Shown: piece by piece, positions 1-64,000 of the stretch
Numbering within the stretch: the first letter of the stretch is position 1
How the letters are laid out: each line of letters begins with the position of its first letter
Origin: Paracoccaceae bacterium
GTDB lineage: Bacteria; Pseudomonadota; Alphaproteobacteria; Rhodobacterales; Rhodobacteraceae
Assembly (NCBI GenBank): GCA_024742695.1
Contig: JANSXY010000004.1
Location: forward strand, 1 to 64,000
DNA: 64,000 nucleotides
Direction of reading: 5' to 3'
Notes under the pieces: generated by a model
What the model saw: the letters and a program-made list of their open reading frames with translations, nothing else
The model's database searches: none
What the model was told of the DNA's origin: nothing
Made by a program: the position numbers and the translations under genes

Positions 1-141
1 GAGATGGTGATGCCGGGCGACAACCTGAAGTTCGAGGTCGAGCTGATCGCCCCGATCGCCATGGAGGAGAAGCTGCGCTTCGCCATCCGCGAAGGCGGCC
101 GCACCGTCGGCGCAGGCGTCGTCTCCAAGATCATCGAGTGA
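1..141 (+). CDS. tuf: Elongation factor Tu, C-terminal end (partial)
   Basis: Only the last 46 codons lie in the window; the gene begins upstream. The residues MVMPGDN and the closing [12 protein letters not shown] are the beta-barrel domain III of EF-Tu, the GTPase that delivers aminoacyl-tRNA to the ribosomal A site. The frame is open from base 1 to TGA at 139-141. A position directly before rpsJ is the usual str/S10 junction. Whether the genome has a second tuf copy cannot be seen here. Confidence 0.95.
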
Positions 142-148
142 GCCTTTC

Positions 149-173
149 CGCGGCGGGCCCCGTGCCCGCCGCG
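149..173 (+). promoter_or_regulatory. Hairpin between tuf and rpsJ
   Basis: Ten-base perfect arms (149-158 and 164-173) enclose a 5-base loop. No T run follows, so it is not a classical intrinsic terminator. It could mark mRNA processing or partial attenuation between tuf and the S10 operon. Confidence 0.4.
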
Positions 174-256
174 CCCAGACTGAACTGGTTCGACGCGGGC
201 GGCGCGTGGTGCGCCGTCCGCCTCTCAACCGAAATCCCCCGCGAGAGGGAAAGAGA

Positions 257-565
257 ATGCAAGGTCAGAACATTCGCATCCGGCTGAAGGCCTTCGACTA
301 CCGCGTGCTCGACGCCAGCACGCAGGAGATCGTGAACACGGCCAAGCGGACCGGCGCGCAGGTGCGGGGCCCGATCCCGCTGCCGAACAAGATCGAGAAG
401 TTCACCGTTCTGCGCGGCCCGCATATCGACAAGAAGTCGCGCGACCAGTGGGAAATCCGCACGCACAAGCGGCTTCTCGACATCGTCGACCCGACGCCCC
501 AGACCGTGGACGCGCTGATGAAGCTCGACCTCGCGGCCGGCGTCGACGTCGAGATCAAGGTCTGA
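257..565 (+). CDS. rpsJ: 30S ribosomal protein S10
   Basis: 102 residues starting [14 protein letters not shown], the standard S10 N-terminus. The open frame extends 17 codons upstream but that stretch is not S10-like, and a purine-rich GAGAGGGAAAGAGA sits just before this ATG. S10 is a 3' domain protein of the small subunit and, as NusE, also a transcription antitermination factor. It is the first gene of the S10 operon, followed after 13 bases by rplC. Confidence 0.96.
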
Positions 566-578
566 GGAGGGCAGGAAG

Positions 579-1319
579 ATGCTGCGTTCCGGAGTGATCG
601 CCAAGAAGCTGGGCATGACCCGGCTGTTCATGGAGGACGGCCGGCAGGTTCCGGTCACCGTCCTGCAACTCGACAACCTGCAGGTGGTCGCGCAGCGCAC
701 CGCCGAGCGTGACGGCTATACCGCCGTCCAGCTTGGCGCCGGCTCTGCCAAGGCCAAGCGCACCACCGCCGCGATGCGGGGCCATTTCGCGCGCGCCAAC
801 GTCGCGCCGAAGCGCAAGATCGCCGAGTTCCGGGTCAGCCCCGAGAACCTGATCGACGTGGGCGCGGAAATCACCGCCGACCACTATGCCGCGGGCCAGT
901 ACGTGGACATCGCGGGCACCTCGATCGGCAAGGGCTTTGCCGGTGCGATGAAGCGGCACAACTTCGGCGGCCTGCGCGCCAGCCACGGCGTGTCGATCAG
1001 CCACCGCTCGCACGGCTCCACCGGCCAGTGCCAGGATCCGGGCAAGGTGTTCAAGGGCAAGAAGATGGCCGGCCATCTCGGCGCGGTTCGGGTGACGACC
1101 CAGAACATCCAGGTCGTGCGCACCGACGCCGATCGCGGGCTGATCATGGTCAAGGGGTCGGTTCCCGGCTCCAAGGGCGGCTGGGTCACGATCAAGGACG
1201 CGGTGAAGAAGCCGCTGCCCGCCGACGTGCCGAAGCCGGCCGCGGTGAAGTCGGCCAAGGCGGCCGAGACGGCCGAGGCCCCGGCTGCCGAGGTTCCGGC
1301 CGAAGGGGGTGAAGCATGA
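579..1319 (+). CDS. rplC: 50S ribosomal protein L3
   Basis: 246 residues. The L3 signature [20 protein letters not shown] is intact; L3 binds 23S rRNA near the peptidyl transferase centre and starts large-subunit assembly. The last 30 or so residues are an Ala/Glu/Pro-rich tail ([15 protein letters not shown]) that the roughly 209-residue E. coli protein lacks; such tails are common in alphaproteobacteria. A GGAGGGCAGGAAG ribosome-binding region precedes the ATG. The end overlaps rplD by 4 bases (ATGA). Confidence 0.96.
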
Positions 1320-1936
1320 AACTCGACGTCATCAAGCTCGACGCCGGCAAGGCGGGGTCGATCGACCTCGACGACGCGATCTTCGGCCTCGAGCCGCGCG
1401 CCGACATCCTGCACCGCGTCGTGCGCTGGCAGCGGGCCAAGGCCCAGGCCGGCACGCACAAGGTCAAGACCAAGTCCGAGGTCAGCTACTCGACCCGGAA
1501 GATCTACAAGCAGAAGGGCACCGGCGGCGCGCGCCACGGCTCCCGCAAGGCTCCGATCTTCCGCAAGGGCGGCGTCTACAAGGGCCCGACCCCGCGCAGC
1601 CATGCCCACGACCTTCCCAAGAAGGTTCGGGCGCTTGGCCTGAAGCATGCGTTGTCGGCCAAGGCCCAGGCGGGGGCGCTGACGATCCTCGACGCGGCCG
1701 ACATGGCCGAGGCGAAGACCGCGATGCTTGTGCGTGCCGCGCGCGAGCTGGGCTGGAAGCGTGTCCTGGTCATCGACGGGGCGGAACTGAACGACAACTT
1801 CGTCCGCGCCGCGGCCAATATCGAGGGCATCGACGTGCTGCCGTCGATGGGCGCCAATGTCTATGACATCCTCAAGCGCGATCAGCTGGTGATCACGAAG
1901 GCGGGTGTCGAAGCTCTGGAGGCTCGCCTGAAATGA
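1316..1936 (+). CDS. rplD: 50S ribosomal protein L4
   Basis: 206 residues, the usual length. Contains the extended-loop motif [21 protein letters not shown] that reaches into the exit tunnel. In E. coli L4 represses its own S10 operon; no equivalent leader can be judged here because the leader lies before rpsJ. ATGA overlaps link it to rplC upstream and rplW downstream, suggesting translational coupling. A longer-looking reading in another frame (from 1309) is a shadow. Confidence 0.96.
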
Positions 1937-2229
1937 GCGCGAAACCCGAACACTACGACGTGATCCGCAAGCCGGTGATCACCGAGAAGGCGACGATGGC
2001 CTCCGAGGCCGGCGCGGTCGTCTTCGAAGTGGCGATGGATGCCAACAAGCCGCAGATCAAGGAAGCGGTCGAGGCGCTGTTCGGCGTCAAGGTGAAGGCG
2101 GTCAACACCACCATCACCAAGGGCAAGACCAAGCGCTTCCGCGGCCGCCCCGGCGTCCGCTCGGACGTGAAGAAGGCCTATGTGACGCTCGAAGAGGGCA
2201 ACACTATCGACGTGTCCACCGGCCTCTGA
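1933..2229 (+). CDS. rplW: 50S ribosomal protein L23
   Basis: 98 residues with the L23 pattern [13 protein letters not shown] near the N-terminus and [16 protein letters not shown]23 lines the tunnel exit and is the docking site for trigger factor and for SRP, whose protein Ffh is also encoded in this window at 44527-46032. It starts inside the rplD stop (ATGA) and is followed by a 114-base gap before rplB. Confidence 0.96.
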
Positions 2230-2245
2230 TAGAAGCCGCGACTCG

Positions 2246-2269
2246 GCGGCCCCGGGAACCCGGGGCCGC
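2246..2269 (+). promoter_or_regulatory. Intercistronic hairpin rplW-rplB
   Basis: Arms 2246-2256 and 2259-2269 are perfectly complementary (11 bp) around a central AA. There is no T run. It fills the only wide gap in the first half of the S10 operon and may act in mRNA processing or stability. Confidence 0.4.
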
Positions 2270-2343
2270 AGATCATTTGAAGGGGCCGGGCGACCGGCCA
2301 GACGAAACGGACCCATGGTCCAAGGCAACGGAAGACAGAAAGC

Positions 2344-3180
2344 ATGGCACTCAAGTCGTACAAGCCGACGACGCCGGGCCAGCGAGGGCTGGTTCTGATC
2401 GACCGTTCGGAGCTTTGGAAAGGTCGGCCGGTCAAGGCGCTCACCCAGGGCCTGACGAAAACCGGCGGCCGGAACAACACCGGACGGATCACGATGTGGC
2501 ACAAGGGTGGCGGCGCCAAGCGTCTCTACCGCATCGTCGATTTCCGGCGGCGGAAGTTCGACGTCCCCGCGACGGTCGAGCGGATCGAATACGATCCCAA
2601 CCGCACCGCCTTCATCGCGCTGATCCGCTACCAGGACGGTGAGCAGGCCTACATCCTGGCCCCGCAGCGCCTTGCGGTGGGCGACACGGTGCTGTCGGCG
2701 GCCAAGACCGACGTGAAGCCGGGCAACGCGATGCCGTTCTCCGGTATGCCGATCGGCACGATCGTGCACAACGTGGAACTGAAGCCGGGCAAGGGCGGCC
2801 AGATCGCGCGCGCGGCGGGCACCTATGCCCAGTTCGTCGGTCGTGACGGCGGCTATGCGCAGATCCGGCTGTCGTCGGGCGAGCTGCGGCTGGTGCGCCA
2901 GGAATGCATGGCGACGATCGGCGCGGTGTCGAACCCCGACAACTCGAACCAGAACCTCGGCAAGGCCGGCCGCAAGCGGCACATGGGCGTTCGCCCGACC
3001 GTTCGCGGCGTCGCCATGAACCCGATCGACCACCCGCATGGCGGCGGCGAAGGCCGCACCTCGGGCGGTCGCCACCCGGTCACCCCCTGGGGCAAGGGCA
3101 CCAAGGGCAACCGGACCCGCAAGAACAAGACGACGGACAAGTACATCCTCCGTTCGCGTCACGCGAAGAAAGGGCGCTGA
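2344..3180 (+). CDS. rplB: 50S ribosomal protein L2
   Basis: 278 residues, full length for L2. The C-terminal signature [20 protein letters not shown] is present, including the His implicated near the peptidyl transferase centre. The N-terminus [14 protein letters not shown] is typical. L2 helps join the two subunits. It is followed after 3 bases by rpsS. Confidence 0.97.
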
Positions 3181-3183
3181 TCC

Positions 3184-3462
3184 ATGGGACGTTCAGTTTG
3201 GAAAGGCCCGTTCGTCGACAGCTACGTTCTCAAGAAGGCCGAGAAGGCGCGTGAGAGCGGACGTTCGGACGTCATCAAGATCTGGTCGCGCCGCTCGACC
3301 ATCCTGCCGCAGTTCGTCGGCCTCACCTTCGGGGTCTACAACGGCCAGAAGCACATCCCGGTCAACGTGACCGAGGAGATGATCGGCCAGAAGTTCGGCG
3401 AGTACTCGCCCACGCGGACCTACTACGGCCACGCGGCGGACAAGAAAGCGAAGAGGAAGTAA
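3184..3462 (+). CDS. rpsS: 30S ribosomal protein S19
   Basis: 92 residues starting [12 protein letters not shown], with the S19 core [10 protein letters not shown] and the [17 protein letters not shown] tail. S19 sits in the head of the 30S subunit with S13 near the A-site tRNA. It lies between rplB and rplV with 3-base gaps on both sides. Confidence 0.97.
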
Positions 3463-3465
3463 GCC

Positions 3466-3857
3466 ATGGGTAAGGAAAAGAATCCGCGCCGCGTGGCGGA
3501 GAACGAGGCGATGGCGAAGCTGCGCATGCTGCGCACCTCGCCGCAGAAGCTGAACCTCGTGGCGGCGATGATCCGCGGCAAGAAGGTCGAGAAGGCGCTG
3601 GCTGACCTGACCTTCTCGAAGAAGCGGATCGCCGGCGACGTGCGCAAGTGCCTGCAGTCGGCGATCGCGAACGCCGAAAACAACCACGGGCTGGACGTCG
3701 ACGAACTGGTCGTCGCCGAGGCCTTCGTGGGCAAGAACCTGGTGCTGAAGCGTGGCCGCCCGCGGGCGCGCGGCCGCTTCGGCCGGATCATGAAGCCGTT
3801 CTCGGAGCTGACCATCAAGGTGCGGCAGGTCGAGGCCGAAGTTGGGGAGCAAGCCTA

Positions 3858-3858
<1 letters not shown>
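3466..3858 (+). CDS. rplV: 50S ribosomal protein L22
   Basis: 130 residues. The loop sequence [17 protein letters not shown] is the tunnel-reaching hairpin known as a macrolide-resistance site. Starts [13 protein letters not shown] a few bases after rpsS. Its TAA stop shares a base with the rpsC start (TAATG), so translation is probably coupled. Confidence 0.96.
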
Positions 3859-4568
<710 letters not shown>

Positions 4569-4580
4569 GGAGGGTAGGAG

Positions 4581-4994
4581 ATGCTGCAACCGAAACGGAC
4601 GAAGTTCCGCAAGCAGTTCAAGGGCCGGATCAAGGGCGAGGCGAAGGGCGGGTTCGACCTGAACTTCGGCGGCTACGGCCTGAAGGCCACCCAGCCCGAG
4701 CGCGTGACGGCGCGGCAGATCGAGGCGGCCCGCCGCGCGATCACCCGCCACATGAAGCGCCAGGGCCGGGTCTGGATCCGGATCTTCCCGGACACCCCGG
4801 TGACCTCCAAGCCCACCGAGGTGCGGATGGGCAAGGGCAAGGGCTCGGTCGATTTCTGGGCCGCCAAGGTCAAGCCCGGCCGGATCATGTTCGAGATCGA
4901 CGGCGTGAACGAAAGCATCGCGCGCGAGGCGCTGCGCCTGGGCGCGATGAAGCTGCCGGTCAAGACCCGGATCGTGGTCCGCGAGGACTGGTAA
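4581..4994 (+). CDS. rplP: 50S ribosomal protein L16
   Basis: 137 residues, normal length. Starts [19 protein letters not shown] and carries the signature [18 protein letters not shown]16 positions the A-site tRNA and completes 50S maturation. A GGAGGGTAGGAG site precedes the ATG. Unlike most bacteria, where rplP and rpmC touch, a 194-base gap follows. Confidence 0.97.
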
Positions 4995-5013
4995 GGGCCG
5001 ATCCCGAAACGAA

Positions 5014-5039
5014 CGGTTCCGCCGGACACGGCGGGACCG
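5014..5039 (+). promoter_or_regulatory. Hairpin in the rplP-rpmC gap
   Basis: Arms 5014-5024 and 5029-5039 pair over 11 positions with one G-U, around a 4-base loop. It lies at the start of the 194-base spacer 4995-5188. No T run follows. No convincing ORF was found in the spacer. Confidence 0.4.
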
Positions 5040-5188
5040 CCCCGCGACGGACCCGCCGCGAGACAAGCCGGCCTTTGCGCTTGCTTTTCCACCGCGGGGG
5101 GAGTATCCGGCGCGCTCATGACTGCTCCACCGGATTCGCGTGTCACCCGCAAGGGGCCGCCCGGTGATGTGAAAGAAGGAAAGAAAAG

Positions 5189-5401
5189 ATGGCGAAAGAC
5201 GCCGCCGAACTGCGTTCGAAAACGCCCGACCAGCTGCGCGAGCAGCTGCTGGCGCTGAAGAAGGAAGCGTTCAACCTGCGCTTCCAGCAAGCCACGAACC
5301 AGCTTGAGAACACCGCCCGCATGCGTGCCGTCCGGCGCGAGGTGGCGCGGGTGAAGACCGTTCTGAACCAGAAGGCCGCCGAAGCGGCCGCGTCGAACTG
5401 A
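5189..5401 (+). CDS. rpmC: 50S ribosomal protein L29
   Basis: 70 residues; the core [20 protein letters not shown] is the L29 helical hairpin, with [21 protein letters not shown] following. L29 sits at the tunnel exit beside L23. An AAAGAAGGAAAGAAAAG purine run gives the ribosome-binding site. It leads the rpmC-rpsQ pair after an unusually long untranslated stretch. Confidence 0.95.
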
Positions 5402-5414
5402 GGAGGCGCCCGAG

Positions 5415-5654
5415 ATGCCCAGACGTATCCTGCAGGGTGTTGTCACCTCCGACAAGAACGAGCAGACGGTCACCGTCCGCGTCGAGCGCCGGTTCACCCA
5501 TCCGGTGATGAAGAAGACCGTGCGGTTTTCGAAGAAGTACCGGGCGCATGACCCAGAGAACCAGTTCAAGGTCGGCGACACCGTGCGCATCATCGAATGC
5601 GCGCCGATCTCGAAATCCAAGCGCTGGAAGGTGGTGACCGAAGCTTCGGCTTGA
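5415..5654 (+). CDS. rpsQ: 30S ribosomal protein S17
   Basis: 79 residues, starts [21 protein letters not shown], an OB-fold primary rRNA binder of the small subunit. The motif VKVGDTVRI-like segment [20 protein letters not shown] is diagnostic. GGAGGCG precedes the ATG. rplN follows after 60 bases. Confidence 0.96.
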
Positions 5655-5714
5655 TCGCCCCCTCCGGTTTGATCGAAACCCTGGGACAGGTTCCCAAAGG
5701 TCGGGAGAAACCAA

Positions 5715-6083
5715 ATGATCCAGATGCAGACCAATCTGGATGTCGCTGACAACTCCGGCGCGCGCCGGGTGCAGTGCATCAAGGTCCTGGGTGGTTCCCA
5801 TCGCCGCTACGCCTCTGTGGGCGACATCATCGTGGTGTCGGTGAAGGAAGCGATTCCGCGCGGCCGCGTGAAGAAGGGCGACGTGCGCAAGGCCGTCGTC
5901 GTGCGCACCGCCAAGGAAGTGCGCCGCGAAGACGGCACGTCGATCCGCTTCGACCGCAACGCCGCGGTGATCCTCAACAACCAGGGCGAGCCCGTGGGCA
6001 CCCGGATCTTCGGGCCGGTGGTGCGCGAACTGCGCGCCAAGAACTTCATGAAGATCATCTCGCTGGCGCCGGAGGTGCTGTGA
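5715..6083 (+). CDS. rplN: 50S ribosomal protein L14
   Basis: 122 residues, the exact length conserved across bacteria. Starts [19 protein letters not shown] and contains [20 protein letters not shown] and the closing [13 protein letters not shown]14 contributes to inter-subunit contacts and is the target of the silencing factor RsfS. The stop overlaps the rplX start by one base (TGATG). Confidence 0.97.
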
Positions 6084-6387
6084 TGGCCGCGAAACTGAAG
6101 AAGGGCGACACCGTCGTCGTGCTCGCCGGCAAGGACAAGGGCAAGACCGGCGAGATCACGCGCGTCATGCCGAAGGACAACAAGGCCGTGGTCGAGGGCG
6201 TGAACATCGCCATCCGCCACACCCGCCAGTCGGCGCAAAGCCAGGGCGGCCGGGTTCCGAAGGCGATGCCGATCGACCTGTCGAACCTTGCGCTGATGGA
6301 CAAGAACGGCAAGGCCACCCGCGTCGGCTTCCGCATGGAAGAGGGCAAGAAGGTGCGCTACGCCAAGACCACCGGGGAGGCGATCTG

Positions 6388-6388
<1 letters not shown>
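6083..6388 (+). CDS. rplX: 50S ribosomal protein L24
   Basis: 101 residues starting [20 protein letters not shown], a KOW motif typical of L24, which starts 50S assembly with L3. The open frame reaches back into rplN, but the ATG that shares a base with the rplN stop gives the conserved N-terminus. The TGA shares a base with the rplE ATG. Confidence 0.96.
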
Positions 6389-6948
<560 letters not shown>

Positions 6949-6966
6949 CGCGGGAGGAGAGAGACA

Positions 6967-7272
6967 ATGGCCAAGAAATCCATGGTTGAACGCGAAGTGA
7001 AGCGCGCGCGGCTGGTCAAGCAATACGCCGCCAAGCGCGCCGCGCTGAAAGCGACCATCGAAGACCAGAACCTGCCGATGGAAGAGCGGTTCAAGGCGAC
7101 GCTGAAACTGGCGAAGCTGCCGCGCAATTCCTCGCCCACCCGGCTGCACAACCGCTGCCAGCTGACGGGCCGCCCGCATGCGTATTACCGCAAGCTGAAA
7201 CTCTCGCGGATCATGCTGCGCGAACTGGCCTCCTTCGGCCAGATTCCCGGCATGGTGAAGTCGAGCTGGTAA
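6967..7272 (+). CDS. rpsN: 30S ribosomal protein S14, zinc-free type
   Basis: 101 residues ending [11 protein letters not shown]. It is the long C-minus form: where the short zinc-binding S14 has two CxxC pairs, this protein has only a single Cys in [15 protein letters not shown]. It therefore should not bind zinc. GGAGGAGAGAGACA precedes the ATG. Confidence 0.96.
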
Positions 7273-7285
7273 GGGAGATCGCAGA

Positions 7286-7684
7286 ATGTCGATGAACGAT
7301 CCGCTCGGCGATATGCTGACCCGCATCCGCAACGCGCAACTGCGCGGCAAGTCCACCGTGCGTACGCCGGCTTCCAAGCTGCGTGGCTGGGTGCTCGACG
7401 TGCTCGCGTCCGAGGGCTACATCCGCGGCTACGAGAAGGTGACGGGCGCCGATGGCCACCCGGAGCTGGAAATCTCGCTGAAGTATTTCGAGGGCACCCC
7501 GGTGATCCGCGAGATCAAGCGCGTCTCCACCCCCGGTCGCCGCGTCTACGCTGGCGTCAAGGACATTCCGGCCGTGCGCCAGGGTCTTGGCGTCTCGATC
7601 GTCTCCACGCCGAAAGGCGTGATGTCGGATGCAGCCGCACGCACCGCCAATGTCGGCGGCGAAGTGCTCTGCACCGTGTTCTGA
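7286..7684 (+). CDS. rpsH: 30S ribosomal protein S8
   Basis: 132 residues, starting [18 protein letters not shown]; a second ATG two codons in is possible. The ending [23 protein letters not shown] is the S8 rRNA-binding signature. In E. coli S8 is the translational repressor of the spc operon. rplF follows after 10 bases. Confidence 0.97.
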
Positions 7685-7694
7685 GGAGGTCGCC

Positions 7695-8228
7695 ATGTCT
7701 CGTATTGGGAAGAAACCCGTCGAGCTGCCTTCGGGCGTTTCGGCGACGATCACCGGCCAGACGGTCGAGGTGAAGGGGCCGAAGGGCACCCTGAGCTTCA
7801 CCGCCACCGACGACGTGACCATCAGCCAGGCCGACAACCAGATCACCGTCGCGCCGCGCGGCACGTCCAAGCGGGCGCGCCAGCAGTGGGGCATGTCGCG
7901 CTCCATGGTGGCGAACCTCGTCACCGGCGTGACCACCGGCTTCAAGAAGGAGCTGGAGATCCAGGGCGTCGGCTACCGGGCCGCGATGCAGGGCAATACG
8001 CTCAAGCTGTCGCTGGGCTACAGCCACGAGGTGAATTTCGAGGTGCCCAAGGGCGTGACCATCACGACCCCGAAGCAGACCGAGATCGTCGTCGAGGGCG
8101 TGGATCCGCAGCAGGTGGGCCAGGTCGCCGCGAACATCCGCGAATGGCGCGAACCCGAGCCCTACAAGGGCAAGGGCATCCGCTACAAGGATGAGTACAT
8201 CTTCCGCAAGGAAGGCAAGAAGAAGTAA
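7695..8228 (+). CDS. rplF: 50S ribosomal protein L6
   Basis: 177 residues starting [15 protein letters not shown]; an open stretch upstream of this ATG overlaps rpsH and is not L6-like. GAGGAGGTCGCC is the ribosome-binding site. The second domain ends with [16 protein letters not shown], the L6 signature. L6 lies near the factor-binding site of the 50S subunit. Confidence 0.97.
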
Positions 8229-8239
8229 GGACCGGACAG

Positions 8240-8599
8240 ATGGCAAACAGCAAACGGGAACTGTTTCTGAAGCGCCGCCTGCGCGTTCGGAACAAGCTTC
8301 GCAAGATGGCGGACGGGCGCGCGCGCCTGTCGGTGCATCGTTCCAACAAGAACATCTCGGCCCAGCTGATCGACGACGTGCGCGGCGTGACGCTGGCGGC
8401 GGCCTCGTCGCTCGAGAAGGATCTGGGCGTGGTCGGCAAGAACAACGTCGAGGCGGCCGCCAAGGTCGGCGCGGCAATCGCCGAGCGCGCGAAGAAGGCC
8501 GGGGTCGAGGAGTGCTACTTCGATCGCGGCGGCTTCCTGTTCCACGGCAAGGTCAAGGCTCTGGCCGATGCGGCCCGCGAAGGCGGGTTGAAGTTCTGA
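8240..8599 (+). CDS. rplR: 50S ribosomal protein L18
   Basis: 119 residues; starts [20 protein letters not shown] and ends with the L18 signature [27 protein letters not shown]18 binds 5S rRNA together with L5. It is followed by a 114-base gap with a hairpin before rpsE. Confidence 0.97.
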
Positions 8600-8606
8600 T
8601 GAATGC

Positions 8607-8626
8607 GGGTGGCGGCAGCGCCACCC
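8607..8626 (+). promoter_or_regulatory. Hairpin between rplR and rpsE
   Basis: Eight-base perfect arms (8607-8614 and 8619-8626) around a 4-base loop, directly after the rplR stop. There is no T run. It belongs to a series of similar structures at wide junctions of this ribosomal cluster. Confidence 0.35.
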
Positions 8627-8713
8627 CGATGATCCGGGCCGCGCTTCGCGCGCCGGCACCGGGATCGGCCGAAACGGCGCCGAGCGCGCGCCACCGAAAT
8701 CAAGGAATGCCTG

Positions 8714-9292
8714 ATGGCAGAACGTGACAACCGCCGGGACCGCCGCGACCGCGACGAAACCCCGGAATTCGCCGATCGCCTGGTCGCGATCAACCGCGTG
8801 TCGAAGACTGTCAAGGGCGGCAAGCGCTTCGGCTTCGCCGCGCTCGTGGTGGTCGGCGACCAGCGCGGCCGCGTCGGCTTCGGCAAGGGCAAGGCCAAGG
8901 AAGTGCCCGAGGCGATCCGCAAGGCCACCGAACAGGCCAAGCGCCAGATGATCCGGGTGCCGCTGCGCGATGGCCGCACGCTGCATCACGACATCGAAGG
9001 CCGCCATGGCGCCGGTCGTGTCGTGATGCGGACGGCCGTTCCGGGGACCGGCATCATCGCCGGCGGCCCGATGCGCGCCGTGTTCGAGATGCTGGGCATC
9101 CAGGATGTCGTGGCCAAGTCGCTGGGCACCCAGAACCCCTACAACATGATCCGCGCCACGATCGACGGCCTGAAGAAGGAATCGAGCCCCCGCCAGGTCG
9201 CGCAGCGCCGCGGCAAGAAGGTGGCCGACATCCTGAAGAAGCCGGAAGCCGAGGCGCCGGCCGAGGCTGCCGCCGAAACGACCGAAGCCTGA
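8714..9292 (+). CDS. rpsE: 30S ribosomal protein S5
   Basis: 192 residues. The dsRBD-like N-domain [20 protein letters not shown] and the second domain [20 protein letters not shown] are intact. The N-terminus is charged ([15 protein letters not shown]) and the C-terminus Ala/Glu-rich, as seen in alphaproteobacteria. S5 acts in mRNA helicase activity and decoding fidelity. Confidence 0.97.
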
Positions 9293-9303
9293 GGAGAGAC
9301 GCG

Positions 9304-9495
9304 ATGAGCAAGAAGACGATCGTCGTCAAGCAGGTCCGCTCCGCCGCGCGGCGCCCGGCCGTGCAGGCCGCCACGCTGAAGGGCCTTGGCCTGGGCAAGA
9401 TGAACCGCACGCGCGAGCTGGAAGACACGCCGGCGGTGCGCGGCATGGTCAACAAGATCCCGCATCTGGTGCAGATCATCGAGGAACGCGGCTGA
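9304..9495 (+). CDS. rpmD: 50S ribosomal protein L30
   Basis: 63 residues: [20 protein letters not shown] with the core [37 protein letters not shown] precedes the ATG. In the usual spc operon rplO follows directly; here a terminator-like hairpin and an extra gene intervene. Confidence 0.95.
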
Positions 9496-9520
9496 GGCCT
9501 GCGGCCTGACGCAATCGCGG

Positions 9521-9554
9521 CGCCCCGGCCCATCGGCCGGGGCGTTGTCGTTTC
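9521..9554 (+). terminator. Terminator-like hairpin after rpmD
   Basis: Perfect 10-bp arms (9521-9530 and 9535-9544) with loop CATC, followed by TTGTCGTTT. The T run is interrupted, so termination may be partial. It separates rpmD from the RraB-like gene. Confidence 0.6.
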
Positions 9555-9568
9555 AGGATGGGGACACG

Positions 9569-9898
9569 ATGGAACTGAAGGAACAACGCGCCGAGACCGA
9601 GGCCGCCTTTGCCGAGATGGCCGCCGATCCGGACATGCCCGCGCGGGCCAGCCTGGTCTTCGCCTTCCTGCCCGCCGACGCGGACGCGGATTGGGACGCG
9701 CTGACCGAGGCCGCCGAGGCCGCGGGCTACGAGGTGGCCTGGGCCGAGCCGGACGAGGACGGCACGGCGGTGCTGGAGATCGCGACCGACGAGATCGCGC
9801 TGACGCTCGATGCGCTCTGGGCCGAGGAAGAGCGGCTGACGCTGATGGCCGCGGTGCACGGGTTCGAGGCCGACGGCTGGGCGGTGTTCGGCGATTAG
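9569..9898 (+). CDS. rraB: RraB-like regulator of ribonuclease E
   Basis: 109 acidic residues. The opening LKEQRAETEAAFAEM, the middle LTEAAEAAGYEV and the end LMAAVHGFEADGWAVFGD match the layout of RraB, the protein inhibitor that binds RNase E and changes which RNAs it cuts. The first ATG (9545) is eight codons earlier; the ATG at 9569 has GATGGGGA before it and gives the family N-terminus. It is inserted between rpmD and rplO, flanked by a terminator-like hairpin and a possible rplO promoter. The function is inferred from similarity seen by eye; partner and effect are untested. Confidence 0.75.
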   Translation: MELKEQRAETEAAFAEMAADPDMPARASLVFAFLPADADADWDALTEAAEAAGYEVAWAEPDEDGTAVLEIATDEIALTLDALWAEEERLTLMAAVHGFEADGWAVFGD

Positions 9899-10033
9899 GG
9901 ACCGGGCCGGCGCTGCCGGGTGCCGGCGGGCGCGCGCGCCCCGGGGCGGAGGCACGCGACGCGCCTTGAGGGCCCTTGCCGCCCCGTTGCCGCAATCCGT
10001 CGATCCTGTCGTCCCGCTCCGCGGCCATCCCCC

Positions 10034-10062
10034 TTGCGCCGCGCCCCCCGTTTCGTCTATAG
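10034..10062 (+). promoter_or_regulatory. Possible promoter for rplO
   Basis: TTGCGC (10034-10039), 17-base spacer, CTATAG (10057-10062). It lies in the 260-base gap 9899-10158, about 100 bases before rplO, where a restart is needed if the upstream hairpin terminates. The -35 box is weak; no other feature was found in this gap. Confidence 0.35.
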
Positions 10063-10158
10063 GCCCCCGGTGGCCGCTCCCGGCCCAACCACCAGAACCA
10101 AGAAACGCCGTGTTGGCCCTGTCGTCGCTGATGGGTCGTTCCGGCAAGGAGAAGCGAC

Positions 10159-10629
10159 ATGAAACTGAATGAACTGCGCGACAACGACGGCGCGGCGAAA
10201 AAGAAGAAGCGCATCGGCCGCGGCCCGGGTTCGGGCAAGGGCAAGATGGGCGGACGCGGCATCAAGGGCCAGACCTCGCGCTCCGGCGTGGCGTTGAACG
10301 GCTACGAAGGCGGCCAGATGCCGCTGTACCGCCGGCTTCCCAAGCGCGGCTTCACCAAGCCCAACGCCAAGAAGTTCGCCGTCGTGAACCTGGGCCTGAT
10401 CCAGAAATTCGTCGAGGCCGGCAAGCTCGACGCCAAGGCCGAGATCAACGAGGATGCGCTCGTGGCCTCGGGCCTGGTGCGGCGCAAGCTCGACGGCGTG
10501 CGGGTCTTGGCCAAGGGCGAGATCACCCAGAAACTCGATATCGCGGTCACCGGCGCCTCCAAGGCCGCCGTCGCCGCGGTCGAGGCGGCGGGCGGGTCGC
10601 TGAAGCTGGCCGGCGCTGCGGCCGAATAA
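10159..10629 (+). CDS. rplO: 50S ribosomal protein L15
   Basis: 156 residues starting [22 protein letters not shown] with the L15 motif [17 protein letters not shown] and GFEGGQMP-like [31 protein letters not shown] is the ribosome-binding site. L15 is a late-assembly protein of the 50S subunit. secY follows after about 100 bases. Confidence 0.97.
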
Positions 10630-10633
10630 GCGG

Positions 10634-10662
10634 TTGTGGGCGCCCGGCCGGGTGCCTACATA
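10634..10662 (+). promoter_or_regulatory. Possible promoter for secY-adk
   Basis: TTGTGG (10634-10639), 17-base spacer, TACATA (10657-10662), just after the rplO stop. Spacing is ideal and the boxes are moderate. A hairpin lies between it and secY, so the output may be attenuated. Confidence 0.4.
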
Positions 10663-10680
10663 GCTTTAGGTTTTCCAACG

Positions 10681-10713
10681 CGCCGCCGGCCGGGAAACGG
10701 CCCGGCGGCGTTG
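10681..10713 (+). terminator. Terminator-like hairpin before secY
   Basis: A GC-rich stem-loop with one bulged base (left arm from 10681, right arm ending 10710) followed by TTGTCACG. The T run is minimal. It may attenuate transcription into secY rather than end it. Confidence 0.4.
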
Positions 10714-10730
10714 TCACGAAAGAGACGGGC

Positions 10731-12094
<1,364 letters not shown>

Positions 12095-12098
<4 letters not shown>

Positions 12099-12760
12099 CC
12101 ACGAACATCATTCTTCTGGGGCCGCCGGGCGCCGGCAAGGGGACGCAGGCGCGCCGTCTCGTCGAGGAACGCGGCATGGTTCAGCTGTCGACCGGCGACA
12201 TGCTGCGCGCCGCGCGGACCTCGGGCACCGAGATGGGCCGGAAGGTCGCCGAGGTGATGGATCGCGGTGATCTCGTCACCGACGAGATCGTCATCGGCCT
12301 GATCGAGGAGCAGCTGGAGTCGCACAAGGACGCGAGCGGGTTCATCTTCGACGGCTTTCCCCGGACGCTCGCGCAGGCCGACGCCCTGGGCCAGTTGCTT
12401 GGCGGCACGGGTCGGCGGCTGGACGCCGTCATCGAGATGCGCGTGGACGACGATGCGCTGGTGCGCCGGATCACCGGCCGCTTCACCTGCGGCAATTGCG
12501 GCGAAGTCTACCATGACGAAACGCGCCCGACGAAGGTGCCCGGCACCTGTGACGCCTGCGGGTCCACCGATCTGCGCCGCCGCGCCGACGACAACGAGGA
12601 CAGCCTGCGCCAGCGGCTGATGGAATACTACAAGAAGACCGCGCCGCTGATCGGCTACTACCATGCGCTTGGCGATCTCTTCACCGTCGACGGGCTGGCC
12701 GAGATCGACGAGGTCGCCCGCCGGATCGCGGGAATCCTCGACCAGGCCGCCACCGCCTAG
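12095..12760 (+). CDS. adk: Adenylate kinase with zinc-type lid
   Basis: 221 residues. The P-loop [11 protein letters not shown] is near the N-terminus; the NMP-binding and FIFDGFPRT motifs are intact. It interconverts ATP, AMP and ADP. The lid carries two Cys pairs, C132-x2-C135 (CGNC) and a later CDAC, so it is probably the zinc-stabilised form, unlike E. coli Adk. It is translated in overlap with secY. Confidence 0.97.
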
Positions 12761-12777
12761 CCCCCGGCTTTCGGGCC

Positions 12778-12806
12778 TTGACGCCCTTGGGAAAAGCCAC
12801 TAGGTC
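12778..12806 (+). promoter_or_regulatory. Probable alpha-operon promoter
   Basis: TTGACG (12778-12783), 17-base spacer, TAGGTC (12801-12806). It lies just after the adk stop and about 130 bases before rpsM, consistent with a separate start for rpsM-rpsK-rpoA-rplQ. Confidence 0.5.
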
Positions 12807-12938
12807 GCGGTGTCTCTCCGGAGAATCGTTCGGGCCGTCATGGCCGCGAACCGAGTGGGCGCCATCCCGGCGGGATGGAACGCCGGTTGTGAAAAAAGGT
12901 TCCGGCGCTACGGAACCGCAACGAAAGGACAGGAACGC

Positions 12939-13307
12939 GTGGCACGTATCGCTGGCGTCAACATCCCCACCGCAAAGCGCGTCCCGATCGCGCTGACCTA
13001 CATCACCGGCATCGGCCCCGACAGCGCCCGCAGGATCTGCGAGGCGGTGAACATCGACGTCACGCGCCGTGTGAACGAACTCAGCGATGCCGAGGTGCTC
13101 GCGATCCGCGAACATATCGACGCGAACTTCACCGTCGAGGGCGACCTGCGCCGCGAGGTGCAGATGAACGTCAAGCGGCTGATGGACCTGGGCTGCTACC
13201 GTGGCCTGCGGCACCGCCGCAACCTGCCCGTGCGCGGCCAGCGCACCCATACCAACGCCCGCACCCGCAAGGGCCCGGCCAAGCCGATCGCCGGCAAGAA
13301 GAAGTAA
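12939..13307 (+). CDS. rpsM: 30S ribosomal protein S13
   Basis: 122 residues, starting at GTG: (M)[20 protein letters not shown]. An open stretch upstream to 12810 is not S13-like, and AAGGACAGGAACGC provides a binding site for this GTG. The C-terminal signature is [22 protein letters not shown]13 forms intersubunit bridges in the 30S head. Confidence 0.96.
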
Positions 13308-13322
13308 GGGGAGGGCAGAGAG

Positions 13323-13712
13323 ATGGCTCGCGACAAGACCCGCGTCAAGCGCAAGGAACGCAAGAACATCGCCGCCGGCGTGGCGCATGTGAACTCGTCC
13401 TTCAACAACACCAAGATCCTGATCTCCGACGTGCAGGGCAACGCGATCGCGTGGTCCTCGGCCGGGACCATGGGCTTCAAGGGCTCGCGCAAGTCGACGC
13501 CCTATGCCGCCCAGATGGCCGCCGAGGATGCCGGCAAGAAGGCGCAGGAACATGGCGTCCGCACCCTCGAGGTCGAGGTGCAGGGCCCCGGTTCGGGCCG
13601 TGAATCCGCGCTGCGCGCGCTCGCGGCGGTGGGTTTCACCATCACCTCGATCCGTGACGTCACGCCGATCGCGCACAACGGCTGCCGCCCGCCGAAGCGC
13701 CGCCGCGTCTGA
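13323..13712 (+). CDS. rpsK: 30S ribosomal protein S11
   Basis: 129 residues, normal length. [20 protein letters not shown] and the closing [20 protein letters not shown] are diagnostic. S11 lies on the 30S platform near the E-site mRNA. GGAGGGCAGAGAG precedes the ATG. A 111-base leader with two stem-loops separates it from rpoA. Confidence 0.97.
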
Positions 13713-13729
13713 TCGTTGCCGTTGCCGCC

Positions 13730-13752
13730 GGGCCGCCCGCAAGGCGCGGCCC
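13730..13752 (+). promoter_or_regulatory. First hairpin in the rpsK-rpoA gap
   Basis: Seven-base arms (13730-13736 and 13746-13752) followed about 10 bases later by TTTTT. The distance to the T run is too long for a standard terminator. Confidence 0.3.
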
Positions 13753-13775
13753 GCGCGATTCGTTTTTCCTCGGGC

Positions 13776-13804
13776 GTTCCCGGCGCAGGTCATCAGCCGG
13801 GAAC
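13776..13804 (+). promoter_or_regulatory. Hairpin directly before the rpoA ribosome-binding site
   Basis: Perfect 9-base arms GTTCCCGGC and GCCGGGAAC (13776-13784, 13796-13804) with an 11-base loop. The rpoA ribosome-binding region AGGAATGGAGG begins immediately after the right arm, so folding or protein binding here could affect rpoA translation. Confidence 0.45.
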
Positions 13805-13823
13805 AGGAATGGAGGCAGACCGC

Positions 13824-14840
13824 ATGATCCACAAGAATTGGGCCGAGCTGATCAAGCCGATGCAGCTTGACGTCAAGCCCGGCAACGACCCCGCGCGGCG
13901 CGCGACGGTGGTTGCCGAACCGCTGGAGCGGGGCTTCGGCCTGACGCTTGGCAACGCGCTGCGCCGCGTTCTGCTGTCGTCCTTGCAGGGCGGGGCGATC
14001 ACCAGCGTGCAGATCGACAACGTGCTGCACGAATTCTCCTCGGTCGCCGGCGTGCGCGAGGATGTCACCGACATCGTGCTCAACCTCAAGGGCGTCGCGC
14101 TGCGGATGGAGGTCGAGGGGCCGAAGCGGCTGTCGATCTCGGCCAAGGGGCCGGGGGTCGTCACCGCTGGCGACATCTCGGAATCGAACGGGATCGAGGT
14201 TCTGAACAAGGACCACGTGATCTGTCACCTCGACGAGGGCGCCGACCTGTTCATGGAACTGACCGTGAACACCGGCAAGGGCTATGTCGCCGCCGACAAG
14301 ACCCGCCCGGAAGACGCGCCGATCGGCCTGATCCCGATCGACGCGATCTATTCGCCGGTCAAGAAGGTCAGCTACGAGGTGCAGCCGACCCGCGAGGGCC
14401 AGGTGCTGGACTACGACAAGCTGACGATGAAGATCGAGACCGACGGCTCGCTCACCCCGGATGACGCGCTGGCCTATGCCGCCCGCATCCTGCAGGACCA
14501 GCTGTCGATCTTCGTGAACTTCGAAGAGCCGGAATCGGCCGGCCGCGCCGACGAGGACGACGGGCTGGAATTCAACCCGCTGCTGCTCAAGAAGGTCGAC
14601 GAGCTGGAGCTTTCCGTGCGCTCGGCCAACTGCCTGAAGAACGACAACATCGTCTATATCGGCGACCTGATCCAGAAGACCGAGGCGGAGATGCTGCGCA
14701 CCCCGAACTTCGGCCGCAAGTCGCTCAACGAGATCAAGGAAGTGCTTTCGGGCATGGGCCTGCATCTCGGCATGGACGTCGAGAACTGGCCGCCGGAGAA
14801 CATCGAGGATCTGGCGAAGCGCTTCGAGGACCAGTTCTGA
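13824..14840 (+). CDS. rpoA: DNA-directed RNA polymerase alpha subunit
   Basis: 338 residues starting [20 protein letters not shown]. The frame is open 36 codons upstream, but that part is not conserved. The N-terminal domain (about residues 1-235) dimerises and assembles beta and beta'; the C-terminal domain, including [19 protein letters not shown], binds UP elements and activators. The order rpsM-rpsK-rpoA-rplQ is the standard alpha operon, but without rpsD. Confidence 0.98.
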
Positions 14841-14974
14841 GGATGTCGGGGGTGCGGATCGCGCCCCCGGCCATGCCCGCGACAGGCGGGGAACGGATGG
14901 GCGGATGCCCCAAGGAGAGCGGCCTTCACGCAGGGGTCGCCGGACAAAGCAAAACACGACGATAGGAGTTACCC

Positions 14975-15394
14975 ATGCGTCACGCCCGCGGCTATCGCCG
15001 CCTCAACCGCACCCACGAGCACCGCAAGGCGCTGTTTTCCAACATGGCCGGCTCGCTGATCGAGCACGAGCAGATCAAGACGACGCTGCCGAAGGCCAAG
15101 GAACTGCGCCCGATCGTGGAAAAGCTGATCACGCTCGCCAAGCGCGGCGACCTGCACGCCCGCCGCCAGGCCGCGGCGATGCTCAAGCAGGACAAGGATG
15201 TCGCCAAGCTCTTCGAAACGCTGGGCCCGCGCTACAAGGAGCGCCAGGGCGGCTACACCCGCGTCCTGAAGGCGGGTTTCCGCTATGGCGACATGGCGCC
15301 GATGGCGATCATCGAGTTCGTCGATCGCGACACCACCGCCAAGGGCGCCGCCGACCGCGCGCGGCTGGAGGCCGAAGAGGCCGCCGAGGATTGA
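14975..15394 (+). CDS. rplQ: 50S ribosomal protein L17
   Basis: 139 residues. [20 protein letters not shown] and [20 protein letters not shown] are the family signatures, with an Ala/Glu-rich tail. L17 lies near the tunnel exit. A TAGGAGTTACCC site precedes the ATG. The terminator at 15415 ends the ribosomal supercluster. Confidence 0.97.
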
Positions 15395-15414
15395 TCCCGG
15401 CCCTGCCGGATGCC

Positions 15415-15445
15415 AAGGCCCCGCCCCGGCGGGGCCTTTTGCGTT
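15415..15445 (+). terminator. Intrinsic terminator after rplQ
   Basis: Ten-base arms (15415-15424 and 15429-15438) with loop CCCG, then TTTTGCGTTT. It closes the alpha operon ahead of rarA. Confidence 0.8.
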
Positions 15446-15492
15446 TCGGCCCGGCCCTTCCGCCGGCTGCGTGCCCGGCCTAGAGTTCCGCC

Positions 15493-16824
15493 ATGACCGA
15501 CCTGTTCGACCAGCCCGATGCCTCGCAACCCGCCGCCGCGCCGCCGCGGCCGCTGGCCGATGCGCTGCGCCCCGGCAGCCTGGCCGAGGTCGTCGGGCAG
15601 GATCACCTGCTGGGTCCGGAGGGCCCGATCGGGCGGATGGTCGCCTCCGGTCAGCTGTCGTCGCTGATCCTGTGGGGGCCTCCCGGTACCGGCAAGACCA
15701 CCATCGCCCGGTTGCTGGCCGATACCGCGGGAATGCGGTTCGCCGCGATTTCGGCGATCCAGTCGGGCGTGGCCGATCTGCGCAAGGTCTTCGACGAGGC
15801 GCGGCTCAGGCGCGGGCAGGGCCAGCGCACGCTGCTGTTCGCCGACGAGATCCATCGCTTCAACAAGGCCCAGCAGGACAGTTTCCTGCCGGTGGTCGAG
15901 GACGGCACGATCGTTCTGGTCGGCGCGACCACCGAGAACCCGAGTTTCGAGCTGAACGCCGCGCTCTTGTCGCGCTGCTTCGTCTTCGTGCTGAACCGGC
16001 TGGACGCGACCGCGCTGGGCCAGCTTCTGGACCGGGCCGAGGCGCATCTGGGCCGGCCCCTGCCGCTGACGGCGGAAGCGCGGCAGGTGATGGTGGACCT
16101 GGCCGGCGGCGACGGCCGCTACCTGCTGGGCATGGCCGAACAGGCGCTGGCCGCCGCCGGCGACGCGCCGCTCGACCCCGCCGCGCTGGCGCGGATCCTG
16201 CAACGCCGGATGGTCGGCCATGACAAGGCCGGCGACGGGCACTACGATCTTCTGTCGGCCTTCCACAAGTCGCTGCGCGGCTCCGACGTCGATGCCGCGC
16301 TTTACTACGCCGCGCGGATCATGGAGGCCGGCGAGGTCGCCGACACGGTGTTCCGCCGGCTGGCCTGCGCCGCCTCCGAGGATGTCGGGCTGGCCGATCC
16401 GCAGGCGATGGTACAGGTGATCGCGGCCTGGCAGGCCTTTGATCGGGTGGGTTGGCCCGAGGGGCGGCTGTTCCTGGGCCAGGCCATCGCCTATGTCGCC
16501 ACCGCGCCGAAAAGCAACGCCCAGCACCGCGCCTTCGACGCCGCGCTGGCGCTGGCGGGCAAGACGGGCCACCTGCGTCCGCCGATGTCGATCCTGAACG
16601 CGCCGACGCAACTGATGAAGGAGCTGGGCTACAACGCCGGCTACCTCTACGACCACGATCACCCCGACGCGTTCTCCGGGCAGGAATTCCTGCCCGAGGC
16701 GATCGCCGGCACCCCGGCGGCGCGCCTTTACGCCCCGCAAGAGCGCGGCTTCGAGCGCGAGGTGAAACGGCGCATGGCCTGGTGGGCGGGTCTCAGGGCG
16801 CGCCGCCGCGACGGCGCCGAGTGA
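15493..16824 (+). CDS. rarA: Replication-associated recombination protein A (RarA/MgsA)
   Basis: 443 residues, an AAA+ ATPase of the clamp-loader class that acts at stalled replication forks. Walker A GPPGTGKTT is near residue 61; Walker B is FADEIHRFNKAQQD; sensor 1 lies in IVLVGATTENPSFEL. The C-terminal tetramerisation region (LRPPMSILNAPTQLMKELGY) is present. It is the first gene after the ribosomal cluster and has no overlap with its neighbours. Confidence 0.95.
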   Translation: MTDLFDQPDASQPAAAPPRPLADALRPGSLAEVVGQDHLLGPEGPIGRMVASGQLSSLILWGPPGTGKTTIARLLADTAGMRFAAISAIQSGVADLRKVFDEARLRRGQGQRTLLFADEIHRFNKAQQDSFLPVVEDGTIVLVGATTENPSFELNAALLSRCFVFVLNRLDATALGQLLDRAEAHLGRPLPLTAEARQVMVDLAGGDGRYLLGMAEQALAAAGDAPLDPAALARILQRRMVGHDKAGDGHYDLLSAFHKSLRGSDVDAALYYAARIMEAGEVADTVFRRLACAASEDVGLADPQAMVQVIAAWQAFDRVGWPEGRLFLGQAIAYVATAPKSNAQHRAFDAALALAGKTGHLRPPMSILNAPTQLMKELGYNAGYLYDHDHPDAFSGQEFLPEAIAGTPAARLYAPQERGFEREVKRRMAWWAGLRARRRDGAE

Positions 16825-16896
16825 CGCAGCGGCAGGGCTGGACTTGCCCCGCGCCCCCGGCCACCCTGCGGGCGGCCGACACCGGGAGGGACAGGG

Positions 16897-17694
16897 ATGA
16901 CCGCGTTCGACAATCTCGACCTGAAGAACCTTGCCTTTCGCGACGCCGGCGACGGCATCGGCGTGCTGTCGCTGACCCGCGCGGCCAAGCGCAACGCGCT
17001 GGATGCGCAGACCGTCGAAGACCTTGTAGCCTTCTTCGCCGCGCTGCCGCGCTCGGGCGTGCGGGCGGTGGTGATGCGGGCGGAGGGAGACCATTTCTGC
17101 GCCGGGCTCGACCTTGTCGAACACCACCACGAGGATCGTCGGCCCGAGGAGTTCATGCACCTGTGCCTGCGCTGGCACGAGGCGTTCAACAAGATCGAGT
17201 ACGGCGGCGTGCCGGTGATCGGCGCGCTCAAGGGCGCGGTCGTGGGCGGCGGGCTGGAACTGGCCTCGGCCTTCCATATCCGGGTGGCGGACGCGACCAC
17301 CTATTTCGCGCTGCCCGAGGGCCAGCGCGGCCTGTTCACCGGCGGCGGCGCGACGATCCGCGTCGCCGATCTCGTCGGCAAGGCGCGGATGGTCGACATG
17401 ATGCTGACCGGCCGGGTCTACAAGGGCCAGGAGGCGGTGGACGTGGGCCTGTGCCAGTACCTCGTCGAGGACAGCGAGGCGAAGGCGATGGAGATCGCCC
17501 GCGCCGCGGCGCAGAACCCGCCGCTGTCGAATTTCGCGATCTGCTCGGCGATCAGCCACATGCAGAACATGTCGGCGCTGGACGCGGCCTATGCCGAATC
17601 CGTCGTCGCCGGAATCGTCAACACCCAGCCCGCCTCGCGCGAGCGGCTGGAGGCCTTCGCCAACAAGACCGCCGCGCGCGTCCGGCCCGGCTGA
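16897..17694 (+). CDS. Crotonase / enoyl-CoA hydratase family protein
   Basis: 265 residues. The crotonase fold is shown by [13 protein letters not shown] (CoA contact), FCAGLDL (oxyanion loop) and the [20 protein letters not shown] block. The second Glu of typical hydratases appears in the loop [14 protein letters not shown]. The substrate cannot be told from sequence; hydratases, isomerases and lyases share this fold. It stands between rarA and crcB and is followed by the palindrome cluster. Confidence 0.85.
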
Positions 17695-17699
17695 ACGCG

Positions 17700-17729
17700 G
17701 GCAAAATTCTTCGTCCGAAGAATTTTGCC
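17700..17729. repeat. 30-nt palindrome, copy 1
   Basis: Perfect 14-base arms (17700-17713, 17716-17729) around TC. The core is CTTCGTCCGAAG; the outer arm reads GGCAAAATT. It begins five bases after the enoyl-CoA hydratase-family stop. Confidence 0.85.
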
Positions 17730-17760
17730 ACACCCCGCGGTCGGGCCCGCGCACCGCCCG

Positions 17761-17790
17761 GGCAAGATCCTTCGTCCGAAGGATCTTGCC
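17761..17790. repeat. 30-nt palindrome, copy 2
   Basis: Perfect 14-base arms (17761-17774, 17777-17790) around TC. The outer arm reads GGCAAGATC: it differs from copy 1 at several bases, each with a matching change on the other arm. Confidence 0.85.
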
Positions 17791-17808
17791 GACGCACCGC
17801 CACCGGCG

Positions 17809-17838
17809 GCCAAGGTCGTTCGCACGAAAGACCTTGGC
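17809..17838. repeat. 30-nt palindrome, copy 3
   Basis: Arms 17809-17822 and 17825-17838 with one mismatch; centre CA instead of TC. The outer arm reads GCCAAGGTC. It is the most diverged of the four. Confidence 0.75.
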
Positions 17839-17846
17839 GGCGACGC

Positions 17847-17876
17847 CACGAAATTCTTCGTCCGAAGAATTTCGTG
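17847..17876. repeat. 30-nt palindrome, copy 4
   Basis: Perfect 14-base arms (17847-17860, 17863-17876) around TC; outer arm CACGAAATT. It lies 60 bases before the crcB ATG. Confidence 0.85.
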
Positions 17877-17936
17877 CCTCGGTTCCGGCCCCCGGGCCCC
17901 GTTGACTTTGCCGGCCCGGAGCGCCACCAGAGGCGC

Positions 17937-18326
17937 ATGGTCCAGACCCTTCTTCTTGTCGGCCTTGGCGGCGCGCTGGGCGCGATGGCCCGCTACCTGA
18001 CCGTGGTCGGGGCGGCGCGGCTGTTCGGCACCGGCTTTCCGGTGGGTACGCTGGCGGTGAACGTGCTGGGCTCGTTTCTCATTGGCGTTCTGGCTGTGAC
18101 GATGCTGGGGCCGCGCGGCGCGTCCCCGGCGGTGCCGTTCCTGCTGGCCGGGGTTCTGGGCGGGTTCACGACCTTCTCGGCCTTCTCGCTCGATGCGCTG
18201 AAGCTTTGGCAGGCCGGGCAGGCCGGCGCGGCCGGGGCCTATGTCGCGGCCTCCGTCGGGCTGTCGCTGGCCGCGGTCGCGGCGGGCGCGGCGGCGGGCG
18301 CGGCATTGCGGGGAACCCCGGGATGA
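17937..18326 (+). CDS. crcB: Fluoride ion transporter CrcB (Fluc)
   Basis: 129 residues with four hydrophobic segments. The conserved GGALGAMARY, the FPVGTLAVNVLGSFLIGV segment and GGFTTFSAFSLD (containing the Phe/Thr and sodium-site residues) identify the small dual-topology fluoride channel. The start ATG is preceded by AGAGG. The end overlaps rluC (ATGA). No fluoride riboswitch is seen upstream; the palindrome cluster occupies that space instead. Confidence 0.93.
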   Translation: MVQTLLLVGLGGALGAMARYLTVVGAARLFGTGFPVGTLAVNVLGSFLIGVLAVTMLGPRGASPAVPFLLAGVLGGFTTFSAFSLDALKLWQAGQAGAAGAYVAASVGLSLAAVAAGAAAGAALRGTPG

Positions 18327-19372
18327 GCGGTGTCGAGACCATCACGGTGGCCGAGGACGAAGGCGACCAGCGGCTCGACCGCTGGCTGAAGAAGCGGTTT
18401 CCGCAGCTTACCCAGGGCGCGGTGGAAAAGCTGTGCCGCACCGGCCAGCTTCGCGTCGACGGTGGCCGGGTGAAGGCCTCCAGCCGGCTGGAGGCCGGCA
18501 TGCAGGTTCGCGTTCCGCCGCTGCCGCCCGCGGCTCCGGCCGCCCCGCGAGGGGCCGAAGCCGGGATCTCGCCGGCCGACGCGGCGATGATCGAGGCCGC
18601 GGTGTTGTGGCAGGACCAGCATATCATCGCGCTGAACAAGCCGCCGGGACTGCCCAGCCAGGGCGGATCGGGGCAGGGCGACCGGCATGTCGACGGCCTG
18701 GCCGAGGCGTTGCGGTTCGGCTACAAGGAGCGCCCCAAGCTCGTGCACCGGCTCGACAAGGACACCTCGGGCATCCTGCTTCTGGCGCGGACCGACCGGG
18801 TCGCCCGCCGCCTGTCGGAGGCGTTTCGCGATCGCACCACCCGCAAGATCTACTGGGCCGTCGTCGCCGGTGTGCCGGCGCCCGCGATGGGAACGATCCG
18901 CTTCGGCCTCGTGAAGGCGCCGGGGCACGGCAAGGGCGGCGCGGGCGAAAAGATGCTGTGCATCCATCCCGCGAAGGTGAACCAGACGGAAGGCGCGAAA
19001 CGCGCCACAACCGATTACGCGGTGATCGAGCGGCTTGGCAGCCGCGCGGCCTGGGTCGCACTGGTCCCGATCACCGGCCGCACCCACCAGTTGCGTGCCC
19101 ACATGGCCGAGATCGGCCACCCGATCGTCGGCGACGGCAAGTATGGCGGGTCCGGGCAGGAGAACCTGGGCGACGGCTGGGGGGCGCAACTGGGCGGCGA
19201 CATTTCCCGCAAGCTGCACCTGCATGCCCGTTCGATCGCGTTCGATCATCCGGTGACGGGCGAACGGATCACGCTGACCGCGCCGCTGCCCGCCCACATG
19301 GCGAAGACCTGGGCGACCTTCGGCTGGCGCGCGGATGACGCGCCGGAAGACCCCTTCGCGGAGGCGCCGTGA
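18323..19372 (+). CDS. rluC: RluC-family 23S rRNA pseudouridine synthase
   Basis: 349 residues. An N-terminal S4 RNA-binding domain (QRLDRWLKKRFPQLTQGAVEKL) is followed by the RluA-type catalytic domain with HRLDKDTSGILLLA, whose Asp attacks the uridine. GRTHQLRAHMAEIGHPIVGD is the second signature. It is probably RluC (uridines around 955/2504/2580), but RluD-like specificity cannot be excluded. The start overlaps the crcB stop and the end overlaps the HAD gene. Confidence 0.88.
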   Translation: MSGVETITVAEDEGDQRLDRWLKKRFPQLTQGAVEKLCRTGQLRVDGGRVKASSRLEAGMQVRVPPLPPAAPAAPRGAEAGISPADAAMIEAAVLWQDQHIIALNKPPGLPSQGGSGQGDRHVDGLAEALRFGYKERPKLVHRLDKDTSGILLLARTDRVARRLSEAFRDRTTRKIYWAVVAGVPAPAMGTIRFGLVKAPGHGKGGAGEKMLCIHPAKVNQTEGAKRATTDYAVIERLGSRAAWVALVPITGRTHQLRAHMAEIGHPIVGDGKYGGSGQENLGDGWGAQLGGDISRKLHLHARSIAFDHPVTGERITLTAPLPAHMAKTWATFGWRADDAPEDPFAEAP

Positions 19373-20031
19373 GCGTGCAGCCCCGGCTGGTGATCTTCGA
19401 TGTCGACGGCACCCTCGTCGACAGCCAGGCGCATATCGTCGCGGGGATGGAGGCGGCCTTCGCCGCTGTCGGGGCCGCCGCGCCGGCACGGGCCGAGGTG
19501 CTGTCGATCGTCGGTCTGTCGCTGCCCGACGCCATCGCCGCGCTGGCCCCGGCGCTGGCCCCGGCCGATCGCGCGCAGATCGCCTCCGCCTATCGTGCGG
19601 CTTTCGCGCGTCTGCGCGCGGCGCGGGCGACGCCGCCCTATCCGGGCGCGGCGGAACTGCTGGCGCGGCTGGCCGCGCGCGACGACCTGGTGCTGGGCCT
19701 TGCCACGGGAAAGTCGCGCCGCGGGCTTGCGCATCTCCTGGCGGCCGAGGGCTGGCAGCACCATTTCGTCACCCGGCAGGTGGCCGACGATCACCCGTCG
19801 AAACCGCATCCCGCGATGATCGAGGCGGCGCTGGCCGAAACCGGGATCGCGCCGGATGCGGCCGTGATGGTCGGCGATACCGAGTTCGACATCGCAATGG
19901 GTCGCGCCGCCGGGGTGGCGACGATCGGCGTGGGCTGGGGTTATCATCCCCCGGCGCGGTTGGCGGCGGCCGGCGCCGGCCGCGTCGTGGCGGATTTCGC
20001 GGCGCTTGCCGCCGCGCTGGACGACATCTGA
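19369..20031 (+). CDS. HAD-family phosphatase, phosphoglycolate phosphatase-like
   Basis: 220 residues; GTG start overlapping the rluC stop. Motif I DVDGTLVDSQ has the nucleophilic Asp, motif II is LATGKSRRG, and the last motif is GDTEFDIAMGRAAGV. The helical cap is of the C1 (Gph/PGMB) type. The substrate is uncertain: phosphoglycolate or another small phosphate ester. It belongs to the crcB-rluC-HAD-ATP12 run. Confidence 0.85.
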   Translation: MSVQPRLVIFDVDGTLVDSQAHIVAGMEAAFAAVGAAAPARAEVLSIVGLSLPDAIAALAPALAPADRAQIASAYRAAFARLRAARATPPYPGAAELLARLAARDDLVLGLATGKSRRGLAHLLAAEGWQHHFVTRQVADDHPSKPHPAMIEAALAETGIAPDAAVMVGDTEFDIAMGRAAGVATIGVGWGYHPPARLAAAGAGRVVADFAALAAALDDI

Positions 20032-20041
20032 AGGGGGCGGC

Positions 20042-20782
20042 ATGGCGGGCGTTGGCGGCTGGGCGGCGAAACGGTTCTGGAAGACGGCCTCGGCCACGCG
20101 CGAAGCCGGCGGCCACGGCGTCGCGCTGGACGGTCGGCCGGTGCGCACGCCGGCCAAGGCGCCGCTGGTGGTGCCGACGCGGTCGCTGGCCGAGGCGATC
20201 GCCGGGGAATGGCAGGCCCAGGGCGAGGCGATCGATCCGCGCGGCATGCCGCTGACCCGCGCCGCGAATGCCGCGATCGACAAGGTCACGCCGCAGTTCG
20301 ACGAGGTCGCCGGCCTGATCGCGGCCTATGGCGGCAGCGACCTGCTGTGCTACCGCGCCGAAACGCCCGAGGCGCTGATCCGCCGTCAGGCGGAGGCCTG
20401 GGATCCCGGGCTGGACTGGGCCGAGGCCGAGCTTGGCGCGCGGCTGGGCGTGGCGGCGGGGATCGTCGCCGTCGCGCAGCCGGCCGACGGGCTCGCGCGG
20501 CTGGCCGCCGCGGTGCGCGGCCTTACGGCCTTCGAACTGACGGCGCTGTACGATCTTGTCGCGCTGTCGGGTTCGCTGGTTCTGGGGCTTGCGGTGGCGC
20601 GCGGCGCGCTTGATCCCGGCCGCGCCTGGGACATCAGCCGAATCGACGAGACCTGGCAGATCGAGCAATGGGGCGAGGATGACGAGGCCGCCGAGGTCGC
20701 GGCGCTGAAGCGCGGCGAATTCCTTCAGGCGCATCGATTCCTGACCCTCGCGCGGGCGCAGGATGCCCGAGATGACGCCTGA
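20042..20782 (+). CDS. ATP12-family F1-ATPase assembly chaperone
   Basis: 246 residues. It resembles mitochondrial and alphaproteobacterial ATP12, which holds the alpha subunit of F1 during assembly: KRFWKTASATREAGGHGVALDGRPVRTP at the N-terminus, GEWQAQGEAIDPRGMPLTRAANAAID, and YDLVALSGSLVLGLAVARG. A start twelve codons earlier is possible, but the ATG at 20042 follows GGGGGCGGC. The F0 genes are in this window at 48726-51298, the F1 genes are not. Confidence 0.88.
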   Translation: MAGVGGWAAKRFWKTASATREAGGHGVALDGRPVRTPAKAPLVVPTRSLAEAIAGEWQAQGEAIDPRGMPLTRAANAAIDKVTPQFDEVAGLIAAYGGSDLLCYRAETPEALIRRQAEAWDPGLDWAEAELGARLGVAAGIVAVAQPADGLARLAAAVRGLTAFELTALYDLVALSGSLVLGLAVARGALDPGRAWDISRIDETWQIEQWGEDDEAAEVAALKRGEFLQAHRFLTLARAQDARDDA

Positions 20783-20846
20783 TCGGGCAAATTCGCGGCA
20801 AGGCGCATCCGCGCGGGCGGGGCCGTCTGTCGCAGCCAAAGTGCCC

Positions 20847-20876
20847 TTGACGCCCTGTTCTGAATCGTCCCACACT
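20847..20876 (+). promoter_or_regulatory. Possible aapJ promoter
   Basis: TTGACG (20847-20852), 18-base spacer, CACACT (20871-20876), about 105 bases before aapJ. The -35 box is strong and the -10 box weak, so an activator may be needed. Confidence 0.4.
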
Positions 20877-20981
20877 CGCGCCGTTGGGGCTCCACCGCCC
20901 TCTCGATCCCGTATCCGGCCCCACGGGGCCTGCGAAAAAGAATGACGGCCACGAAGGCCGAACACTCAGGAAGAGGTAAAC

Positions 20982-21998
20982 ATGAAAAAATCCGTTTTTC
21001 TCGGCACGCTGACCGCTGCGGGTCTCGCCGCTGGCGTTGTCGGCGCGGCGACGCTTGATGACGTCAAGGCGCGCGGCGAACTGAACTGCGGCGTTTCCAC
21101 CGGTCTCGTCGGTTTCGCCGCGCCTGACGCCAACGGCGTCTGGTCGGGCTTCGACGTCGCCGTTTGCCGTGCCGTCGCCGCGGCCGCGCTGGGCGACCCG
21201 ATGGCCGTCAAGTTCGTGCCGACCACCGGGCAGACCCGGTTCACCGCGCTCGCCTCGGGCGAGGTCGACATGCTGGCCCGGAACACCACCTGGACGTTCT
21301 CGCGCGACGTCGACCTGAAGTTCACCTTCCTTGGCGTGAACTACTACGACGGTCAGGGCTTCATGATCCGCAAGGACATGGGCGTGACCTCGGCCAAGGA
21401 ACTGGACGGCGCGACCGTGTGCATCCAGACCGGCACCACGACCGAGCTCAACCTGGCCGACTTCTTCAAGGTCAACGGCATGAGCTACGAGCCGGTTCCG
21501 ATCGAAACCAACGCCGAAGCGCAGCAGCAGTACCTCGCCGGCGCCTGCGACGTCTACACGACCGACGCTTCGGGCCTGGCCGCGACCCGCGCGACCTTCG
21601 CGGATCCGGAAAACCACGCCATCCTGCCCGAAATCGTGTCGAAAGAGCCGCTCGGCCCGCTCGTGCGCCACGGTGACGACCAGTGGGCGGATATCGTCCG
21701 CTGGACGCTGAACGCGCTGATCGCCGCCGAGGAATACGGCGTGACCTCGGCCAATATCGAGGAACTGGCGAAGGGCACCAACAACCCCGAGATCAACCGC
21801 CTGCTCGGCACCGAGGGCGATCTTGGCGCGATGCTCGGCCTCGATGCGGAATGGGCCAAGCGCGCGATCATGGCCGGTGGCAACTATGGCGAGATCTTCG
21901 CCGCCAACATCGGCGAGGCCACCCCGATCGGCCTGGCCCGCGGCCTGAACGCGCAGTGGACCCAGGGCGGCCTGATCTACTCGCCGCCGTTCCGCTGA
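20982..21998 (+). CDS. aapJ: General L-amino acid ABC transporter, periplasmic binding protein
   Basis: 338 residues. A signal peptide (MKKSVFLGTLTAAGLAAGVV then GAA) directs it to the periplasm. The mature part has the family-3 solute-binding fold: LNCGVSTGLVGFAAPDANG, ALASGEVDMLARNTTWTFSRD, GVNYYDGQGFMIRKD. AapJ of Rhizobium binds a broad range of L-amino acids. AGGAAGAGGTAAAC precedes the ATG. It heads the aapJQMP operon. Confidence 0.95.
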   Translation: MKKSVFLGTLTAAGLAAGVVGAATLDDVKARGELNCGVSTGLVGFAAPDANGVWSGFDVAVCRAVAAAALGDPMAVKFVPTTGQTRFTALASGEVDMLARNTTWTFSRDVDLKFTFLGVNYYDGQGFMIRKDMGVTSAKELDGATVCIQTGTTTELNLADFFKVNGMSYEPVPIETNAEAQQQYLAGACDVYTTDASGLAATRATFADPENHAILPEIVSKEPLGPLVRHGDDQWADIVRWTLNALIAAEEYGVTSANIEELAKGTNNPEINRLLGTEGDLGAMLGLDAEWAKRAIMAGGNYGEIFAANIGEATPIGLARGLNAQWTQGGLIYSPPFR

Positions 21999-22010
21999 TA
22001 CTCTGACGGG

Positions 22011-22042
22011 AAAGGGCGCGCGCCCGTCGCGCGCCCTTTTCA
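22011..22042 (+). terminator. Terminator/attenuator between aapJ and aapQ
   Basis: An 11-bp stem (22011-22021 with 22029-22039) and 7-base loop, followed by TTTTC. Partial termination here would give more binding protein than membrane components, as in many ABC operons. Confidence 0.7.
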
Positions 22043-22135
22043 TTTCTACCGACAGGGATACCCGATCCGCGAGGGGCAGGAACCCCGCGACACGGCCTGA
22101 AGGCCGGCAGCGGACCGGGTCTAGGGGAAAGAATA

Positions 22136-23389
22136 ATGGCCAACGCCGCAGACCCGCCGAAGGACAGCTTTCGGCTGAGCATGCTGGTGTATGACACCCG
22201 CTACCGCTCCATCACCATCCAGATCGTCGCGTTGTTCCTGTTCATGGGGGCAGCCGCCTGGCTGGTGGACAACACGATCCAGAACCTCCGGACGCTGGGC
22301 AAGGATTTCAACTTCAGCTTCCTGTGGAGCCGGGCGGGATACGACATCAACCAGAGACTGGTGGAGTATACCAACGACAGCAGCCATGGACGGGCGATGC
22401 TTGTCGGCCTGCTCAACACCCTGCTGCTGGCCTTCATCTCCTGCGTGACGGCGACGATTGTCGGGGTGCTGGCCGGGGTCGCGCGGTTGTCCAAGAACTG
22501 GATCGTCGCGCGGCTGATGACGATCTACGTGGAAGCGTTCCGCAACATTCCCCTGCTGCTTTGGATCGTCGTGTTCTTCGCGGTCATGACCGAAAGCATG
22601 CCGGCCCCCTCGGCCTTCCGGGGCGACGACCCGGCGGCCTCGATGCTGCTGTTCGATACCGTGGCGGTGACGAACCGGGGCGTCTACGTGCCCGAACCGC
22701 TGTTCTATCGCAGCCTGGGCGACATCGACCTTGGCATCTTCCTGGTCAGCCTTGACCTGATCGCGATCGTCGCCGCGCTGGTGCAGGGCTTCTACGTCAA
22801 CCGGGCGATCGTGGGCCGCGCCACCCGGATCCAGGAGGCGACGGGGATTCGGCCGACGACCTGGTGGCAGTCGATCCTGGCGCTGTTCGGCCCGGTCATC
22901 GCGGTGCTGGTGGCGCTGGGGTTCCATCTTGGCTACCCGGAACTCAAGGGCTTCAACTTCACCGGCGGCACGCATCTGCGCAATTCGCTGATCGCGCTGT
23001 GGGCCGCGCTGACGATCTATACCGGCGCCTTCATCGCCGAGAACGTCCGCGCCGGCATCCTCGCGATCTCGCGCGGCCAGACGGAGGCCGCCTTCGCGCT
23101 GGGCATGCGGCCGGGTCGCACGATGAGCCTGGTGATCCTGCCGCAGGCGCTGCGGGTGATCATCCCGCCGCTGATCTCCCAGTACCTCAACATCACCAAG
23201 AACACGTCGCTGGCGCTGGCCGTCGGATACATGGATCTGCGCTCCACACTGGACGGGATCACCATCAACCAGACCGGGCGCGAGTTGGAAGGCATGCTGC
23301 TGATGATGCTGATCTACCTGTTGATCAGCCTCACGATCTCGGCGGCGATGAATGTCTACAACCGCAGCGTCAAGCTGAAGGAGCGGTGA
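22136..23389 (+). CDS. aapQ: General L-amino acid ABC transporter, permease AapQ
   Basis: 417 residues, a large HisMQ-type permease with about eight membrane segments. The N-terminal part has an unusual long periplasmic insert (about residues 45-85) typical of AapQ. The cytoplasmic EAA loop is GQTEAAFALGMRPGRTMSLVILPQALRVIIPPL. It pairs with AapM as the transmembrane channel and ends one base before the aapM start. Confidence 0.94.
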   Translation: MANAADPPKDSFRLSMLVYDTRYRSITIQIVALFLFMGAAAWLVDNTIQNLRTLGKDFNFSFLWSRAGYDINQRLVEYTNDSSHGRAMLVGLLNTLLLAFISCVTATIVGVLAGVARLSKNWIVARLMTIYVEAFRNIPLLLWIVVFFAVMTESMPAPSAFRGDDPAASMLLFDTVAVTNRGVYVPEPLFYRSLGDIDLGIFLVSLDLIAIVAALVQGFYVNRAIVGRATRIQEATGIRPTTWWQSILALFGPVIAVLVALGFHLGYPELKGFNFTGGTHLRNSLIALWAALTIYTGAFIAENVRAGILAISRGQTEAAFALGMRPGRTMSLVILPQALRVIIPPLISQYLNITKNTSLALAVGYMDLRSTLDGITINQTGRELEGMLLMMLIYLLISLTISAAMNVYNRSVKLKER

Positions 23390-23390
23390 G

Positions 23391-24677
23391 ATGGCGCAGG
23401 AATACTCCTATGTCCGCACCGAGATGCTGCCCGAGCAGGAGCCGCCGTCGAATGCCGTCGGCGCGCTGGTCTGGGTGCGGGAAAACCTGTTCTCCGGCCC
23501 GCTCAACACGATCCTGACGCTGGCCTCCCTTGCCGCCGTCTGGTGGATCCTGTCGCACCTGTCGGGGTGGTTCCTGAACTCCGTCTGGCAGGCCGGCAGC
23601 CTTGCCGAGTGCCGGGAGATCCTCGACGGCGCGACCGGCGCCTGTTTCGCGGTCATCACCGACCGCTGGGAACAGCTGCTGTACGGGTTCTACCCCTCGG
23701 ATGCCTACTGGCGGCCGAACCTTGCCCTTCTGCTGATGCTGGTGGCGCTGGCGCCGGTGCTGTTTCCCGGCGTGCCGCGCAAGCTGTTCTGGTTCAGCGC
23801 GATCTACCCGGCACTGGCCTTCTGGCTTTTGTGGGGCGGGTCGATCTGGCCGCCGCTGGTGGTGCTTGCGGCCTTCCCCCTCGGCTTCATCGCCTACCGT
23901 CTGGTCGAGCCGATCAACGGCATCCTCGCCACCCTCGCCGCCCTGGCCGCGCCGATCCTGTGGTGGTTCCTGCTGGCCGGCCCGGTCGGCGGCGTTCTGG
24001 CCGGCATCCTGCCGGGCACGCTGGAACCCGTGGCCTCGGACCTGTTCGGCGGCTTCATGCTGTCGATCATCATCGGCGTGACCGGCATCGCCCTGTCGCT
24101 GCCGCTGGGCATCCTGCTGGCGCTTGGGCGGCAATCGGACCTGATCTTCCTCAAGACGATCTGCGTGGGCTTCATCGAGTTCATCCGCGGCGTGCCGCTG
24201 ATCACGTTGTTGTTCACCGCCTCGCTGCTGCTGAACTACTTCCTGCCGCCGGGCACGAATTTCGACATCATCCTCCGCGTCGTCATCATGGTGACGTTCT
24301 TCGCCGCGGCCTACATGGCCGAGGTGATCCGCGGCGGGCTGGCGGCGCTGCCGCGCGGCCAGTACGAGGCGGCGGACGCGCTGGGGCTGGATTACTGGAA
24401 GGCGCAGCGCCTGATCATCCTGCCGCAGGCGCTGAAGATCTCGATCCCCGGCATCGTGAACACCTTCATCGGGCTGTTCAAGGACACCACGCTGGTGGTC
24501 TTCATCGGCCTTCTGGACCCGATCGGGCTGTCGAACGCGATCCGCGCCACGACCGAGTGGAACGGCGTCTACTGGGAGCTGTTCGTGTTCATCGGCCTGT
24601 GTTTCTTCATCTTCTGCTTCGGCATGTCGCGCTACTCGATGTATCTCGAGCGCCGGCTGAAGACCGACCATCGCTAA
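23391..24677 (+). CDS. aapM: General L-amino acid ABC transporter, permease AapM
   Basis: 428 residues, second HisMQ permease. The EAA loop is [33 protein letters not shown]. Several extra hydrophobic segments precede the permease core, the usual AapM layout. GAGCGGTGAG upstream serves as ribosome-binding site and contains the aapQ stop. It precedes aapP by 10 bases. Confidence 0.94.
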
Positions 24678-24687
24678 GGAGGGTGTC

Positions 24688-25488
24688 ATGACCGAACCCC
24701 AACCCCACGAATACGAACGCGAGATCGACCGCAGCCACATGCAGGTCACCGACGAGGTCGCGATCGAGATCACGTCGATGAACAAGTGGTACGGCTCGTT
24801 CCACGTGCTGCGCGACATCAACATGTCGGTGAACCGGGGCGAGCGGATCGTGATCTGCGGCCCCTCCGGCTCCGGCAAGTCGACGCTCATTCGCTGCATC
24901 AACCGGCTGGAGGAACACCAGTCGGGCAGGATCGTCGTCGACGGCACCGAACTGACATCGGACCTCAAGAACATCGACAAGGTGCGCTCCGAGGTCGGGA
25001 TGGTGTTTCAGCACTTCAACCTGTTCCCGCACCTGACGATCCTGGAAAACTGCACGCTGGCGCCGATCTGGGTGCGCAAGATCCCCAAGAAGGATGCCGA
25101 GGAAACGGCGATGCATTTCCTCGAGAAGGTCAAGATCCCCGAACAGGCTTTGAAATATCCCGGCCAGTTGTCGGGCGGTCAGCAGCAGCGCGTGGCGATC
25201 GCCCGGTCGCTGTGCATGCGGCCCCGGATCATGCTGTTCGACGAGCCCACGTCGGCACTCGACCCCGAGATGATCAAGGAGGTGCTCGACACGATGATCG
25301 AGCTGGCCGAGGAAGGCATGACGATGCTCTGCGTCACGCACGAGATGGGTTTCGCCCAGGCGGTCGCGAACCGGGTGATCTTCATGGACCAGGGCCAGAT
25401 CGTCGAACAGAACGAGCCGAAGGCCTTCTTCAACAACCCGCAGTCGGACCGCACGAAGCTGTTCCTGAGCCAGATTCTCGGCCACTGA
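24688..25488 (+). CDS. aapP: General L-amino acid ABC transporter, ATPase AapP
   Basis: 266 residues. Walker [11 protein letters not shown]-loop [13 protein letters not shown], signature [15 protein letters not shown], Walker [14 protein letters not shown] and the H-loop CVTHEMGFA are all intact. It powers the AapJQM importer. AAGGAGGGTGTC is a strong ribosome-binding site. A bidirectional terminator follows. Confidence 0.96.
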
Positions 25489-25515
25489 CGGGATGCCGCA
25501 CCATCGCGGCGGCGC

Positions 25516-25550
25516 GCGCCCCGGATCCGTCCGGGGCGCTTTGCCGTTTC
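25516..25550. terminator. Terminator between aapP and the convergent phosphatase gene
   Basis: Perfect 10-bp arms (25516-25525 and 25530-25539), loop TCCG, then TTTGCCGTTT on the + strand. It lies exactly between two convergent genes. Confidence 0.75.
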
Positions 25551-26064
25551 AGCGCCGCGGCGGGACGTGGAAATCCAGCACCGTGCCGCGGCCGGGTTCG
25601 ACCTCGGCCCAGTCGCCGATCTCGAAATCCACCACCAGCGTCGCCGCCGTCGGGTAGCGGATGAAATCGGAATCGGCGGGCGGCCGGGCGGGCAGGCGTC
25701 CGGCGAACTCCGCGATGCCGGGGTTGTGGCCCAGCATCATCACGCAGCTTCCCTCGGCCTTGCGCAGAACCGCCAGCATCACGTCCGGCGCGGCGTGGTA
25801 GAGCGCGGGCAACAGCCGCGGTTCAGGCAGCGCCGGGTCGAAGGCGGTGGCCAGCCCTTGCAGCGTTTCCACGGTGCGCGTCGCGGTGGAACACAGCACC
25901 TCGTCGGGTCGGTAGTCGCGCGAGGCGAGCCATTGGCCCAGGTCCTCCGCCGCCGCGATGCCGCGGGGGTTGAGAGGGCGGTCGTGATCGCGCAGCAAGG
26001 GATCGTCCCAGGCCGATTTCGCGTGGCGGATCAGGATCAGGCGGCGGTGGCCTTCCGGCGTCAT
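25549..26064 (-). CDS. SixA-like histidine phosphatase
   Basis: 171 residues. The catalytic RHG-type motif is ILIRHAKSAW (phosphoaccepting His), with a second His in MLGHNPGIAEF. It resembles SixA, which dephosphorylates His-phosphotransfer proteins, but many small members act on other phosphates. The ATG overlaps the stop of the upstream ferredoxin-like gene (ATGA); it is the last gene of an argB-led run. Confidence 0.8.
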   Translation of the reverse strand: MTPEGHRRLILIRHAKSAWDDPLLRDHDRPLNPRGIAAAEDLGQWLASRDYRPDEVLCSTATRTVETLQGLATAFDPALPEPRLLPALYHAAPDVMLAVLRKAEGSCVMMLGHNPGIAEFAGRLPARPPADSDFIRYPTAATLVVDFEIGDWAEVEPGRGTVLDFHVPPRR

Positions 26065-26723
26065 CGGTGAAACAGCCCCATGTGATAGGCGGATTGTTCG
26101 GGCAGCCTGCCATAGGCGCGGCTGATCGGGCAAGCGCGGCGCACCGCGCAGCCACCGATCAGGCAATCCGCGCCCGCCGGACGGTCGAGATGGGCGTGGC
26201 AGGCGCCGGTGTCGTAGCCCGCGCCGCCCAGCGCGCCGGCGGGGCAGGCGGTGAGGCAGGGCCTGTCGGCGCAGGTGTCGCAGGGCCGGGGGCCGGTTTC
26301 GGGCAGGTCCAGCCTGTCCGGCACCGCGATGGCGCCGCGGTAGGAGGCGAAAAGCCCCATCCGGTCATGCACCAGAAGGTGCACCGGCGAGGCCCAGGCC
26401 CGGCCGGAGCGCCGCGCCCAGCTGTAGAACGGTTTCCACGGCGGCCCGGTGAACGGGAAATGCGCCTTGCCGCCAAGGTCGCAGGCCAGCCGCCCGATCA
26501 CCCGGCGCGACCAGCGATCCAGCGGGTCGGGCGCGCCGTCCGACCATTCCGGCTGGGCCGTCACATGCGCCCAGAAGCCCGGTTCCAGCGGGGCGAGCAG
26601 GATCAGCGTGCCGGCGGTATCGGGCAGGCCATCGTCCGGGCCGGGATGGAACGCGCCGGCCACCATCAGCGCGTGATCCGCGGCGCGCGGGGCGATCCCG
26701 GCAAGACTGGCGGCGCCCGTCAC
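26061..26723 (-). CDS. 2x[4Fe-4S] ferredoxin-like protein
   Basis: 220 residues from a GTG that overlaps the argB stop (GTGA). The N-terminal 120 or so residues match no family I can name. The C-terminal part has two cluster-binding sets: CxxCx4CxxxCP ([14 protein letters not shown]) and a later C-x4-C-x4-CP ([14 protein letters not shown]). The layout recalls the ferredoxin domain of epoxyqueuosine reductase QueG, without its cobalamin part. A role in electron transfer is inferred; the partner is unknown. Confidence 0.7.
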
Positions 26724-27613
26724 CGCGGACGCGGTTTCACGCGCGGCTCGGTCGAGCGGATGATGCTGCCCGCGCCGTGATCGGTGAACAGTTCCAGCAG
26801 GCAGGCGTTCGGCACCCGCCCGTCGAGGATCACGACGGCGCGCACGCCCTCTTCCAGCGCCTTCAGCGCGGTTTCGGTCTTGGGGATCATGCCGCCGGCG
26901 ATGGTGCCCTCGGCGATCATCCGGTGGACATCCTCGGGCCTGAGTTCCGTCACCACCTCGCCCGCCGGGTTCTTCACTCCGGCCACGTCGGTCAGCAGCA
27001 GCAGGCGGTCGGCCTGCAGCGCCCCGGCGATCGCGCCCGCGGCGGTGTCGCCGTTGACGTTGAAGGTTTCGTTGTCGGCCACGCCGGTGGCGACCGGCGC
27101 GACGACCGGGATGATCCCGGCATCGTAGAGATCGCGCAGCACCTGCACGTTCATCTCCACCGGACGGCCGACGAAGCCCAGTTCCGGATCGTCGGCCTCG
27201 CAGACCATCAGGTCGTCGTCCTTGCCGGAAATGCCGACCGCGCGGCCGCCCTGGTCGTTGATCGCCTGCACGATCCGCTTGTTGACGAGGCCCGAGAGGA
27301 TCATCTCCACCACCTCGACGGTGGGCTTGTCTGTCACCCGCTTGCCGCGCACGAAGCTTGACGTGATGCCGAGCTTGCCGAGCATCTCGTTGATCATCGG
27401 GCCGCCGCCATGCACCACGATCGGGTTCATGCCCACCTGCCGCATCAGCACGATGTCGCGCGCGAATTCGGCCATCGCGGCATCGTCGCCCATCGCGTTG
27501 CCGCCGAACTTCACCACCACCACCGCGCCGGTATAGCGCTGCATGTAGGGCAGCGCCTCGGACAGGGTGCGGGCGGTCGTCGTCCAGTCGCGGTCCATCG
27601 TCTGCTGTCTCAT
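26720..27613 (-). CDS. argB: Acetylglutamate kinase
   Basis: 297 residues; second step of arginine synthesis, phosphorylating N-acetylglutamate. The amino acid kinase motifs [25 protein letters not shown] and [15 protein letters not shown] are intact. The N-terminal helix ([15 protein letters not shown]) is the kind seen in arginine-inhibited hexameric enzymes. The start [10 protein letters not shown] is preferred because GAAGGG lies before it; ATGs six codons up or five codons down are alternatives. Confidence 0.95.
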
Positions 27614-27728
27614 AATCGGGCCCTTCGGCATCTGCGCCCGTGATAGACCCTCGCCCCGGCGCTGCCAAGCGGCGGTTGCCTTTCCCGCGCGCGCCTCTAC
27701 CTTCGGGCGGCAGAGCAGGGGGCGGGCG

Positions 27729-28466
27729 ATGACGGGCGACGACAGGAAGGTGCTGCTGCTGACCGGGGCAAGCCGCGGGATCGGTCACGCCACGGTCAAG
27801 CGGTTCGCGCGCGAGGGCTGGCGGGTGATGACCTGTTCGCGCCAGCCGTTCCCCGAGGAGTGCCCCTGGGGCGGCGGTCGCGAGGATCACGTGCAGGTCG
27901 ACCTGTCCAGCCCGAACGACACCATCGCGGCGATCGAGGCGATCCGCGCCCGGCTGGGCGGGCGGCTGCACGCGCTGGTCAACAATGCCGGGATTTCGCC
28001 GAAGGGGCCGGGCGGCGCGCGGCTGAACACGATCGACACCGACCTGCGCACCTGGGGGCAGGTCTTTCACGTGAATTTCTTCGCCTCGATCGTGCTGGCG
28101 CGCGGGCTGAAGGATGAATTGTCCGCCGCCGGCGGCGCGGTGGTCAATGTCACCTCGATCGCCGGGGCGCGGGTGCATCCGTTCGCCGGCGCGGCCTATG
28201 CGACCTCGAAGGCCGCGCTGGCGGCGCTGACGCGCGAGATGGCGCATGATTTCGGGCCCTTGGGCGTGCGGGTCAACGCGATCGCGCCGGGCGAGATCGA
28301 AACCTCGATCCTGAGCCCCGGCACCGAGAAGATCGTGGAACGGCTGCCGCTGCGCCGCCTCGGCCAGCCGCGCGAGGTGGCCGACGTGATCTGGTTCCTG
28401 TGCTCGGACGCGTCGAGCTACGTGACCGGGACCGAGATCGAGGTGAACGCCGGGCAGCATGTGTGA
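27729..28466 (+). CDS. Short-chain dehydrogenase/reductase
   Basis: 245 residues, classical SDR. The cofactor motif is [11 protein letters not shown], then NNAGISPKG, and the catalytic Ser...Tyr-x3-Lys appears as [28 protein letters not shown] or NAD preference and substrate are unknown. A + strand gene set between minus-strand argB and engB, it interrupts an otherwise one-directional cluster. AGGGGGCGGGCG precedes the ATG. Confidence 0.88.
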
Positions 28467-28503
28467 TCTCGCCTTGATCTGAACATGCAGGGCGCGGCAC
28501 TTC

Positions 28504-28554
28504 ACCCGTGCGTCAGCACGGGTACGCGCCCGCCCGCCCCCCAGGCGGGCGCGT
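28504..28554. terminator. Double hairpin between SDR and engB
   Basis: Two stem-loops in tandem: arms 28504-28511/28516-28523 (8 bp) and 28524-28534/28544-28554 (11 bp). They lie between convergent genes, so bidirectional termination is likely although there is no T run. Confidence 0.5.
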
Positions 28555-28632
28555 TCCGCGCCCACCACGGGCGAGAGCGCACCCATGCGGCAAACGATGC
28601 GATGACATGCCGGCCGCTATCGGACTTTTGCC

Positions 28633-29286
28633 CTAAACCATCGCCGCGATGATCGCCCGAAGCGTCGCGATCCCCTCGCCCTTCTCCGACGAGGTCACCA
28701 CGATCTCGGGATAGGCCGCGGGATGCTTCTGCAAGGCCGCGCGGACCTGGTCCAGCACCTTCTCCGCCTCGCCTTTCCGCAGCTTGTCGGCCTTGGTCAG
28801 CACCACCTGGAACGGCACCGCGGACTTGTCCAGCAGGCCCAGGATCTCCTCGTCAACCGGCTTCACGCCGTGCCGCATGTCGATCAGCACGAAGGCCCGT
28901 CGCAGGGTCTGCCGGCCGGCCAGATAGGCCTTGAGCAACCGCTGCCAGCGTTCCACCACCGGCTTCGGGGCCTCGGCATAGCCGTAGCCCGGCAGGTCGA
29001 CGAGGTAGTGCCCCTCGCCCGCGGTGAAATAGTTGATCTCCTGCGTCCGGCCCGGCGTGTTCGAGGCCCGCGCCAGCCAGCGCCGGCCGGTCAGCGCGTT
29101 GATCAGGGTCGACTTGCCCACGTTCGACCGGCCGGCGAAGCAGACCTCCACCCGGTCGGGCGGCGGCAGCCCGTCCATCGCCACCACGCCCTTGAGGAAA
29201 TCCACCGGCCCGGCGAACAGCAGCCGCCCCGCCTCCTGCGCGGCGGGTTCGGGGGCGGGCGCGACAGGGAAGGGCAGCGCCGTCAT
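28633..29286 (-). CDS. engB: Ribosome biogenesis GTPase EngB/YsxC
   Basis: 217 residues. G1 GRSNVGKST, G3 DLPGYGYA and G4 LTKADKL are intact. EngB assists late 50S assembly and is usually essential. The frame is open upstream, but MTALPFPVAP begins at the ATG that overlaps the MOSC gene's stop (ATGA). Part of the minus-strand yidC-MOSC-engB run. Confidence 0.95.
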   Translation of the reverse strand: MTALPFPVAPAPEPAAQEAGRLLFAGPVDFLKGVVAMDGLPPPDRVEVCFAGRSNVGKSTLINALTGRRWLARASNTPGRTQEINYFTAGEGHYLVDLPGYGYAEAPKPVVERWQRLLKAYLAGRQTLRRAFVLIDMRHGVKPVDEEILGLLDKSAVPFQVVLTKADKLRKGEAEKVLDQVRAALQKHPAAYPEIVVTSSEKGEGIATLRAIIAAMV

Positions 29287-30032
29287 GCAACCAACCGCAC
29301 GGCATCGCCCGGCGCGATCTCGCCGCCCGCCACGACCTCGGCATAGACGCCGAATTCCTGGTGGCCGTAGCCGTCTTCCAGCGCCGCCAGAACTGGCGCG
29401 TCGCGGCGCCCGGTATCGGGGTTGGCCTCGGTCGCGGTGCAGCGGGTGATCGGCTCCACCACCTTCAGCCGCGCCGCGCCCACCGCGATCTCGCGGCCCA
29501 CCCAGTCGAATTCCTCGAAGGGCGCCGCGTTCTCGATCCACAGGTTGCCGCGGAACCGGTCGGGCGACAGCGGCCGGCCCAGCCGCTGGCCCAGCGCCCG
29601 GAGCGAGGCGAGGCCGAGGATCGAGACGCTTTCATAGGGCGAATCCGTCATCCCCCGCCCGGCCGAGACGATCCGCGCCGGGGATGGGCGGTCGGGGGCG
29701 CAGAGCGGGCGCACCCAGTCGAGAAAGCCGGGCAGGTCCGCCGGATCGTCCGGCGCCAGCGTGATGTCGCCCCGGTCAGGATGCGCGAGGGTGACACGCC
29801 GCGCGCCTTCGTCCAGCCGCGCGGTGATCGCCATCAGCGCGGGCGATTTCGCGCCGCGGCTGAACATCTGGCACGGGGTCCAGCCGTCTTCCAGCCGCGC
29901 GGCCTCGTGTGCGACGGCCCAGAGCCGGTCGAACGGCAGGCAGCGGCCTTCGGACAGATGGACGGAGGCGAGCGCCTCGCGCCCGTGCGACTTGATCGGG
30001 TGGCGAAAGATATGGGCCAGCCGCGTCGTCAC
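29283..30032 (-). CDS. MOSC domain-containing protein
   Basis: 249 residues; GTG start inside the yidC stop (GTGA). An N-terminal MOSC-N beta region (IFRHPIKSHGREALASVHL) precedes the MOSC domain, whose conserved Cys lies in EPITRCTATEANPDTG. MOSC proteins bind the molybdenum cofactor or transfer sulfur; YcbX-like members reduce N-hydroxylated compounds. The specific substrate is unknown. It overlaps engB by 4 bases. Confidence 0.85.
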   Translation of the reverse strand: MTTRLAHIFRHPIKSHGREALASVHLSEGRCLPFDRLWAVAHEAARLEDGWTPCQMFSRGAKSPALMAITARLDEGARRVTLAHPDRGDITLAPDDPADLPGFLDWVRPLCAPDRPSPARIVSAGRGMTDSPYESVSILGLASLRALGQRLGRPLSPDRFRGNLWIENAAPFEEFDWVGREIAVGAARLKVVEPITRCTATEANPDTGRRDAPVLAALEDGYGHQEFGVYAEVVAGGEIAPGDAVRLVA

Positions 30033-31867
30033 TTCTTGCCTTGCCCGCCGCCGGCCTTCCCGCCGGCCTTGTCCCGCTTGAACCCGGCCCTGATGTTGCC
30101 GAACAGGTCCGGCCGTTTGCCGTGCATCGACATGATCGTGTACTGCTGCGCGAAGGTGATCACGTTGTTCGCGATCCAGTAGATCACGAGGCCCGAGGCG
30201 AAGCCGCCCAGCATGAACATGAAGATCCAGGGCATCCAGGCGAAGATCATCGCCTGGGTCGGATCGGTGGGCATCGGGTTCAGTTTCTGCTGGAACCACA
30301 TCGACACGCCCAGCACGATCGGCAGGATGCCGATGAAGATCAGCGCGATGAACGAATTCGGATCGGGCGCGGCCCAGGGCAGGATCCCGAAGAGGTTGTA
30401 GATCGACGATGGGTCGGGGGCCGAAAGGTCGCGGATCCAGCCGATCCACGGCGCGTGGCGCAATTCGATCGTGACGAAGATCACCTTGTAGAGCGAGAAG
30501 AAGATCGGGATCTGCAGAAGGATCGGCAGGCAGCCCGAGGCCGGGTTGACCTTGTTCTTCTTGTAAAGCTCCATCATCTCCTTCTGGAAGCGCTGCTTGT
30601 CCTCGCCGGCGCGTTCCTTGATTGCCTCCATCTCGGGCTGGAGTTCCTTCATCATCGCCATCGAGATGTAGGACTTGCGCGCCAGCGGGAAGAGGATCGC
30701 CTTGATGATGAAGGTCAGCGCGATGATCGCCCAGCCCATGTTGCCGATCTGCAGGTTGAGCCAGTGCAGGGCGATGAAGATCGGCTTGGTCAGGAAGTAG
30801 AACCAGCCCCAGTCGATCGAGTCGACGAAACCGTCGATCCCCAGCGAGGTCTCGTAGCCGCGGATCGCCTCCCATTCCTTGGCGCCAGAGAACAGCAGCG
30901 TCTCGACGCTGGCGGAGGCGCCCGGCGCGACGTCGATGGCCGGCAGCCGGGTTTCGGCCTGGTAGATCTGCGCGCGCGGCGAATACTTGACGACCGAGGT
31001 GAAGCCCTGTCCGGGCAGCGGCACCAGCGTCGTCATCCAGTACTTGTCGGTGAAGCCGACCCAGCCGTTTTGCGTGACCTGCTTGAGGTCCGCCGGCCCC
31101 TCGCGCTCGATCACGTCGAGGTCGGGCATGTCGGAATAGTCGGTTTCCTGCAACTCGCCGTCCGACAGGCGCACCGCGCCCTCGTGCAGCACGAACATGC
31201 CCTGGGTGTCGGGTTCGCCATGGCGCGCGACGATGCCGTAGGGCGCCATCCGCACCGCCGCGGCGCCCAGGTTCTCGACCGACTGGGTGATCGTGAACAT
31301 GTAGTTGCCGTCGACCGCGATCGTGCGGCGGAACACCAGCCCCGCGCCATTGTCCCAGACCAGCGTCACCGGGCTTTGCGGCGTCAGCCGGTCGCCGGTT
31401 TCCACCGCCCATTCGGTGCGCGGGCCGGGCAGCAGCGCCGGGTCAAGCCCGCCTGCCGGGGCCCAGCCGTAGACCGCGTAATAGGGCTGCGCCTCGGGCG
31501 AGCCGACGGGGGCCAGAAGACGCACGATCGCCGAATTCGGGTCGAGCGTTTCGCGGTAGTCGCGCAGCGACAGATCGTCGATCCGGCCGCCCAGAAGCGA
31601 CACGGAGCCCTTCAGCCGCGGGGTGTCGATTTCCAGCCGCGGCGCCTCGGCGCTTTCGCTGGCGCTGCCCGGGTCGGCCGGGGCGGCGGCGGTCGCCTCG
31701 CCGACCGTGGCGGGCACCGCGACGCCGGGTTCGGCGGTCTGGCTGGCGGCGGGCGGCAGGGCCGGTTCCGCCGGCGGTTCGGGCGGCGGAAACAGCGTGT
31801 ACCAGACCAGGATCACGAGGAACGAAAGGACCGTCGCGAGAATGAGATTCTTGTTCTGATCGTCCAT
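30029..31867 (-). CDS. yidC: Membrane protein insertase YidC
   Basis: 612 residues, typical of Gram-negative YidC. One N-terminal membrane helix (NLILATVLSFLVILVWYTLF), a large periplasmic beta domain, then five helices, with the cytoplasmic hairpin containing KSYISMAMMKELQPEMEAIKERAG. The C-tail is basic. YidC inserts membrane proteins alone or with SecY. It works with yidD, also nearby, but ttcA and an EAL gene separate the two. Confidence 0.97.
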   Translation of the reverse strand: MDDQNKNLILATVLSFLVILVWYTLFPPPEPPAEPALPPAASQTAEPGVAVPATVGEATAAAPADPGSASESAEAPRLEIDTPRLKGSVSLLGGRIDDLSLRDYRETLDPNSAIVRLLAPVGSPEAQPYYAVYGWAPAGGLDPALLPGPRTEWAVETGDRLTPQSPVTLVWDNGAGLVFRRTIAVDGNYMFTITQSVENLGAAAVRMAPYGIVARHGEPDTQGMFVLHEGAVRLSDGELQETDYSDMPDLDVIEREGPADLKQVTQNGWVGFTDKYWMTTLVPLPGQGFTSVVKYSPRAQIYQAETRLPAIDVAPGASASVETLLFSGAKEWEAIRGYETSLGIDGFVDSIDWGWFYFLTKPIFIALHWLNLQIGNMGWAIIALTFIIKAILFPLARKSYISMAMMKELQPEMEAIKERAGEDKQRFQKEMMELYKKNKVNPASGCLPILLQIPIFFSLYKVIFVTIELRHAPWIGWIRDLSAPDPSSIYNLFGILPWAAPDPNSFIALIFIGILPIVLGVSMWFQQKLNPMPTDPTQAMIFAWMPWIFMFMLGGFASGLVIYWIANNVITFAQQYTIMSMHGKRPDLFGNIRAGFKRDKAGGKAGGGQGKK

Positions 31868-31977
31868 CAGGACCGCACCACCCGGGCTGCAAGCTTACCG
31901 GGGGTTTCAAACGCGCGTGCCGGCAAAGGTCAAGCGGTTTCGGCGCTTCGGCGCCGGGGGGCGGGGCCCCCGCCGGG

Positions 31978-33531
31978 TCAGGAGGCCTTGCGGCCGAAGC
32001 GCGGCGGCGCCTGCGTCGTCAGCTTTTCGCGGTGCGTCTCGATCCAGCCGAAGGTGTCTTCCAGCGCCATCGGCCGGCCCACCCCGAAGCCCTGCACGTT
32101 GCCGCAGCCGAGCTGCGCGAGCATCGCGTGTTCGCCGATCGTCTCGACCCCCTCGGCGAGGGTTTCGAGGCCCAGCTGTTCGGCCATCGACAGGATCGCC
32201 GAGATCATCTTCTGCTGGTTCGGATCCTGGTCGACCCGGGTGACGAAAGACCGGTCGATCTTCAGCCGGTGCACGTCGAAGCGGCGGATCGAGGTGATCG
32301 AGGCGTGGCCGGTGCCGAAATCGTCGAGATCGATCATGCAGCCCATCCGCGCCAGCGCGGCGATGTTGTGCACGATCACGTCATTGTCGGAATCGGCCAC
32401 CACGGATTCCAGGATCTCCACCGCCAGCCGCGATGGCTCCACCTCGAACCGGTCCAGTTCCCATTTCAGCTTCTCGGGCAGGCGCGGGTTGCGCAACTCC
32501 TCGGACGAGAAGTTGACCGAGACGCGCGGCACCTTCAGCCCGGCCTTGTCCCAGGCCTTCAACGCGCCCAGCGCGTGATACAGCACCACCTCGCCCAGCC
32601 GGGTCGACAGGCCCGAGTCGATCAGATCCTTGAGGAACCCGTCGGGCGTGAGCATCCCCTGTTCGGGATGCAGCCAGCGCGCCAGCGCCTCGAAACCTGT
32701 CACCTCGCCGGTGTCGGTAGAGACCTGCGGCTGGAAATAGGCCAGGATCTGCCCCTGTTCGAGCGCTGCGCCCATCTGGCTGCGCAGTTCCGCGCGGCCT
32801 TCCTCGGCGCGCTCGATCTCCACCGAATAGGCGCGGATGCCCGAGGGGCCGTTGGCGCTGGCGACCCGCAGGGCGGCTTCGGCCGCGGCCAGCAGTGCCG
32901 CGCCGGTGGGCTGCGGCGCCCGGCTGGCCAGGCAGAAACCCACCGAGGCGGAGACGTAGACGGTCGCCGCGTCGATCGACAGCGGCTGTTCGACGGCCGA
33001 TTGCAGCCGCGTCGCGATCTGGATCGTGGTCTCGAGGTCGGCCTGCCGAACCGGCGCCAGCGCCACGGCGAAACAGGCGCCGTCGATCCGGGCCACGGTG
33101 TCACCGCCGCGGGTCACCCCGTTCAGCCGGTCGGCGGTGCGGGCGAGAAGCTCGTTGTAGGCCGCCGTGCCGAAGCGCTTCTCCAGCGTCGCGGCCTCGT
33201 CGATTTCCAGCATCAGGCAGGCGGTGGTGCGGCCGGTCTCGCGCATCTCGGCGAAGGCGCGGTCGAGACGGGCGACCAGTTCGGTGCGCAGCGGCAGCCC
33301 GGTGACCACGTCGGTGGGCACCTCCAGCAGCGGGCCGGGTTCGCCGTCGTGGCGCAGGGTCAGGAAGGCCGCCGGCAGCGCGAAGGCGGCGACAAGCGCG
33401 AGACCCTTGGGGCCGAACCACAATCCTGCCAGGACAAGCGCGGGCAGGAAGACCAGGATTTCGGGCCGCAGCAGGGTGGCGGTGATCGTGGCCAGAGCGC
33501 GGGCCGCTCCTGGTGTCTTCCCCTGAGGCAT
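31978..33531 (-). CDS. EAL-domain protein with degenerate GGDEF domain
   Basis: 517 residues. Two N-terminal hydrophobic stretches, then a GGDEF-like domain (about residues 75-245) in which the signature reads ARIDGACFAV, so cyclase activity is unlikely. The EAL domain (about 260-505) keeps FEALARW, NFSSEEL, LDDFGTGHAS, KIDRSFV and EGVET, so it should hydrolyse cyclic-di-GMP. Start MPQGKTPGAA chosen at 33531; a start 18 codons earlier is open. It is inserted between ttcA and yidC. Confidence 0.85.
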   Translation of the reverse strand: MPQGKTPGAARALATITATLLRPEILVFLPALVLAGLWFGPKGLALVAAFALPAAFLTLRHDGEPGPLLEVPTDVVTGLPLRTELVARLDRAFAEMRETGRTTACLMLEIDEAATLEKRFGTAAYNELLARTADRLNGVTRGGDTVARIDGACFAVALAPVRQADLETTIQIATRLQSAVEQPLSIDAATVYVSASVGFCLASRAPQPTGAALLAAAEAALRVASANGPSGIRAYSVEIERAEEGRAELRSQMGAALEQGQILAYFQPQVSTDTGEVTGFEALARWLHPEQGMLTPDGFLKDLIDSGLSTRLGEVVLYHALGALKAWDKAGLKVPRVSVNFSSEELRNPRLPEKLKWELDRFEVEPSRLAVEILESVVADSDNDVIVHNIAALARMGCMIDLDDFGTGHASITSIRRFDVHRLKIDRSFVTRVDQDPNQQKMISAILSMAEQLGLETLAEGVETIGEHAMLAQLGCGNVQGFGVGRPMALEDTFGWIETHREKLTTQAPPRFGRKAS

Positions 33532-33611
33532 CGAAGAAGCCTTTCCTTGACGAAACCGTCTGTGATTTGCGCGTCCGGTCGTCAAGCTATGCCCAGAGGG
33601 TGAGCAGCGGG

Positions 33612-34490
33612 TTAACCGGACCCATCCGGTTTGGGTGGAATTGTCGCCGTCGCCGCCGGTTTGGCCCGCGCGAGGCCCGCGAAATCGAACAGCGCCGGGT
33701 CCAGCAGGTGCGAGGGCCGGGCATTCATCAGCGCGCGGAACATCACCTGCCTCCGGCCGGGGCTGTTCTTTTCCCAGCCGTCGAGGATCTGCTTGACCTG
33801 CTGGCGCTGCAACCCGTCCTGGCTGCCGCAGAGGTCACAGGGAATGATCGGGTAGTCCATCGCCCTGGCGAAGCGGTCGCAATCCGCCTCGGCGACGAAG
33901 GCGAGCGGCCGGTAGACGAAAAGATCGCCCTCCTCGTTCAGCAGCTTGGGCGGCATCGTCGCCAGCCGGCCGCCGTGAAACAGGTTCATGAAGAAGGTTT
34001 CGAGGATGTCGTCGCGATGATGGCCCAGCACCACCGCCGAACAGCCTTCCTCGCGCGCGATTCGGTACAGGTTGCCGCGCCGCAGGCGCGAACACAGCGC
34101 GCAGTAGGTCCGCCCCTGCGGCACCTTGTCGACGACGATCGAATAGGTGTCCTGGTACTCGATCCGGTGCGGTACCCCCATCCTCGTCAGGAACTCGGGC
34201 AGGACCGTCGCGGGAAAGCCCGGCTGCCCCTGGTCGAGGTTGCAGGCCAGCAGCTCGACCGGCAGCAGGCCCCGCCATTGCAGCTCGGTCAGCGCGGCCA
34301 GCAGCGTGTAGCTGTCCTTGCCGCCCGACAGGCACACCAGCCAGCGCGCCCCGCGTTCCACCATCCCGAACTGCTCGATCGCGGCGCGGGTGTCGCGCAC
34401 GATCCGCTTGCGCAGCTTGCGAAACTCCGTCGTCCTTGGCGCGCCGCGAAACAGCGGGTGAATGTCGTCGGGCGTGTCGTCGTCGAGCAT
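33612..34490 (-). CDS. ttcA: tRNA 2-thiocytidine synthetase TtcA
   Basis: 292 residues. The PP-loop is [12 protein letters not shown]; the two CxxC pairs for the [4Fe-4S] cluster are [11 protein letters not shown] and PCDLCGSQ. It thiolates C32 of some tRNAs. The start [12 protein letters not shown] follows GAAGGCCCGGCC; the upstream open frame is a shadow of yidD. tRNA-Arg(ACG), a known type of target in E. coli, lies in this window at 37903. Confidence 0.93.
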
Positions 34491-34542
34491 GGCCGGGCCT
34501 TCGGGCTGGATGGCAGAGGGATAGGGCGATTGCGCCCTGCCG

Positions 34543-34809
34543 TCAAAGCCCGCGCTCGCGCGCCTTCGCGGCGTCGTGCTCGGGGTCGGCGCCCGGCACC
34601 GGATCGTAGCCCGAGCCGCCGGCCGGGTGGCACGACAGCACCCGCCGCGCCGCCAGCACGCTGCCGCGGATCGCGCCGTGGCGTTCCAGCGCCTCCAGCG
34701 CGTAGGCCGAACAGGTCGGCTGATAGCGGCAGCCATGCCCGACCCAGGGCGACAGCAAGAGCCGGTAGGCGCGCACCGGAAGCGCGACGATATGGGCCAG
34801 CGGGCTCAT
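34543..34809 (-). CDS. yidD: Membrane protein insertion efficiency factor YidD
   Basis: 88 residues. The motif [21 protein letters not shown] with its paired cysteines, then [12 protein letters not shown], is the family signature. It is a peripheral inner membrane protein that helps YidC. The ATG overlaps the rnpA stop (ATGA), the standard rpmH-rnpA-yidD order. Confidence 0.95.
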
Positions 34810-35162
34810 GCCCCTTCCGCATTCGGCCGATGCACCTGCCGCAGGGCGCGGGCCAGATCGGCCTGCATCTGCGCGAAATCGCGCGACGCGGTCGTTCCGG
34901 GGCGTCCGACGAGCACGTAATCCCAGCCCGGCCGGGCGAGACCGGGCATCACCAGCCGCGCGATTTCCCGCAGCCGACGCTTGGCGCGGTTGCGCGCCAC
35001 GGCATTGCCCAGTTTCTTCGAGCAGGTGAAGCCGACGCGCGCGGCGTCGTCCGGGCCGTCGCCCGGTGCGCGGGCGCGCGCCTGCAACAGAAAACCCGGC
35101 GTCGGTTGCCGCCGGGCCCTTGCCGCGCGCAGGAAATCGGCGCGCCTTGTCATCACGATCAT
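34806..35162 (-). CDS. rnpA: Ribonuclease P protein component
   Basis: About 118 residues. The RNR motif [23 protein letters not shown] identifies the protein cofactor of the tRNA 5'-processing ribozyme. The start is uncertain: ATG at 35162 ([10 protein letters not shown]) or 35153 (MTRRADF); neither has a clear ribosome-binding site. It lies between rpmH and yidD. Confidence 0.93.
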
Positions 35163-35242
35163 CCGGGCAGTCTGTCCGGTCCCGGTGTTCGGGGCGGCCG
35201 GCGCGGGATGATCGGCCGCGGTCACCGCGTCCGGCCGGCCGA

Positions 35243-35377
35243 TCAGGCCGACAGAACCTTGCGGCCCTTGGCGCGGCGCGCGGCCAGAACCTTGCGGCCA
35301 CCCTTGGTCGCCATGCGCGCACGGAAGCCGTGGCGGCGGGCGCGGACCAGCTTCGAGGGTTGATAGGTGCGCTTCAT
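35243..35377 (-). CDS. rpmH: 50S ribosomal protein L34
   Basis: 44 residues: [20 protein letters not shown] with the rest of the highly basic L34. It is complete and normal. TGGAAGAG precedes the ATG. A strong promoter lies upstream and the rpmH-rnpA-yidD run follows. dnaA, often next to rpmH in other bacteria, is not here. Confidence 0.97.
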
Positions 35378-35447
35378 CTCTTCCACTCCAGTCGTCGGGC
35401 AGCGCGAAACCGGCCGGATTCGGCTGCCGAAATCCTTCGAGGCCCCG

Positions 35448-35476
35448 CAGATACAGTCGCCGCGCCGCCAAGTCAA
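35448..35476 (-). promoter_or_regulatory. Probable rpmH promoter
   Basis: On the minus strand TTGACT (35476-35471), 17-base spacer, TATCTG (35453-35448). The spacing and boxes are among the best in the window; rpmH starts 70 bases downstream. Confidence 0.65.
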
Positions 35477-35603
35477 TTCGCCGCCGCCACGATCCTGTAA
35501 CAAATCCCCCGATCCGGTCGCGGCGCATCAATGCGGCGTGAAGCCTCTGGCCCCGGCGGGCCGGCATGGGCAGATTGGCCCGGTCACAGCCCGCAGGTCC
35601 GCC

Positions 35604-36347
35604 ATGCCCGAGACATCCACGGATACGAACCGCCCCGCCGCCGCCAGGCGGCGCGCCCGCGCGATCCCGATCCTCGTGATCGGCGCGGCCGCGGTGATCG
35701 GGGCGCTTACCCTGGGCGACGCGCTGTCGTTCGACACGCTGGCGGCGCGGCGCGAGGAGTTGCTGGCGCTGCGCGCGGCGCATCCCTGGGCGACGGCCGC
35801 GGCCTTCTTGCTGGCCTATACCGTGATCGTGGCGCTGTCGCTGCCCGGTGCGGCGATCGCCTCGCTCGCCGGCGGGTTCCTGTTCGGCACCGCGCTGGGC
35901 ACGCCCCTGAACGTGCTGGCCGCGACGCTGGGCGCCGTCGCGATCTTCCTGGCGGCACGCGCCGGGTTCGGCGACAGGCTGGCGGCGCGGATGGACGCGT
36001 CGGAGGGCCGCGTCCGGCGGCTCAAGGCCGCGATCGACGCCAACCAGTGGGAGGCGCTGTTCGTGATGCGGCTGGTTCCGGCGGTGCCGTTCTTCCTGGC
36101 CAACCTTCTGCCGGCGATGTTCGGCGTGCCGCTTCACCGCTTCGTGGTCACCACGGCGCTGGGCATCGTGCCGGGCGCGCTGGTCTACACCAGCCTCGGC
36201 GCGGGCCTTGGCGCGGTTTTCGAGGCCGGCGCGGTGCCCGACCTTGGCATCATCTTCGCCCCGCATATCCTGCTGCCGCTGCTCGGTCTCGCCGCGCTGG
36301 CGGCGCTGCCGGCAGTGGTGCGGGCACTGCGCGGCCGGGCGGCCTGA
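35604..36347 (+). CDS. TVP38/TMEM64 (DedA-like) membrane protein
   Basis: 247 residues with about five membrane segments. The SNARE-associated/VTT domain shows LPGAAIASLAGGFLFGTALG, then RLVPAVPFFLANLLPAMFGV. Members of this superfamily include lipid scramblases in eukaryotes; bacterial functions (undecaprenyl phosphate or phospholipid handling) are mostly inferred. The start MPETSTDTNRP at 35604 is the first in-frame ATG with a plausible N-terminus. It precedes the histidine kinase by 92 bases. Confidence 0.85.
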   Translation: MPETSTDTNRPAAARRRARAIPILVIGAAAVIGALTLGDALSFDTLAARREELLALRAAHPWATAAAFLLAYTVIVALSLPGAAIASLAGGFLFGTALGTPLNVLAATLGAVAIFLAARAGFGDRLAARMDASEGRVRRLKAAIDANQWEALFVMRLVPAVPFFLANLLPAMFGVPLHRFVVTTALGIVPGALVYTSLGAGLGAVFEAGAVPDLGIIFAPHILLPLLGLAALAALPAVVRALRGRAA

Positions 36348-36439
36348 TTCCGCCGGCGCGGCCGGCAAGCGCCTAGGTTTGCGCCGAAAGGCCTGATAGC
36401 CTTGCGCCGGCCCGCGCCGCCGGGCAGGAAAGGCGTGAC

Positions 36440-37846
36440 ATGTTTCTCAATTCGCTCTCCGGCCGGTTCCTGATCCTGACGACCGTGTTCGTCATGCTGG
36501 CCGAGGTGCTGATCTTCGTTCCCTCGATCGCGCGGTTCCGCGAGGACTACCTGCTGTCCCGGCTGGAACGCGCGCAGATCGCGTCGCTCGCGCTGCTGGC
36601 GACCGACGAGATGATCGATCCGGCGCTGGAAGAGGAACTCTTGACCAATGCCGGGGTGTTCAACGTGGTGCTGCGCCGCGACGAGGTGCGCCAGCTTGTC
36701 CTGTCCTCGCCGATCCCGGAGCCGATCGCGGCAAGCTACGATCTGCGCGACGCGCCCGCCTGGGTGCTGATCCGCGACGCGATGGCCGACCTGGCGTCAT
36801 CGGGGAACCGGGTGATCCGGGTGCTGGGCGAGCCGGTCAAGCAGGCTGGCCTGCTCATCGAGGTCACCATGGAAACCGCGCCGCTCAGGGCCGAGATGCT
36901 GGCCTATGGCGGGCGGATCCTCGTGCTGTCGGCGGTGATCTCGATCATCACGGCGCTGCTTCTGTTCCTGGCCGTGCAACGGCTTCTGGTGTCGCCGATC
37001 CGCCGGGTCGTGCGCTCGATGTCGGCCTATGCCGAGGCGCCGGAGGATGCGCGCCGGGTGATCGAACCGGAATCCGCCGTGACCGAACTGCGCGAGGCCG
37101 AGGAGGCGCTGCAAAGCCTGCAACGGCAACTGACCGGAGCGCTGCGGCAGAAGGAGCGTCTGGCGCAGCTGGGCGGGGCGGTGGCGCGGATCAGCCATGA
37201 CCTGCGCAACATCCTGACCACGGCGCAGCTGTTCGCCGACCGGATGGAGACAAGCGACGATCCCGCGGTGAAACGCGCGGCGCCGAAGCTGGTGGGCTCG
37301 ATCAGCCGCGCGGTGAACCTGTGCGAATCGACGCTGGCCTTCGGCAAGGCGGAAGAGCCGCCGCCCCGGCTGCACCTGTTTCACCTGCGCGGTCTTGTCG
37401 ACGAGGTGGTGGAGGCCGAGCGGCTGGCGGCCGCCAACGGTGCGGCCCCGGTGGAGTTTCTTGTCGACGTCCCGGCGAACCTCGCGATCCGCGCCGACCA
37501 TGAACAGCTGGCCCGCGTGATCTCGAACCTTGCGCGCAACGCCCGCCAGGCGATCGAGGCGACCGGCCGGCCCGGCACGGTCGAGATCGGCGCGGGCGAG
37601 GGCGAGGGCGACTGGTGGGTTCGCGTCGGCGATACCGGGCCCGGCCTGCCGGCGAAGACGAAGGAGCGGCTGTTCCAGCCGTTCCAGAGCGTGCGCAAGG
37701 GCGGCACCGGGCTTGGCCTCGCGATCGCGGCGGAACTGGTGCGCGGCCACGGCGGGCGGCTGGAGCTGGTGCGCAGCGACGAGGACGGCACGGAATTCAT
37801 CATCCGGTTGCCCAAGGCCGTGGCCGAAACCGCCGCCACCGGCTGA
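36440..37846 (+). CDS. Sensor histidine kinase, orphan
   Basis: 468 residues. Two membrane helices (about residues 8-30 and 157-180) flank a roughly 125-residue periplasmic sensor with no recognised fold. A HAMP-like linker follows, then the dimerisation box ARISHDLRNILTTAQL with His253, and the ATP-binding boxes NLARNARQAIE, VGDTGPGLP and GGTGLGLAIA. No response regulator gene lies on either side: TVP38-like upstream, tRNA-Arg downstream. The signal is unknown. Confidence 0.88.
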   Translation: MFLNSLSGRFLILTTVFVMLAEVLIFVPSIARFREDYLLSRLERAQIASLALLATDEMIDPALEEELLTNAGVFNVVLRRDEVRQLVLSSPIPEPIAASYDLRDAPAWVLIRDAMADLASSGNRVIRVLGEPVKQAGLLIEVTMETAPLRAEMLAYGGRILVLSAVISIITALLLFLAVQRLLVSPIRRVVRSMSAYAEAPEDARRVIEPESAVTELREAEEALQSLQRQLTGALRQKERLAQLGGAVARISHDLRNILTTAQLFADRMETSDDPAVKRAAPKLVGSISRAVNLCESTLAFGKAEEPPPRLHLFHLRGLVDEVVEAERLAAANGAAPVEFLVDVPANLAIRADHEQLARVISNLARNARQAIEATGRPGTVEIGAGEGEGDWWVRVGDTGPGLPAKTKERLFQPFQSVRKGGTGLGLAIAAELVRGHGGRLELVRSDEDGTEFIIRLPKAVAETAATG

Positions 37847-37863
37847 AGCGGCGGGATTTGCCC

Positions 37864-37892
37864 TTGCAATGGCGGGGCGCGGGGGATAAATC
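37864..37892 (+). promoter_or_regulatory. Possible tRNA-Arg promoter
   Basis: TTGCAA (37864-37869), 17-base spacer, TAAATC (37887-37892), ending 10 bases before the mature tRNA. It lies just after the histidine kinase stop. Confidence 0.4.
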
Positions 37893-37902
37893 CCGGCCTC
37901 AC

Positions 37903-37979
37903 GCACCCGTAGCTCAGCTGGATAGAGCACCAGACTACGAATCTGGGGGTCGGGCGTTCGAATCGCTCCGGGTGCGCCA
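37903..37979 (+). tRNA. tRNA-Arg (anticodon ACG)
   Basis: A 77-base cloverleaf: acceptor GCACCCG pairs with CGGGTGC, discriminator G, and an encoded CCA at 37977-37979. The anticodon stem CCAGA/TCTGG encloses CTACGAA, giving anticodon ACG at 37937-37939. After A34 deamination to inosine it reads CGU, CGC and CGA. T-arm GTTCGAAT is normal. It is the only tRNA in the window. Confidence 0.95.
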
Positions 37980-38025
37980 TTCCTCGCATTTGCGCTACCG
38001 CCCTTCGGGCCACTTGAGCGCGGAT

Positions 38026-38061
38026 GGCGTTCGAACAAGAACCTTCAAAGCACGCCATTCC
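38026..38061 (+). repeat. Partial repeat of the tRNA 3' end
   Basis: GGCGTTCGAA (38026-38035) and CGCCATTCC (38053-38061) repeat, in order, two segments of the tRNA-Arg T-arm and 3' flank (37953-37962 and 37975-37983). The material between them differs in length (17 against 12 bases). It may be a decayed attachment-site or tRNA remnant, or chance. Confidence 0.35.
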
Positions 38062-38084
38062 GTCCGTCCCTCCGAACCCGGGGC

Positions 38085-39311
38085 CTAGGCCACGGCCGTG
38101 GCTCCGCGCCGTCGGGGATCGCCGCTGCGCCACAAAAGCACGATCATCACGCCGATCGTCAGCAGGTTCCAGGCGATGCCGTTGACGAAGGCCCAGTGGT
38201 AATCCCCCGTCAGGTCGCGGATCAGGCCCGACATCCATCCGCCCAGCGCCATCCCGAGGATCGTCGCCATCAGCACGAGGCCGACGCGGGCGCCGGCCTC
38301 GCGCGGGGGCAGGTATTCGCGCACGATGATCGCGTAGGTCGGCACCAGGCCACCCTGCGACAGCCCGAAGATCGCGCTGACCACGTAAAGCGACACGAGG
38401 CTGTCGAACGGCAGGTAGAGCATCAGCGCCAGGCATTGCAGCGTTGCCCCGATCAGGAGCGTCGGCACCCCGCCCAGCCGGTCGGCGACCCAGCCCGAGG
38501 CGATGCGCGACACCACGCCCCCCAGCAGCATCAGCGACAGCATTTCCGCCCCCACCGCGGGGCCATAGCCGAGATCGGCGCAGAACGACACGATATGCAC
38601 CTGCGGCATCGCCATCGCCATGCAGCAGCCCAGCCCGGCCGCGGCCAGCAGCCAGGTCAGCATCCGCGGCGAGAACGCGATGCTGCGCGCCTGCTGGGCC
38701 GCGATCCGGGCGGAATGCGCCTGCGCCTCGGCCGGCACCCTTCGGCGCAGAAGCACGGCCAGCGGCAAGAGCGTGCCGGCGACGGTCATCGCGAGGATCA
38801 GGTTGACCGTGCGCCAGCCGCTGTCCTCCAGCACCCCGGCCAGCAGCATCGGCCAGACCGCGCCGGCCAGGTAGTTGCCCGAGGCGGCGATCGCCACCGC
38901 GATGCCGCGACGGCGCTGGAACCAGTGCGAGATGTCGGCCGCCAGCGGGCCGAAACAGGCGGCGGTGCCCAGCCCGATCAGCGCCTGTGCCGCGGCAAGA
39001 CCCGCCACGCCGGTGGTGATCGTCGAAAGCCCGTAGCCCGCCGCGATGGTCAGCGCCGCGCCGACCAGCGCGCGGGCGATGCCGAACCTGTCCAGCACCC
39101 GGCCGATCACCACGTTGCCCACGGCAAAGCCCAGCATCGTCACCGTGTAGGGCACCGAGGCGGCCGCGCGGCCGATCCCGAATTCCGCCTCGACCGACGG
39201 CATCACGACGATGATCGACCACAGTCCGACATTGCCGATGGTGGCCACGAGAAGGGTGATCCCGAGACGCGCCCAGGCGATGCGGCTGTCAAGGATATCG
39301 GCCCCCGTCAT
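38085..39311 (-). CDS. Major facilitator superfamily transporter
   Basis: 408 residues with twelve predicted helices. The inter-helix-2/3 motif is GRVLDRFGIARALVG and the second-half equivalent GWVADRLGGVPTLL. The pattern resembles oxalate/formate and monocarboxylate-type carriers, so a small organic anion is a guess. The gene stands alone on the minus strand after the tRNA, with no catabolic neighbours to suggest a substrate. Confidence 0.82.
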   Translation of the reverse strand: MTGADILDSRIAWARLGITLLVATIGNVGLWSIIVVMPSVEAEFGIGRAAASVPYTVTMLGFAVGNVVIGRVLDRFGIARALVGAALTIAAGYGLSTITTGVAGLAAAQALIGLGTAACFGPLAADISHWFQRRRGIAVAIAASGNYLAGAVWPMLLAGVLEDSGWRTVNLILAMTVAGTLLPLAVLLRRRVPAEAQAHSARIAAQQARSIAFSPRMLTWLLAAAGLGCCMAMAMPQVHIVSFCADLGYGPAVGAEMLSLMLLGGVVSRIASGWVADRLGGVPTLLIGATLQCLALMLYLPFDSLVSLYVVSAIFGLSQGGLVPTYAIIVREYLPPREAGARVGLVLMATILGMALGGWMSGLIRDLTGDYHWAFVNGIAWNLLTIGVMIVLLWRSGDPRRRGATAVA

Positions 39312-39438
39312 GGCCGGAGCCTAGGCCCGGCCCGTCGCCGGCGCCAGCCCGTTCGATGCCCGGATTCTCCCCGATCCCGCCATAATCCTGCCGCTTGCGC
39401 CGGGAAGTCTGTTCTCACGAAACAATCGGAGACCGGGC

Positions 39439-39606
39439 ATGGACCTCGTTCATCGACTTCTCGACCGCATCGGCCAGGGCGTCGCCGACCGCGACAGGGC
39501 GGTACGGCACCGTCTGGACACGCTCGGCCTTGTCCTGCCGGACCGTCGGGCGCGGTGCGTTCCGCCCGGTGTCTTCGGCCGCCGGCCCGCCGCGCCCAGG
39601 GGCTAG
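39439..39606 (+). CDS. Small ORF, function unknown
   Basis: 55 codons beginning MDLVHRLLDRIGQGVADRDR; basic, no membrane segment. GGAG lies 8 bases before the ATG. The stop overlaps the mipZ stop tail-to-tail. There is no recognised family, and the composition is close to what a chance frame gives in this GC-rich DNA, so it may not be translated. Confidence 0.3.
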   Translation: MDLVHRLLDRIGQGVADRDRAVRHRLDTLGLVLPDRRARCVPPGVFGRRPAAPRG

Positions 39607-40412
39607 AAGCTTACCGAGACGCCCGGCAGGTTCAGTTCCTTGACGAGGTCGCGCACCTCCTGCCGGGCCGCGATGTTGGAGATGTTGAGGTTCTCCACCC
39701 CGATGTCGCGCAGGTCGAGCAGCGTCAGCCCGCGCGGGAACAGCTCGCGGAAGATCACGCGTTCGGAGAATCCCGGCGCCACGCGAAAACCGATCCGGCG
39801 CGACAGCTGGTCGAGCGCGGCGCCCACCTTCTTCTTGTTGTGCATCTGCTGGGCGCCCAGCCGGTTCCGCAGCACGATCCAGTCGATCGGCTTCAGCCCG
39901 GCGCGGGCGCGCAGTTGCCGCGCGTTCCAGACCATTTCCGAATAGATCGAGGGCCCCAGCACCTTGCCCGTTTCCGCGTCGGTGCGGGCCAGAAGGTCGA
40001 AATCGATGAAACTGTCGTTCAGCGGCGTGATCAGCGTGTCGGCCAGCGAATGCGCCACCTGGCTCAGCCGCGTATGCGAACCGGGGCAGTCGATGATGAT
40101 GAAATCCGACACGCCTTCCAGTTCGCCCACCGCCTGCGCCAGTTTCGCATCGTAGGGATTCTCGCCCGCCGGCAGGCTGGCGGGATCGATCTCGGGCAGG
40201 GGCCGGTAATCCGGCGTCGGCAGGTCCAGCCCGGCCCGGGCCATGTAGGCGCGGCGGTTCTCGACGTAGCGGCCGAAGCTGCGCTGCCGCAGATCGAGGT
40301 CGAGCCCGCCGACGCGATGGCCCATCCGCGCAAGCGCCGTTGCCACGTGCATGCAGGTCGTCGACTTGCCCGACCCGCCCTTTTCGTTGCCGACCACGAT
40401 GATATGCGCCAC
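39603..40412 (-). CDS. mipZ: Division-plane positioning ATPase MipZ
   Basis: 269 residues of the ParA/MinD superfamily. The deviant Walker A is VGNEKGGSGKSTTCMHVA, then LDLDLRQRSFGRY and IIIDCPGSHTRLSQVAHSLADTLITPLNDSFIDFDLL, which match MipZ rather than plasmid ParA. In Caulobacter MipZ forms a polar gradient with ParB and keeps FtsZ at midcell; alphaproteobacteria lacking MinCDE use it. It lies downstream of rpmE. Confidence 0.92.
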   Translation of the reverse strand: MAHIIVVGNEKGGSGKSTTCMHVATALARMGHRVGGLDLDLRQRSFGRYVENRRAYMARAGLDLPTPDYRPLPEIDPASLPAGENPYDAKLAQAVGELEGVSDFIIIDCPGSHTRLSQVAHSLADTLITPLNDSFIDFDLLARTDAETGKVLGPSIYSEMVWNARQLRARAGLKPIDWIVLRNRLGAQQMHNKKKVGAALDQLSRRIGFRVAPGFSERVIFRELFPRGLTLLDLRDIGVENLNISNIAARQEVRDLVKELNLPGVSVSF

Positions 40413-40449
40413 GTTCCTTCCCCGTTCCGCCGTCCCCGCCCCGGAGACG

Positions 40450-40474
40450 AAAAGGCGCGCCCCAAGGGCGCGCC
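40450..40474 (-). terminator. Terminator between rpmE and mipZ
   Basis: On the minus strand, 9-bp GC arms (40474-40466 and 40462-40454), a 3-base loop, then TTTTCG. It should end, or attenuate, transcription from rplS-rpmE before mipZ. Confidence 0.7.
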
Positions 40475-40518
40475 CTGCCTATATGTTGTGGGCTTCCCGG
40501 AGGGAAGCGCAAGACCCT

Positions 40519-40740
40519 TCAGAAGCCGAGGCCCGCGTACTTGTTCTTGAACTTCGACACGCGGCCGCCGGTGTCCATCAGCCGGGTGGACCCGCCGGTC
40601 CAGGCCGGGTGCGAGGTCGGATCGATGTCGAGCGTCATGGCGTCGCCCTCCTTGCCCCAGGTCGAGCGGACCTGGAACACGGTGCCGTCCGTCATCTTGA
40701 CGTCGATCATGTGATAATCGGGATGGATATCCTTTTTCAT
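40519..40740 (-). CDS. rpmE: 50S ribosomal protein L31, zinc-free type
   Basis: 73 residues starting [20 protein letters not shown]. The CxxC zinc knuckle of the primary E. coli L31 is absent; no Cys occurs at all. The C-terminal part, [22 protein letters not shown], is normal. GGAGCGGTACG precedes the ATG. It is 11 bases downstream of rplS. Confidence 0.95.
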
Positions 40741-40751
40741 CGTACCGCTCC

Positions 40752-41138
40752 TCAGGCTTCCGCGCCGGTCGACTTGGGCTTGTAGTTCGTGACTTCCGCG
40801 ATCCGGGCCGACTTGCCGCGGCGCGACCGCAGGTAGTACAGCTTGGCGCGGCGGACCTTGCCGCGGCGCACGACCTCGATCGAGTCGATGTTGGTCGAGT
40901 ACAGCGGGAACACCCGTTCCACGCCCTCGCCGAAGGAAATCTTGCGCACGGTGAACGAGGCCGCGATGCCGTCGCCGCCCTTGCGGCTGATGCACACGCC
41001 TTCGTAGTTCTGCACGCGCGAGCGCGAGCCTTCGGTCACCTTGTAGCCGACGCGCACGGTGTCGCCGGCCTTGAAATCGGGGATCGTTTTCCCCAGGGCG
41101 GCGATCTGTTCCGCCTCGATCTCGGCGATCAGGTTCAT
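40752..41138 (-). CDS. rplS: 50S ribosomal protein L19
   Basis: 128 residues. Starts [20 protein letters not shown]; core [25 protein letters not shown] and [17 protein letters not shown] are family signatures. L19 lies at the 30S-50S interface. The frame is open upstream but not L19-like; TAGGAGTGGATCAG gives the ribosome-binding site. It is transcribed from a promoter about 200 bases upstream, apart from trmD. Confidence 0.96.
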
Positions 41139-41343
41139 CTGATCCACTCCTATGTCGCTCACGGTTCGGTCCGTGAAGGTTGCTGCGGCCAGAGAGCTCT
41201 CGGTCTTCCATCGGGTCCGGGCCGGTCGGCGCGCCCGCGAGAGATCAGGTCGGCGTTGCTTTGCGTCATCGTCCCCACCGGTCCGCGCGCCGCCGGAAGC
41301 AGGCGGGAATCGCGAAAGGCCCGGTTGACCGGGGACCGTGCGC

Positions 41344-41372
41344 CTAAGACCAGAGAACGCGCCGCAGTGCAA
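41344..41372 (-). promoter_or_regulatory. Possible rplS-rpmE promoter
   Basis: Minus strand TTGCAC (41372-41367), 17-base spacer, TCTTAG (41349-41344). This leaves a leader of about 200 bases before rplS. The leader (41139-41343) contains one 36-codon ORF beginning at 41269 and short stem-loops. Confidence 0.45.
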
Positions 41373-41373
41373 G

Positions 41374-41395
41374 AAAAAACGCGGCGCGTCGCCCG
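41374..41395 (-). terminator. Possible terminator after the EthD-like gene
   Basis: Minus strand: a short GC hairpin followed by six T (41379-41374). The stem is only about 4 bp. It lies between the EthD-like stop and the rplS promoter. Confidence 0.4.
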
Positions 41396-41407
41396 CAACG
41401 GGCGGGA

Positions 41408-41719
41408 TCAGGCAATCACCTCGCCCACGGTCATCTGCGGCACCGTGTCGGTGAAATTCGGGATATCTGCAATCACCGGCCCGGCCACGGCCAGCGCGGC
41501 GGTCAGCGCGGCCTCGTCGGCGAAGCGCAGGGTCGCGATCACGTAGTTCGGCGCCGGCGAGTCGGGCGCGCCGCCCGCAACCCCGCGCGAGGCCGTCGCG
41601 CCTTGCAGGTGCGCGCCCATGTGCTCGCTGACCAGCGGCAGGTGGGTTTCAAGGTAGTAGTCGTAGTCGAAGCGGGTGCCTTCGGCGATCGGGTAGATCA
41701 CCTGCAGGGTCATGGCCAT
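41408..41719 (-). CDS. EthD family protein
   Basis: 103 residues: ferredoxin-like alpha/beta barrel of the EthD type, with [29 protein letters not shown], the His of HLPL being characteristic. EthD was named from ETBE degradation, but most members are uncharacterised. The start MAMTLQV at 41719 follows GGAGGACGCC; an ATG nine codons earlier is open. It lies between trmD and rplS. Confidence 0.8.
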
Positions 41720-41776
41720 GGCGTCCTCCATCCGGCGAGGGCGCAACCCTAGGGCGATTCTGGCTGGTCCATGCGT

Positions 41777-42586
41777 CTATTCGGCGTCGGAATCGTTCCG
41801 ATCTGCGACAAGGTCGGGCCGGCGCGCGCGGGTCAGGGCCAGCGCCTGCGCGCGCCGCCAGGCCGCGACCCGGCCGTGATCGCCCGACAGCAGCACATCG
41901 GGCACGCGGTGGCCCTGCCAGTCGACCGGCCGGGTGTATTGCGGATGTTCCAGAAGGCCGGCGGAGAAGCTTTCCTCCTCGGTCGAGGCGGCGTTGCCGA
42001 GGACGCCGGGCAACAGCCGCACCGTGGCGTCGATCACGGCCTGCGCGGCGATCTCGCCCCCGGTCAGCACGAAATCGCCCAGCGACACCTCGTCGACCGC
42101 ATAGTGATCGAGCGCCCGCTGATCGACGCCCTCGAACCGGCCGCACAGCAGCGTCACCCCCTGCGCCCCGGCCCAGCTGCGTGCCATGGCCTGGGTGAAC
42201 GGCCGGCCGCGCGGCGACAGATAGATCACCGGCCAGCGCGCCCGGTCCGCCGGGGTGCCGGCCGCGGCCTCGTCCAGCGCGGGGCCCACGACATCGGCGC
42301 GCAGCACCATCCCGGCGCCGCCGCCCGCGGGCGTGTCGTCGACATTGCGGTGTTTGCCGATGCCGAAGTGGCGCAGGTCGATCGTTTGCAGCGCCCAGCG
42401 CCCCTCGGCCAGCGCCCGGCCGGTCAGCGACAGGCCCAGCGTGCCGGGGAACGCCTCGGGAAACAGGGTGACGATCCGCGCGGTCCAGGCCCCCGCGGGG
42501 CGCGTTTCCTCCATCAGCGCGCGCGGTCGGGCCGAGGCGGAGATCGACATGCGGCCGTGCGAGCGCGGTTTCGGTTCGTCGGACAT
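41777..42586 (-). CDS. trmD: tRNA (guanine-N1-)-methyltransferase TrmD
   Basis: 269 residues. It methylates G37 of tRNAs reading CNN codons and prevents frameshifts. The knotted SAM site shows [43 protein letters not shown] and [15 protein letters not shown]. The N-terminus has about 35 extra residues ([16 protein letters not shown]), so a later start is possible. It follows rimM by 64 bases in the classic rpsP-rimM-trmD order. Confidence 0.95.
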
Positions 42587-42650
42587 GGGCCTCGCCCCTT
42601 GCCGCCGGGGGGCGGCGGGATGTTCCTGTTCGGCCGGGCCGCCGGCCCGG

Positions 42651-43160
42651 TCAGTCGACCTCGCCGGGCGGATCGGCCACGATCCGGCCCAGGGCGAGAT
42701 CGATGGTGGGCACCGCCGCGCGGGTGAAGGGCAGCAGGATCGGGGATGCCTGCCCCGCTGCCCGCACCTCGAGGATATCGCCCGCGCCGTGGTTGTGGAT
42801 CGCCGCGACCCGGCCAAGAACCGCGCCGCCGGTATCGCGCACCTCCAGCCCGATCAGGTCGGCGTGGTAGAACTCGTCATCGGGCAGCGAGGGCAGCTTC
42901 GACCGTTCCGCGAACAGCGTGGTCCCGCGCAGCGCGTCGGCCTGTTCCTTCGTCTCGACGCCACCCAGCCGCGCGGCGAAGCCGCCGGCGACGGGCCGGG
43001 TGATCCTTACGGTAAAGCCGCGGCTGCCGTCTTCGGTGAACAGCGGCGCGTAATCGGCGATGGCCGCTGGCTCGGCGCAGAAGCTCTTCAGACGCACCTC
43101 GCCCCGGACGCCGAAGGCGCCGGCGATCGCGCCCACGCAGATCAGGCCCTGTTCGGCCAT
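42651..43160 (-). CDS. rimM: 16S rRNA processing protein RimM
   Basis: 169 residues. The N-terminal domain shows [20 protein letters not shown]; the PRC-barrel half has [14 protein letters not shown]. It helps mature the 30S head and binds S19. The ATG at 43160 follows GGGAGG with 7-base spacing; a TTG two codons upstream is less likely. It lies between rpsP and trmD. Confidence 0.94.
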
Positions 43161-43228
43161 GCCCAAGCCTCCCTTGCGGCAGGCCGGGCGGCGAACCGCC
43201 CGGCGCCGGTCGCGTCAGGCCGGTCGGA

Positions 43229-43636
43229 TCACTCTTCCGCCGGCGCCTCGGCCTCGGCCGGTGCCTCGGCGACCGGTTCGGCCGCGGCGGCCTCGGCCTC
43301 GGCGGCCTTCGCGGCCCGCTCTTCGGCGCGCTGCTTGGCCTTCTGGCCCGGCTCGGCCTTGTTGGGGTTGTTGCGGGCGGTCTTTTCCTTCACGCCCGCC
43401 GCTTCGAGGAAGCGCGAGATCCGGTCGGTCGGCTGCGCGCCCTGGCCCAGCCAGTACTGCACGCGCTCCATGTCCATCTTGACGCGCTCTTCGCTGTCCT
43501 TGGGCAGCAGCGGGTTGTAGGTGCCCAGCTTCTCGATGAAGCGGCCGTCGCGCGGCATCCGGCTGTCGGCGGCGACGATGGCGTAGTGCGGGCGCTTCTT
43601 GGAACCGCCGCGGGCGAGACGGATTTTCATAGCCAT
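43229..43636 (-). CDS. rpsP: 30S ribosomal protein S16
   Basis: 135 residues. [21 protein letters not shown] and [21 protein letters not shown] are the S16 core; the last 45 or so residues are a Lys/Ala/Glu-rich tail beyond the 82-residue E. coli protein, as in other alphaproteobacteria. AAGGAG lies 8 bases before the first ATG. S16 is an assembly protein of the 30S body. Confidence 0.95.
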
Positions 43637-43679
43637 GTGAGTTTCTCCTTCAGGTCTGGCTGGTCCGGGCCGGGGCCCG

Positions 43680-43976
43680 TCATTTCTGCATCTGTTCGTG
43701 GTGCCTGATCACTTCGGAAATCACGAAGGCCAGGAACTTGCGGGCAAAGTCGGGGTCGAGATCGGCCTCGGCGGCAAGCCGTTCGAGGCGTTCGATCTGC
43801 CGGGCCTCGCGCGACGGGTCGGAGGGCGGCAGGTCATGCGCGGCCTTCAGCCGGCCGACGGCCTTGGTATGCCGGAACCGTTCGGCGAGGGTGTAGACGA
43901 GGATCGCGTCGAGCCTGTCGATCGAGGCGCGGTGATCCTTCAGCAGTTCGGCGGCGCGGGCGGCGGCGTCGGTCAT
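43680..43976 (-). CDS. Chorismate mutase, AroQ class
   Basis: 98 residues, all helical. The motif [27 protein letters not shown] contains the active-site Arg and Lys of the monofunctional AroQ-type enzyme converting chorismate to prephenate for Phe and Tyr synthesis. No signal peptide, so cytoplasmic. The ATG overlaps the GNAT gene's stop by 4 bases. Confidence 0.88.
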
Positions 43977-44530
43977 GCAAGGGCCTCCGAAAGCGGGGTG
44001 TCGGTCTGTCCGGCAGGGGCGAGATCGTGGCGGATCACCACGTCGCCGGGGTCGGTGCCAGGCAGCGTGGGGTCGATCACGCCGCCAAGCCGCAGGCCCA
44101 GCGCGATCGACCGCGCGTTGTCCGGATCGATGATCGAGATGATCCGGGTCCAGCCCAGCGTGTCACGGATCCAGTCACGCACGGCGCTCGCCGCCTCGAA
44201 AGCGATGCCCTTGCCTTCGGCCTCGGGCACCACGAACCAGCCCAGTTCGGGGCCGGGGAAATGCGCCTTCTGATAAATCCCCACCTCGCCGAGATAGGCC
44301 CCCGTCGCGCGGTCCTCGACGCCGAAGGCGCCGTAGCCGCGCAACTGCCACAGCGCGACATCCGCCGCCCAGAAATCCCAGGCAGCGGCACGATCGAGGG
44401 GGCCGCCTTCGTAAACCGATCGCGGCGTCGCGAAGAACGCCGCCCAATGCTCGAAATCGTCCAGCTTCGGCACCCTGAGCCGCAGCCGGGCCGTTTCCAG
44501 CACCGGGATATGGACGGTCGCCTGCATCAT
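43973..44530 (-). CDS. GNAT family N-acetyltransferase (RimJ/RimL type)
   Basis: 185 residues. The N-terminus LETARLRLRVPKLDDFEHWAAF and the acetyl-CoA loop WFVVPEAEGKGIAFEAASAVRDW are typical of the RimJ/L-like subfamily. The substrate is unknown; ribosomal or other small amine acceptors are possible. It starts in overlap with the ffh stop and ends in overlap with chorismate mutase, so the three are probably co-translated. Confidence 0.85.
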   Translation of the reverse strand: MMQATVHIPVLETARLRLRVPKLDDFEHWAAFFATPRSVYEGGPLDRAAAWDFWAADVALWQLRGYGAFGVEDRATGAYLGEVGIYQKAHFPGPELGWFVVPEAEGKGIAFEAASAVRDWIRDTLGWTRIISIIDPDNARSIALGLRLGGVIDPTLPGTDPGDVVIRHDLAPAGQTDTPLSEALA

Positions 44531-46032
44531 TTCTTCTTGCCGAAGCCAAGTCCCGAAAGGCCCGAGGGCAGGCCCATGCCGCGCCCGCCCAGGGGCGGCA
44601 GGCCGGCGCCCGCGCCGATGCCGCCCTTCATCGCCTTCGCGGCCTCTTCCAGTTCGGCGGGCGACATCTTCGACGGGTCGGGCAGGCCGCCCTTGCCCAT
44701 CATCTGCTTCATCGCCTGCTTCATCATCCCGCCCTTGCCCATCTTCTTCATCATGTCCGCCATCTGGCGGTGCTGCTTGAGAAGACGGTTGAGTTCGGCC
44801 ACCTCCAGCCCCGCGCCGGCAGCGATCCGGCGCTTGCGGCTGGCCTGAAGCAGGTCGGGATTGGCGCGTTCCTTCTTCGTCATCGAGTTGATCAGCGCGA
44901 TCTGGCGGCGCAGCATCCTGTCGTCGAGCCCGGCCTCTGCGGCCTGCTTTTGCATCTTGCCCATGCCGGGCAGCATGCCCATCAGCCCCTCCATGCCGCC
45001 CATCTTGAGCATCTGCTCAAGCTGGCCCTTGAGGTCGTTCATGTTGAACAGACCCTTCTGGAAGCGCTTCATCATGCGCTCGGCCTGTTCGGCCTCGAAG
45101 GTTTCCTGCGCCTTCTCGACCAGCGCGACGATATCGCCCATGCCGAGGATGCGGCCCGCGACGCGGTCGGCCTCGAAGGTCTCGATCGCGTCCATCTTCT
45201 CGCCGAGGCCGACGAAGCGAATGGGCTTGCCGGTGACCGCGCGCATCGACAGCGCCGCGCCGCCGCGCCCGTCGCCGTCCATCCGGGTCAGCACAACGCC
45301 CGAGATGCCGACCTTGCCGTCGAACTCGGTCGCGACGTTGACCGCGTCCTGCCCGGTCAGGCCGTCGACGACGAGAAGCGTTTCGCGGGGGGCGACGGCG
45401 TCGCGCACCGCCTGCACCTCGTCCATCAGCACTTCGTCGATATGCAGCCGCCCGGCGGTGTCCAGCATGTAGACGTCATAGCCGCCCATCGTCGCCGCGC
45501 TTTTCGCGCGCCTGGCGATCTGCACGGCGCTTTCGCCCTTCACGATCGGCAGCGTGTCGACGCCGATCTGGCGGCCCAGCACGGCAAGCTGTTCCATCGC
45601 CGCCGGGCGGTTGGTGTCGAGCGAGGCCATCAGCACCCGCTTGCCGTTCTTCTCCGACAGCCGTTTCGCGAGCTTCGCGGTGGTCGTCGTCTTGCCCGAG
45701 CCCTGCAGGCCGACCATCAGGATCGGCGCGGGCGGGTTATCGATCTTCAGCGCCTCGGGTTCGCCCTCGCCCTTCAGGACATGCACAAGCTCGTCATGGA
45801 CGATCTTGACGACCTGCTGGCCCGGCGTGACCGATTTCGTCACCCGCTGGCCGGTCGCCTTGTCCTGCACCGCCTTCACGAAGTCGCGTGCCACCGGCAG
45901 CGAAACGTCGGCTTCGAGGAGCGCCACACGCACCTCGCGCAGCGCGGTCTTGACGTCGTCTTCCGACAGCGCACCCTGCTTGGTCAGCCGCTCGAACACC
46001 CCGCCGAGGCGTTCCGACAGATTTTCGAACAT
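44527..46032 (-). CDS. ffh: Signal recognition particle protein Ffh
   Basis: 501 residues, SRP54 type. N domain, then G domain with GLQGSGKTTTTAKLA, DTAGRLHIDE and LTRMDGDGRGGAAL, then a Met-rich M domain (QLEQMLKMGGMEGLMGMLPGM) binding 4.5S RNA and signal sequences. The Gly/Met tail is typical. It targets inner membrane proteins to FtsY and SecY. A promoter about 160 bases upstream is likely. Confidence 0.97.
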   Translation of the reverse strand: MFENLSERLGGVFERLTKQGALSEDDVKTALREVRVALLEADVSLPVARDFVKAVQDKATGQRVTKSVTPGQQVVKIVHDELVHVLKGEGEPEALKIDNPPAPILMVGLQGSGKTTTTAKLAKRLSEKNGKRVLMASLDTNRPAAMEQLAVLGRQIGVDTLPIVKGESAVQIARRAKSAATMGGYDVYMLDTAGRLHIDEVLMDEVQAVRDAVAPRETLLVVDGLTGQDAVNVATEFDGKVGISGVVLTRMDGDGRGGAALSMRAVTGKPIRFVGLGEKMDAIETFEADRVAGRILGMGDIVALVEKAQETFEAEQAERMMKRFQKGLFNMNDLKGQLEQMLKMGGMEGLMGMLPGMGKMQKQAAEAGLDDRMLRRQIALINSMTKKERANPDLLQASRKRRIAAGAGLEVAELNRLLKQHRQMADMMKKMGKGGMMKQAMKQMMGKGGLPDPSKMSPAELEEAAKAMKGGIGAGAGLPPLGGRGMGLPSGLSGLGFGKKK

Positions 46033-46192
46033 GTCAGCCCTCCGGCATCGGTTACGTCATATGCCGGAGATGGGCCCGGCGGCGGCATGGTGCAACGGCC
46101 AGACGCACCCGTGGGCGCAACGCGCTGACGGATGGCGATCCCGGCCAATGCCTAGGGACCGGAAGCGGCAAGCCTCCGGGGAAGTGAGGCGG

Positions 46193-46221
46193 GAGATACG
46201 CGCGGCGGTGACGCGAGTCAA
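46193..46221 (-). promoter_or_regulatory. Probable ffh promoter
   Basis: Minus strand TTGACT (46221-46216), 17-base spacer, TATCTC (46198-46193). It is nearly identical in form to the rpmH promoter. The leader to ffh is about 155 bases. Confidence 0.6.
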
Positions 46222-46274
46222 GCGGCGGGGCCAAGCCCCTTGCACCTTGCGCGCGAACCGGCATCAATCTGGCC

Positions 46275-47177
46275 ATGACCAACGGCAGCTCCCCGATGTC
46301 CAACTGGGACGAGATCCGCACCGCCTATCACGTGGCGAAGGTGGGCACGGTATCCGGCGCGGCCGATCTTCTGGGCGTGCACCACGCCACCGTGATCCGC
46401 CATGTCGACGCGCTGGAGGCGCGGCTGGGGGTGAAGCTGTTCCAGCGCCATGCCCGTGGCTACACGCCGACCGAGGCGGGACAGGCGCTGCTGACGGTGG
46501 CGCAGGCCACCGAGGACCAGTTCGCGCAACTGGCCGCGCGGCTGACCGGCGCGGGCAGCGCGATGGCGGGCGAGCTGATCGTCACGGCGCTGCCGGGGCT
46601 CTCGGCCCTCGTCACGCCGGTTCTGGCGGCGCTTCAGGCCGAACATCCCGAGCTTCGGGTGCGCTATGTCACCGACCTGCGGCTGTTTCGGCTGGAATAC
46701 GGCGAGGCGCATGTCGCGATCCGCGCGGGGACGAAGCCGCAGGAACCCGACAATGTCGTCCAGCCGCTCGTCACCCATCGCAGCGCGCTTTACGCCAGCC
46801 ACGGCTACGCGGCTTCGCAGGGCCTGCCGGACGACGAGGCGGCGCTGGCCGAGCATCGCTTCGTCGGGCCGGAAAACCCCGACAGCCGCGCGCCCTATCA
46901 TCGATGGCTGGCCGAACGGGTGCCGGCGGAGGCGATCGTGTTCCGCAGCAACGATCCCGAGGCGCAGCGCGACGCGATCGTGGCCGGCGTGGGGCTGGGC
47001 TTCCTGCCGGTGCTGGAGGCCGGCGCCGACGACCGGTTCGCCGAGGCGATGCCGGCCCGGCCGGAGTGGGATTCGGCGCTGTGGCTCGTGACCCATGTCG
47101 ACCTGCACCGCAGCCCCAAGGTGCAGGCCTTTCTCGCCGCGCTGAAGGCGGACGCGCGCGCCCGCTGTCCGGGCTGA
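46275..47177 (+). CDS. LysR family transcriptional regulator
   Basis: 300 residues. The N-terminal winged helix is AYHVAKVGTVSGAADLLGVHHATVIRHVDALEARLG, then a LysR effector-binding domain. It reads into the EamA transporter with a 2-base gap, so it probably shares its transcript. The inducer is unknown. ATGs at codon 1 and codon 8 are both possible. Confidence 0.88.
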   Translation: MTNGSSPMSNWDEIRTAYHVAKVGTVSGAADLLGVHHATVIRHVDALEARLGVKLFQRHARGYTPTEAGQALLTVAQATEDQFAQLAARLTGAGSAMAGELIVTALPGLSALVTPVLAALQAEHPELRVRYVTDLRLFRLEYGEAHVAIRAGTKPQEPDNVVQPLVTHRSALYASHGYAASQGLPDDEAALAEHRFVGPENPDSRAPYHRWLAERVPAEAIVFRSNDPEAQRDAIVAGVGLGFLPVLEAGADDRFAEAMPARPEWDSALWLVTHVDLHRSPKVQAFLAALKADARARCPG

Positions 47178-47179
47178 CC

Positions 47180-48079
47180 GTGCCGCTGGCGGGCCCGGCG
47201 CGCGGGCATCTGGCGATGCTGCTGTTCTCGGCGCTGGTCGCCGGCTCGTTCTCGCTGGGCGCGCTGTCGGCGAACCTGATCGATCCCGCGGCGCTGAACG
47301 CCGTGCGGTTCTGGATCGCCGCGGCGATCATCGGCGCGCTGGCCCTGGCGCGGGGCGGCATACCGCGCTCGGCGCTGGCCGCGCCCTGGCGCTACCTGGT
47401 GCTGGGCGGGCTGTTCGCCTCGTACTTCGTGCTGATGTTCGAGGGGCTGAAGACCGCCGCGCCGGTCTCAACCGCGGCGGTCTTCACGCTGACGCCGCTG
47501 ATGAGCGCGGGCTTCGGCTGGCTGACGATGCGCCAGCGCCTGACCGGGCGGATGGCCCTGGCGCTGGCGATCGGCGGGGCCGGGGCGCTTTGGGTGATCT
47601 TCCGCGCCGACCTCGCCGCGCTGCTCAGGTTCGAGATCGGGCGCGGCGAGACGCTGTATTTCATCGGCTGCATCGCGCATGCGGCCTACACGCCGCTGGT
47701 CAGGAAACTCAATCGCGGCGAAAGCCCGGTGGTGTTCACCTTCGGCATGCTGATCGCGGGCGGCGTGCTTCTCAGCCTCTGGGCCGCGCCGGCGCTGGCC
47801 GCGACCGACTGGGCCGGGCTGCCGCCGATCGTCTGGGTGACGCTGGCCTACATCTCTGTCTTCGCCTCGGCGGCGAGTTTCCTTGCGCTGCAATACGCGA
47901 CGCTGCGCCTGCCCTCGGCCAAGGTCATGGCCTATACCTATCTCACGCCATCCTGGGTGATCGCATGGGAACTGGCCCTGGGCCAGGGCGCGCCGGGCTG
48001 GGTGATCCTGGCCGGCGTCGCGGCGACGGTGCTGGCGCTGCTGATCCTGCTCAAGGACGAGGCGGCGGCAAGGGGATGA
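47180..48079 (+). CDS. EamA family (DMT) transporter
   Basis: 299 residues with ten predicted helices in two EamA repeats. GTG at 47180 is taken as start because it follows the LysR stop by two bases; the first internal ATG would cut into helix 1. The substrate is unknown (metabolite or amino acid exporters are common in the family). The second repeat ends PSWVIAWELALGQGAPGWVI. Confidence 0.82.
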   Translation: MPLAGPARGHLAMLLFSALVAGSFSLGALSANLIDPAALNAVRFWIAAAIIGALALARGGIPRSALAAPWRYLVLGGLFASYFVLMFEGLKTAAPVSTAAVFTLTPLMSAGFGWLTMRQRLTGRMALALAIGGAGALWVIFRADLAALLRFEIGRGETLYFIGCIAHAAYTPLVRKLNRGESPVVFTFGMLIAGGVLLSLWAAPALAATDWAGLPPIVWVTLAYISVFASAASFLALQYATLRLPSAKVMAYTYLTPSWVIAWELALGQGAPGWVILAGVAATVLALLILLKDEAAARG

Positions 48080-48152
48080 ACGGCCTTGGCCGGCGGTGCG
48101 CTGACCCAACGACCGGGCGGCGGCGCGGCAAGGATTATCGCCGAAATCTCGC

Positions 48153-48497
48153 CTAGGGATCGGGCGGCGGCGCCGGGGCGGCAAGCTCGCCTTCGAGGAA
48201 CCGCTCGAACGCGTCGTAATCCATCGGGTCGAACTGGCCGAAGCCCTGCATCCAGACGCTGGCCGCGCGCAGCGACTCCGGCTCCAGCTTGCACCATTTG
48301 ACCCGGCCGCGCTTTTCCTGGCTGATCAGCCCGGCCTCGGCCAGCACGGCAAGGTGCTTGGAGATCGCGGCCAGCGACATCGCGAAGGGTTCGGCCACGT
48401 CGGTCACCGCCATGTCGTCTTCCAGAAGCATGGTCAGGATCGCCCGGCGCGTCGGGTCGGCGAGGGCGGCGAAGACCTGGTCGAGGGCCTGTGTCAT
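48153..48497 (-). CDS. ArsR family winged-helix repressor
   Basis: 114 residues. The wHTH is DPTRRAILTMLLEDDMAVTDVAEPFAMSLAAISKHLAVL, of the class often paired with SRPBCC (AHSA1) genes, with a DxxxPMD-like tail QFDPMDYDAFERFLEGEL. No metal-binding Cys cluster is evident. A perfect palindrome lies 32 bases before its start. No SRPBCC partner is present next to it. Confidence 0.85.
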   Translation of the reverse strand: MTQALDQVFAALADPTRRAILTMLLEDDMAVTDVAEPFAMSLAAISKHLAVLAEAGLISQEKRGRVKWCKLEPESLRAASVWMQGFGQFDPMDYDAFERFLEGELAAPAPPPDP

Positions 48498-48528
48498 GCC
48501 CCGCTTGTGATCCCGCCGGCGCGAATGG

Positions 48529-48544
48529 TCAACCGCGCGGTTGA
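48529..48544. promoter_or_regulatory. Probable ArsR operator
   Basis: TCAACCGCGCGGTTGA is a perfect 16-bp palindrome centred about 40 bases before the ArsR gene start. Autoregulation by ArsR is inferred from position. Confidence 0.55.
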
Positions 48545-48667
48545 ATGAGCGCGGCGGGCGGAATCCGGGGCCGGCAGACGGCCCTGCCGCTGCGGCATGC
48601 AAGCCGCCTTCAAGAAGTTCCTTCAATATCAATGAATTGCCTTGCGGTGGGCGGCGCTTGTGCCCGC

Positions 48668-48696
48668 TTGACTCGCCCCGCCCCCCCGACTAGCAA
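48668..48696 (+). promoter_or_regulatory. Probable atp (F0) operon promoter
   Basis: TTGACT (48668-48673), 17-base spacer, TAGCAA (48691-48696), 30 bases before the atpI ATG. Confidence 0.6.
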
Positions 48697-48725
48697 GGCC
48701 GCGACCGATCGAGGGGGTCTTGCCG

Positions 48726-49064
48726 ATGGCCGACGAGCCCGATCCCGAGCGCCTTAAGGCGCTGGAGGACCGGATCGCAGAGGTCCGGCGGGCGCACGCG
48801 CCCAAGCCCCGTGCGGATGCGGATGTGAGCCAGGCCCAACACGCCTGGCGGATGGTGACAGAGCTGGTCGCGGGTCTCGGGATCGGCTTCGGCATCGGAC
48901 TTGGGCTTGACGCCGTGTTCGGCACCCGGCCCCTGTTCCTGGTGCTGTTCATATTGCTGGGTTTCGCGGCGGGGGTGCGGGTGATGCTGCGCACCGCCTC
49001 CGAGATCCAGGGCGGACGACAGCCGGCCCCGGACGAGGGCAGCCGGCGGAACGAAGGGGAATGA
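48726..49064 (+). CDS. atpI: F0 assembly-associated protein AtpI/AtpZ
   Basis: 112 residues with two membrane helices ([20 protein letters not shown] and [18 protein letters not shown]) after a charged N-terminus. It is the small non-structural gene that opens F0 operons and helps c-ring assembly or metal uptake. ATG at 48726 follows GAGGGGG; a TTG two codons up is less likely. Its stop overlaps atpB (ATGA). Confidence 0.88.
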
Positions 49065-49837
49065 CCGTGGCGACCGAAGCCGGAAGCGAAGGCCTTGTGT
49101 TCCACCCGATGGATCAGTTCATCGTGAAGCCGCTGTTCGGCGGCGACACGGTGGGCATGTTCACCATCACCAACGCGACGCTGTGGATGGCGCTGACGGT
49201 GCTGGCGATCACGGCGATGTTCGTCTTGGGCACCCGCGGCCGGGCGATCATTCCCAGCCGCGCGCAGTCGGTCGCGGAACTGGGCTACGGCTTCATCCAC
49301 AAGATGGTCGAGGACGTGGCGGGCAAGGACGCGCTGAAGTTCTTCCCCTACATCATGACGCTGTTCCTGTTCATCGTCTTCTCGAATTTCCTCGGCCTCC
49401 TGCCGAAATCCTTCACCACGACAAGCCATATCGCCGTGACCGCGGTGCTGGCGATGCTGGTGTTCCTGACGGTGACGATCGTGGGCTTCGTCAAGCATGG
49501 GGCGGGCTTTCTCAGCCTGTTCTGGGTGTCCTCGGCGCCGCTGCCGCTGCGCCCGGTGCTGGCGGTGATCGAGGTGATTTCCTACTTCGTCCGGCCGGTC
49601 AGCCACTCGATCCGTCTTGCCGGCAACATGATGGCCGGCCACGCCGTCATCAAGGTGTTCGCGGCCTTCGCGCCGCTGGTGCTGATGTCGGGCATCGGGA
49701 TTCTCGTCACGCCGCTGTCGATCATCGCGATCGTGGCGATGTACGGGCTCGAGATCCTCGTGTCCTTCATCCAGGCCTATGTCTTCACGATCCTGACCTG
49801 CGTCTACCTGCGCGACGCGCTGCATCCGCATCACTGA
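49061..49837 (+). CDS. atpB: ATP synthase F0 subunit a
   Basis: 258 residues, five or six membrane helices. The proton half-channel helix [21 protein letters not shown] has the essential Arg. N-terminus [15 protein letters not shown] is typical of alphaproteobacteria. It works with the c ring in the inner membrane. It overlaps atpI and is followed by atpE after 49 bases. Confidence 0.96.
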
Positions 49838-49886
49838 GGCGGGTCATCAACCGAGTTTTGCCAATTCCAGCCAAGGAGTGACCATC

Positions 49887-50123
49887 ATGGAAGGCGATAT
49901 CGTTCAAATGGGTGCGTACATCGGTGCCGGTCTTGCCTGCATGGGCATGGGCGGGGCCGCCATGGGGGTGGGCAACGTTGCCGGCAACTTCCTCGCCGGC
50001 GCGCTGCGCAACCCGTCGGCCGCGGCCGGCCAGACCGCGACGCTGTTCATCGGCATCGCGTTCGCGGAAGCGCTGGGGATCTTCTCGTTCCTCGTCGCGC
50101 TGCTGCTGATGTTCGCCGTCTGA
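49887..50123 (+). CDS. atpE: ATP synthase F0 subunit c
   Basis: 78 residues, two helices joined by the polar loop GALRNPSA. The proton-carrying acid is Glu61 in [12 protein letters not shown]. The start at ATG 49887 ([15 protein letters not shown]) is preceded by AAGGAG; a GTG three codons up would put the ribosome-binding site inside the coding region. A hairpin follows the gene, perhaps stabilising its mRNA. Confidence 0.97.
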
Positions 50124-50146
50124 TCCCACGCGAACCCATCCTGCGG

Positions 50147-50170
50147 GCGGGTGGGGGCAATGGCGCCCAC
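50147..50170 (+). promoter_or_regulatory. Hairpin after atpE
   Basis: Ten-base arms (50147-50156, 50161-50170) with one mismatch and a 4-base loop, between atpE and the b' gene. There is no T run, so RNA stabilisation of the c-subunit message is more likely than termination. Confidence 0.35.
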
Positions 50171-50199
50171 CCCGGTAAGACGGTTCCACGGGGGACGAC

Positions 50200-50736
50200 A
50201 TGGCGAACGCAACCGAAGGCGCTGCGGGCAAGGCCGCCGAAGGCTCGGGCGGCATGCCGCAGCTCGATTTCTCGACCTTCGACAACCAGATCTTCTGGTT
50301 GGCGGTCGCGCTTGTCGCGATCTACCTCATCCTGTCGCGCGTCGCGCTGCCGCGGATCGGCGGCGTGCTTGCCGAACGGGCGGGCACGATCACGGCCGAC
50401 ATCGCGGCGGCGGAAGACCTGAAGCTGAAGGCCGAGGAGGCCGAGAAGGCCTACAACCAGGCGATCATCGACGCACGCGCCGAAGCCGCGAAGATCATCG
50501 CCGAGGCGCGGGCCGAGATTCAGGCCGACCTCGACGAGGCGACGGCGCGGGCCGATGCCGAAATCTCCGGCAAGACGGCCGAATCCGAAAAGCGCATCGC
50601 CGAGATCCGGGCAAGCGCGCTGGATAGCGTCACCGTGGTGGCGCAGGATACCGCGGCGGCGCTGGTGGCGGCGCTGGGCGGCGCGGCCGACGACAAGACG
50701 GTGACCGCGGCGGTCTCCGAACGGATGAAGGGGTGA
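50200..50736 (+). CDS. atpX: ATP synthase F0 subunit b'
   Basis: 178 residues. One membrane helix ([20 protein letters not shown]) after a Gly/Ala-rich 25-residue start, then a long charged coiled coil. Alphaproteobacteria, like chloroplasts, have two different stator subunits; this one, first in order, corresponds to b' (also called AtpG/AtpX/AtpF2). It ends 4 bases before atpF. Confidence 0.92.
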
Positions 50737-50740
50737 TCCG

Positions 50741-51298
50741 ATGCGCGGACTGACCATCGTGATCGCGTCGCTCGCCGCCAGCCCCGCGCTGGCCGCGTCC
50801 GGCCCGTTCTTCTCGCTGCGCAACACCGATTTCGTGGTGCTGATCGCGTTCCTCGTGTTCATCGGCGTGCTGGTCTACTTCAAGGTGCCGGGCCTTCTGG
50901 GCGGGCTGCTCGACAAGCGCGCGGCGACGATCAAGTCCGAGCTGGACGAGGCCCGCGCGCTGCGCGAGGAGGCGCAGGCGGTGCTGGCGTCCTACGAGCG
51001 CAAGCACAAGGAAGTCGAGGAACAGGCCGAACGGATCGTCGCCACCGCGAAGCGCGAGGCCGAGGCCGCGGCCGAGGAGGCCAAGGCGAAGCTGGCGATG
51101 TCGATCGACCGCCGGCTCAAGGCCGCGCAGGACCAGATCGCCTCGGCCGAGGCGGCGGCGGTGCGCGAGGTGCGCGACCGCGCGGTTTCCGTCGCCGTGG
51201 CGGCGGCGGGGGATGTCCTGTCCAAGCAGATGAAGGCGGCCGACCGCAACAAGCTCATCGACAGCGCGATCGGCGAAGTCGAGACCAAGCTGCACTGA
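50741..51298 (+). CDS. atpF: ATP synthase F0 subunit b
   Basis: 185 residues. A short hydrophobic leader ([20 protein letters not shown]) that looks like a signal peptide precedes the membrane helix [18 protein letters not shown], then a coiled coil rich in Ala, Glu and Lys. It forms the peripheral stalk with b'. The F1 genes are not adjacent, the usual split arrangement in this order. Confidence 0.94.
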
Positions 51299-51320
51299 TC
51301 CCTCCGGTCCCGCGGAGATC

Positions 51321-51348
51321 CGAACGCCCGGCCTCGGCCGGGCGTTCG
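51321..51348. terminator. Bidirectional terminator between atpF and the GntR gene
   Basis: Perfect 13-bp arms (51321-51333 and 51336-51348) around TC, between two convergent genes. There is no clear T run on either strand. Confidence 0.6.
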
Positions 51349-51353
51349 CGCGT

Positions 51354-52121
51354 TCAGCGGTCGCGTTCCTGTTCGATCCGAAGCCGGGCGATCTCCTCGT
51401 GCCGTTCGGCGCGGCGCAACTCTTCCAGTTCGATCTGGATGTAGCCCAGATGGGCCTCGATCGCGGCGCGCGCGGCTTCGGGGTTGCGGCGCTGGAGCGC
51501 GGCGTTGATCGCGCGATGCTGGTCGAGAAGCGTGGCGCGGGTGGTGCGGCGCTTGAACATCATCTGGCGATTGTAGAACACGCCGGCGCGCAACAGGTCG
51601 AACATCGCCCGCATCATGTGCAGCATGATCACGTTGTGGCTGGCCTCGATGATCGCCATGTGGAACTCGGCGTCCAGCCGGGCCTCGTCGCTGGGATCGC
51701 GTTTCTGGTGCGCCGCCTCCATCCGGTGAAAGATCGTGTCGATCACCTGAAGGTCGGTGTCGGACCCCAGCCGCGCGGCGCGTTCGGCGGCCAGCCCCTC
51801 CATGTCGCGGCGAAAGTCGAGGTAGTCGGAGACCGCCTCGTCATGGCTGGCGAAAAGCCGGATCAGCGCCGGCGAGAAGGCCGCGCCCAATACCTCGGCC
51901 ACGTAGATGCCGGCCCCGGCGCGGGTCACCAGCAGGCCCGCCTCCTGCAACTCGGCGATCGCCTCGCGCAGTGACGGGCGCGAGACGCCGAGCTTCTCCG
52001 ACAGGTCGCGTTCCGAGGGTAGCCGTTCGCCGGGCCTCAGGATGCCCTGCAGGATCAACCGCTCGATCTGGCGGACGACGCTTTGCGACAGTTTTTCCGG
52101 CGTGACTTTCTGGAACGGCAT
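51354..52121 (-). CDS. GntR family regulator, FadR subfamily (FCD domain)
   Basis: 255 residues. The N-terminal wHTH is QGILRPGERLPSERDLSEKLGVSRPSLREAIAELQEAGLL; the C-terminal FCD domain has the metal or ligand His/Asp pattern in DAEFHMAIIEASHN. Such proteins sense carboxylates such as pyruvate, lactate or acyl-CoA. The start MPFQKVTPEKL follows GAGGGTGCC. An inverted repeat just upstream suggests autoregulation. No target operon is adjacent. Confidence 0.88.
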   Translation of the reverse strand: MPFQKVTPEKLSQSVVRQIERLILQGILRPGERLPSERDLSEKLGVSRPSLREAIAELQEAGLLVTRAGAGIYVAEVLGAAFSPALIRLFASHDEAVSDYLDFRRDMEGLAAERAARLGSDTDLQVIDTIFHRMEAAHQKRDPSDEARLDAEFHMAIIEASHNVIMLHMMRAMFDLLRAGVFYNRQMMFKRRTTRATLLDQHRAINAALQRRNPEAARAAIEAHLGYIQIELEELRRAERHEEIARLRIEQERDR

Positions 52122-52131
52122 GGCACCCTCG

Positions 52132-52154
52132 GCTGGTCGGGAAGTATGACCAGC
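52132..52154. promoter_or_regulatory. Probable GntR/FadR operator
   Basis: GCTGGTC, nine bases, GACCAGC: perfect 7-base arms at 52132-52138 and 52148-52154, starting 11 bases before the regulator's ATG. TGGTC/GACCA half-sites are typical for FadR-type proteins, though the spacing is wider than usual. Confidence 0.55.
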
Positions 52155-52224
52155 GGCGCGGGCAAGGCAATGCCCAAGCACGCGGCGCCGTCCCCGCCGG
52201 GCGGCGGGAACGGCGAAGGCGGGA

Positions 52225-52884
52225 TCAGCCCGTCGGGCGAATGATGATCTCGACCCGGCGGTTCTGCGCGCGGCCCGCCTCGTTCAGGTTCGAGGCGACA
52301 GGCTGCGCCTCGCCGCGGCCGATCGCGTCGATCCGGCCGGGCGCGACGCCGGATTGCATCAGCACCGCGGCCACGGCATTGGCGCGGCGGGTGGACAGGC
52401 CGAGGTTGTAGCTGCTCGACCCGGTGGAATCGGTATGCCCGATCACCTCGATCCGGCTGTTCGGATAGGCGTTGAGGTTGCGCGCCACGGCGTAGAGATC
52501 GGCCTGCAGGTCCGGCCGCAGCACCGCGCTGTCGGTGGCGAACAGGATATCCTGCGGCATCGTCACCACCAGCGCCGAGCCGGTGTTGACGATCTGGACG
52601 TTGCTGCCGAGTTGCTGGCGCAACTCCGCCTCCTGGCGGTCGAGCACCGATCCGATGCCGCCACCCAGCGCGCCGCCGATCAGCGCGCCGGCCGCGGTTC
52701 TTGCCAGCCGGTCGTCATCGTCTTCCGCGGTCGCGCCAAGGAAGCCGCCGATCATCGCGCCGGCAATCGCGCCGGTCTGGGCATTGGTGGGGGCGCCGGG
52801 CGGGCGCGGCGCATAGGGATCGGTGCACCCGGCCAGCGCGACGGCGCCGGCAAGGAGCACGAGGGCGGGAAACTTTCGGGTCAT
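52225..52884 (-). CDS. OmpA-family lipoprotein
   Basis: 219 residues. Signal peptide with lipobox (LLAGAVALAGC), so an outer membrane lipoprotein. Two glycine-rich zipper segments (GAIAGAMIGGFLGA and GALIGGALGGGIG) precede the OmpA peptidoglycan-binding domain, seen in NSRIEVIGHTDSTGSSSYNLGLSTRRANAV and GRGEAQPVASN. It is similar to YiaD/Pal-like proteins and likely tethers the envelope. It starts at 52884; an ATG 11 codons up is unlikely. Confidence 0.88.
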   Translation of the reverse strand: MTRKFPALVLLAGAVALAGCTDPYAPRPPGAPTNAQTGAIAGAMIGGFLGATAEDDDDRLARTAAGALIGGALGGGIGSVLDRQEAELRQQLGSNVQIVNTGSALVVTMPQDILFATDSAVLRPDLQADLYAVARNLNAYPNSRIEVIGHTDSTGSSSYNLGLSTRRANAVAAVLMQSGVAPGRIDAIGRGEAQPVASNLNEAGRAQNRRVEIIIRPTG

Positions 52885-52974
52885 GAGCTGCCTCTTGGCG
52901 TTGTTTCGCCCGACCATAGCAGGGCCGCCATGTTCAGAACCAGCCCTGCCGAAAGGATGGCAAGGAATCGCCTA

Positions 52975-53829
52975 TCACGTTCCGGTGCGGTGTGCCGGGT
53001 CTTCGCCGGCTTCGGCCCGGGCCGCTTCCCACGCCAGCATCGCGCGCTTGACGGGCAGGCCCCAGTGATAGCCCCCAAGCGCGCCGGATTTCCGCAAGGC
53101 CCGGTGGCAGGGAATGAGCCAGCTGACCGGGTTGCGCCCCACCGCGGTGCCCACCGCCCGCACCGCCGCCGGGTGGCCAACCGCGCGGGCGAGGTCGGAA
53201 TAGGTCGTGACATGGCCCGAGGGGATCGACAACAGCGCCTCCCAGACCTTGATCTGGAAAGGCGCGCCGATCAGGTGCAGCCGCGTCTCGCCGCCTGCTC
53301 CGAAGGCGGCGGCGACCCACGGGGCGATCGCGTCGCCGTCCTCGACATACGCGGCCAGCGGCCAGCGCCTTCGCAGGTCGGCCATCGCCGCCTCCGCGCC
53401 GGTCTCGGCGGTGAAGGCCAACCCGCACAGCCCGCGCTCGGTTCCCATCGCCAGGGCCGGGCCGAACGGCGTGTCGAACCCGCCCCAGCGGATCGTCAGC
53501 CCCGCGCCGCCCTTCGCGTAGTCGCCGGGGCTCATCGCCTCCCAGCGCAGGAACAGGTCGTGCAGCCGGCCGGCGCCGGACAGCCCGGCCGCGTGCGCGG
53601 CATCGAGAACCGTGTGACGTTCGGCCAGCGACCGGCGGGCCTGATCGAGGGCCAGGTACTGCTGGTAGCGCTTCGGCGACACGCCGACCCAGCGCGAGAA
53701 GACCCGTTGGAAATGCGCCGGGCTCATCCCCATCCGGGCGGCGAGATCATCCAGCGAGATCTGCGGCCCGCCCGCGTCGATCAGGTCCAGCGCGCGGCGA
53801 ATCACGTTGTAGTGGTAGCGGTCTTCCAT
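52975..53829 (-). CDS. AraC-type domain fused to methylated-DNA-cysteine methyltransferase (Ada-like)
   Basis: 284 residues. The N-terminal AraC-type HTH (about residues 1-115: SLDDLAARMGMSPAHFQRVFSRWVGVSPKRYQQY) precedes the MGMT domain, with the acceptor Cys in PVSWLIPCHRALRKSG. It removes alkyl groups from O6-guanine. It lacks the N-terminal zinc/phosphotriester domain of full Ada. The gene diverges from nth with about 120 bases between starts, a pairing of two repair genes. Confidence 0.92.
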   Translation of the reverse strand: MEDRYHYNVIRRALDLIDAGGPQISLDDLAARMGMSPAHFQRVFSRWVGVSPKRYQQYLALDQARRSLAERHTVLDAAHAAGLSGAGRLHDLFLRWEAMSPGDYAKGGAGLTIRWGGFDTPFGPALAMGTERGLCGLAFTAETGAEAAMADLRRRWPLAAYVEDGDAIAPWVAAAFGAGGETRLHLIGAPFQIKVWEALLSIPSGHVTTYSDLARAVGHPAAVRAVGTAVGRNPVSWLIPCHRALRKSGALGGYHWGLPVKRAMLAWEAARAEAGEDPAHRTGT

Positions 53830-53950
53830 GCGCCTGCCTCCGTTGTCCCGCCGGACCAGACTAGCGACGCGGTCGCGACGGGCCACCCGATTGTTGCGCC
53901 TTCTAAGCGCCGGCTTGCCCCGGCGCGCCCGACGCGGCATTAGGGACGCC

Positions 53951-54595
53951 ATGGCACGGCAACTCGACTATCCCACGATGACCGAGATCTTTCGCCGCTT
54001 CCGGGCGGCGGAGCCGGAACCGAAGGGCGAGTTGGAGCATCTGAACGCCTTCACCCTGCTGGTGGCCGTGGCCCTGTCGGCGCAGGCGACGGACGCCGGC
54101 GTCAACCGGGCCACCCGCGCGCTGTTCAAGATCGCCGACACGCCCGAGAAGATGCTGGCGCTGGGCGAGGCCGGGCTGATCGAGCATATCAAGACGATCG
54201 GATTGTTCCGCAACAAGGCGAAGAACGTCATCGCCCTGTCGCGACAGCTGATCGAACGGTTCGGCGGGCAGGTGCCCTCGTCCCGCGCGGCGCTGCAATC
54301 GCTGCCCGGTGTCGGGCGCAAGACCGCGAACGTGGTCCTGAACATGTGGTTCCGCCATCCCGCGCAGGCGGTCGACACCCATATCTTCCGGCTTGGCAAC
54401 CGGTCGGGCCTCGCGCCCGGCAAGGATGTCGACGCCGTGGAGCGCGCGATCGAGGACAACGTGCCGGTGGAATACCAGCTGCATGCCCACCACTGGATGA
54501 TCCTGCACGGCCGCTACATCTGCACCGCGCGCAAGCCGCGCTGCCCGGATTGCCTGATCCGGGATCTGTGCCAGTACGAGGAGAAGACGCAGTGA
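53951..54595 (+). CDS. nth: Endonuclease III
   Basis: 214 residues. HhH motif LPGVGRKTANVVL with the catalytic Lys, Asp in AVDTHIFRLGNR, and the cluster-binding C-x6-C-x2-C-x5-C in CTARKPRCPDCLIRDLC. It removes oxidised pyrimidines from DNA and cuts at AP sites. The ATG at 53951 gives the family N-terminus; upstream codons overlap the Ada-like gene region. The stop overlaps the PfkB gene (GTGA). Confidence 0.96.
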   Translation: MARQLDYPTMTEIFRRFRAAEPEPKGELEHLNAFTLLVAVALSAQATDAGVNRATRALFKIADTPEKMLALGEAGLIEHIKTIGLFRNKAKNVIALSRQLIERFGGQVPSSRAALQSLPGVGRKTANVVLNMWFRHPAQAVDTHIFRLGNRSGLAPGKDVDAVERAIEDNVPVEYQLHAHHWMILHGRYICTARKPRCPDCLIRDLCQYEEKTQ

Positions 54596-55581
54596 CCCAG
54601 CGCTACCAGGTCGTCGGCATCGGCAATGCCATCGTCGATGTCTTGACCCAGACCAGCGAGGATTTCCTCGATCACATGGGGATCACCAAGGGCATCATGC
54701 AACTGGTCGAGCGCGACCGGGCCGAGACGCTCTATGCCGCGATGGAAGAGCGTACGCAGGCGCCGGGCGGTTCGGTGGCGAACACGCTGGCCGGGCTGGG
54801 CAACCTCGGCCTGGCCACGGCGTTCATCGGCCGGGTGCGCGACGACGCGCTGGGCCGGTTCTACGCCAAGTCGCTGGCGCTGGAGGGCACGGATTTCCCG
54901 AACGGGCCGGTCGCGGGGGCCGACCTGCCGACCTCGCGTTCGATGATCTTCGTCACGCCGGACGGCGAACGCTCGATGAACACCTATCTCGGCATTTCCG
55001 CCGATCTCGGCCCCGGCGATGTCGACGAGGCGGTGGCCGGGGCGGCCGATTTCCTGTTCCTCGAGGGCTATCTCTTCGACAAGGACAAGGGCAAGGAGGC
55101 CTTCCTGAAGGCTGCCCGCGCCTGCCGGTCCGGCGGCGGCCGCGCCGGCATCGCGCTGTCGGACCCGTTCTGCGTGGATCGCCATCGCGCCGATTTCCGC
55201 CGGCTCGTCGCCGATGACATGGACTACGTCATCGGCAACGAACACGAGTGGGAGGCCCTGTATCAATGCGGTCTGGACGACGCGCTGGCGCAGGCGGTGG
55301 AAGACTGCGACCTGGTGGTCTGCACCCGGTCGGGGGCCGACGTGATCGTGATCGGCGGCGGCGTGCGGGCCGACGTGCCGGTGCACCGGATCGTGCCGGT
55401 CGACGCGACCGGCGCGGGCGACCAGTTCGCCGCCGGGTTCCTCTACGGCCTGGCCACCGGCCAGGATCTTGCCCGCGCCGGCCGCATGGGCGTGATCGCG
55501 GCGACCGAGGTGATCGGCCATTTCGGCGCGCGGCCGGAGGCCGATGTCAAGGCGATGTTCCGCGGCCACGGCCTGATCTGA
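54592..55581 (+). CDS. PfkB family carbohydrate/adenosine kinase
   Basis: 329 residues; GTG start overlapping nth. The first PfkB signature is GGSVANTLAGLGNLG, and the second, with the anion hole, is PVDATGAGDQFAAGFLYGLA. The long-form pattern with SMNTYLGISADLGPGDVDE resembles the adenosine kinase-like group (ribokinase family) common in this order. The true sugar or nucleoside substrate is unknown. It converges on pstB with 7 bases between. Confidence 0.88.
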   Translation: MTQRYQVVGIGNAIVDVLTQTSEDFLDHMGITKGIMQLVERDRAETLYAAMEERTQAPGGSVANTLAGLGNLGLATAFIGRVRDDALGRFYAKSLALEGTDFPNGPVAGADLPTSRSMIFVTPDGERSMNTYLGISADLGPGDVDEAVAGAADFLFLEGYLFDKDKGKEAFLKAARACRSGGGRAGIALSDPFCVDRHRADFRRLVADDMDYVIGNEHEWEALYQCGLDDALAQAVEDCDLVVCTRSGADVIVIGGGVRADVPVHRIVPVDATGAGDQFAAGFLYGLATGQDLARAGRMGVIAATEVIGHFGARPEADVKAMFRGHGLI

Positions 55582-55588
55582 CGGGCCC

Positions 55589-56407
55589 TCAGCCGATCTT
55601 GCCCTCGACGAAGCGGCGGCAAAGTTCGGTCCTGGGGTGCAGGAACACCTGGTCCGTCGGCCCGATCTCGACCAGCTTGCCAAGGTGGAAGAACGCCACC
55701 CGGTCGGCCACGCGCCGCGCCTCCATCATCGAATGGGTGACGACGACGATCGCGTGATCGCGGCGCAACTGGTCCATCAGCTCTTCCACCCGCGCGGTGG
55801 CGATCGGGTCGATGGAGCCGGTGGGTTCGTCCATCAGCAGCACCTCGGGGTCGGTCGACAGCGCGCGGGCGATGCACAGACGCTGTTGCTGGCCGCCGGA
55901 CAGGTCGAGCCCGCCGATCCGGTGCAACCCGTCGCGGACCTCGTCCCACAGGTTGGCGCGGCGCAGGCAGGTTTCGACGATCCGGTCCAGATCGGCCCGG
56001 TCCCGCGCCAGCCCGTGGATGCGCGCGCCGTAGGCGACGTTGTCGTAGACCGACAGCGGAAAGGGATTGGGCTTCTGCGCCACCCAGCCGAAGCGGCGGC
56101 GATGCATCGGCGGGTCGATCTCGGGCGCGTTGATGTCCTGCCCGTCCATCACGATCCGGCCCTCCATCCGGGCGCCGCGGATCTCGTCATGCATCCGGTT
56201 GAGGCATTTCAGCATCGTCGACTTGCCGCAGCCCGACGGCCCGATGAAGGCGAGGATCTCGCCGGGGAAGATATCGAAGCTCACCCGGTCGAGCGCCTGC
56301 TTGTCGTCATACCAGAAGCTGACGTCGGCAACCTCGATCAGCGGCGGGGCGTTGCGCAGATGCGGGGCGATCCGGCGGGTTTCGGTGGCGGTATCGTGGT
56401 CCAGCAT
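55589..56407 (-). CDS. pstB: PstB-like phosphate ABC transporter ATPase, orphan
   Basis: 272 residues. Walker A GPSGCGKST, Q-loop VAQKPNPFPLSVYDNVAYGARIHGL, signature [15 protein letters not shown], Walker B LLMDEPTGSIDP. The PNPFP segment is the PstB hallmark. No pstS, pstC, pstA, phoU or phoB is nearby, so it must serve proteins encoded elsewhere or have a different role. The D-loop reads TGSIDP rather than the usual TSALDP. Confidence 0.85.
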   Translation of the reverse strand: MLDHDTATETRRIAPHLRNAPPLIEVADVSFWYDDKQALDRVSFDIFPGEILAFIGPSGCGKSTMLKCLNRMHDEIRGARMEGRIVMDGQDINAPEIDPPMHRRRFGWVAQKPNPFPLSVYDNVAYGARIHGLARDRADLDRIVETCLRRANLWDEVRDGLHRIGGLDLSGGQQQRLCIARALSTDPEVLLMDEPTGSIDPIATARVEELMDQLRRDHAIVVVTHSMMEARRVADRVAFFHLGKLVEIGPTDQVFLHPRTELCRRFVEGKIG

Positions 56408-56530
56408 GGTCCCGTCTCCTCCTCGGAATTCGCCGGTGAGGCTGCGCCCGAATCGGGAGGTGCCATTCGATCTGGATCAATCGGAAGGCGAAATTCATGA
56501 AAAGTTCACCCTGCCGTTACAAACGCCCGG

Positions 56531-57334
56531 CTACCGCCCCAGCCGCGCGTGGACCTCGTCAAGGTCGATCTCGCCCAGCGGTGCGCTGCGCGCGGGGTCG
56601 GCGGGGTCGTAGCGGAACAGGTCGAAATCGTCGCGGTAGATCTCGTAGACCAGGTGCATCGCGAGATCGTCGAAGAACGCGGCGACGGGATGGGCGCGTT
56701 TCGGGCCGTGGCCGGTGCTTTCGTTGAACCGCGGCACCCGCCCGAGATCGACCGCGACGGGCGTGTCGATCGCGTCCAGCACCCCCTGCATGCCGCCCGC
56801 GAAATCCTCGGTGTGAAAGATCCGGTCGAAGCGGCCGCCGTTGACGACGAAGGTCGCCAGGTGGCCGCGCATCGCCGACCAGTGGATGTCGGGCTCCATC
56901 GGGCGGCGCCAGCGGATCGTGTCGCGCGCGAACAGCAGGAACCGGCGGAACGCCGCGATCTGGTCGAACTCGCCCTCCACCGCGACGCCGTATTGCGCGG
57001 CGAGTTGCGGCACCAGCTTGCCGCGATAGCGTTTGCCGTTGCGCTGGATGCCGGCGATCTTGTCGAAGAACGACGACAGGATCCGGCTGTAGGGGTTGCG
57101 TACGCAACTGAAGGCGTAGGTCTCACGCGTCCGCACCGCGGCGGTGATCGGGCCCCGGCTGTCTTCCCGCGCCCATTTGTGCAACCCGTCCGTCGCGTCG
57201 TGGATATCGCCGTCGAAGAACCGCCCGTGATCGGAAAAATACAGGATCTGCCCGATGGTCGAGCAGGCGCATTTCGGCACGACGCGATAGATCACGCTGC
57301 CGCTTTCCGTCATCCATGTTCCGGGAAAGCCCAT
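56531..57334 (-). CDS. Sulfotransferase family protein
   Basis: 267 residues. The 5'-phosphosulfate loop is VPKCACSTIGQIL and the 3'-phosphate element CVRNPYSRILSSFFDKI, the sulfotransferase-2 pattern of carbohydrate enzymes using PAPS. No signal peptide or membrane helix, so cytoplasmic. It diverges from the glycosyltransferase gene at 57469 with 134 bases between starts; a joint role in making a sulfated glycan is inferred. Confidence 0.82.
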   Translation of the reverse strand: MGFPGTWMTESGSVIYRVVPKCACSTIGQILYFSDHGRFFDGDIHDATDGLHKWAREDSRGPITAAVRTRETYAFSCVRNPYSRILSSFFDKIAGIQRNGKRYRGKLVPQLAAQYGVAVEGEFDQIAAFRRFLLFARDTIRWRRPMEPDIHWSAMRGHLATFVVNGGRFDRIFHTEDFAGGMQGVLDAIDTPVAVDLGRVPRFNESTGHGPKRAHPVAAFFDDLAMHLVYEIYRDDFDLFRYDPADPARSAPLGEIDLDEVHARLGR

Positions 57335-57468
57335 CGAAAACCCTCGTCAAAGGCGGCGCGGGGCCGCGATACCGTTACAAGCTGCCGCGTCCGGGGGGCT
57401 GTCCTTTCGCGGGCGTTTCGCGCTAATACAGTGCGACGTCGACGTTAACACTTGATTGGTTGCCGGTC

Positions 57469-59046
57469 ATGACCCAAATCGCCTTCCTGCTGCTGTGCCA
57501 CAGGGATCCGGAGGGCGTGATCGGGCAGGTCCGCGCGCTGACCGCCGGCGGCGACCGGGTGGTGATCCACCACGATGCCAATGCCCCCGCGGCCGATCAT
57601 GCCCGGCTGCGCGACGCGCTGGCGGGCGATCCCGGCGTCGCCTTCGTGCCGCGCCGCCTGCGCTGTGGCTGGGGCGAGTGGAGCCTTGTGGAGGCGACGC
57701 TGGCGGCGGCGCGCACCGCGCTGGCGGCCTTTCCCGATGCCTCGCATCTCTACCTGATCTCCGGCGCTTGCCTGCCGATCAAGTCCGCCGCGCATGTTCA
57801 TGCCGCCCTGGCCGCCGATCCGGCGGACCATGTCGAGACGGTCGGTTTCTTCACCTCCGGCTGGATCAAGACCGGGCTGCGCGAGGAACGGCTGATCTAC
57901 CGGCATCCGTTCAACGAACGCCGCCGGCCGGGGCTGTTCTATGCCGCCATGGCCGTGCAGAAGCGGCTTGGCCTTGCGCGGCCCCTGCCGGCGGGGCTGA
58001 GGATGCGGATCGGGTCGCAGTGGTGGTGCCTGAGGCGGGCGACCGTCGAACGGCTTCTGGCCTTCCTGGCCGGGCGCGCGGATGTCGTGCGGTTCTTCCG
58101 CCGAACCTGGATCCCGGACGAGACGTTCTTTCAGACCCTTGTCCACCACCTCGTGCCCGAGGCGGAAATCCGCAGCCGCTGCCCGACCTTCGCGCTGTTC
58201 AGCGACTACGGAATGCCGGTCGGTTTCCATGACGACCAGATCGATTTCCTGCTCGCAGAGGACCGGTTCTTCGCCCGCAAGATCAGCCCGGAGGCGACCG
58301 CCCTGAAGGCGCGGCTGACCGCGCTCTGGGCCTCGGGGGAGACGGCGCGCGAAACCTCGGACCGGGGCGCGCGGCTGCATCGCTACATCACCGGGCGCGG
58401 CCGGATCGGCCTGCGCTTCGCGCCGCGCGCCTGGCAGCGGGAATCGAGCCTCGGGGTCGGGCGCGAGTTGCTGCTGATCCTGAGCAAGAAATGGCATGTC
58501 GGCCGCCGGCTTGCGGATCGGATCGCGGCCGCCACGGGGGTGCCGGCGCTGGGCTACGTGTTCCACGAAGAGGCGGCGGGCCTGCCCGATCTTGGCGGGA
58601 TCGAGCGGACGCTGGCCAAGCGCGCCCGGCATCGCCGGGCGCTGCTGCGGCTGCTGTTCGACCGGCTGGGGACCGACCGGCTGGCGATCTGCATCGATCC
58701 GCATGCGCTGGACGCGGTGCGGGATTTCCTTGGCGACGCGGCCGAGATCCGGCTGCTGGAGGTCGAGCATCGGCATGACGCCGCGTTCCTCGACGGCCAC
58801 GCCCGCCGCATCGGGCTGATCGGCGCGGCGACGCCGGAGGCGACGGCGGCCGAGGTCCGCGCCACGCTGGACCTGGAACTGCGGGCCGAGGCCGAGCGGT
58901 TGCGCGGCCTCGGCCTGCCCGGCTACCACCGGATTCGCGAGGCTGCGGGCCTGGTGGAAAACAGTGTGCCCCTTGCCCGGTTTTTGGGTATGCCCACCGC
59001 GAAGGCCGTGGAGATTCTGACGGCCGAAGACCTTTTTGCCGATTGA
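57469..59046 (+). CDS. Beta-1,6-N-acetylglucosaminyltransferase-like protein with extra C-terminal domain
   Basis: 525 residues. The N-terminal half (about 1-270) resembles core-2/I-branching GT14 enzymes: AFLLLCHRDPE, VVIHHDANAP, HLYLISGACLPIKSA, SQWWCLRR and IPDETFFQTL. The C-terminal half (about 270-525) matches no family I can name; I recall similar long proteins in Rhodobacterales. It has no membrane helix. Sits opposite the sulfotransferase. ATG chosen over a TTG three codons up. Confidence 0.78.
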   Translation: MTQIAFLLLCHRDPEGVIGQVRALTAGGDRVVIHHDANAPAADHARLRDALAGDPGVAFVPRRLRCGWGEWSLVEATLAAARTALAAFPDASHLYLISGACLPIKSAAHVHAALAADPADHVETVGFFTSGWIKTGLREERLIYRHPFNERRRPGLFYAAMAVQKRLGLARPLPAGLRMRIGSQWWCLRRATVERLLAFLAGRADVVRFFRRTWIPDETFFQTLVHHLVPEAEIRSRCPTFALFSDYGMPVGFHDDQIDFLLAEDRFFARKISPEATALKARLTALWASGETARETSDRGARLHRYITGRGRIGLRFAPRAWQRESSLGVGRELLLILSKKWHVGRRLADRIAAATGVPALGYVFHEEAAGLPDLGGIERTLAKRARHRRALLRLLFDRLGTDRLAICIDPHALDAVRDFLGDAAEIRLLEVEHRHDAAFLDGHARRIGLIGAATPEATAAEVRATLDLELRAEAERLRGLGLPGYHRIREAAGLVENSVPLARFLGMPTAKAVEILTAEDLFAD

Positions 59047-59054
59047 GGATGCCG

Positions 59055-59438
59055 ATGCCCTACGCCTACGACGACCAGAACATCTTCGCGAAGATCCTGC
59101 GCGGCGAGATCCCGAACAAGACGGTGATGGAAACCGAACACACGCTCGCCTTCGAGGATATCCGCCCGCAGGCGCCCAATCACGTGCTGGTCATCCCGAA
59201 GGGGCGCTATGTCTGTTTCGACGATTTCGCGGCCAATGCCAGCGATGCCGAGATCGTCGATTTCCACCGCACCGCCGCGGCGATCTGCGCCGGGCTGGGG
59301 ATCGCGCCGGGCGACGGCGGGGGGGGCTACCGCACGATCTCCAATGCCGGCGAGGCCGGGGTGCAGGAAGTGCCGCACTACCATCTGCACATTCTCGGCG
59401 GCCGGCCGCTGGGCCGGATGCTGGCCCGCGCCGACTGA
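59055..59438 (+). CDS. HIT family protein
   Basis: 127 residues. The His-triad motif HYHLHILGG at the C-terminal end and NIFAKILRGEIPNKTV at the start mark the Hint/purine nucleoside phosphoramidase-like group, which hydrolyses nucleotides such as AMP-NH2. The start at 59055 has GAGGA five bases before it; an ATG two codons up is possible. It follows the glycosyltransferase closely. Confidence 0.92.
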   Translation: MPYAYDDQNIFAKILRGEIPNKTVMETEHTLAFEDIRPQAPNHVLVIPKGRYVCFDDFAANASDAEIVDFHRTAAAICAGLGIAPGDGGGGYRTISNAGEAGVQEVPHYHLHILGGRPLGRMLARAD

Positions 59439-59525
59439 CGCCGCACCTGCCCCCTTGCCGCGCCGCGGCGCCCGGTTATGATGCCGGGCGCGATCCGAGC
59501 AACATCGACCGAACGGACAAGACGC

Positions 59526-59714
59526 ATGCCCATCGACGCCCCGGAAACCGAGATCGTGAGCCAATGGAAGGTCGCCTGCGACGGCGGCGAGGGCGCGCTG
59601 GGCCATCCCCGCGTCTGGCTGGTGATCCCGCATGACACCGGCTTTGTCGAATGCGGCTATTGCGACAAGCGCTTCGTGCATGAAAGCATGGCCGACGGGT
59701 CCACGCGCGCCTAG
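59526..59714 (+). CDS. Zinc-finger (zf-CHCC) small protein
   Basis: 62 residues. The zinc ligands form Cys...His...Cxx[16 protein letters not shown] then [10 protein letters not shown]. The family includes the NDUFS6 subunit of mitochondrial complex I; the bacterial proteins are short and associated with respiratory complex I assembly by homology. The stop overlaps the convergent secreted-protein gene. Confidence 0.9.
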
Positions 59715-60175
59715 CTGATCGGGATCGGCGCCTCGCCGCAGGGAAGGCTGGCGCCCGCGCCGCTTTCGTCGTCGCCGAGGTAGTCGAGCACGTGCAGGCC
59801 GGACCAGCTGCGCACCATGCGGCCATCGCTGCCGAGCCCGCGACCGAGCGCGGTGCCGGTATAGGGTTCCTGATAGTAGAACAGCACGGTGACGGCGAAA
59901 CCGTCGTCGCAGGTGACCTCGGCCTGTCCGAAACCCAGCACGGTGCTGCTGGTCCAGCGACCGGTGCACAGCGCGCCATCGCTGGTGTGGCCCGCCAGCG
60001 TGCCGTATCCGCGGCCGAAGGACCGACCGTCGAACCAGACACCCTCGTTGCCGATACAGGCAAGAATGCGCGTACAGCTTGTCAGGTCCTCGGTCACCGG
60101 GCAGTCGGCGGTTTGCGCGTTCGTCGGCATGGCCAGCGCAAGCCAGGCGGAAAGGGCAAGGGCGGGGCGAACCAT
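59711..60175 (-). CDS. Secreted protein, function unknown
   Basis: 154 residues. Signal peptide [20 protein letters not shown], then a Cys-containing domain with six Cys in the mature part (DCP, SCT, ACI, LCT, TCD, PCG), suggesting three disulfides in the periplasm. Repeated Gly/Tyr features ([30 protein letters not shown]) hint at a small beta structure. No known family recognised. It overlaps the zf-CHCC stop by 4 bases. Confidence 0.7.
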
Positions 60176-60315
60176 GACGCGGCTCCACTCGTTAACGACC
60201 GGTTTCGATATTGGTCGTGCGCAGGGACTTGGCAAGGCCACTTTGGCCGTCGGGGCTGGCACGCCGGGACGGATGGTGCGATTGTCGCGCCGTTCGCAAG
60301 AAACGGGGGCGCGCG

Positions 60316-63126
60316 ATGACATTCGGCAAGGGCTGCCATCTGCACCTGATCGACGGCTCGGCCTATATCTTCCGCGCCTATCACGCGCTGCCGCCGCTCA
60401 CCCGCAAGTCCGACGGGCTGCCGATCGGCGCGGTGGCCGGGTTCTGCAACCTCTTGTGGGGCGAGTTGAACCGCAAGAACGGCGGCGAGGCGCCCACGCA
60501 TATCGCCGTCGTCTTCGACTATTCCGCCACCACCTTCCGCAATGAAATCTATGACCTCTACAAGGCCAACCGCCCGGAACCGCCCGAGGATCTGCGCCCG
60601 CAGTTTCCCCTGACGCGCGAGGCGACGCGGGCCTTCGGCGTGCCCTGCCTCGAGGTCGAGGGGTTCGAGGCCGACGACATCATGGCCACGCTGGCCCGGC
60701 AGGCGGTGGCGGCGGGCGGGCGCTGCACGATCATCTCCTCCGACAAGGATCTGATGCAGCTTGTCGGCCCCGGCATCGGGATGCGCGACCCGATGAAGGA
60801 CAAGGCGATCGGCCCCGACGAGGTGGTCGAGAAATTCGGCGTGCCGCCCGACAAGGTCGTGGACGTGCAGGCGCTGGCCGGCGACAGCGTCGACAACATT
60901 CCCGGCGCACCGGGGATCGGGGTGAAGACCGCCGCGCTGCTGATCAACGAATACGGCGATCTGGAAACGCTGCTGGCGCGCGCCGACGAGATCAAGCAGC
61001 CCAAGCGACGCGCGGTGCTGACCGATTTCGCCGACCAGATCCGCGTCTCGAAAGACCTCGTGACGCTGAAGGACGATGTCGCGCTGGATGTCACGCTGGA
61101 CGATCTGGAACTGAAATCTCCCGATCCGGAAACGCTGCTGGGGTTCTTCGGGCAGATGGAGTTCCGCACCCTGACCCGCCGGGTGGCCGAGAAGCTGGGG
61201 GTGGAGCCGCCCGCGATCCTCGACACCACGCCCGAGGGCGCCGAGCCCGCGCCGCAGACCGCCGCCGAGGTGGAGCAGGTGCCTTTCGATCCCGCCGCCT
61301 ATACCTGCATCCGCGATGTCGAAACGCTGAAGGCCTGGCTGGCCGAGATCGCCGAGCGCGGTGTCGTCGCCGTCGATACCGAAACCACCAGCCTTGACGA
61401 GATGCGCGCCGAGCTTGTCGGCGTGTCGCTGGGCCTTGCGCCGGGCCGCGCGGCCTATATCCCGCTGGCCCACCGGACCGGCGGCGGCGACCTGTTTTCC
61501 GCCGAGGCGCCGGTCGAGGGCCAGATCCCGCAGGACGAGGCGCTGGCCCTTCTGAAGCCGATGCTGGAGGATCCGGCGATCCTGAAGATCGGCCAGAACA
61601 TGAAATACGACTGGAAGATCTTCGCCCGCCACGGCATCCGGGTTGCGCCGTTCGACGACACCATGCTGATGAGCTACGCGATGAACGCGGGCCTGCACGG
61701 TCATTCGATGGACGTGCTGTCGGAACGCTACCTCGGCCATATCCCGATCCCGATCAAGTCGCTGCTGGGCAGCGGCAAGTCGGCGATCACCTTCGACCGG
61801 GTGCCGGTGGAGGAGGCGGTGAGATACGCCGCCGAGGATGCCGACGTGACCTTCCGGCTGTGGCGCGCGTTCAGGCCGCAGCTCCATGCCGCGCGCGTCA
61901 CCACCGTCTACGAGACGATGGAACGCCCGCTGGTGCCGGTGCTGGCCGAGATGGAGATGGCCGGCATCAAGGTCGATCGCGAGGTGCTGTCGCGGATGTC
62001 GGCGGCCTTCGCGCAGAAGATGGCCGCCTTCGAGGCCGAGATACACGCGCTGGCCGGCGAACCCTTCAACGTCGCGTCGCCGAAGCAGTTGGGCGAGATC
62101 CTGTTCGACAGGATGGGCCTGCCCGGCGGGTCCAAGGGCAAGACCGGGGCCTACGGCACCGGCGCCGACGTGCTGGAGGATCTGGCGGCCGAGGGCCACG
62201 ACCTGCCCGCGCGCGTGCTGGACTGGCGGCAGCTGTCGAAGCTGAAATCGACCTATACCGACGCGTTGCAGGATCATATCAATCCCGAAACCGGCCGCGT
62301 CCACACCTCCTACGCGATCGCGGGGGCGAACACCGGGCGGCTGGCCTCGACCGATCCGAACCTGCAGAACATCCCGGTGCGAACCGAGGAAGGCCGCCGC
62401 ATCCGCGAGGCCTTCGTCGCCGACGAGGGCAATGTCCTCCTCAGCCTCGACTACAGCCAGATCGAGTTGCGCATCCTCGCCGAGGTGGCCGACATCCCGG
62501 CGCTGAAACAGGCGTTTCGCGACGGCGTGGATATTCACGCGATGACCGCCAGCCAGATGTTCGGCGTTCCGATCGAGGGGATGGACCCGATGGTCCGCCG
62601 GCAGGCCAAGGCGATCAACTTCGGCGTGATCTACGGGATTTCCGGCTTCGGCCTGGCGCGCAACCTGCGCATCCCGCGCGCCGAGGCGCAGGCCTTCATC
62701 GACACCTATTTCGAGCGGTTCCCCGAAATCCGCGCCTACATGGACGGCACCGTGGCCTTCGCCAAGGAGCACGGCTACGTCCAGACGCTGTTCGGCCGCA
62801 GGATTCACACGCCCGAGATCAACGCCAAGGGCCCCGGCGCGGGCTTTGCCAAGCGCGCGGCGATCAACGCGCCGATCCAGGGCGCGGCGGCCGACGTGAT
62901 CCGCCGGGCGATGGTGCGGATGCCCGCGGCGATCGCCGATCTGCCGGCGAAGATGCTGTTGCAGGTTCATGACGAGCTGCTGTTCGAGGTCGCCGGGGAC
63001 GCGGTGGATACCGTGACGGACCGTGTTCGCGAGGTGATGGAGGGCGCGGCAGCCCCGGCGGTTGCGCTCGACATCCCGCTGGTCGTCGATGCCGGGCAGG
63101 GGCCGAACTGGGCCGCGGCGCACTGA
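60316..63126 (+). CDS. polA: DNA polymerase I
   Basis: 936 residues, full length. 5' nuclease domain (about 1-300, LIDGSAYIFRAYHALPPL), 3'-5' exonuclease with intact motif VAVDTETTSLDEM near residue 353, then polymerase with motif A LDYSQIELRILAE near residue 712 and motif C QVHDELLFEV near residue 884. All three activities should be present. The ATG follows GGGGGCGCGCG; earlier codons are a shadow. It fills gaps in repair and replaces RNA primers. Confidence 0.98.
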   Translation: MTFGKGCHLHLIDGSAYIFRAYHALPPLTRKSDGLPIGAVAGFCNLLWGELNRKNGGEAPTHIAVVFDYSATTFRNEIYDLYKANRPEPPEDLRPQFPLTREATRAFGVPCLEVEGFEADDIMATLARQAVAAGGRCTIISSDKDLMQLVGPGIGMRDPMKDKAIGPDEVVEKFGVPPDKVVDVQALAGDSVDNIPGAPGIGVKTAALLINEYGDLETLLARADEIKQPKRRAVLTDFADQIRVSKDLVTLKDDVALDVTLDDLELKSPDPETLLGFFGQMEFRTLTRRVAEKLGVEPPAILDTTPEGAEPAPQTAAEVEQVPFDPAAYTCIRDVETLKAWLAEIAERGVVAVDTETTSLDEMRAELVGVSLGLAPGRAAYIPLAHRTGGGDLFSAEAPVEGQIPQDEALALLKPMLEDPAILKIGQNMKYDWKIFARHGIRVAPFDDTMLMSYAMNAGLHGHSMDVLSERYLGHIPIPIKSLLGSGKSAITFDRVPVEEAVRYAAEDADVTFRLWRAFRPQLHAARVTTVYETMERPLVPVLAEMEMAGIKVDREVLSRMSAAFAQKMAAFEAEIHALAGEPFNVASPKQLGEILFDRMGLPGGSKGKTGAYGTGADVLEDLAAEGHDLPARVLDWRQLSKLKSTYTDALQDHINPETGRVHTSYAIAGANTGRLASTDPNLQNIPVRTEEGRRIREAFVADEGNVLLSLDYSQIELRILAEVADIPALKQAFRDGVDIHAMTASQMFGVPIEGMDPMVRRQAKAINFGVIYGISGFGLARNLRIPRAEAQAFIDTYFERFPEIRAYMDGTVAFAKEHGYVQTLFGRRIHTPEINAKGPGAGFAKRAAINAPIQGAAADVIRRAMVRMPAAIADLPAKMLLQVHDELLFEVAGDAVDTVTDRVREVMEGAAAPAVALDIPLVVDAGQGPNWAAAH

Positions 63127-63127
63127 A

Positions 63128-63709
63128 ATGGCGCGCGCGGCCGACGACGCGCCGATCCTGACGGTCCGCGACAGGGCGGAGTTGCGCGCCTGGCTGGCCG
63201 CGAACCACGCCGGGCGGGGGCCCGTGTGGCTGGCGACCTACAAGAAGCATCATCCCGACTACCTCGCCTACGACCCGGTGGTAGAGGAATTGTTGTGCTG
63301 GGGCTGGATCGACAGCGTGACGCGGGCGCTGGACGCCGACCGCGCCATGGTGCTGATCGCACCGCGGAAGCCCGGTTCGGCATGGTCGGCGCGCAACAAG
63401 GCGCATGTGGCCACCGCCCGCGCCTCGGGCGCGATGACCCCGGCGGGCGAGGCGGCGGTGGCCCGCGCGGTGGAAAACGGGATGTGGACCTTCCTGGACG
63501 ACGTCGAGCGGCTGGAGGAACCCGCCGACCTCGTCGCGGCCCTGTCCGGCCCGTCCCGGGCGGGCTGGGAGGGATACCCGCGCAGCATCAGGCGCGGAAC
63601 GCTGGAATGGATCAAGACGGCAAGGACCGCGCCGACCCGCGCCGCCCGGATCGCCGAGGTCGCCGCAGCCGCCGCGGCGGGGCTGCGGCCGAAACCGTTC
63701 CGCCGCTAG
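63128..63709 (+). CDS. YdeI/OmpD-associated family protein
   Basis: 193 residues. The conserved block is VEELLCWGWIDSVTRALDADRAMVLIAPRKPGSAWSARNK, then a helical C-terminus with TLEWIKTARTAPTRAARI. The family is linked to antimicrobial peptide or stress resistance in some bacteria; the molecular function is unknown. It starts one base after the polA stop. Confidence 0.82.
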   Translation: MARAADDAPILTVRDRAELRAWLAANHAGRGPVWLATYKKHHPDYLAYDPVVEELLCWGWIDSVTRALDADRAMVLIAPRKPGSAWSARNKAHVATARASGAMTPAGEAAVARAVENGMWTFLDDVERLEEPADLVAALSGPSRAGWEGYPRSIRRGTLEWIKTARTAPTRAARIAEVAAAAAAGLRPKPFRR

Positions 63710-63716
63710 GACGCCA

Positions 63717-64000
63717 TCACTCGCGCCAGTGATCGGCCACCCAGGGCGCGGGTTTCATGTAGTGCCGCAGCGCGCGGAACCGCTTGCCCGCCGGCCGGGC
63801 CAGCGCCTGCCGGACATGGTCCCGCACGGACAGCCGTTCGCCCTTTTCGCCCCAGCGGCCCTCGATCGCATGGGCGGGGTGGATCACGCCGCCGGGAAAG
63901 ATCACGATCCGCGCGTCGCGCGGCAGCCGCGGCGGCAGCACGAAGTTCAGCGGGAAGGCCGGCAGGCAATCCTGCCGGAAATGCGCCACCCAGGATCGCG
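63717..64000 (-). CDS. C-terminal part of a probable glycosyltransferase (partial)
   Basis: The minus frame is open from the window edge to TGA at 63717-63719, giving about 93 residues: a basic, Pro/Arg-rich end (PRLPRDARIVIFPGGVIHPA and KPAPWVADHWRE). The pattern resembles the end of putative glycosyltransferases of Rhodobacterales, but I cannot confirm this without the missing N-terminal part. The GTG at 63989 is unlikely to be the real start. Confidence 0.5.
   Translation of the reverse strand, partial: RSWVAHFRQDCLPAFPLNFVLPPRLPRDARIVIFPGGVIHPAHAIEGRWGEKGERLSVRDHVRQALARPAGKRFRALRHYMKPAPWVADHWRE

Follow-up and report, generated by a model that had tools for sequence, protein, structure and literature searches.

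We analysed a 64,000-nucleotide stretch of DNA (the window) in which a gene of the crotonase family and crcB lie one after the other on the same strand. Between them stands an array of four palindromes, separated by 5 nt from the crotonase stop codon and by 60 nt from crcB (Table 1). A preliminary description had reported four inverted repeats of 30 nt separated by 31, 18 and 8 nt, and we found exactly these; the TC centre in three copies and the single mismatch in copy 3 (a G/A pair, around a CA centre) were confirmed as well. A scan of the window for perfect arms of at least 9 nt around a loop of 0-8 nt showed that the longest perfect arms, 14 nt, are those of copies 1, 2 and 4, the next longest being 13 nt. 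As a cluster of palindromes the region is far beyond chance. Its RNA fold reached -104.4 kcal/mol; 200 shuffled versions averaged -68.65, and none of them folded as well (z -7.75). The predicted fold consists of four separate stems. The only Rfam matches over threshold in the window were an ffh sRNA at 46098-46149 on the minus strand and a tRNA gene at 37903-37976 on the plus strand.

Table 1. Palindromes and neighbouring genes in the window, and the four-hairpin arrays of a second genus (genome G024).
Feature	Position	Strand	Description	Match
Hairpin 1	17700..17729	.	perfect 14-nt arms, centre TC, outer type (CTTCG)	R1 match C56:17700-17729, 47.9 bits
Hairpin 2	17761..17790	.	no mismatch in the 14-nt arms, centre TC; has CTTCG, unlike most inner hairpins	48.6 bits
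Hairpin 3	17809..17838	.	14-nt arms, one G/A mismatch, centre CA, inner type	41.1 bits
Hairpin 4	17847..17876	.	perfect 14-nt arms, centre TC, outer type (CTTCG)	42.8 bits
Upstream gene, crotonase family (enoyl-CoA hydratase/isomerase)	16897..17694	+		Pfam ECH_1, 4.3e-33
Downstream gene crcB (CrcB-like)	17937..18326	+	not counted as part of the element	Pfam CRCB, 1.2e-24
G024 arrays	L309:11194-11289, L310:10591-10685, L310:14514-14606, L323:6385-6480, L325:16851-16945, L327:8554-8649, L194:1431-1525		GC-rich style	

The array had been described as sitting where a fluoride riboswitch would be expected for crcB. A fluoride riboswitch, or another 5' control element of that gene, would explain the position before crcB and nothing else. 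No Rfam family reached its gathering score at the array, and no fluoride-riboswitch match appeared at E values up to 5; the best match listed was an unrelated sRNA (E 0.082, below the cut-off). The array hugs the crotonase stop codon, and the nine other arrays of the same genome lie by other genes, none of them upstream of crcB. We regard control of crcB as highly improbable; the crcB neighbourhood is incidental to the array. The preliminary description also mentioned traces of the KILRTKNF or KFFGRRIL kind at the ends of annotated proteins, and these would fit open reading frames that read through the arrays, as seen on the minus strand among the open reading frames of the window.

Searching the 4.16-Mb source genome with a covariance model built from 27 of its own copies (R1), we observed ten dispersed arrays (150 of 1587 candidates scored). 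Nine of them hold four R1-matching hairpins and one holds three; outside the ten, the same 150 scored candidates of 1587 yielded only two weak single matches (E 0.05 and 1.7). The suspicion of a dispersed family was thus borne out by the ten arrays and their relatives in other genomes, and the ten dispersed arrays rule out a local duplication as the sole origin. The 12-mer core CTTCGTCCGAAG has 14 copies in the source genome against 0 for its reversed control. Across the taxonomic family it is a poor marker, being present in 98 of 295 genomes, about the level of the reversed control.

The arrays of the source genome are about 120-180 bp long, with spacers of 0-33 nt. Compared by exact words, the spacers of different arrays have almost nothing in common, the one exception being an 8-mer found in two arrays. 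Flanks show common words of at most 5 nt at eight of the ten arrays and none at two, and the flank of the window's array is the exception, with one common word of 8 nt (again exact words). Neither sign of a MITE or other transposed element, common internal sequence or flanking target duplications, was found in these arrays by exact-word comparison. Among plasmid records, two doublets had no match, and the window's array had one short match, to a Streptomyces plasmid (21% covered, E 3e-3).

The hairpins within an array are of two kinds. CTTCG stands beside the centre in 18 of 20 outer hairpins and in 2 of 19 inner ones, which mostly carry TTTCG (Fisher 5e-7); outer and inner types were scored by eye, so the p-values of such contrasts are descriptive only. 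The usual order is outer-inner-inner-outer, from which the array at C56:236730 departs. Among 97 pairs of adjacent hairpins from ten genomes, 6 have identical 7-nt arms, compared to 13.6 expected from pairs across arrays. Neighbours thus mildly avoid identical arms; genome G103 does the opposite.

We then compared the two arms of each copy. In the 27 copies of the source genome, 97.0% of the pair cells contain standard pairs, 66 cells have changed on both arms compared to 19.3 in shuffles, and compensated changes occur at 9 of the 14 pair positions. The 150 best matches (143 distinct rows, many of them the two strands of one hairpin) gave 96.5% paired cells and 405 double-change cells compared to 151.6 in shuffles. 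With this excess in the 27 copies and with free spacers, the earlier statement that the symmetry is kept and not the sequence holds. That statement allowed for either a fold or a symmetrical protein site, and the data favour the former. The distance between TTCG and CGAA in 38 hairpins of the source genome is 2 nt in 28 and 1 nt in 6 (4 unscored), a variation in spacing that makes a hairpin more likely than a protein site. A symmetric protein operator, which calls for fixed spacing and conserved half-site letters, is disfavoured as a candidate: the spacing is 1-2 nt, and the letters change at the 9 pair positions given above, the core itself being nearly invariant.

The palindrome family is real and wider than the preliminary description supposed. 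At E <=1e-4, R1 matched at least 30 of 394 sampled genomes of the taxonomic family, probably Rhodobacteraceae (strict filters, 18 candidates scored per genome), and the only match among 289 genomes drawn from the class was the source genome itself. R1 largely misses other styles, with only 2 matches in genome G024. Between genera the number of hairpins per site varies from one to four and the centres differ; each genome keeps largely to one style, and none of 2000 permutations clustered centre length by genome as strongly as observed. In G131 the pattern finder gave mostly doublets (31 of 39 clusters) and the palindrome finder single hairpins in 23 of 38, and in G103 the palindrome finder gave triplets in 13 of 18 clusters and a stricter pattern in 6 of 17, so the multiplicity per cluster depends on the detector in these two genomes. 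The centre TTCG-TA-CGAA occurs in 35 of the 38 scored palindromes of G131 (17 more unscored), and the core TTCGCGAA in 4 of 5 scored hairpins of G279. G020 has doublets in 7 of 8 clusters, and most other genomes have one or two hairpins. In 496 kb of other loci, the only genomes to yield clusters with three or more hairpins were the source genome, G024 and G103, plus G347 with a single cluster.

Three further loci deserve mention. In G131, a hairpin doublet is repeated in tandem 92 bp on (L243:1986-2127), which hints at how arrays grow. In G298, a near-identical doublet stands in opposite order at two distant places (L105:2009-2066 and L106:1947-2004). A hairpin in the style of the source genome also occurs in CP059262.1 (L195), a 4.26-Mb metagenome-assembled genome titled Exiguobacterium profundum; the 8 kb examined have 68% G+C and the title looks wrong.

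G024 represents a second genus with four hairpins per array. It has seven such arrays, six in 620 kb and the seventh in another locus; in one array the fourth hairpin contains a mismatch. The 620-kb scan also returned a cluster of 147, an artefact taken as masked sequence, and a cluster of three inside a called gene. The centre TTCGAA was found in 13 of 14 outer hairpins and 2 of 14 inner ones, which mostly have TTGCAA (Fisher 7e-5, by eye). The outer-inner-inner-outer plan thus recurs with quite different letters. The orientation of the array relative to the upstream gene varies in this genome (L309 compared to L325, by eye).

An orthologous hairpin site stands behind a gene that we take to be preA, whose product has a Pfam dihydroorotate-dehydrogenase domain and 4Fe-4S domains. 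At 22 of 53 preA loci the next gene is small and convergent and has no Pfam family (for example L001:1286-1477). Scored by eye, hairpins are present between the two genes at 22 of 22 loci, each from another genus, and at 1 of the 31 preA loci without the small gene. Fifteen of the 22 loci come only from genomes chosen for their R1 matches; in a draw not chosen for R1, hairpins were present at 7 of 7 such loci, the source genome included (30 of 52 matching genomes gave loci). Arms, number and core at the site differ between genera, and the TTCG core is absent in some, such as L143. The number follows the style of the genome: four in the source genome, three in G103, two in G131 and G020, and one in G039. 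G024, which has a different neighbour gene at the end of preA, also carries an array of four hairpins there, GC-rich ones. At the window site itself, no such hairpin was found within 230 nt of the crotonase stop codon in 20 other genera (crotonase identity at least 68%). Two things had been named as pointing to a duplication of local meaning, lack of conservation of the cluster and lack of similar palindromes elsewhere. The first was observed, as the cluster is not conserved after the crotonase gene or before crcB in these 20 genera; the second was not, similar palindromes being widespread.

In the source genome every one of the ten arrays follows a stop codon; convergent gaps hold five of them, codirectional gaps five and divergent gaps none. 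Of the adjoining gene ends, 13 of 15 are no more than about 15 nt from the array and one is about 43 nt away. In one array the stop codon of chorismate synthase lies inside hairpin 1 (L005:1489-1524). Those neighbour genes that Pfam could name are mutually unrelated. We counted 131 clusters in 11 family genomes, of which 64 are codirectional, 54 convergent, 5 called divergent and 8 unclassed, compared to 81 codirectional, 17 convergent and 31 divergent gaps of at least 30 nt in 244 kb of source-genome sequence. The convergent excess (Fisher 6e-8) and the divergent deficit (3.6e-6) against this background become weaker with a smaller background from the window only (2.4e-4 and 0.015). The background represents one genome, and that of G024 is alike (207 codirectional, 45 convergent, 78 divergent); gene calls behind the orientation counts came from a simple codon-usage script, and hairpin-centred loci were set aside as a background because they are biased. 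In an earlier subset of sites, 78 of 118 gene ends lie within 20 nt of the hairpins. This subset of 87 sites had 5 unclassed ones, and the palindromes L208:3154, L229:3728, L241:624 and L256:53 were dropped from it before counting. Most other gene ends of the window with a gap of at least 60 nt are without such hairpins, and with only ten sites in 4.16 Mb the array is not a general terminator. In two further genomes, two palindromic hairpins directly follow the rpoB stop codon and precede rpoC, inside the operon: L063:1500-1558 (G087) and L083:1500-1557 (G002), the genes being identified by Pfam in G087 and by reading in G002.

We lean towards the reading that the arrays are orientation-independent hairpins at RNA 3' ends, serving as exonuclease barriers, as terminators without a U-tract, or as both; from the sequences we infer their transcription, folding in the cell, termination and protection. 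The four palindromes would form one 3'-end element in which each, transcribed from either side, would fold as its own short RNA hairpin. Stable stems in a row would then close the upstream message, or both messages of a convergent pair, starting a few bases past the stop codon. This row would block 3'-to-5' exonucleases, and transcripts ending farther downstream, by Rho or by read-through, would be trimmed back to it. It may also slow RNA polymerase and so act as a terminator array that lacks U-tracts. Having several hairpins would make the element redundant, for instance if the ribosome melted the first one on terminating; the differences between neighbouring hairpins would make each pair with itself.

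The median predicted energy of 38 hairpins of the source genome is -19.25 kcal/mol, and, as in an intrinsic terminator, a stable hairpin stands near the gene end. A U-tract after the stem was not found in these 38 hairpins on either strand: T makes up no more than 3 of the next 8 bases and never occurs more than twice in a row. They are therefore not textbook intrinsic terminators; the arms of the outer type do end in TTTT, inside the stem. The presence of hairpins between rpoB and rpoC speaks against termination being obligatory; it is more in line with a block of 3'-to-5' decay or with partial termination. Elsewhere in the window, the gene ends at 15415 and 22011 have GC-rich hairpins with T-rich tails, and the scan that showed them yielded no overall excess (6 compared to 4.3 in shuffles).

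The same symmetry could instead act at the level of DNA, as a duplex or an extruded cruciform bound by a protein involved in nucleoid structure, topology or replication, and held behind genes by supercoiling or by avoidance of promoters. Pairing is strict: 908 of 920 pairs are Watson-Crick at pairs 4-13 of 92 distinct hairpins. By context the counts are 1265 of 1292 at codirectional and 1238 of 1250 at convergent sites, with a finder that favours perfect palindromes. Such near-total Watson-Crick pairing, also at codirectional sites, counts against an RNA role, because a constraint on the RNA of one strand does not require it. A DNA element would also suit the TTCG/CGAA core, nearly invariant among the 143 distinct rows of the 150 best matches, and the variable array orientation in G024. 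It fits poorly with half-sites whose spacing varies and with whole arms that change by compensated pairs at 9 of 14 positions. Half-changed pairs at codirectional sites, read on the strand of the upstream gene, lean to G-U, with G-U in 12 hairpins compared to A-C in 5 (p 0.07). Other versions of this test gave 9 compared to 3 cells and 17 compared to 3 hairpins. G131 contaminates both the 17-to-3 and the 12-to-5 counts, because in its doublets the finder joined one hairpin to the other. When G131 is excluded, a decision taken after seeing the data, the 12-to-5 count becomes 9 to 2 at codirectional sites, and convergent sites give 4 to 3. This lean weakly favours RNA. Canonical terminators had G-U in 5 of 82 pairs and were set aside, as there were only 9 of them. 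Taken together, we judge a DNA-level element to be improbable.

Dispersed palindromes can also spread for their own sake. REP/BIME elements and REPINs are extragenic palindromes that occur in clusters at gene ends and not between divergent genes, and that go with a RAYT/Y1 transposase and a GTAG foot. The arrays have in common with them dispersal, extragenic clustering, the position at gene ends and the avoidance of divergent gaps. They differ in having neither RAYT/Y1 nor a GTAG foot, in their near-perfect arms and unshared spacers, and in an orthologous site that is kept across genera. A selfish or neutral palindrome of this kind might have been spread by a past transposase or by gene conversion and have survived only where it is harmless, behind genes, its perfect arms arising by template-switch repair of quasi-palindromes and not from function. 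This would accord with the rarity between divergent genes, with a style that is uniform across the genome in each genus, with the near-identical doublets at two places in G298 and the tandem doublet copy in G131, and with the near absence of half-changed pairs. Searching for the Y1 transposase (PF01797), we found 0 in the source genome, while a control search matched in 5 of 14 genomes, and a RAYT-driven REP was rejected for the source genome. GTAG or CTAC within 6 nt was found at 0 of 38 of its hairpins. Spacers and flanks of the copies are unrelated, with flank repeats of at most 5 nt save for the one 8-nt word at the window's array, and the preA site is occupied in 22 genera, each with its own style. 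We hold a REP-like origin to be a serious but unlikely alternative.

Most likely the arrays are 3'-end hairpin arrays of a form specific to this lineage. The WebGeSTer literature describes U-less and tandem terminators in I-, U-, V- and X-shaped classes, defined by shape only. These resemble the arrays as tandem U-less hairpins at gene ends; the arrays differ as a sequence family with a fixed number and an outer/inner order. In the Rhodobacter puf operon, an intercistronic hairpin at a single locus stabilises the message by blocking 3' decay. It is like the present hairpins in lying between genes of an operon, as the rpoB-rpoC palindromes of G087 and G002 do, and unlike them in that the arrays form a dispersed family with a genus-wide style. 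In Zymomonas mobilis, intrinsic terminators show a convergent excess, at 34% compared to 15% of intergenic regions (PMC7566282). Bidirectional intrinsic terminators of that organism share with the arrays a short stable hairpin behind genes and this excess (PMC7566282). The arrays differ from them in having no U- or A-tract outside the stem and a fixed number of hairpins, and in being a lineage-wide sequence family with about ten sites in the source genome.

A search of openly licensed papers, judged by title and the start of the abstract, gave no description of such arrays. They look like an undescribed kind of gene-end marker that would stop or protect mRNA, and not like a switch for crcB. 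What the arrays do show is concerted change of non-coding elements across a genome, and such a change of hairpin style must come about in one of two ways, by selection that a trans factor exerts or by a copying process. One tentative version of the former, which we consider doubtful, is a family-specific 3'-end code, in which an array of fixed architecture would be read by a co-evolving trans factor such as an RNA-binding protein, a nuclease or a termination factor. If true, number, core and centre would be set across the genome and would shift together between genera, and the array would define or protect the ends of a few selected messages without a U-tract. To our knowledge, message ends in GC-rich alphaproteobacteria are not well charted. 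In conclusion, a countable dispersed array with a genus-specific style and 22 of 22 occupied orthologous loci provides a testable handle on these ends.
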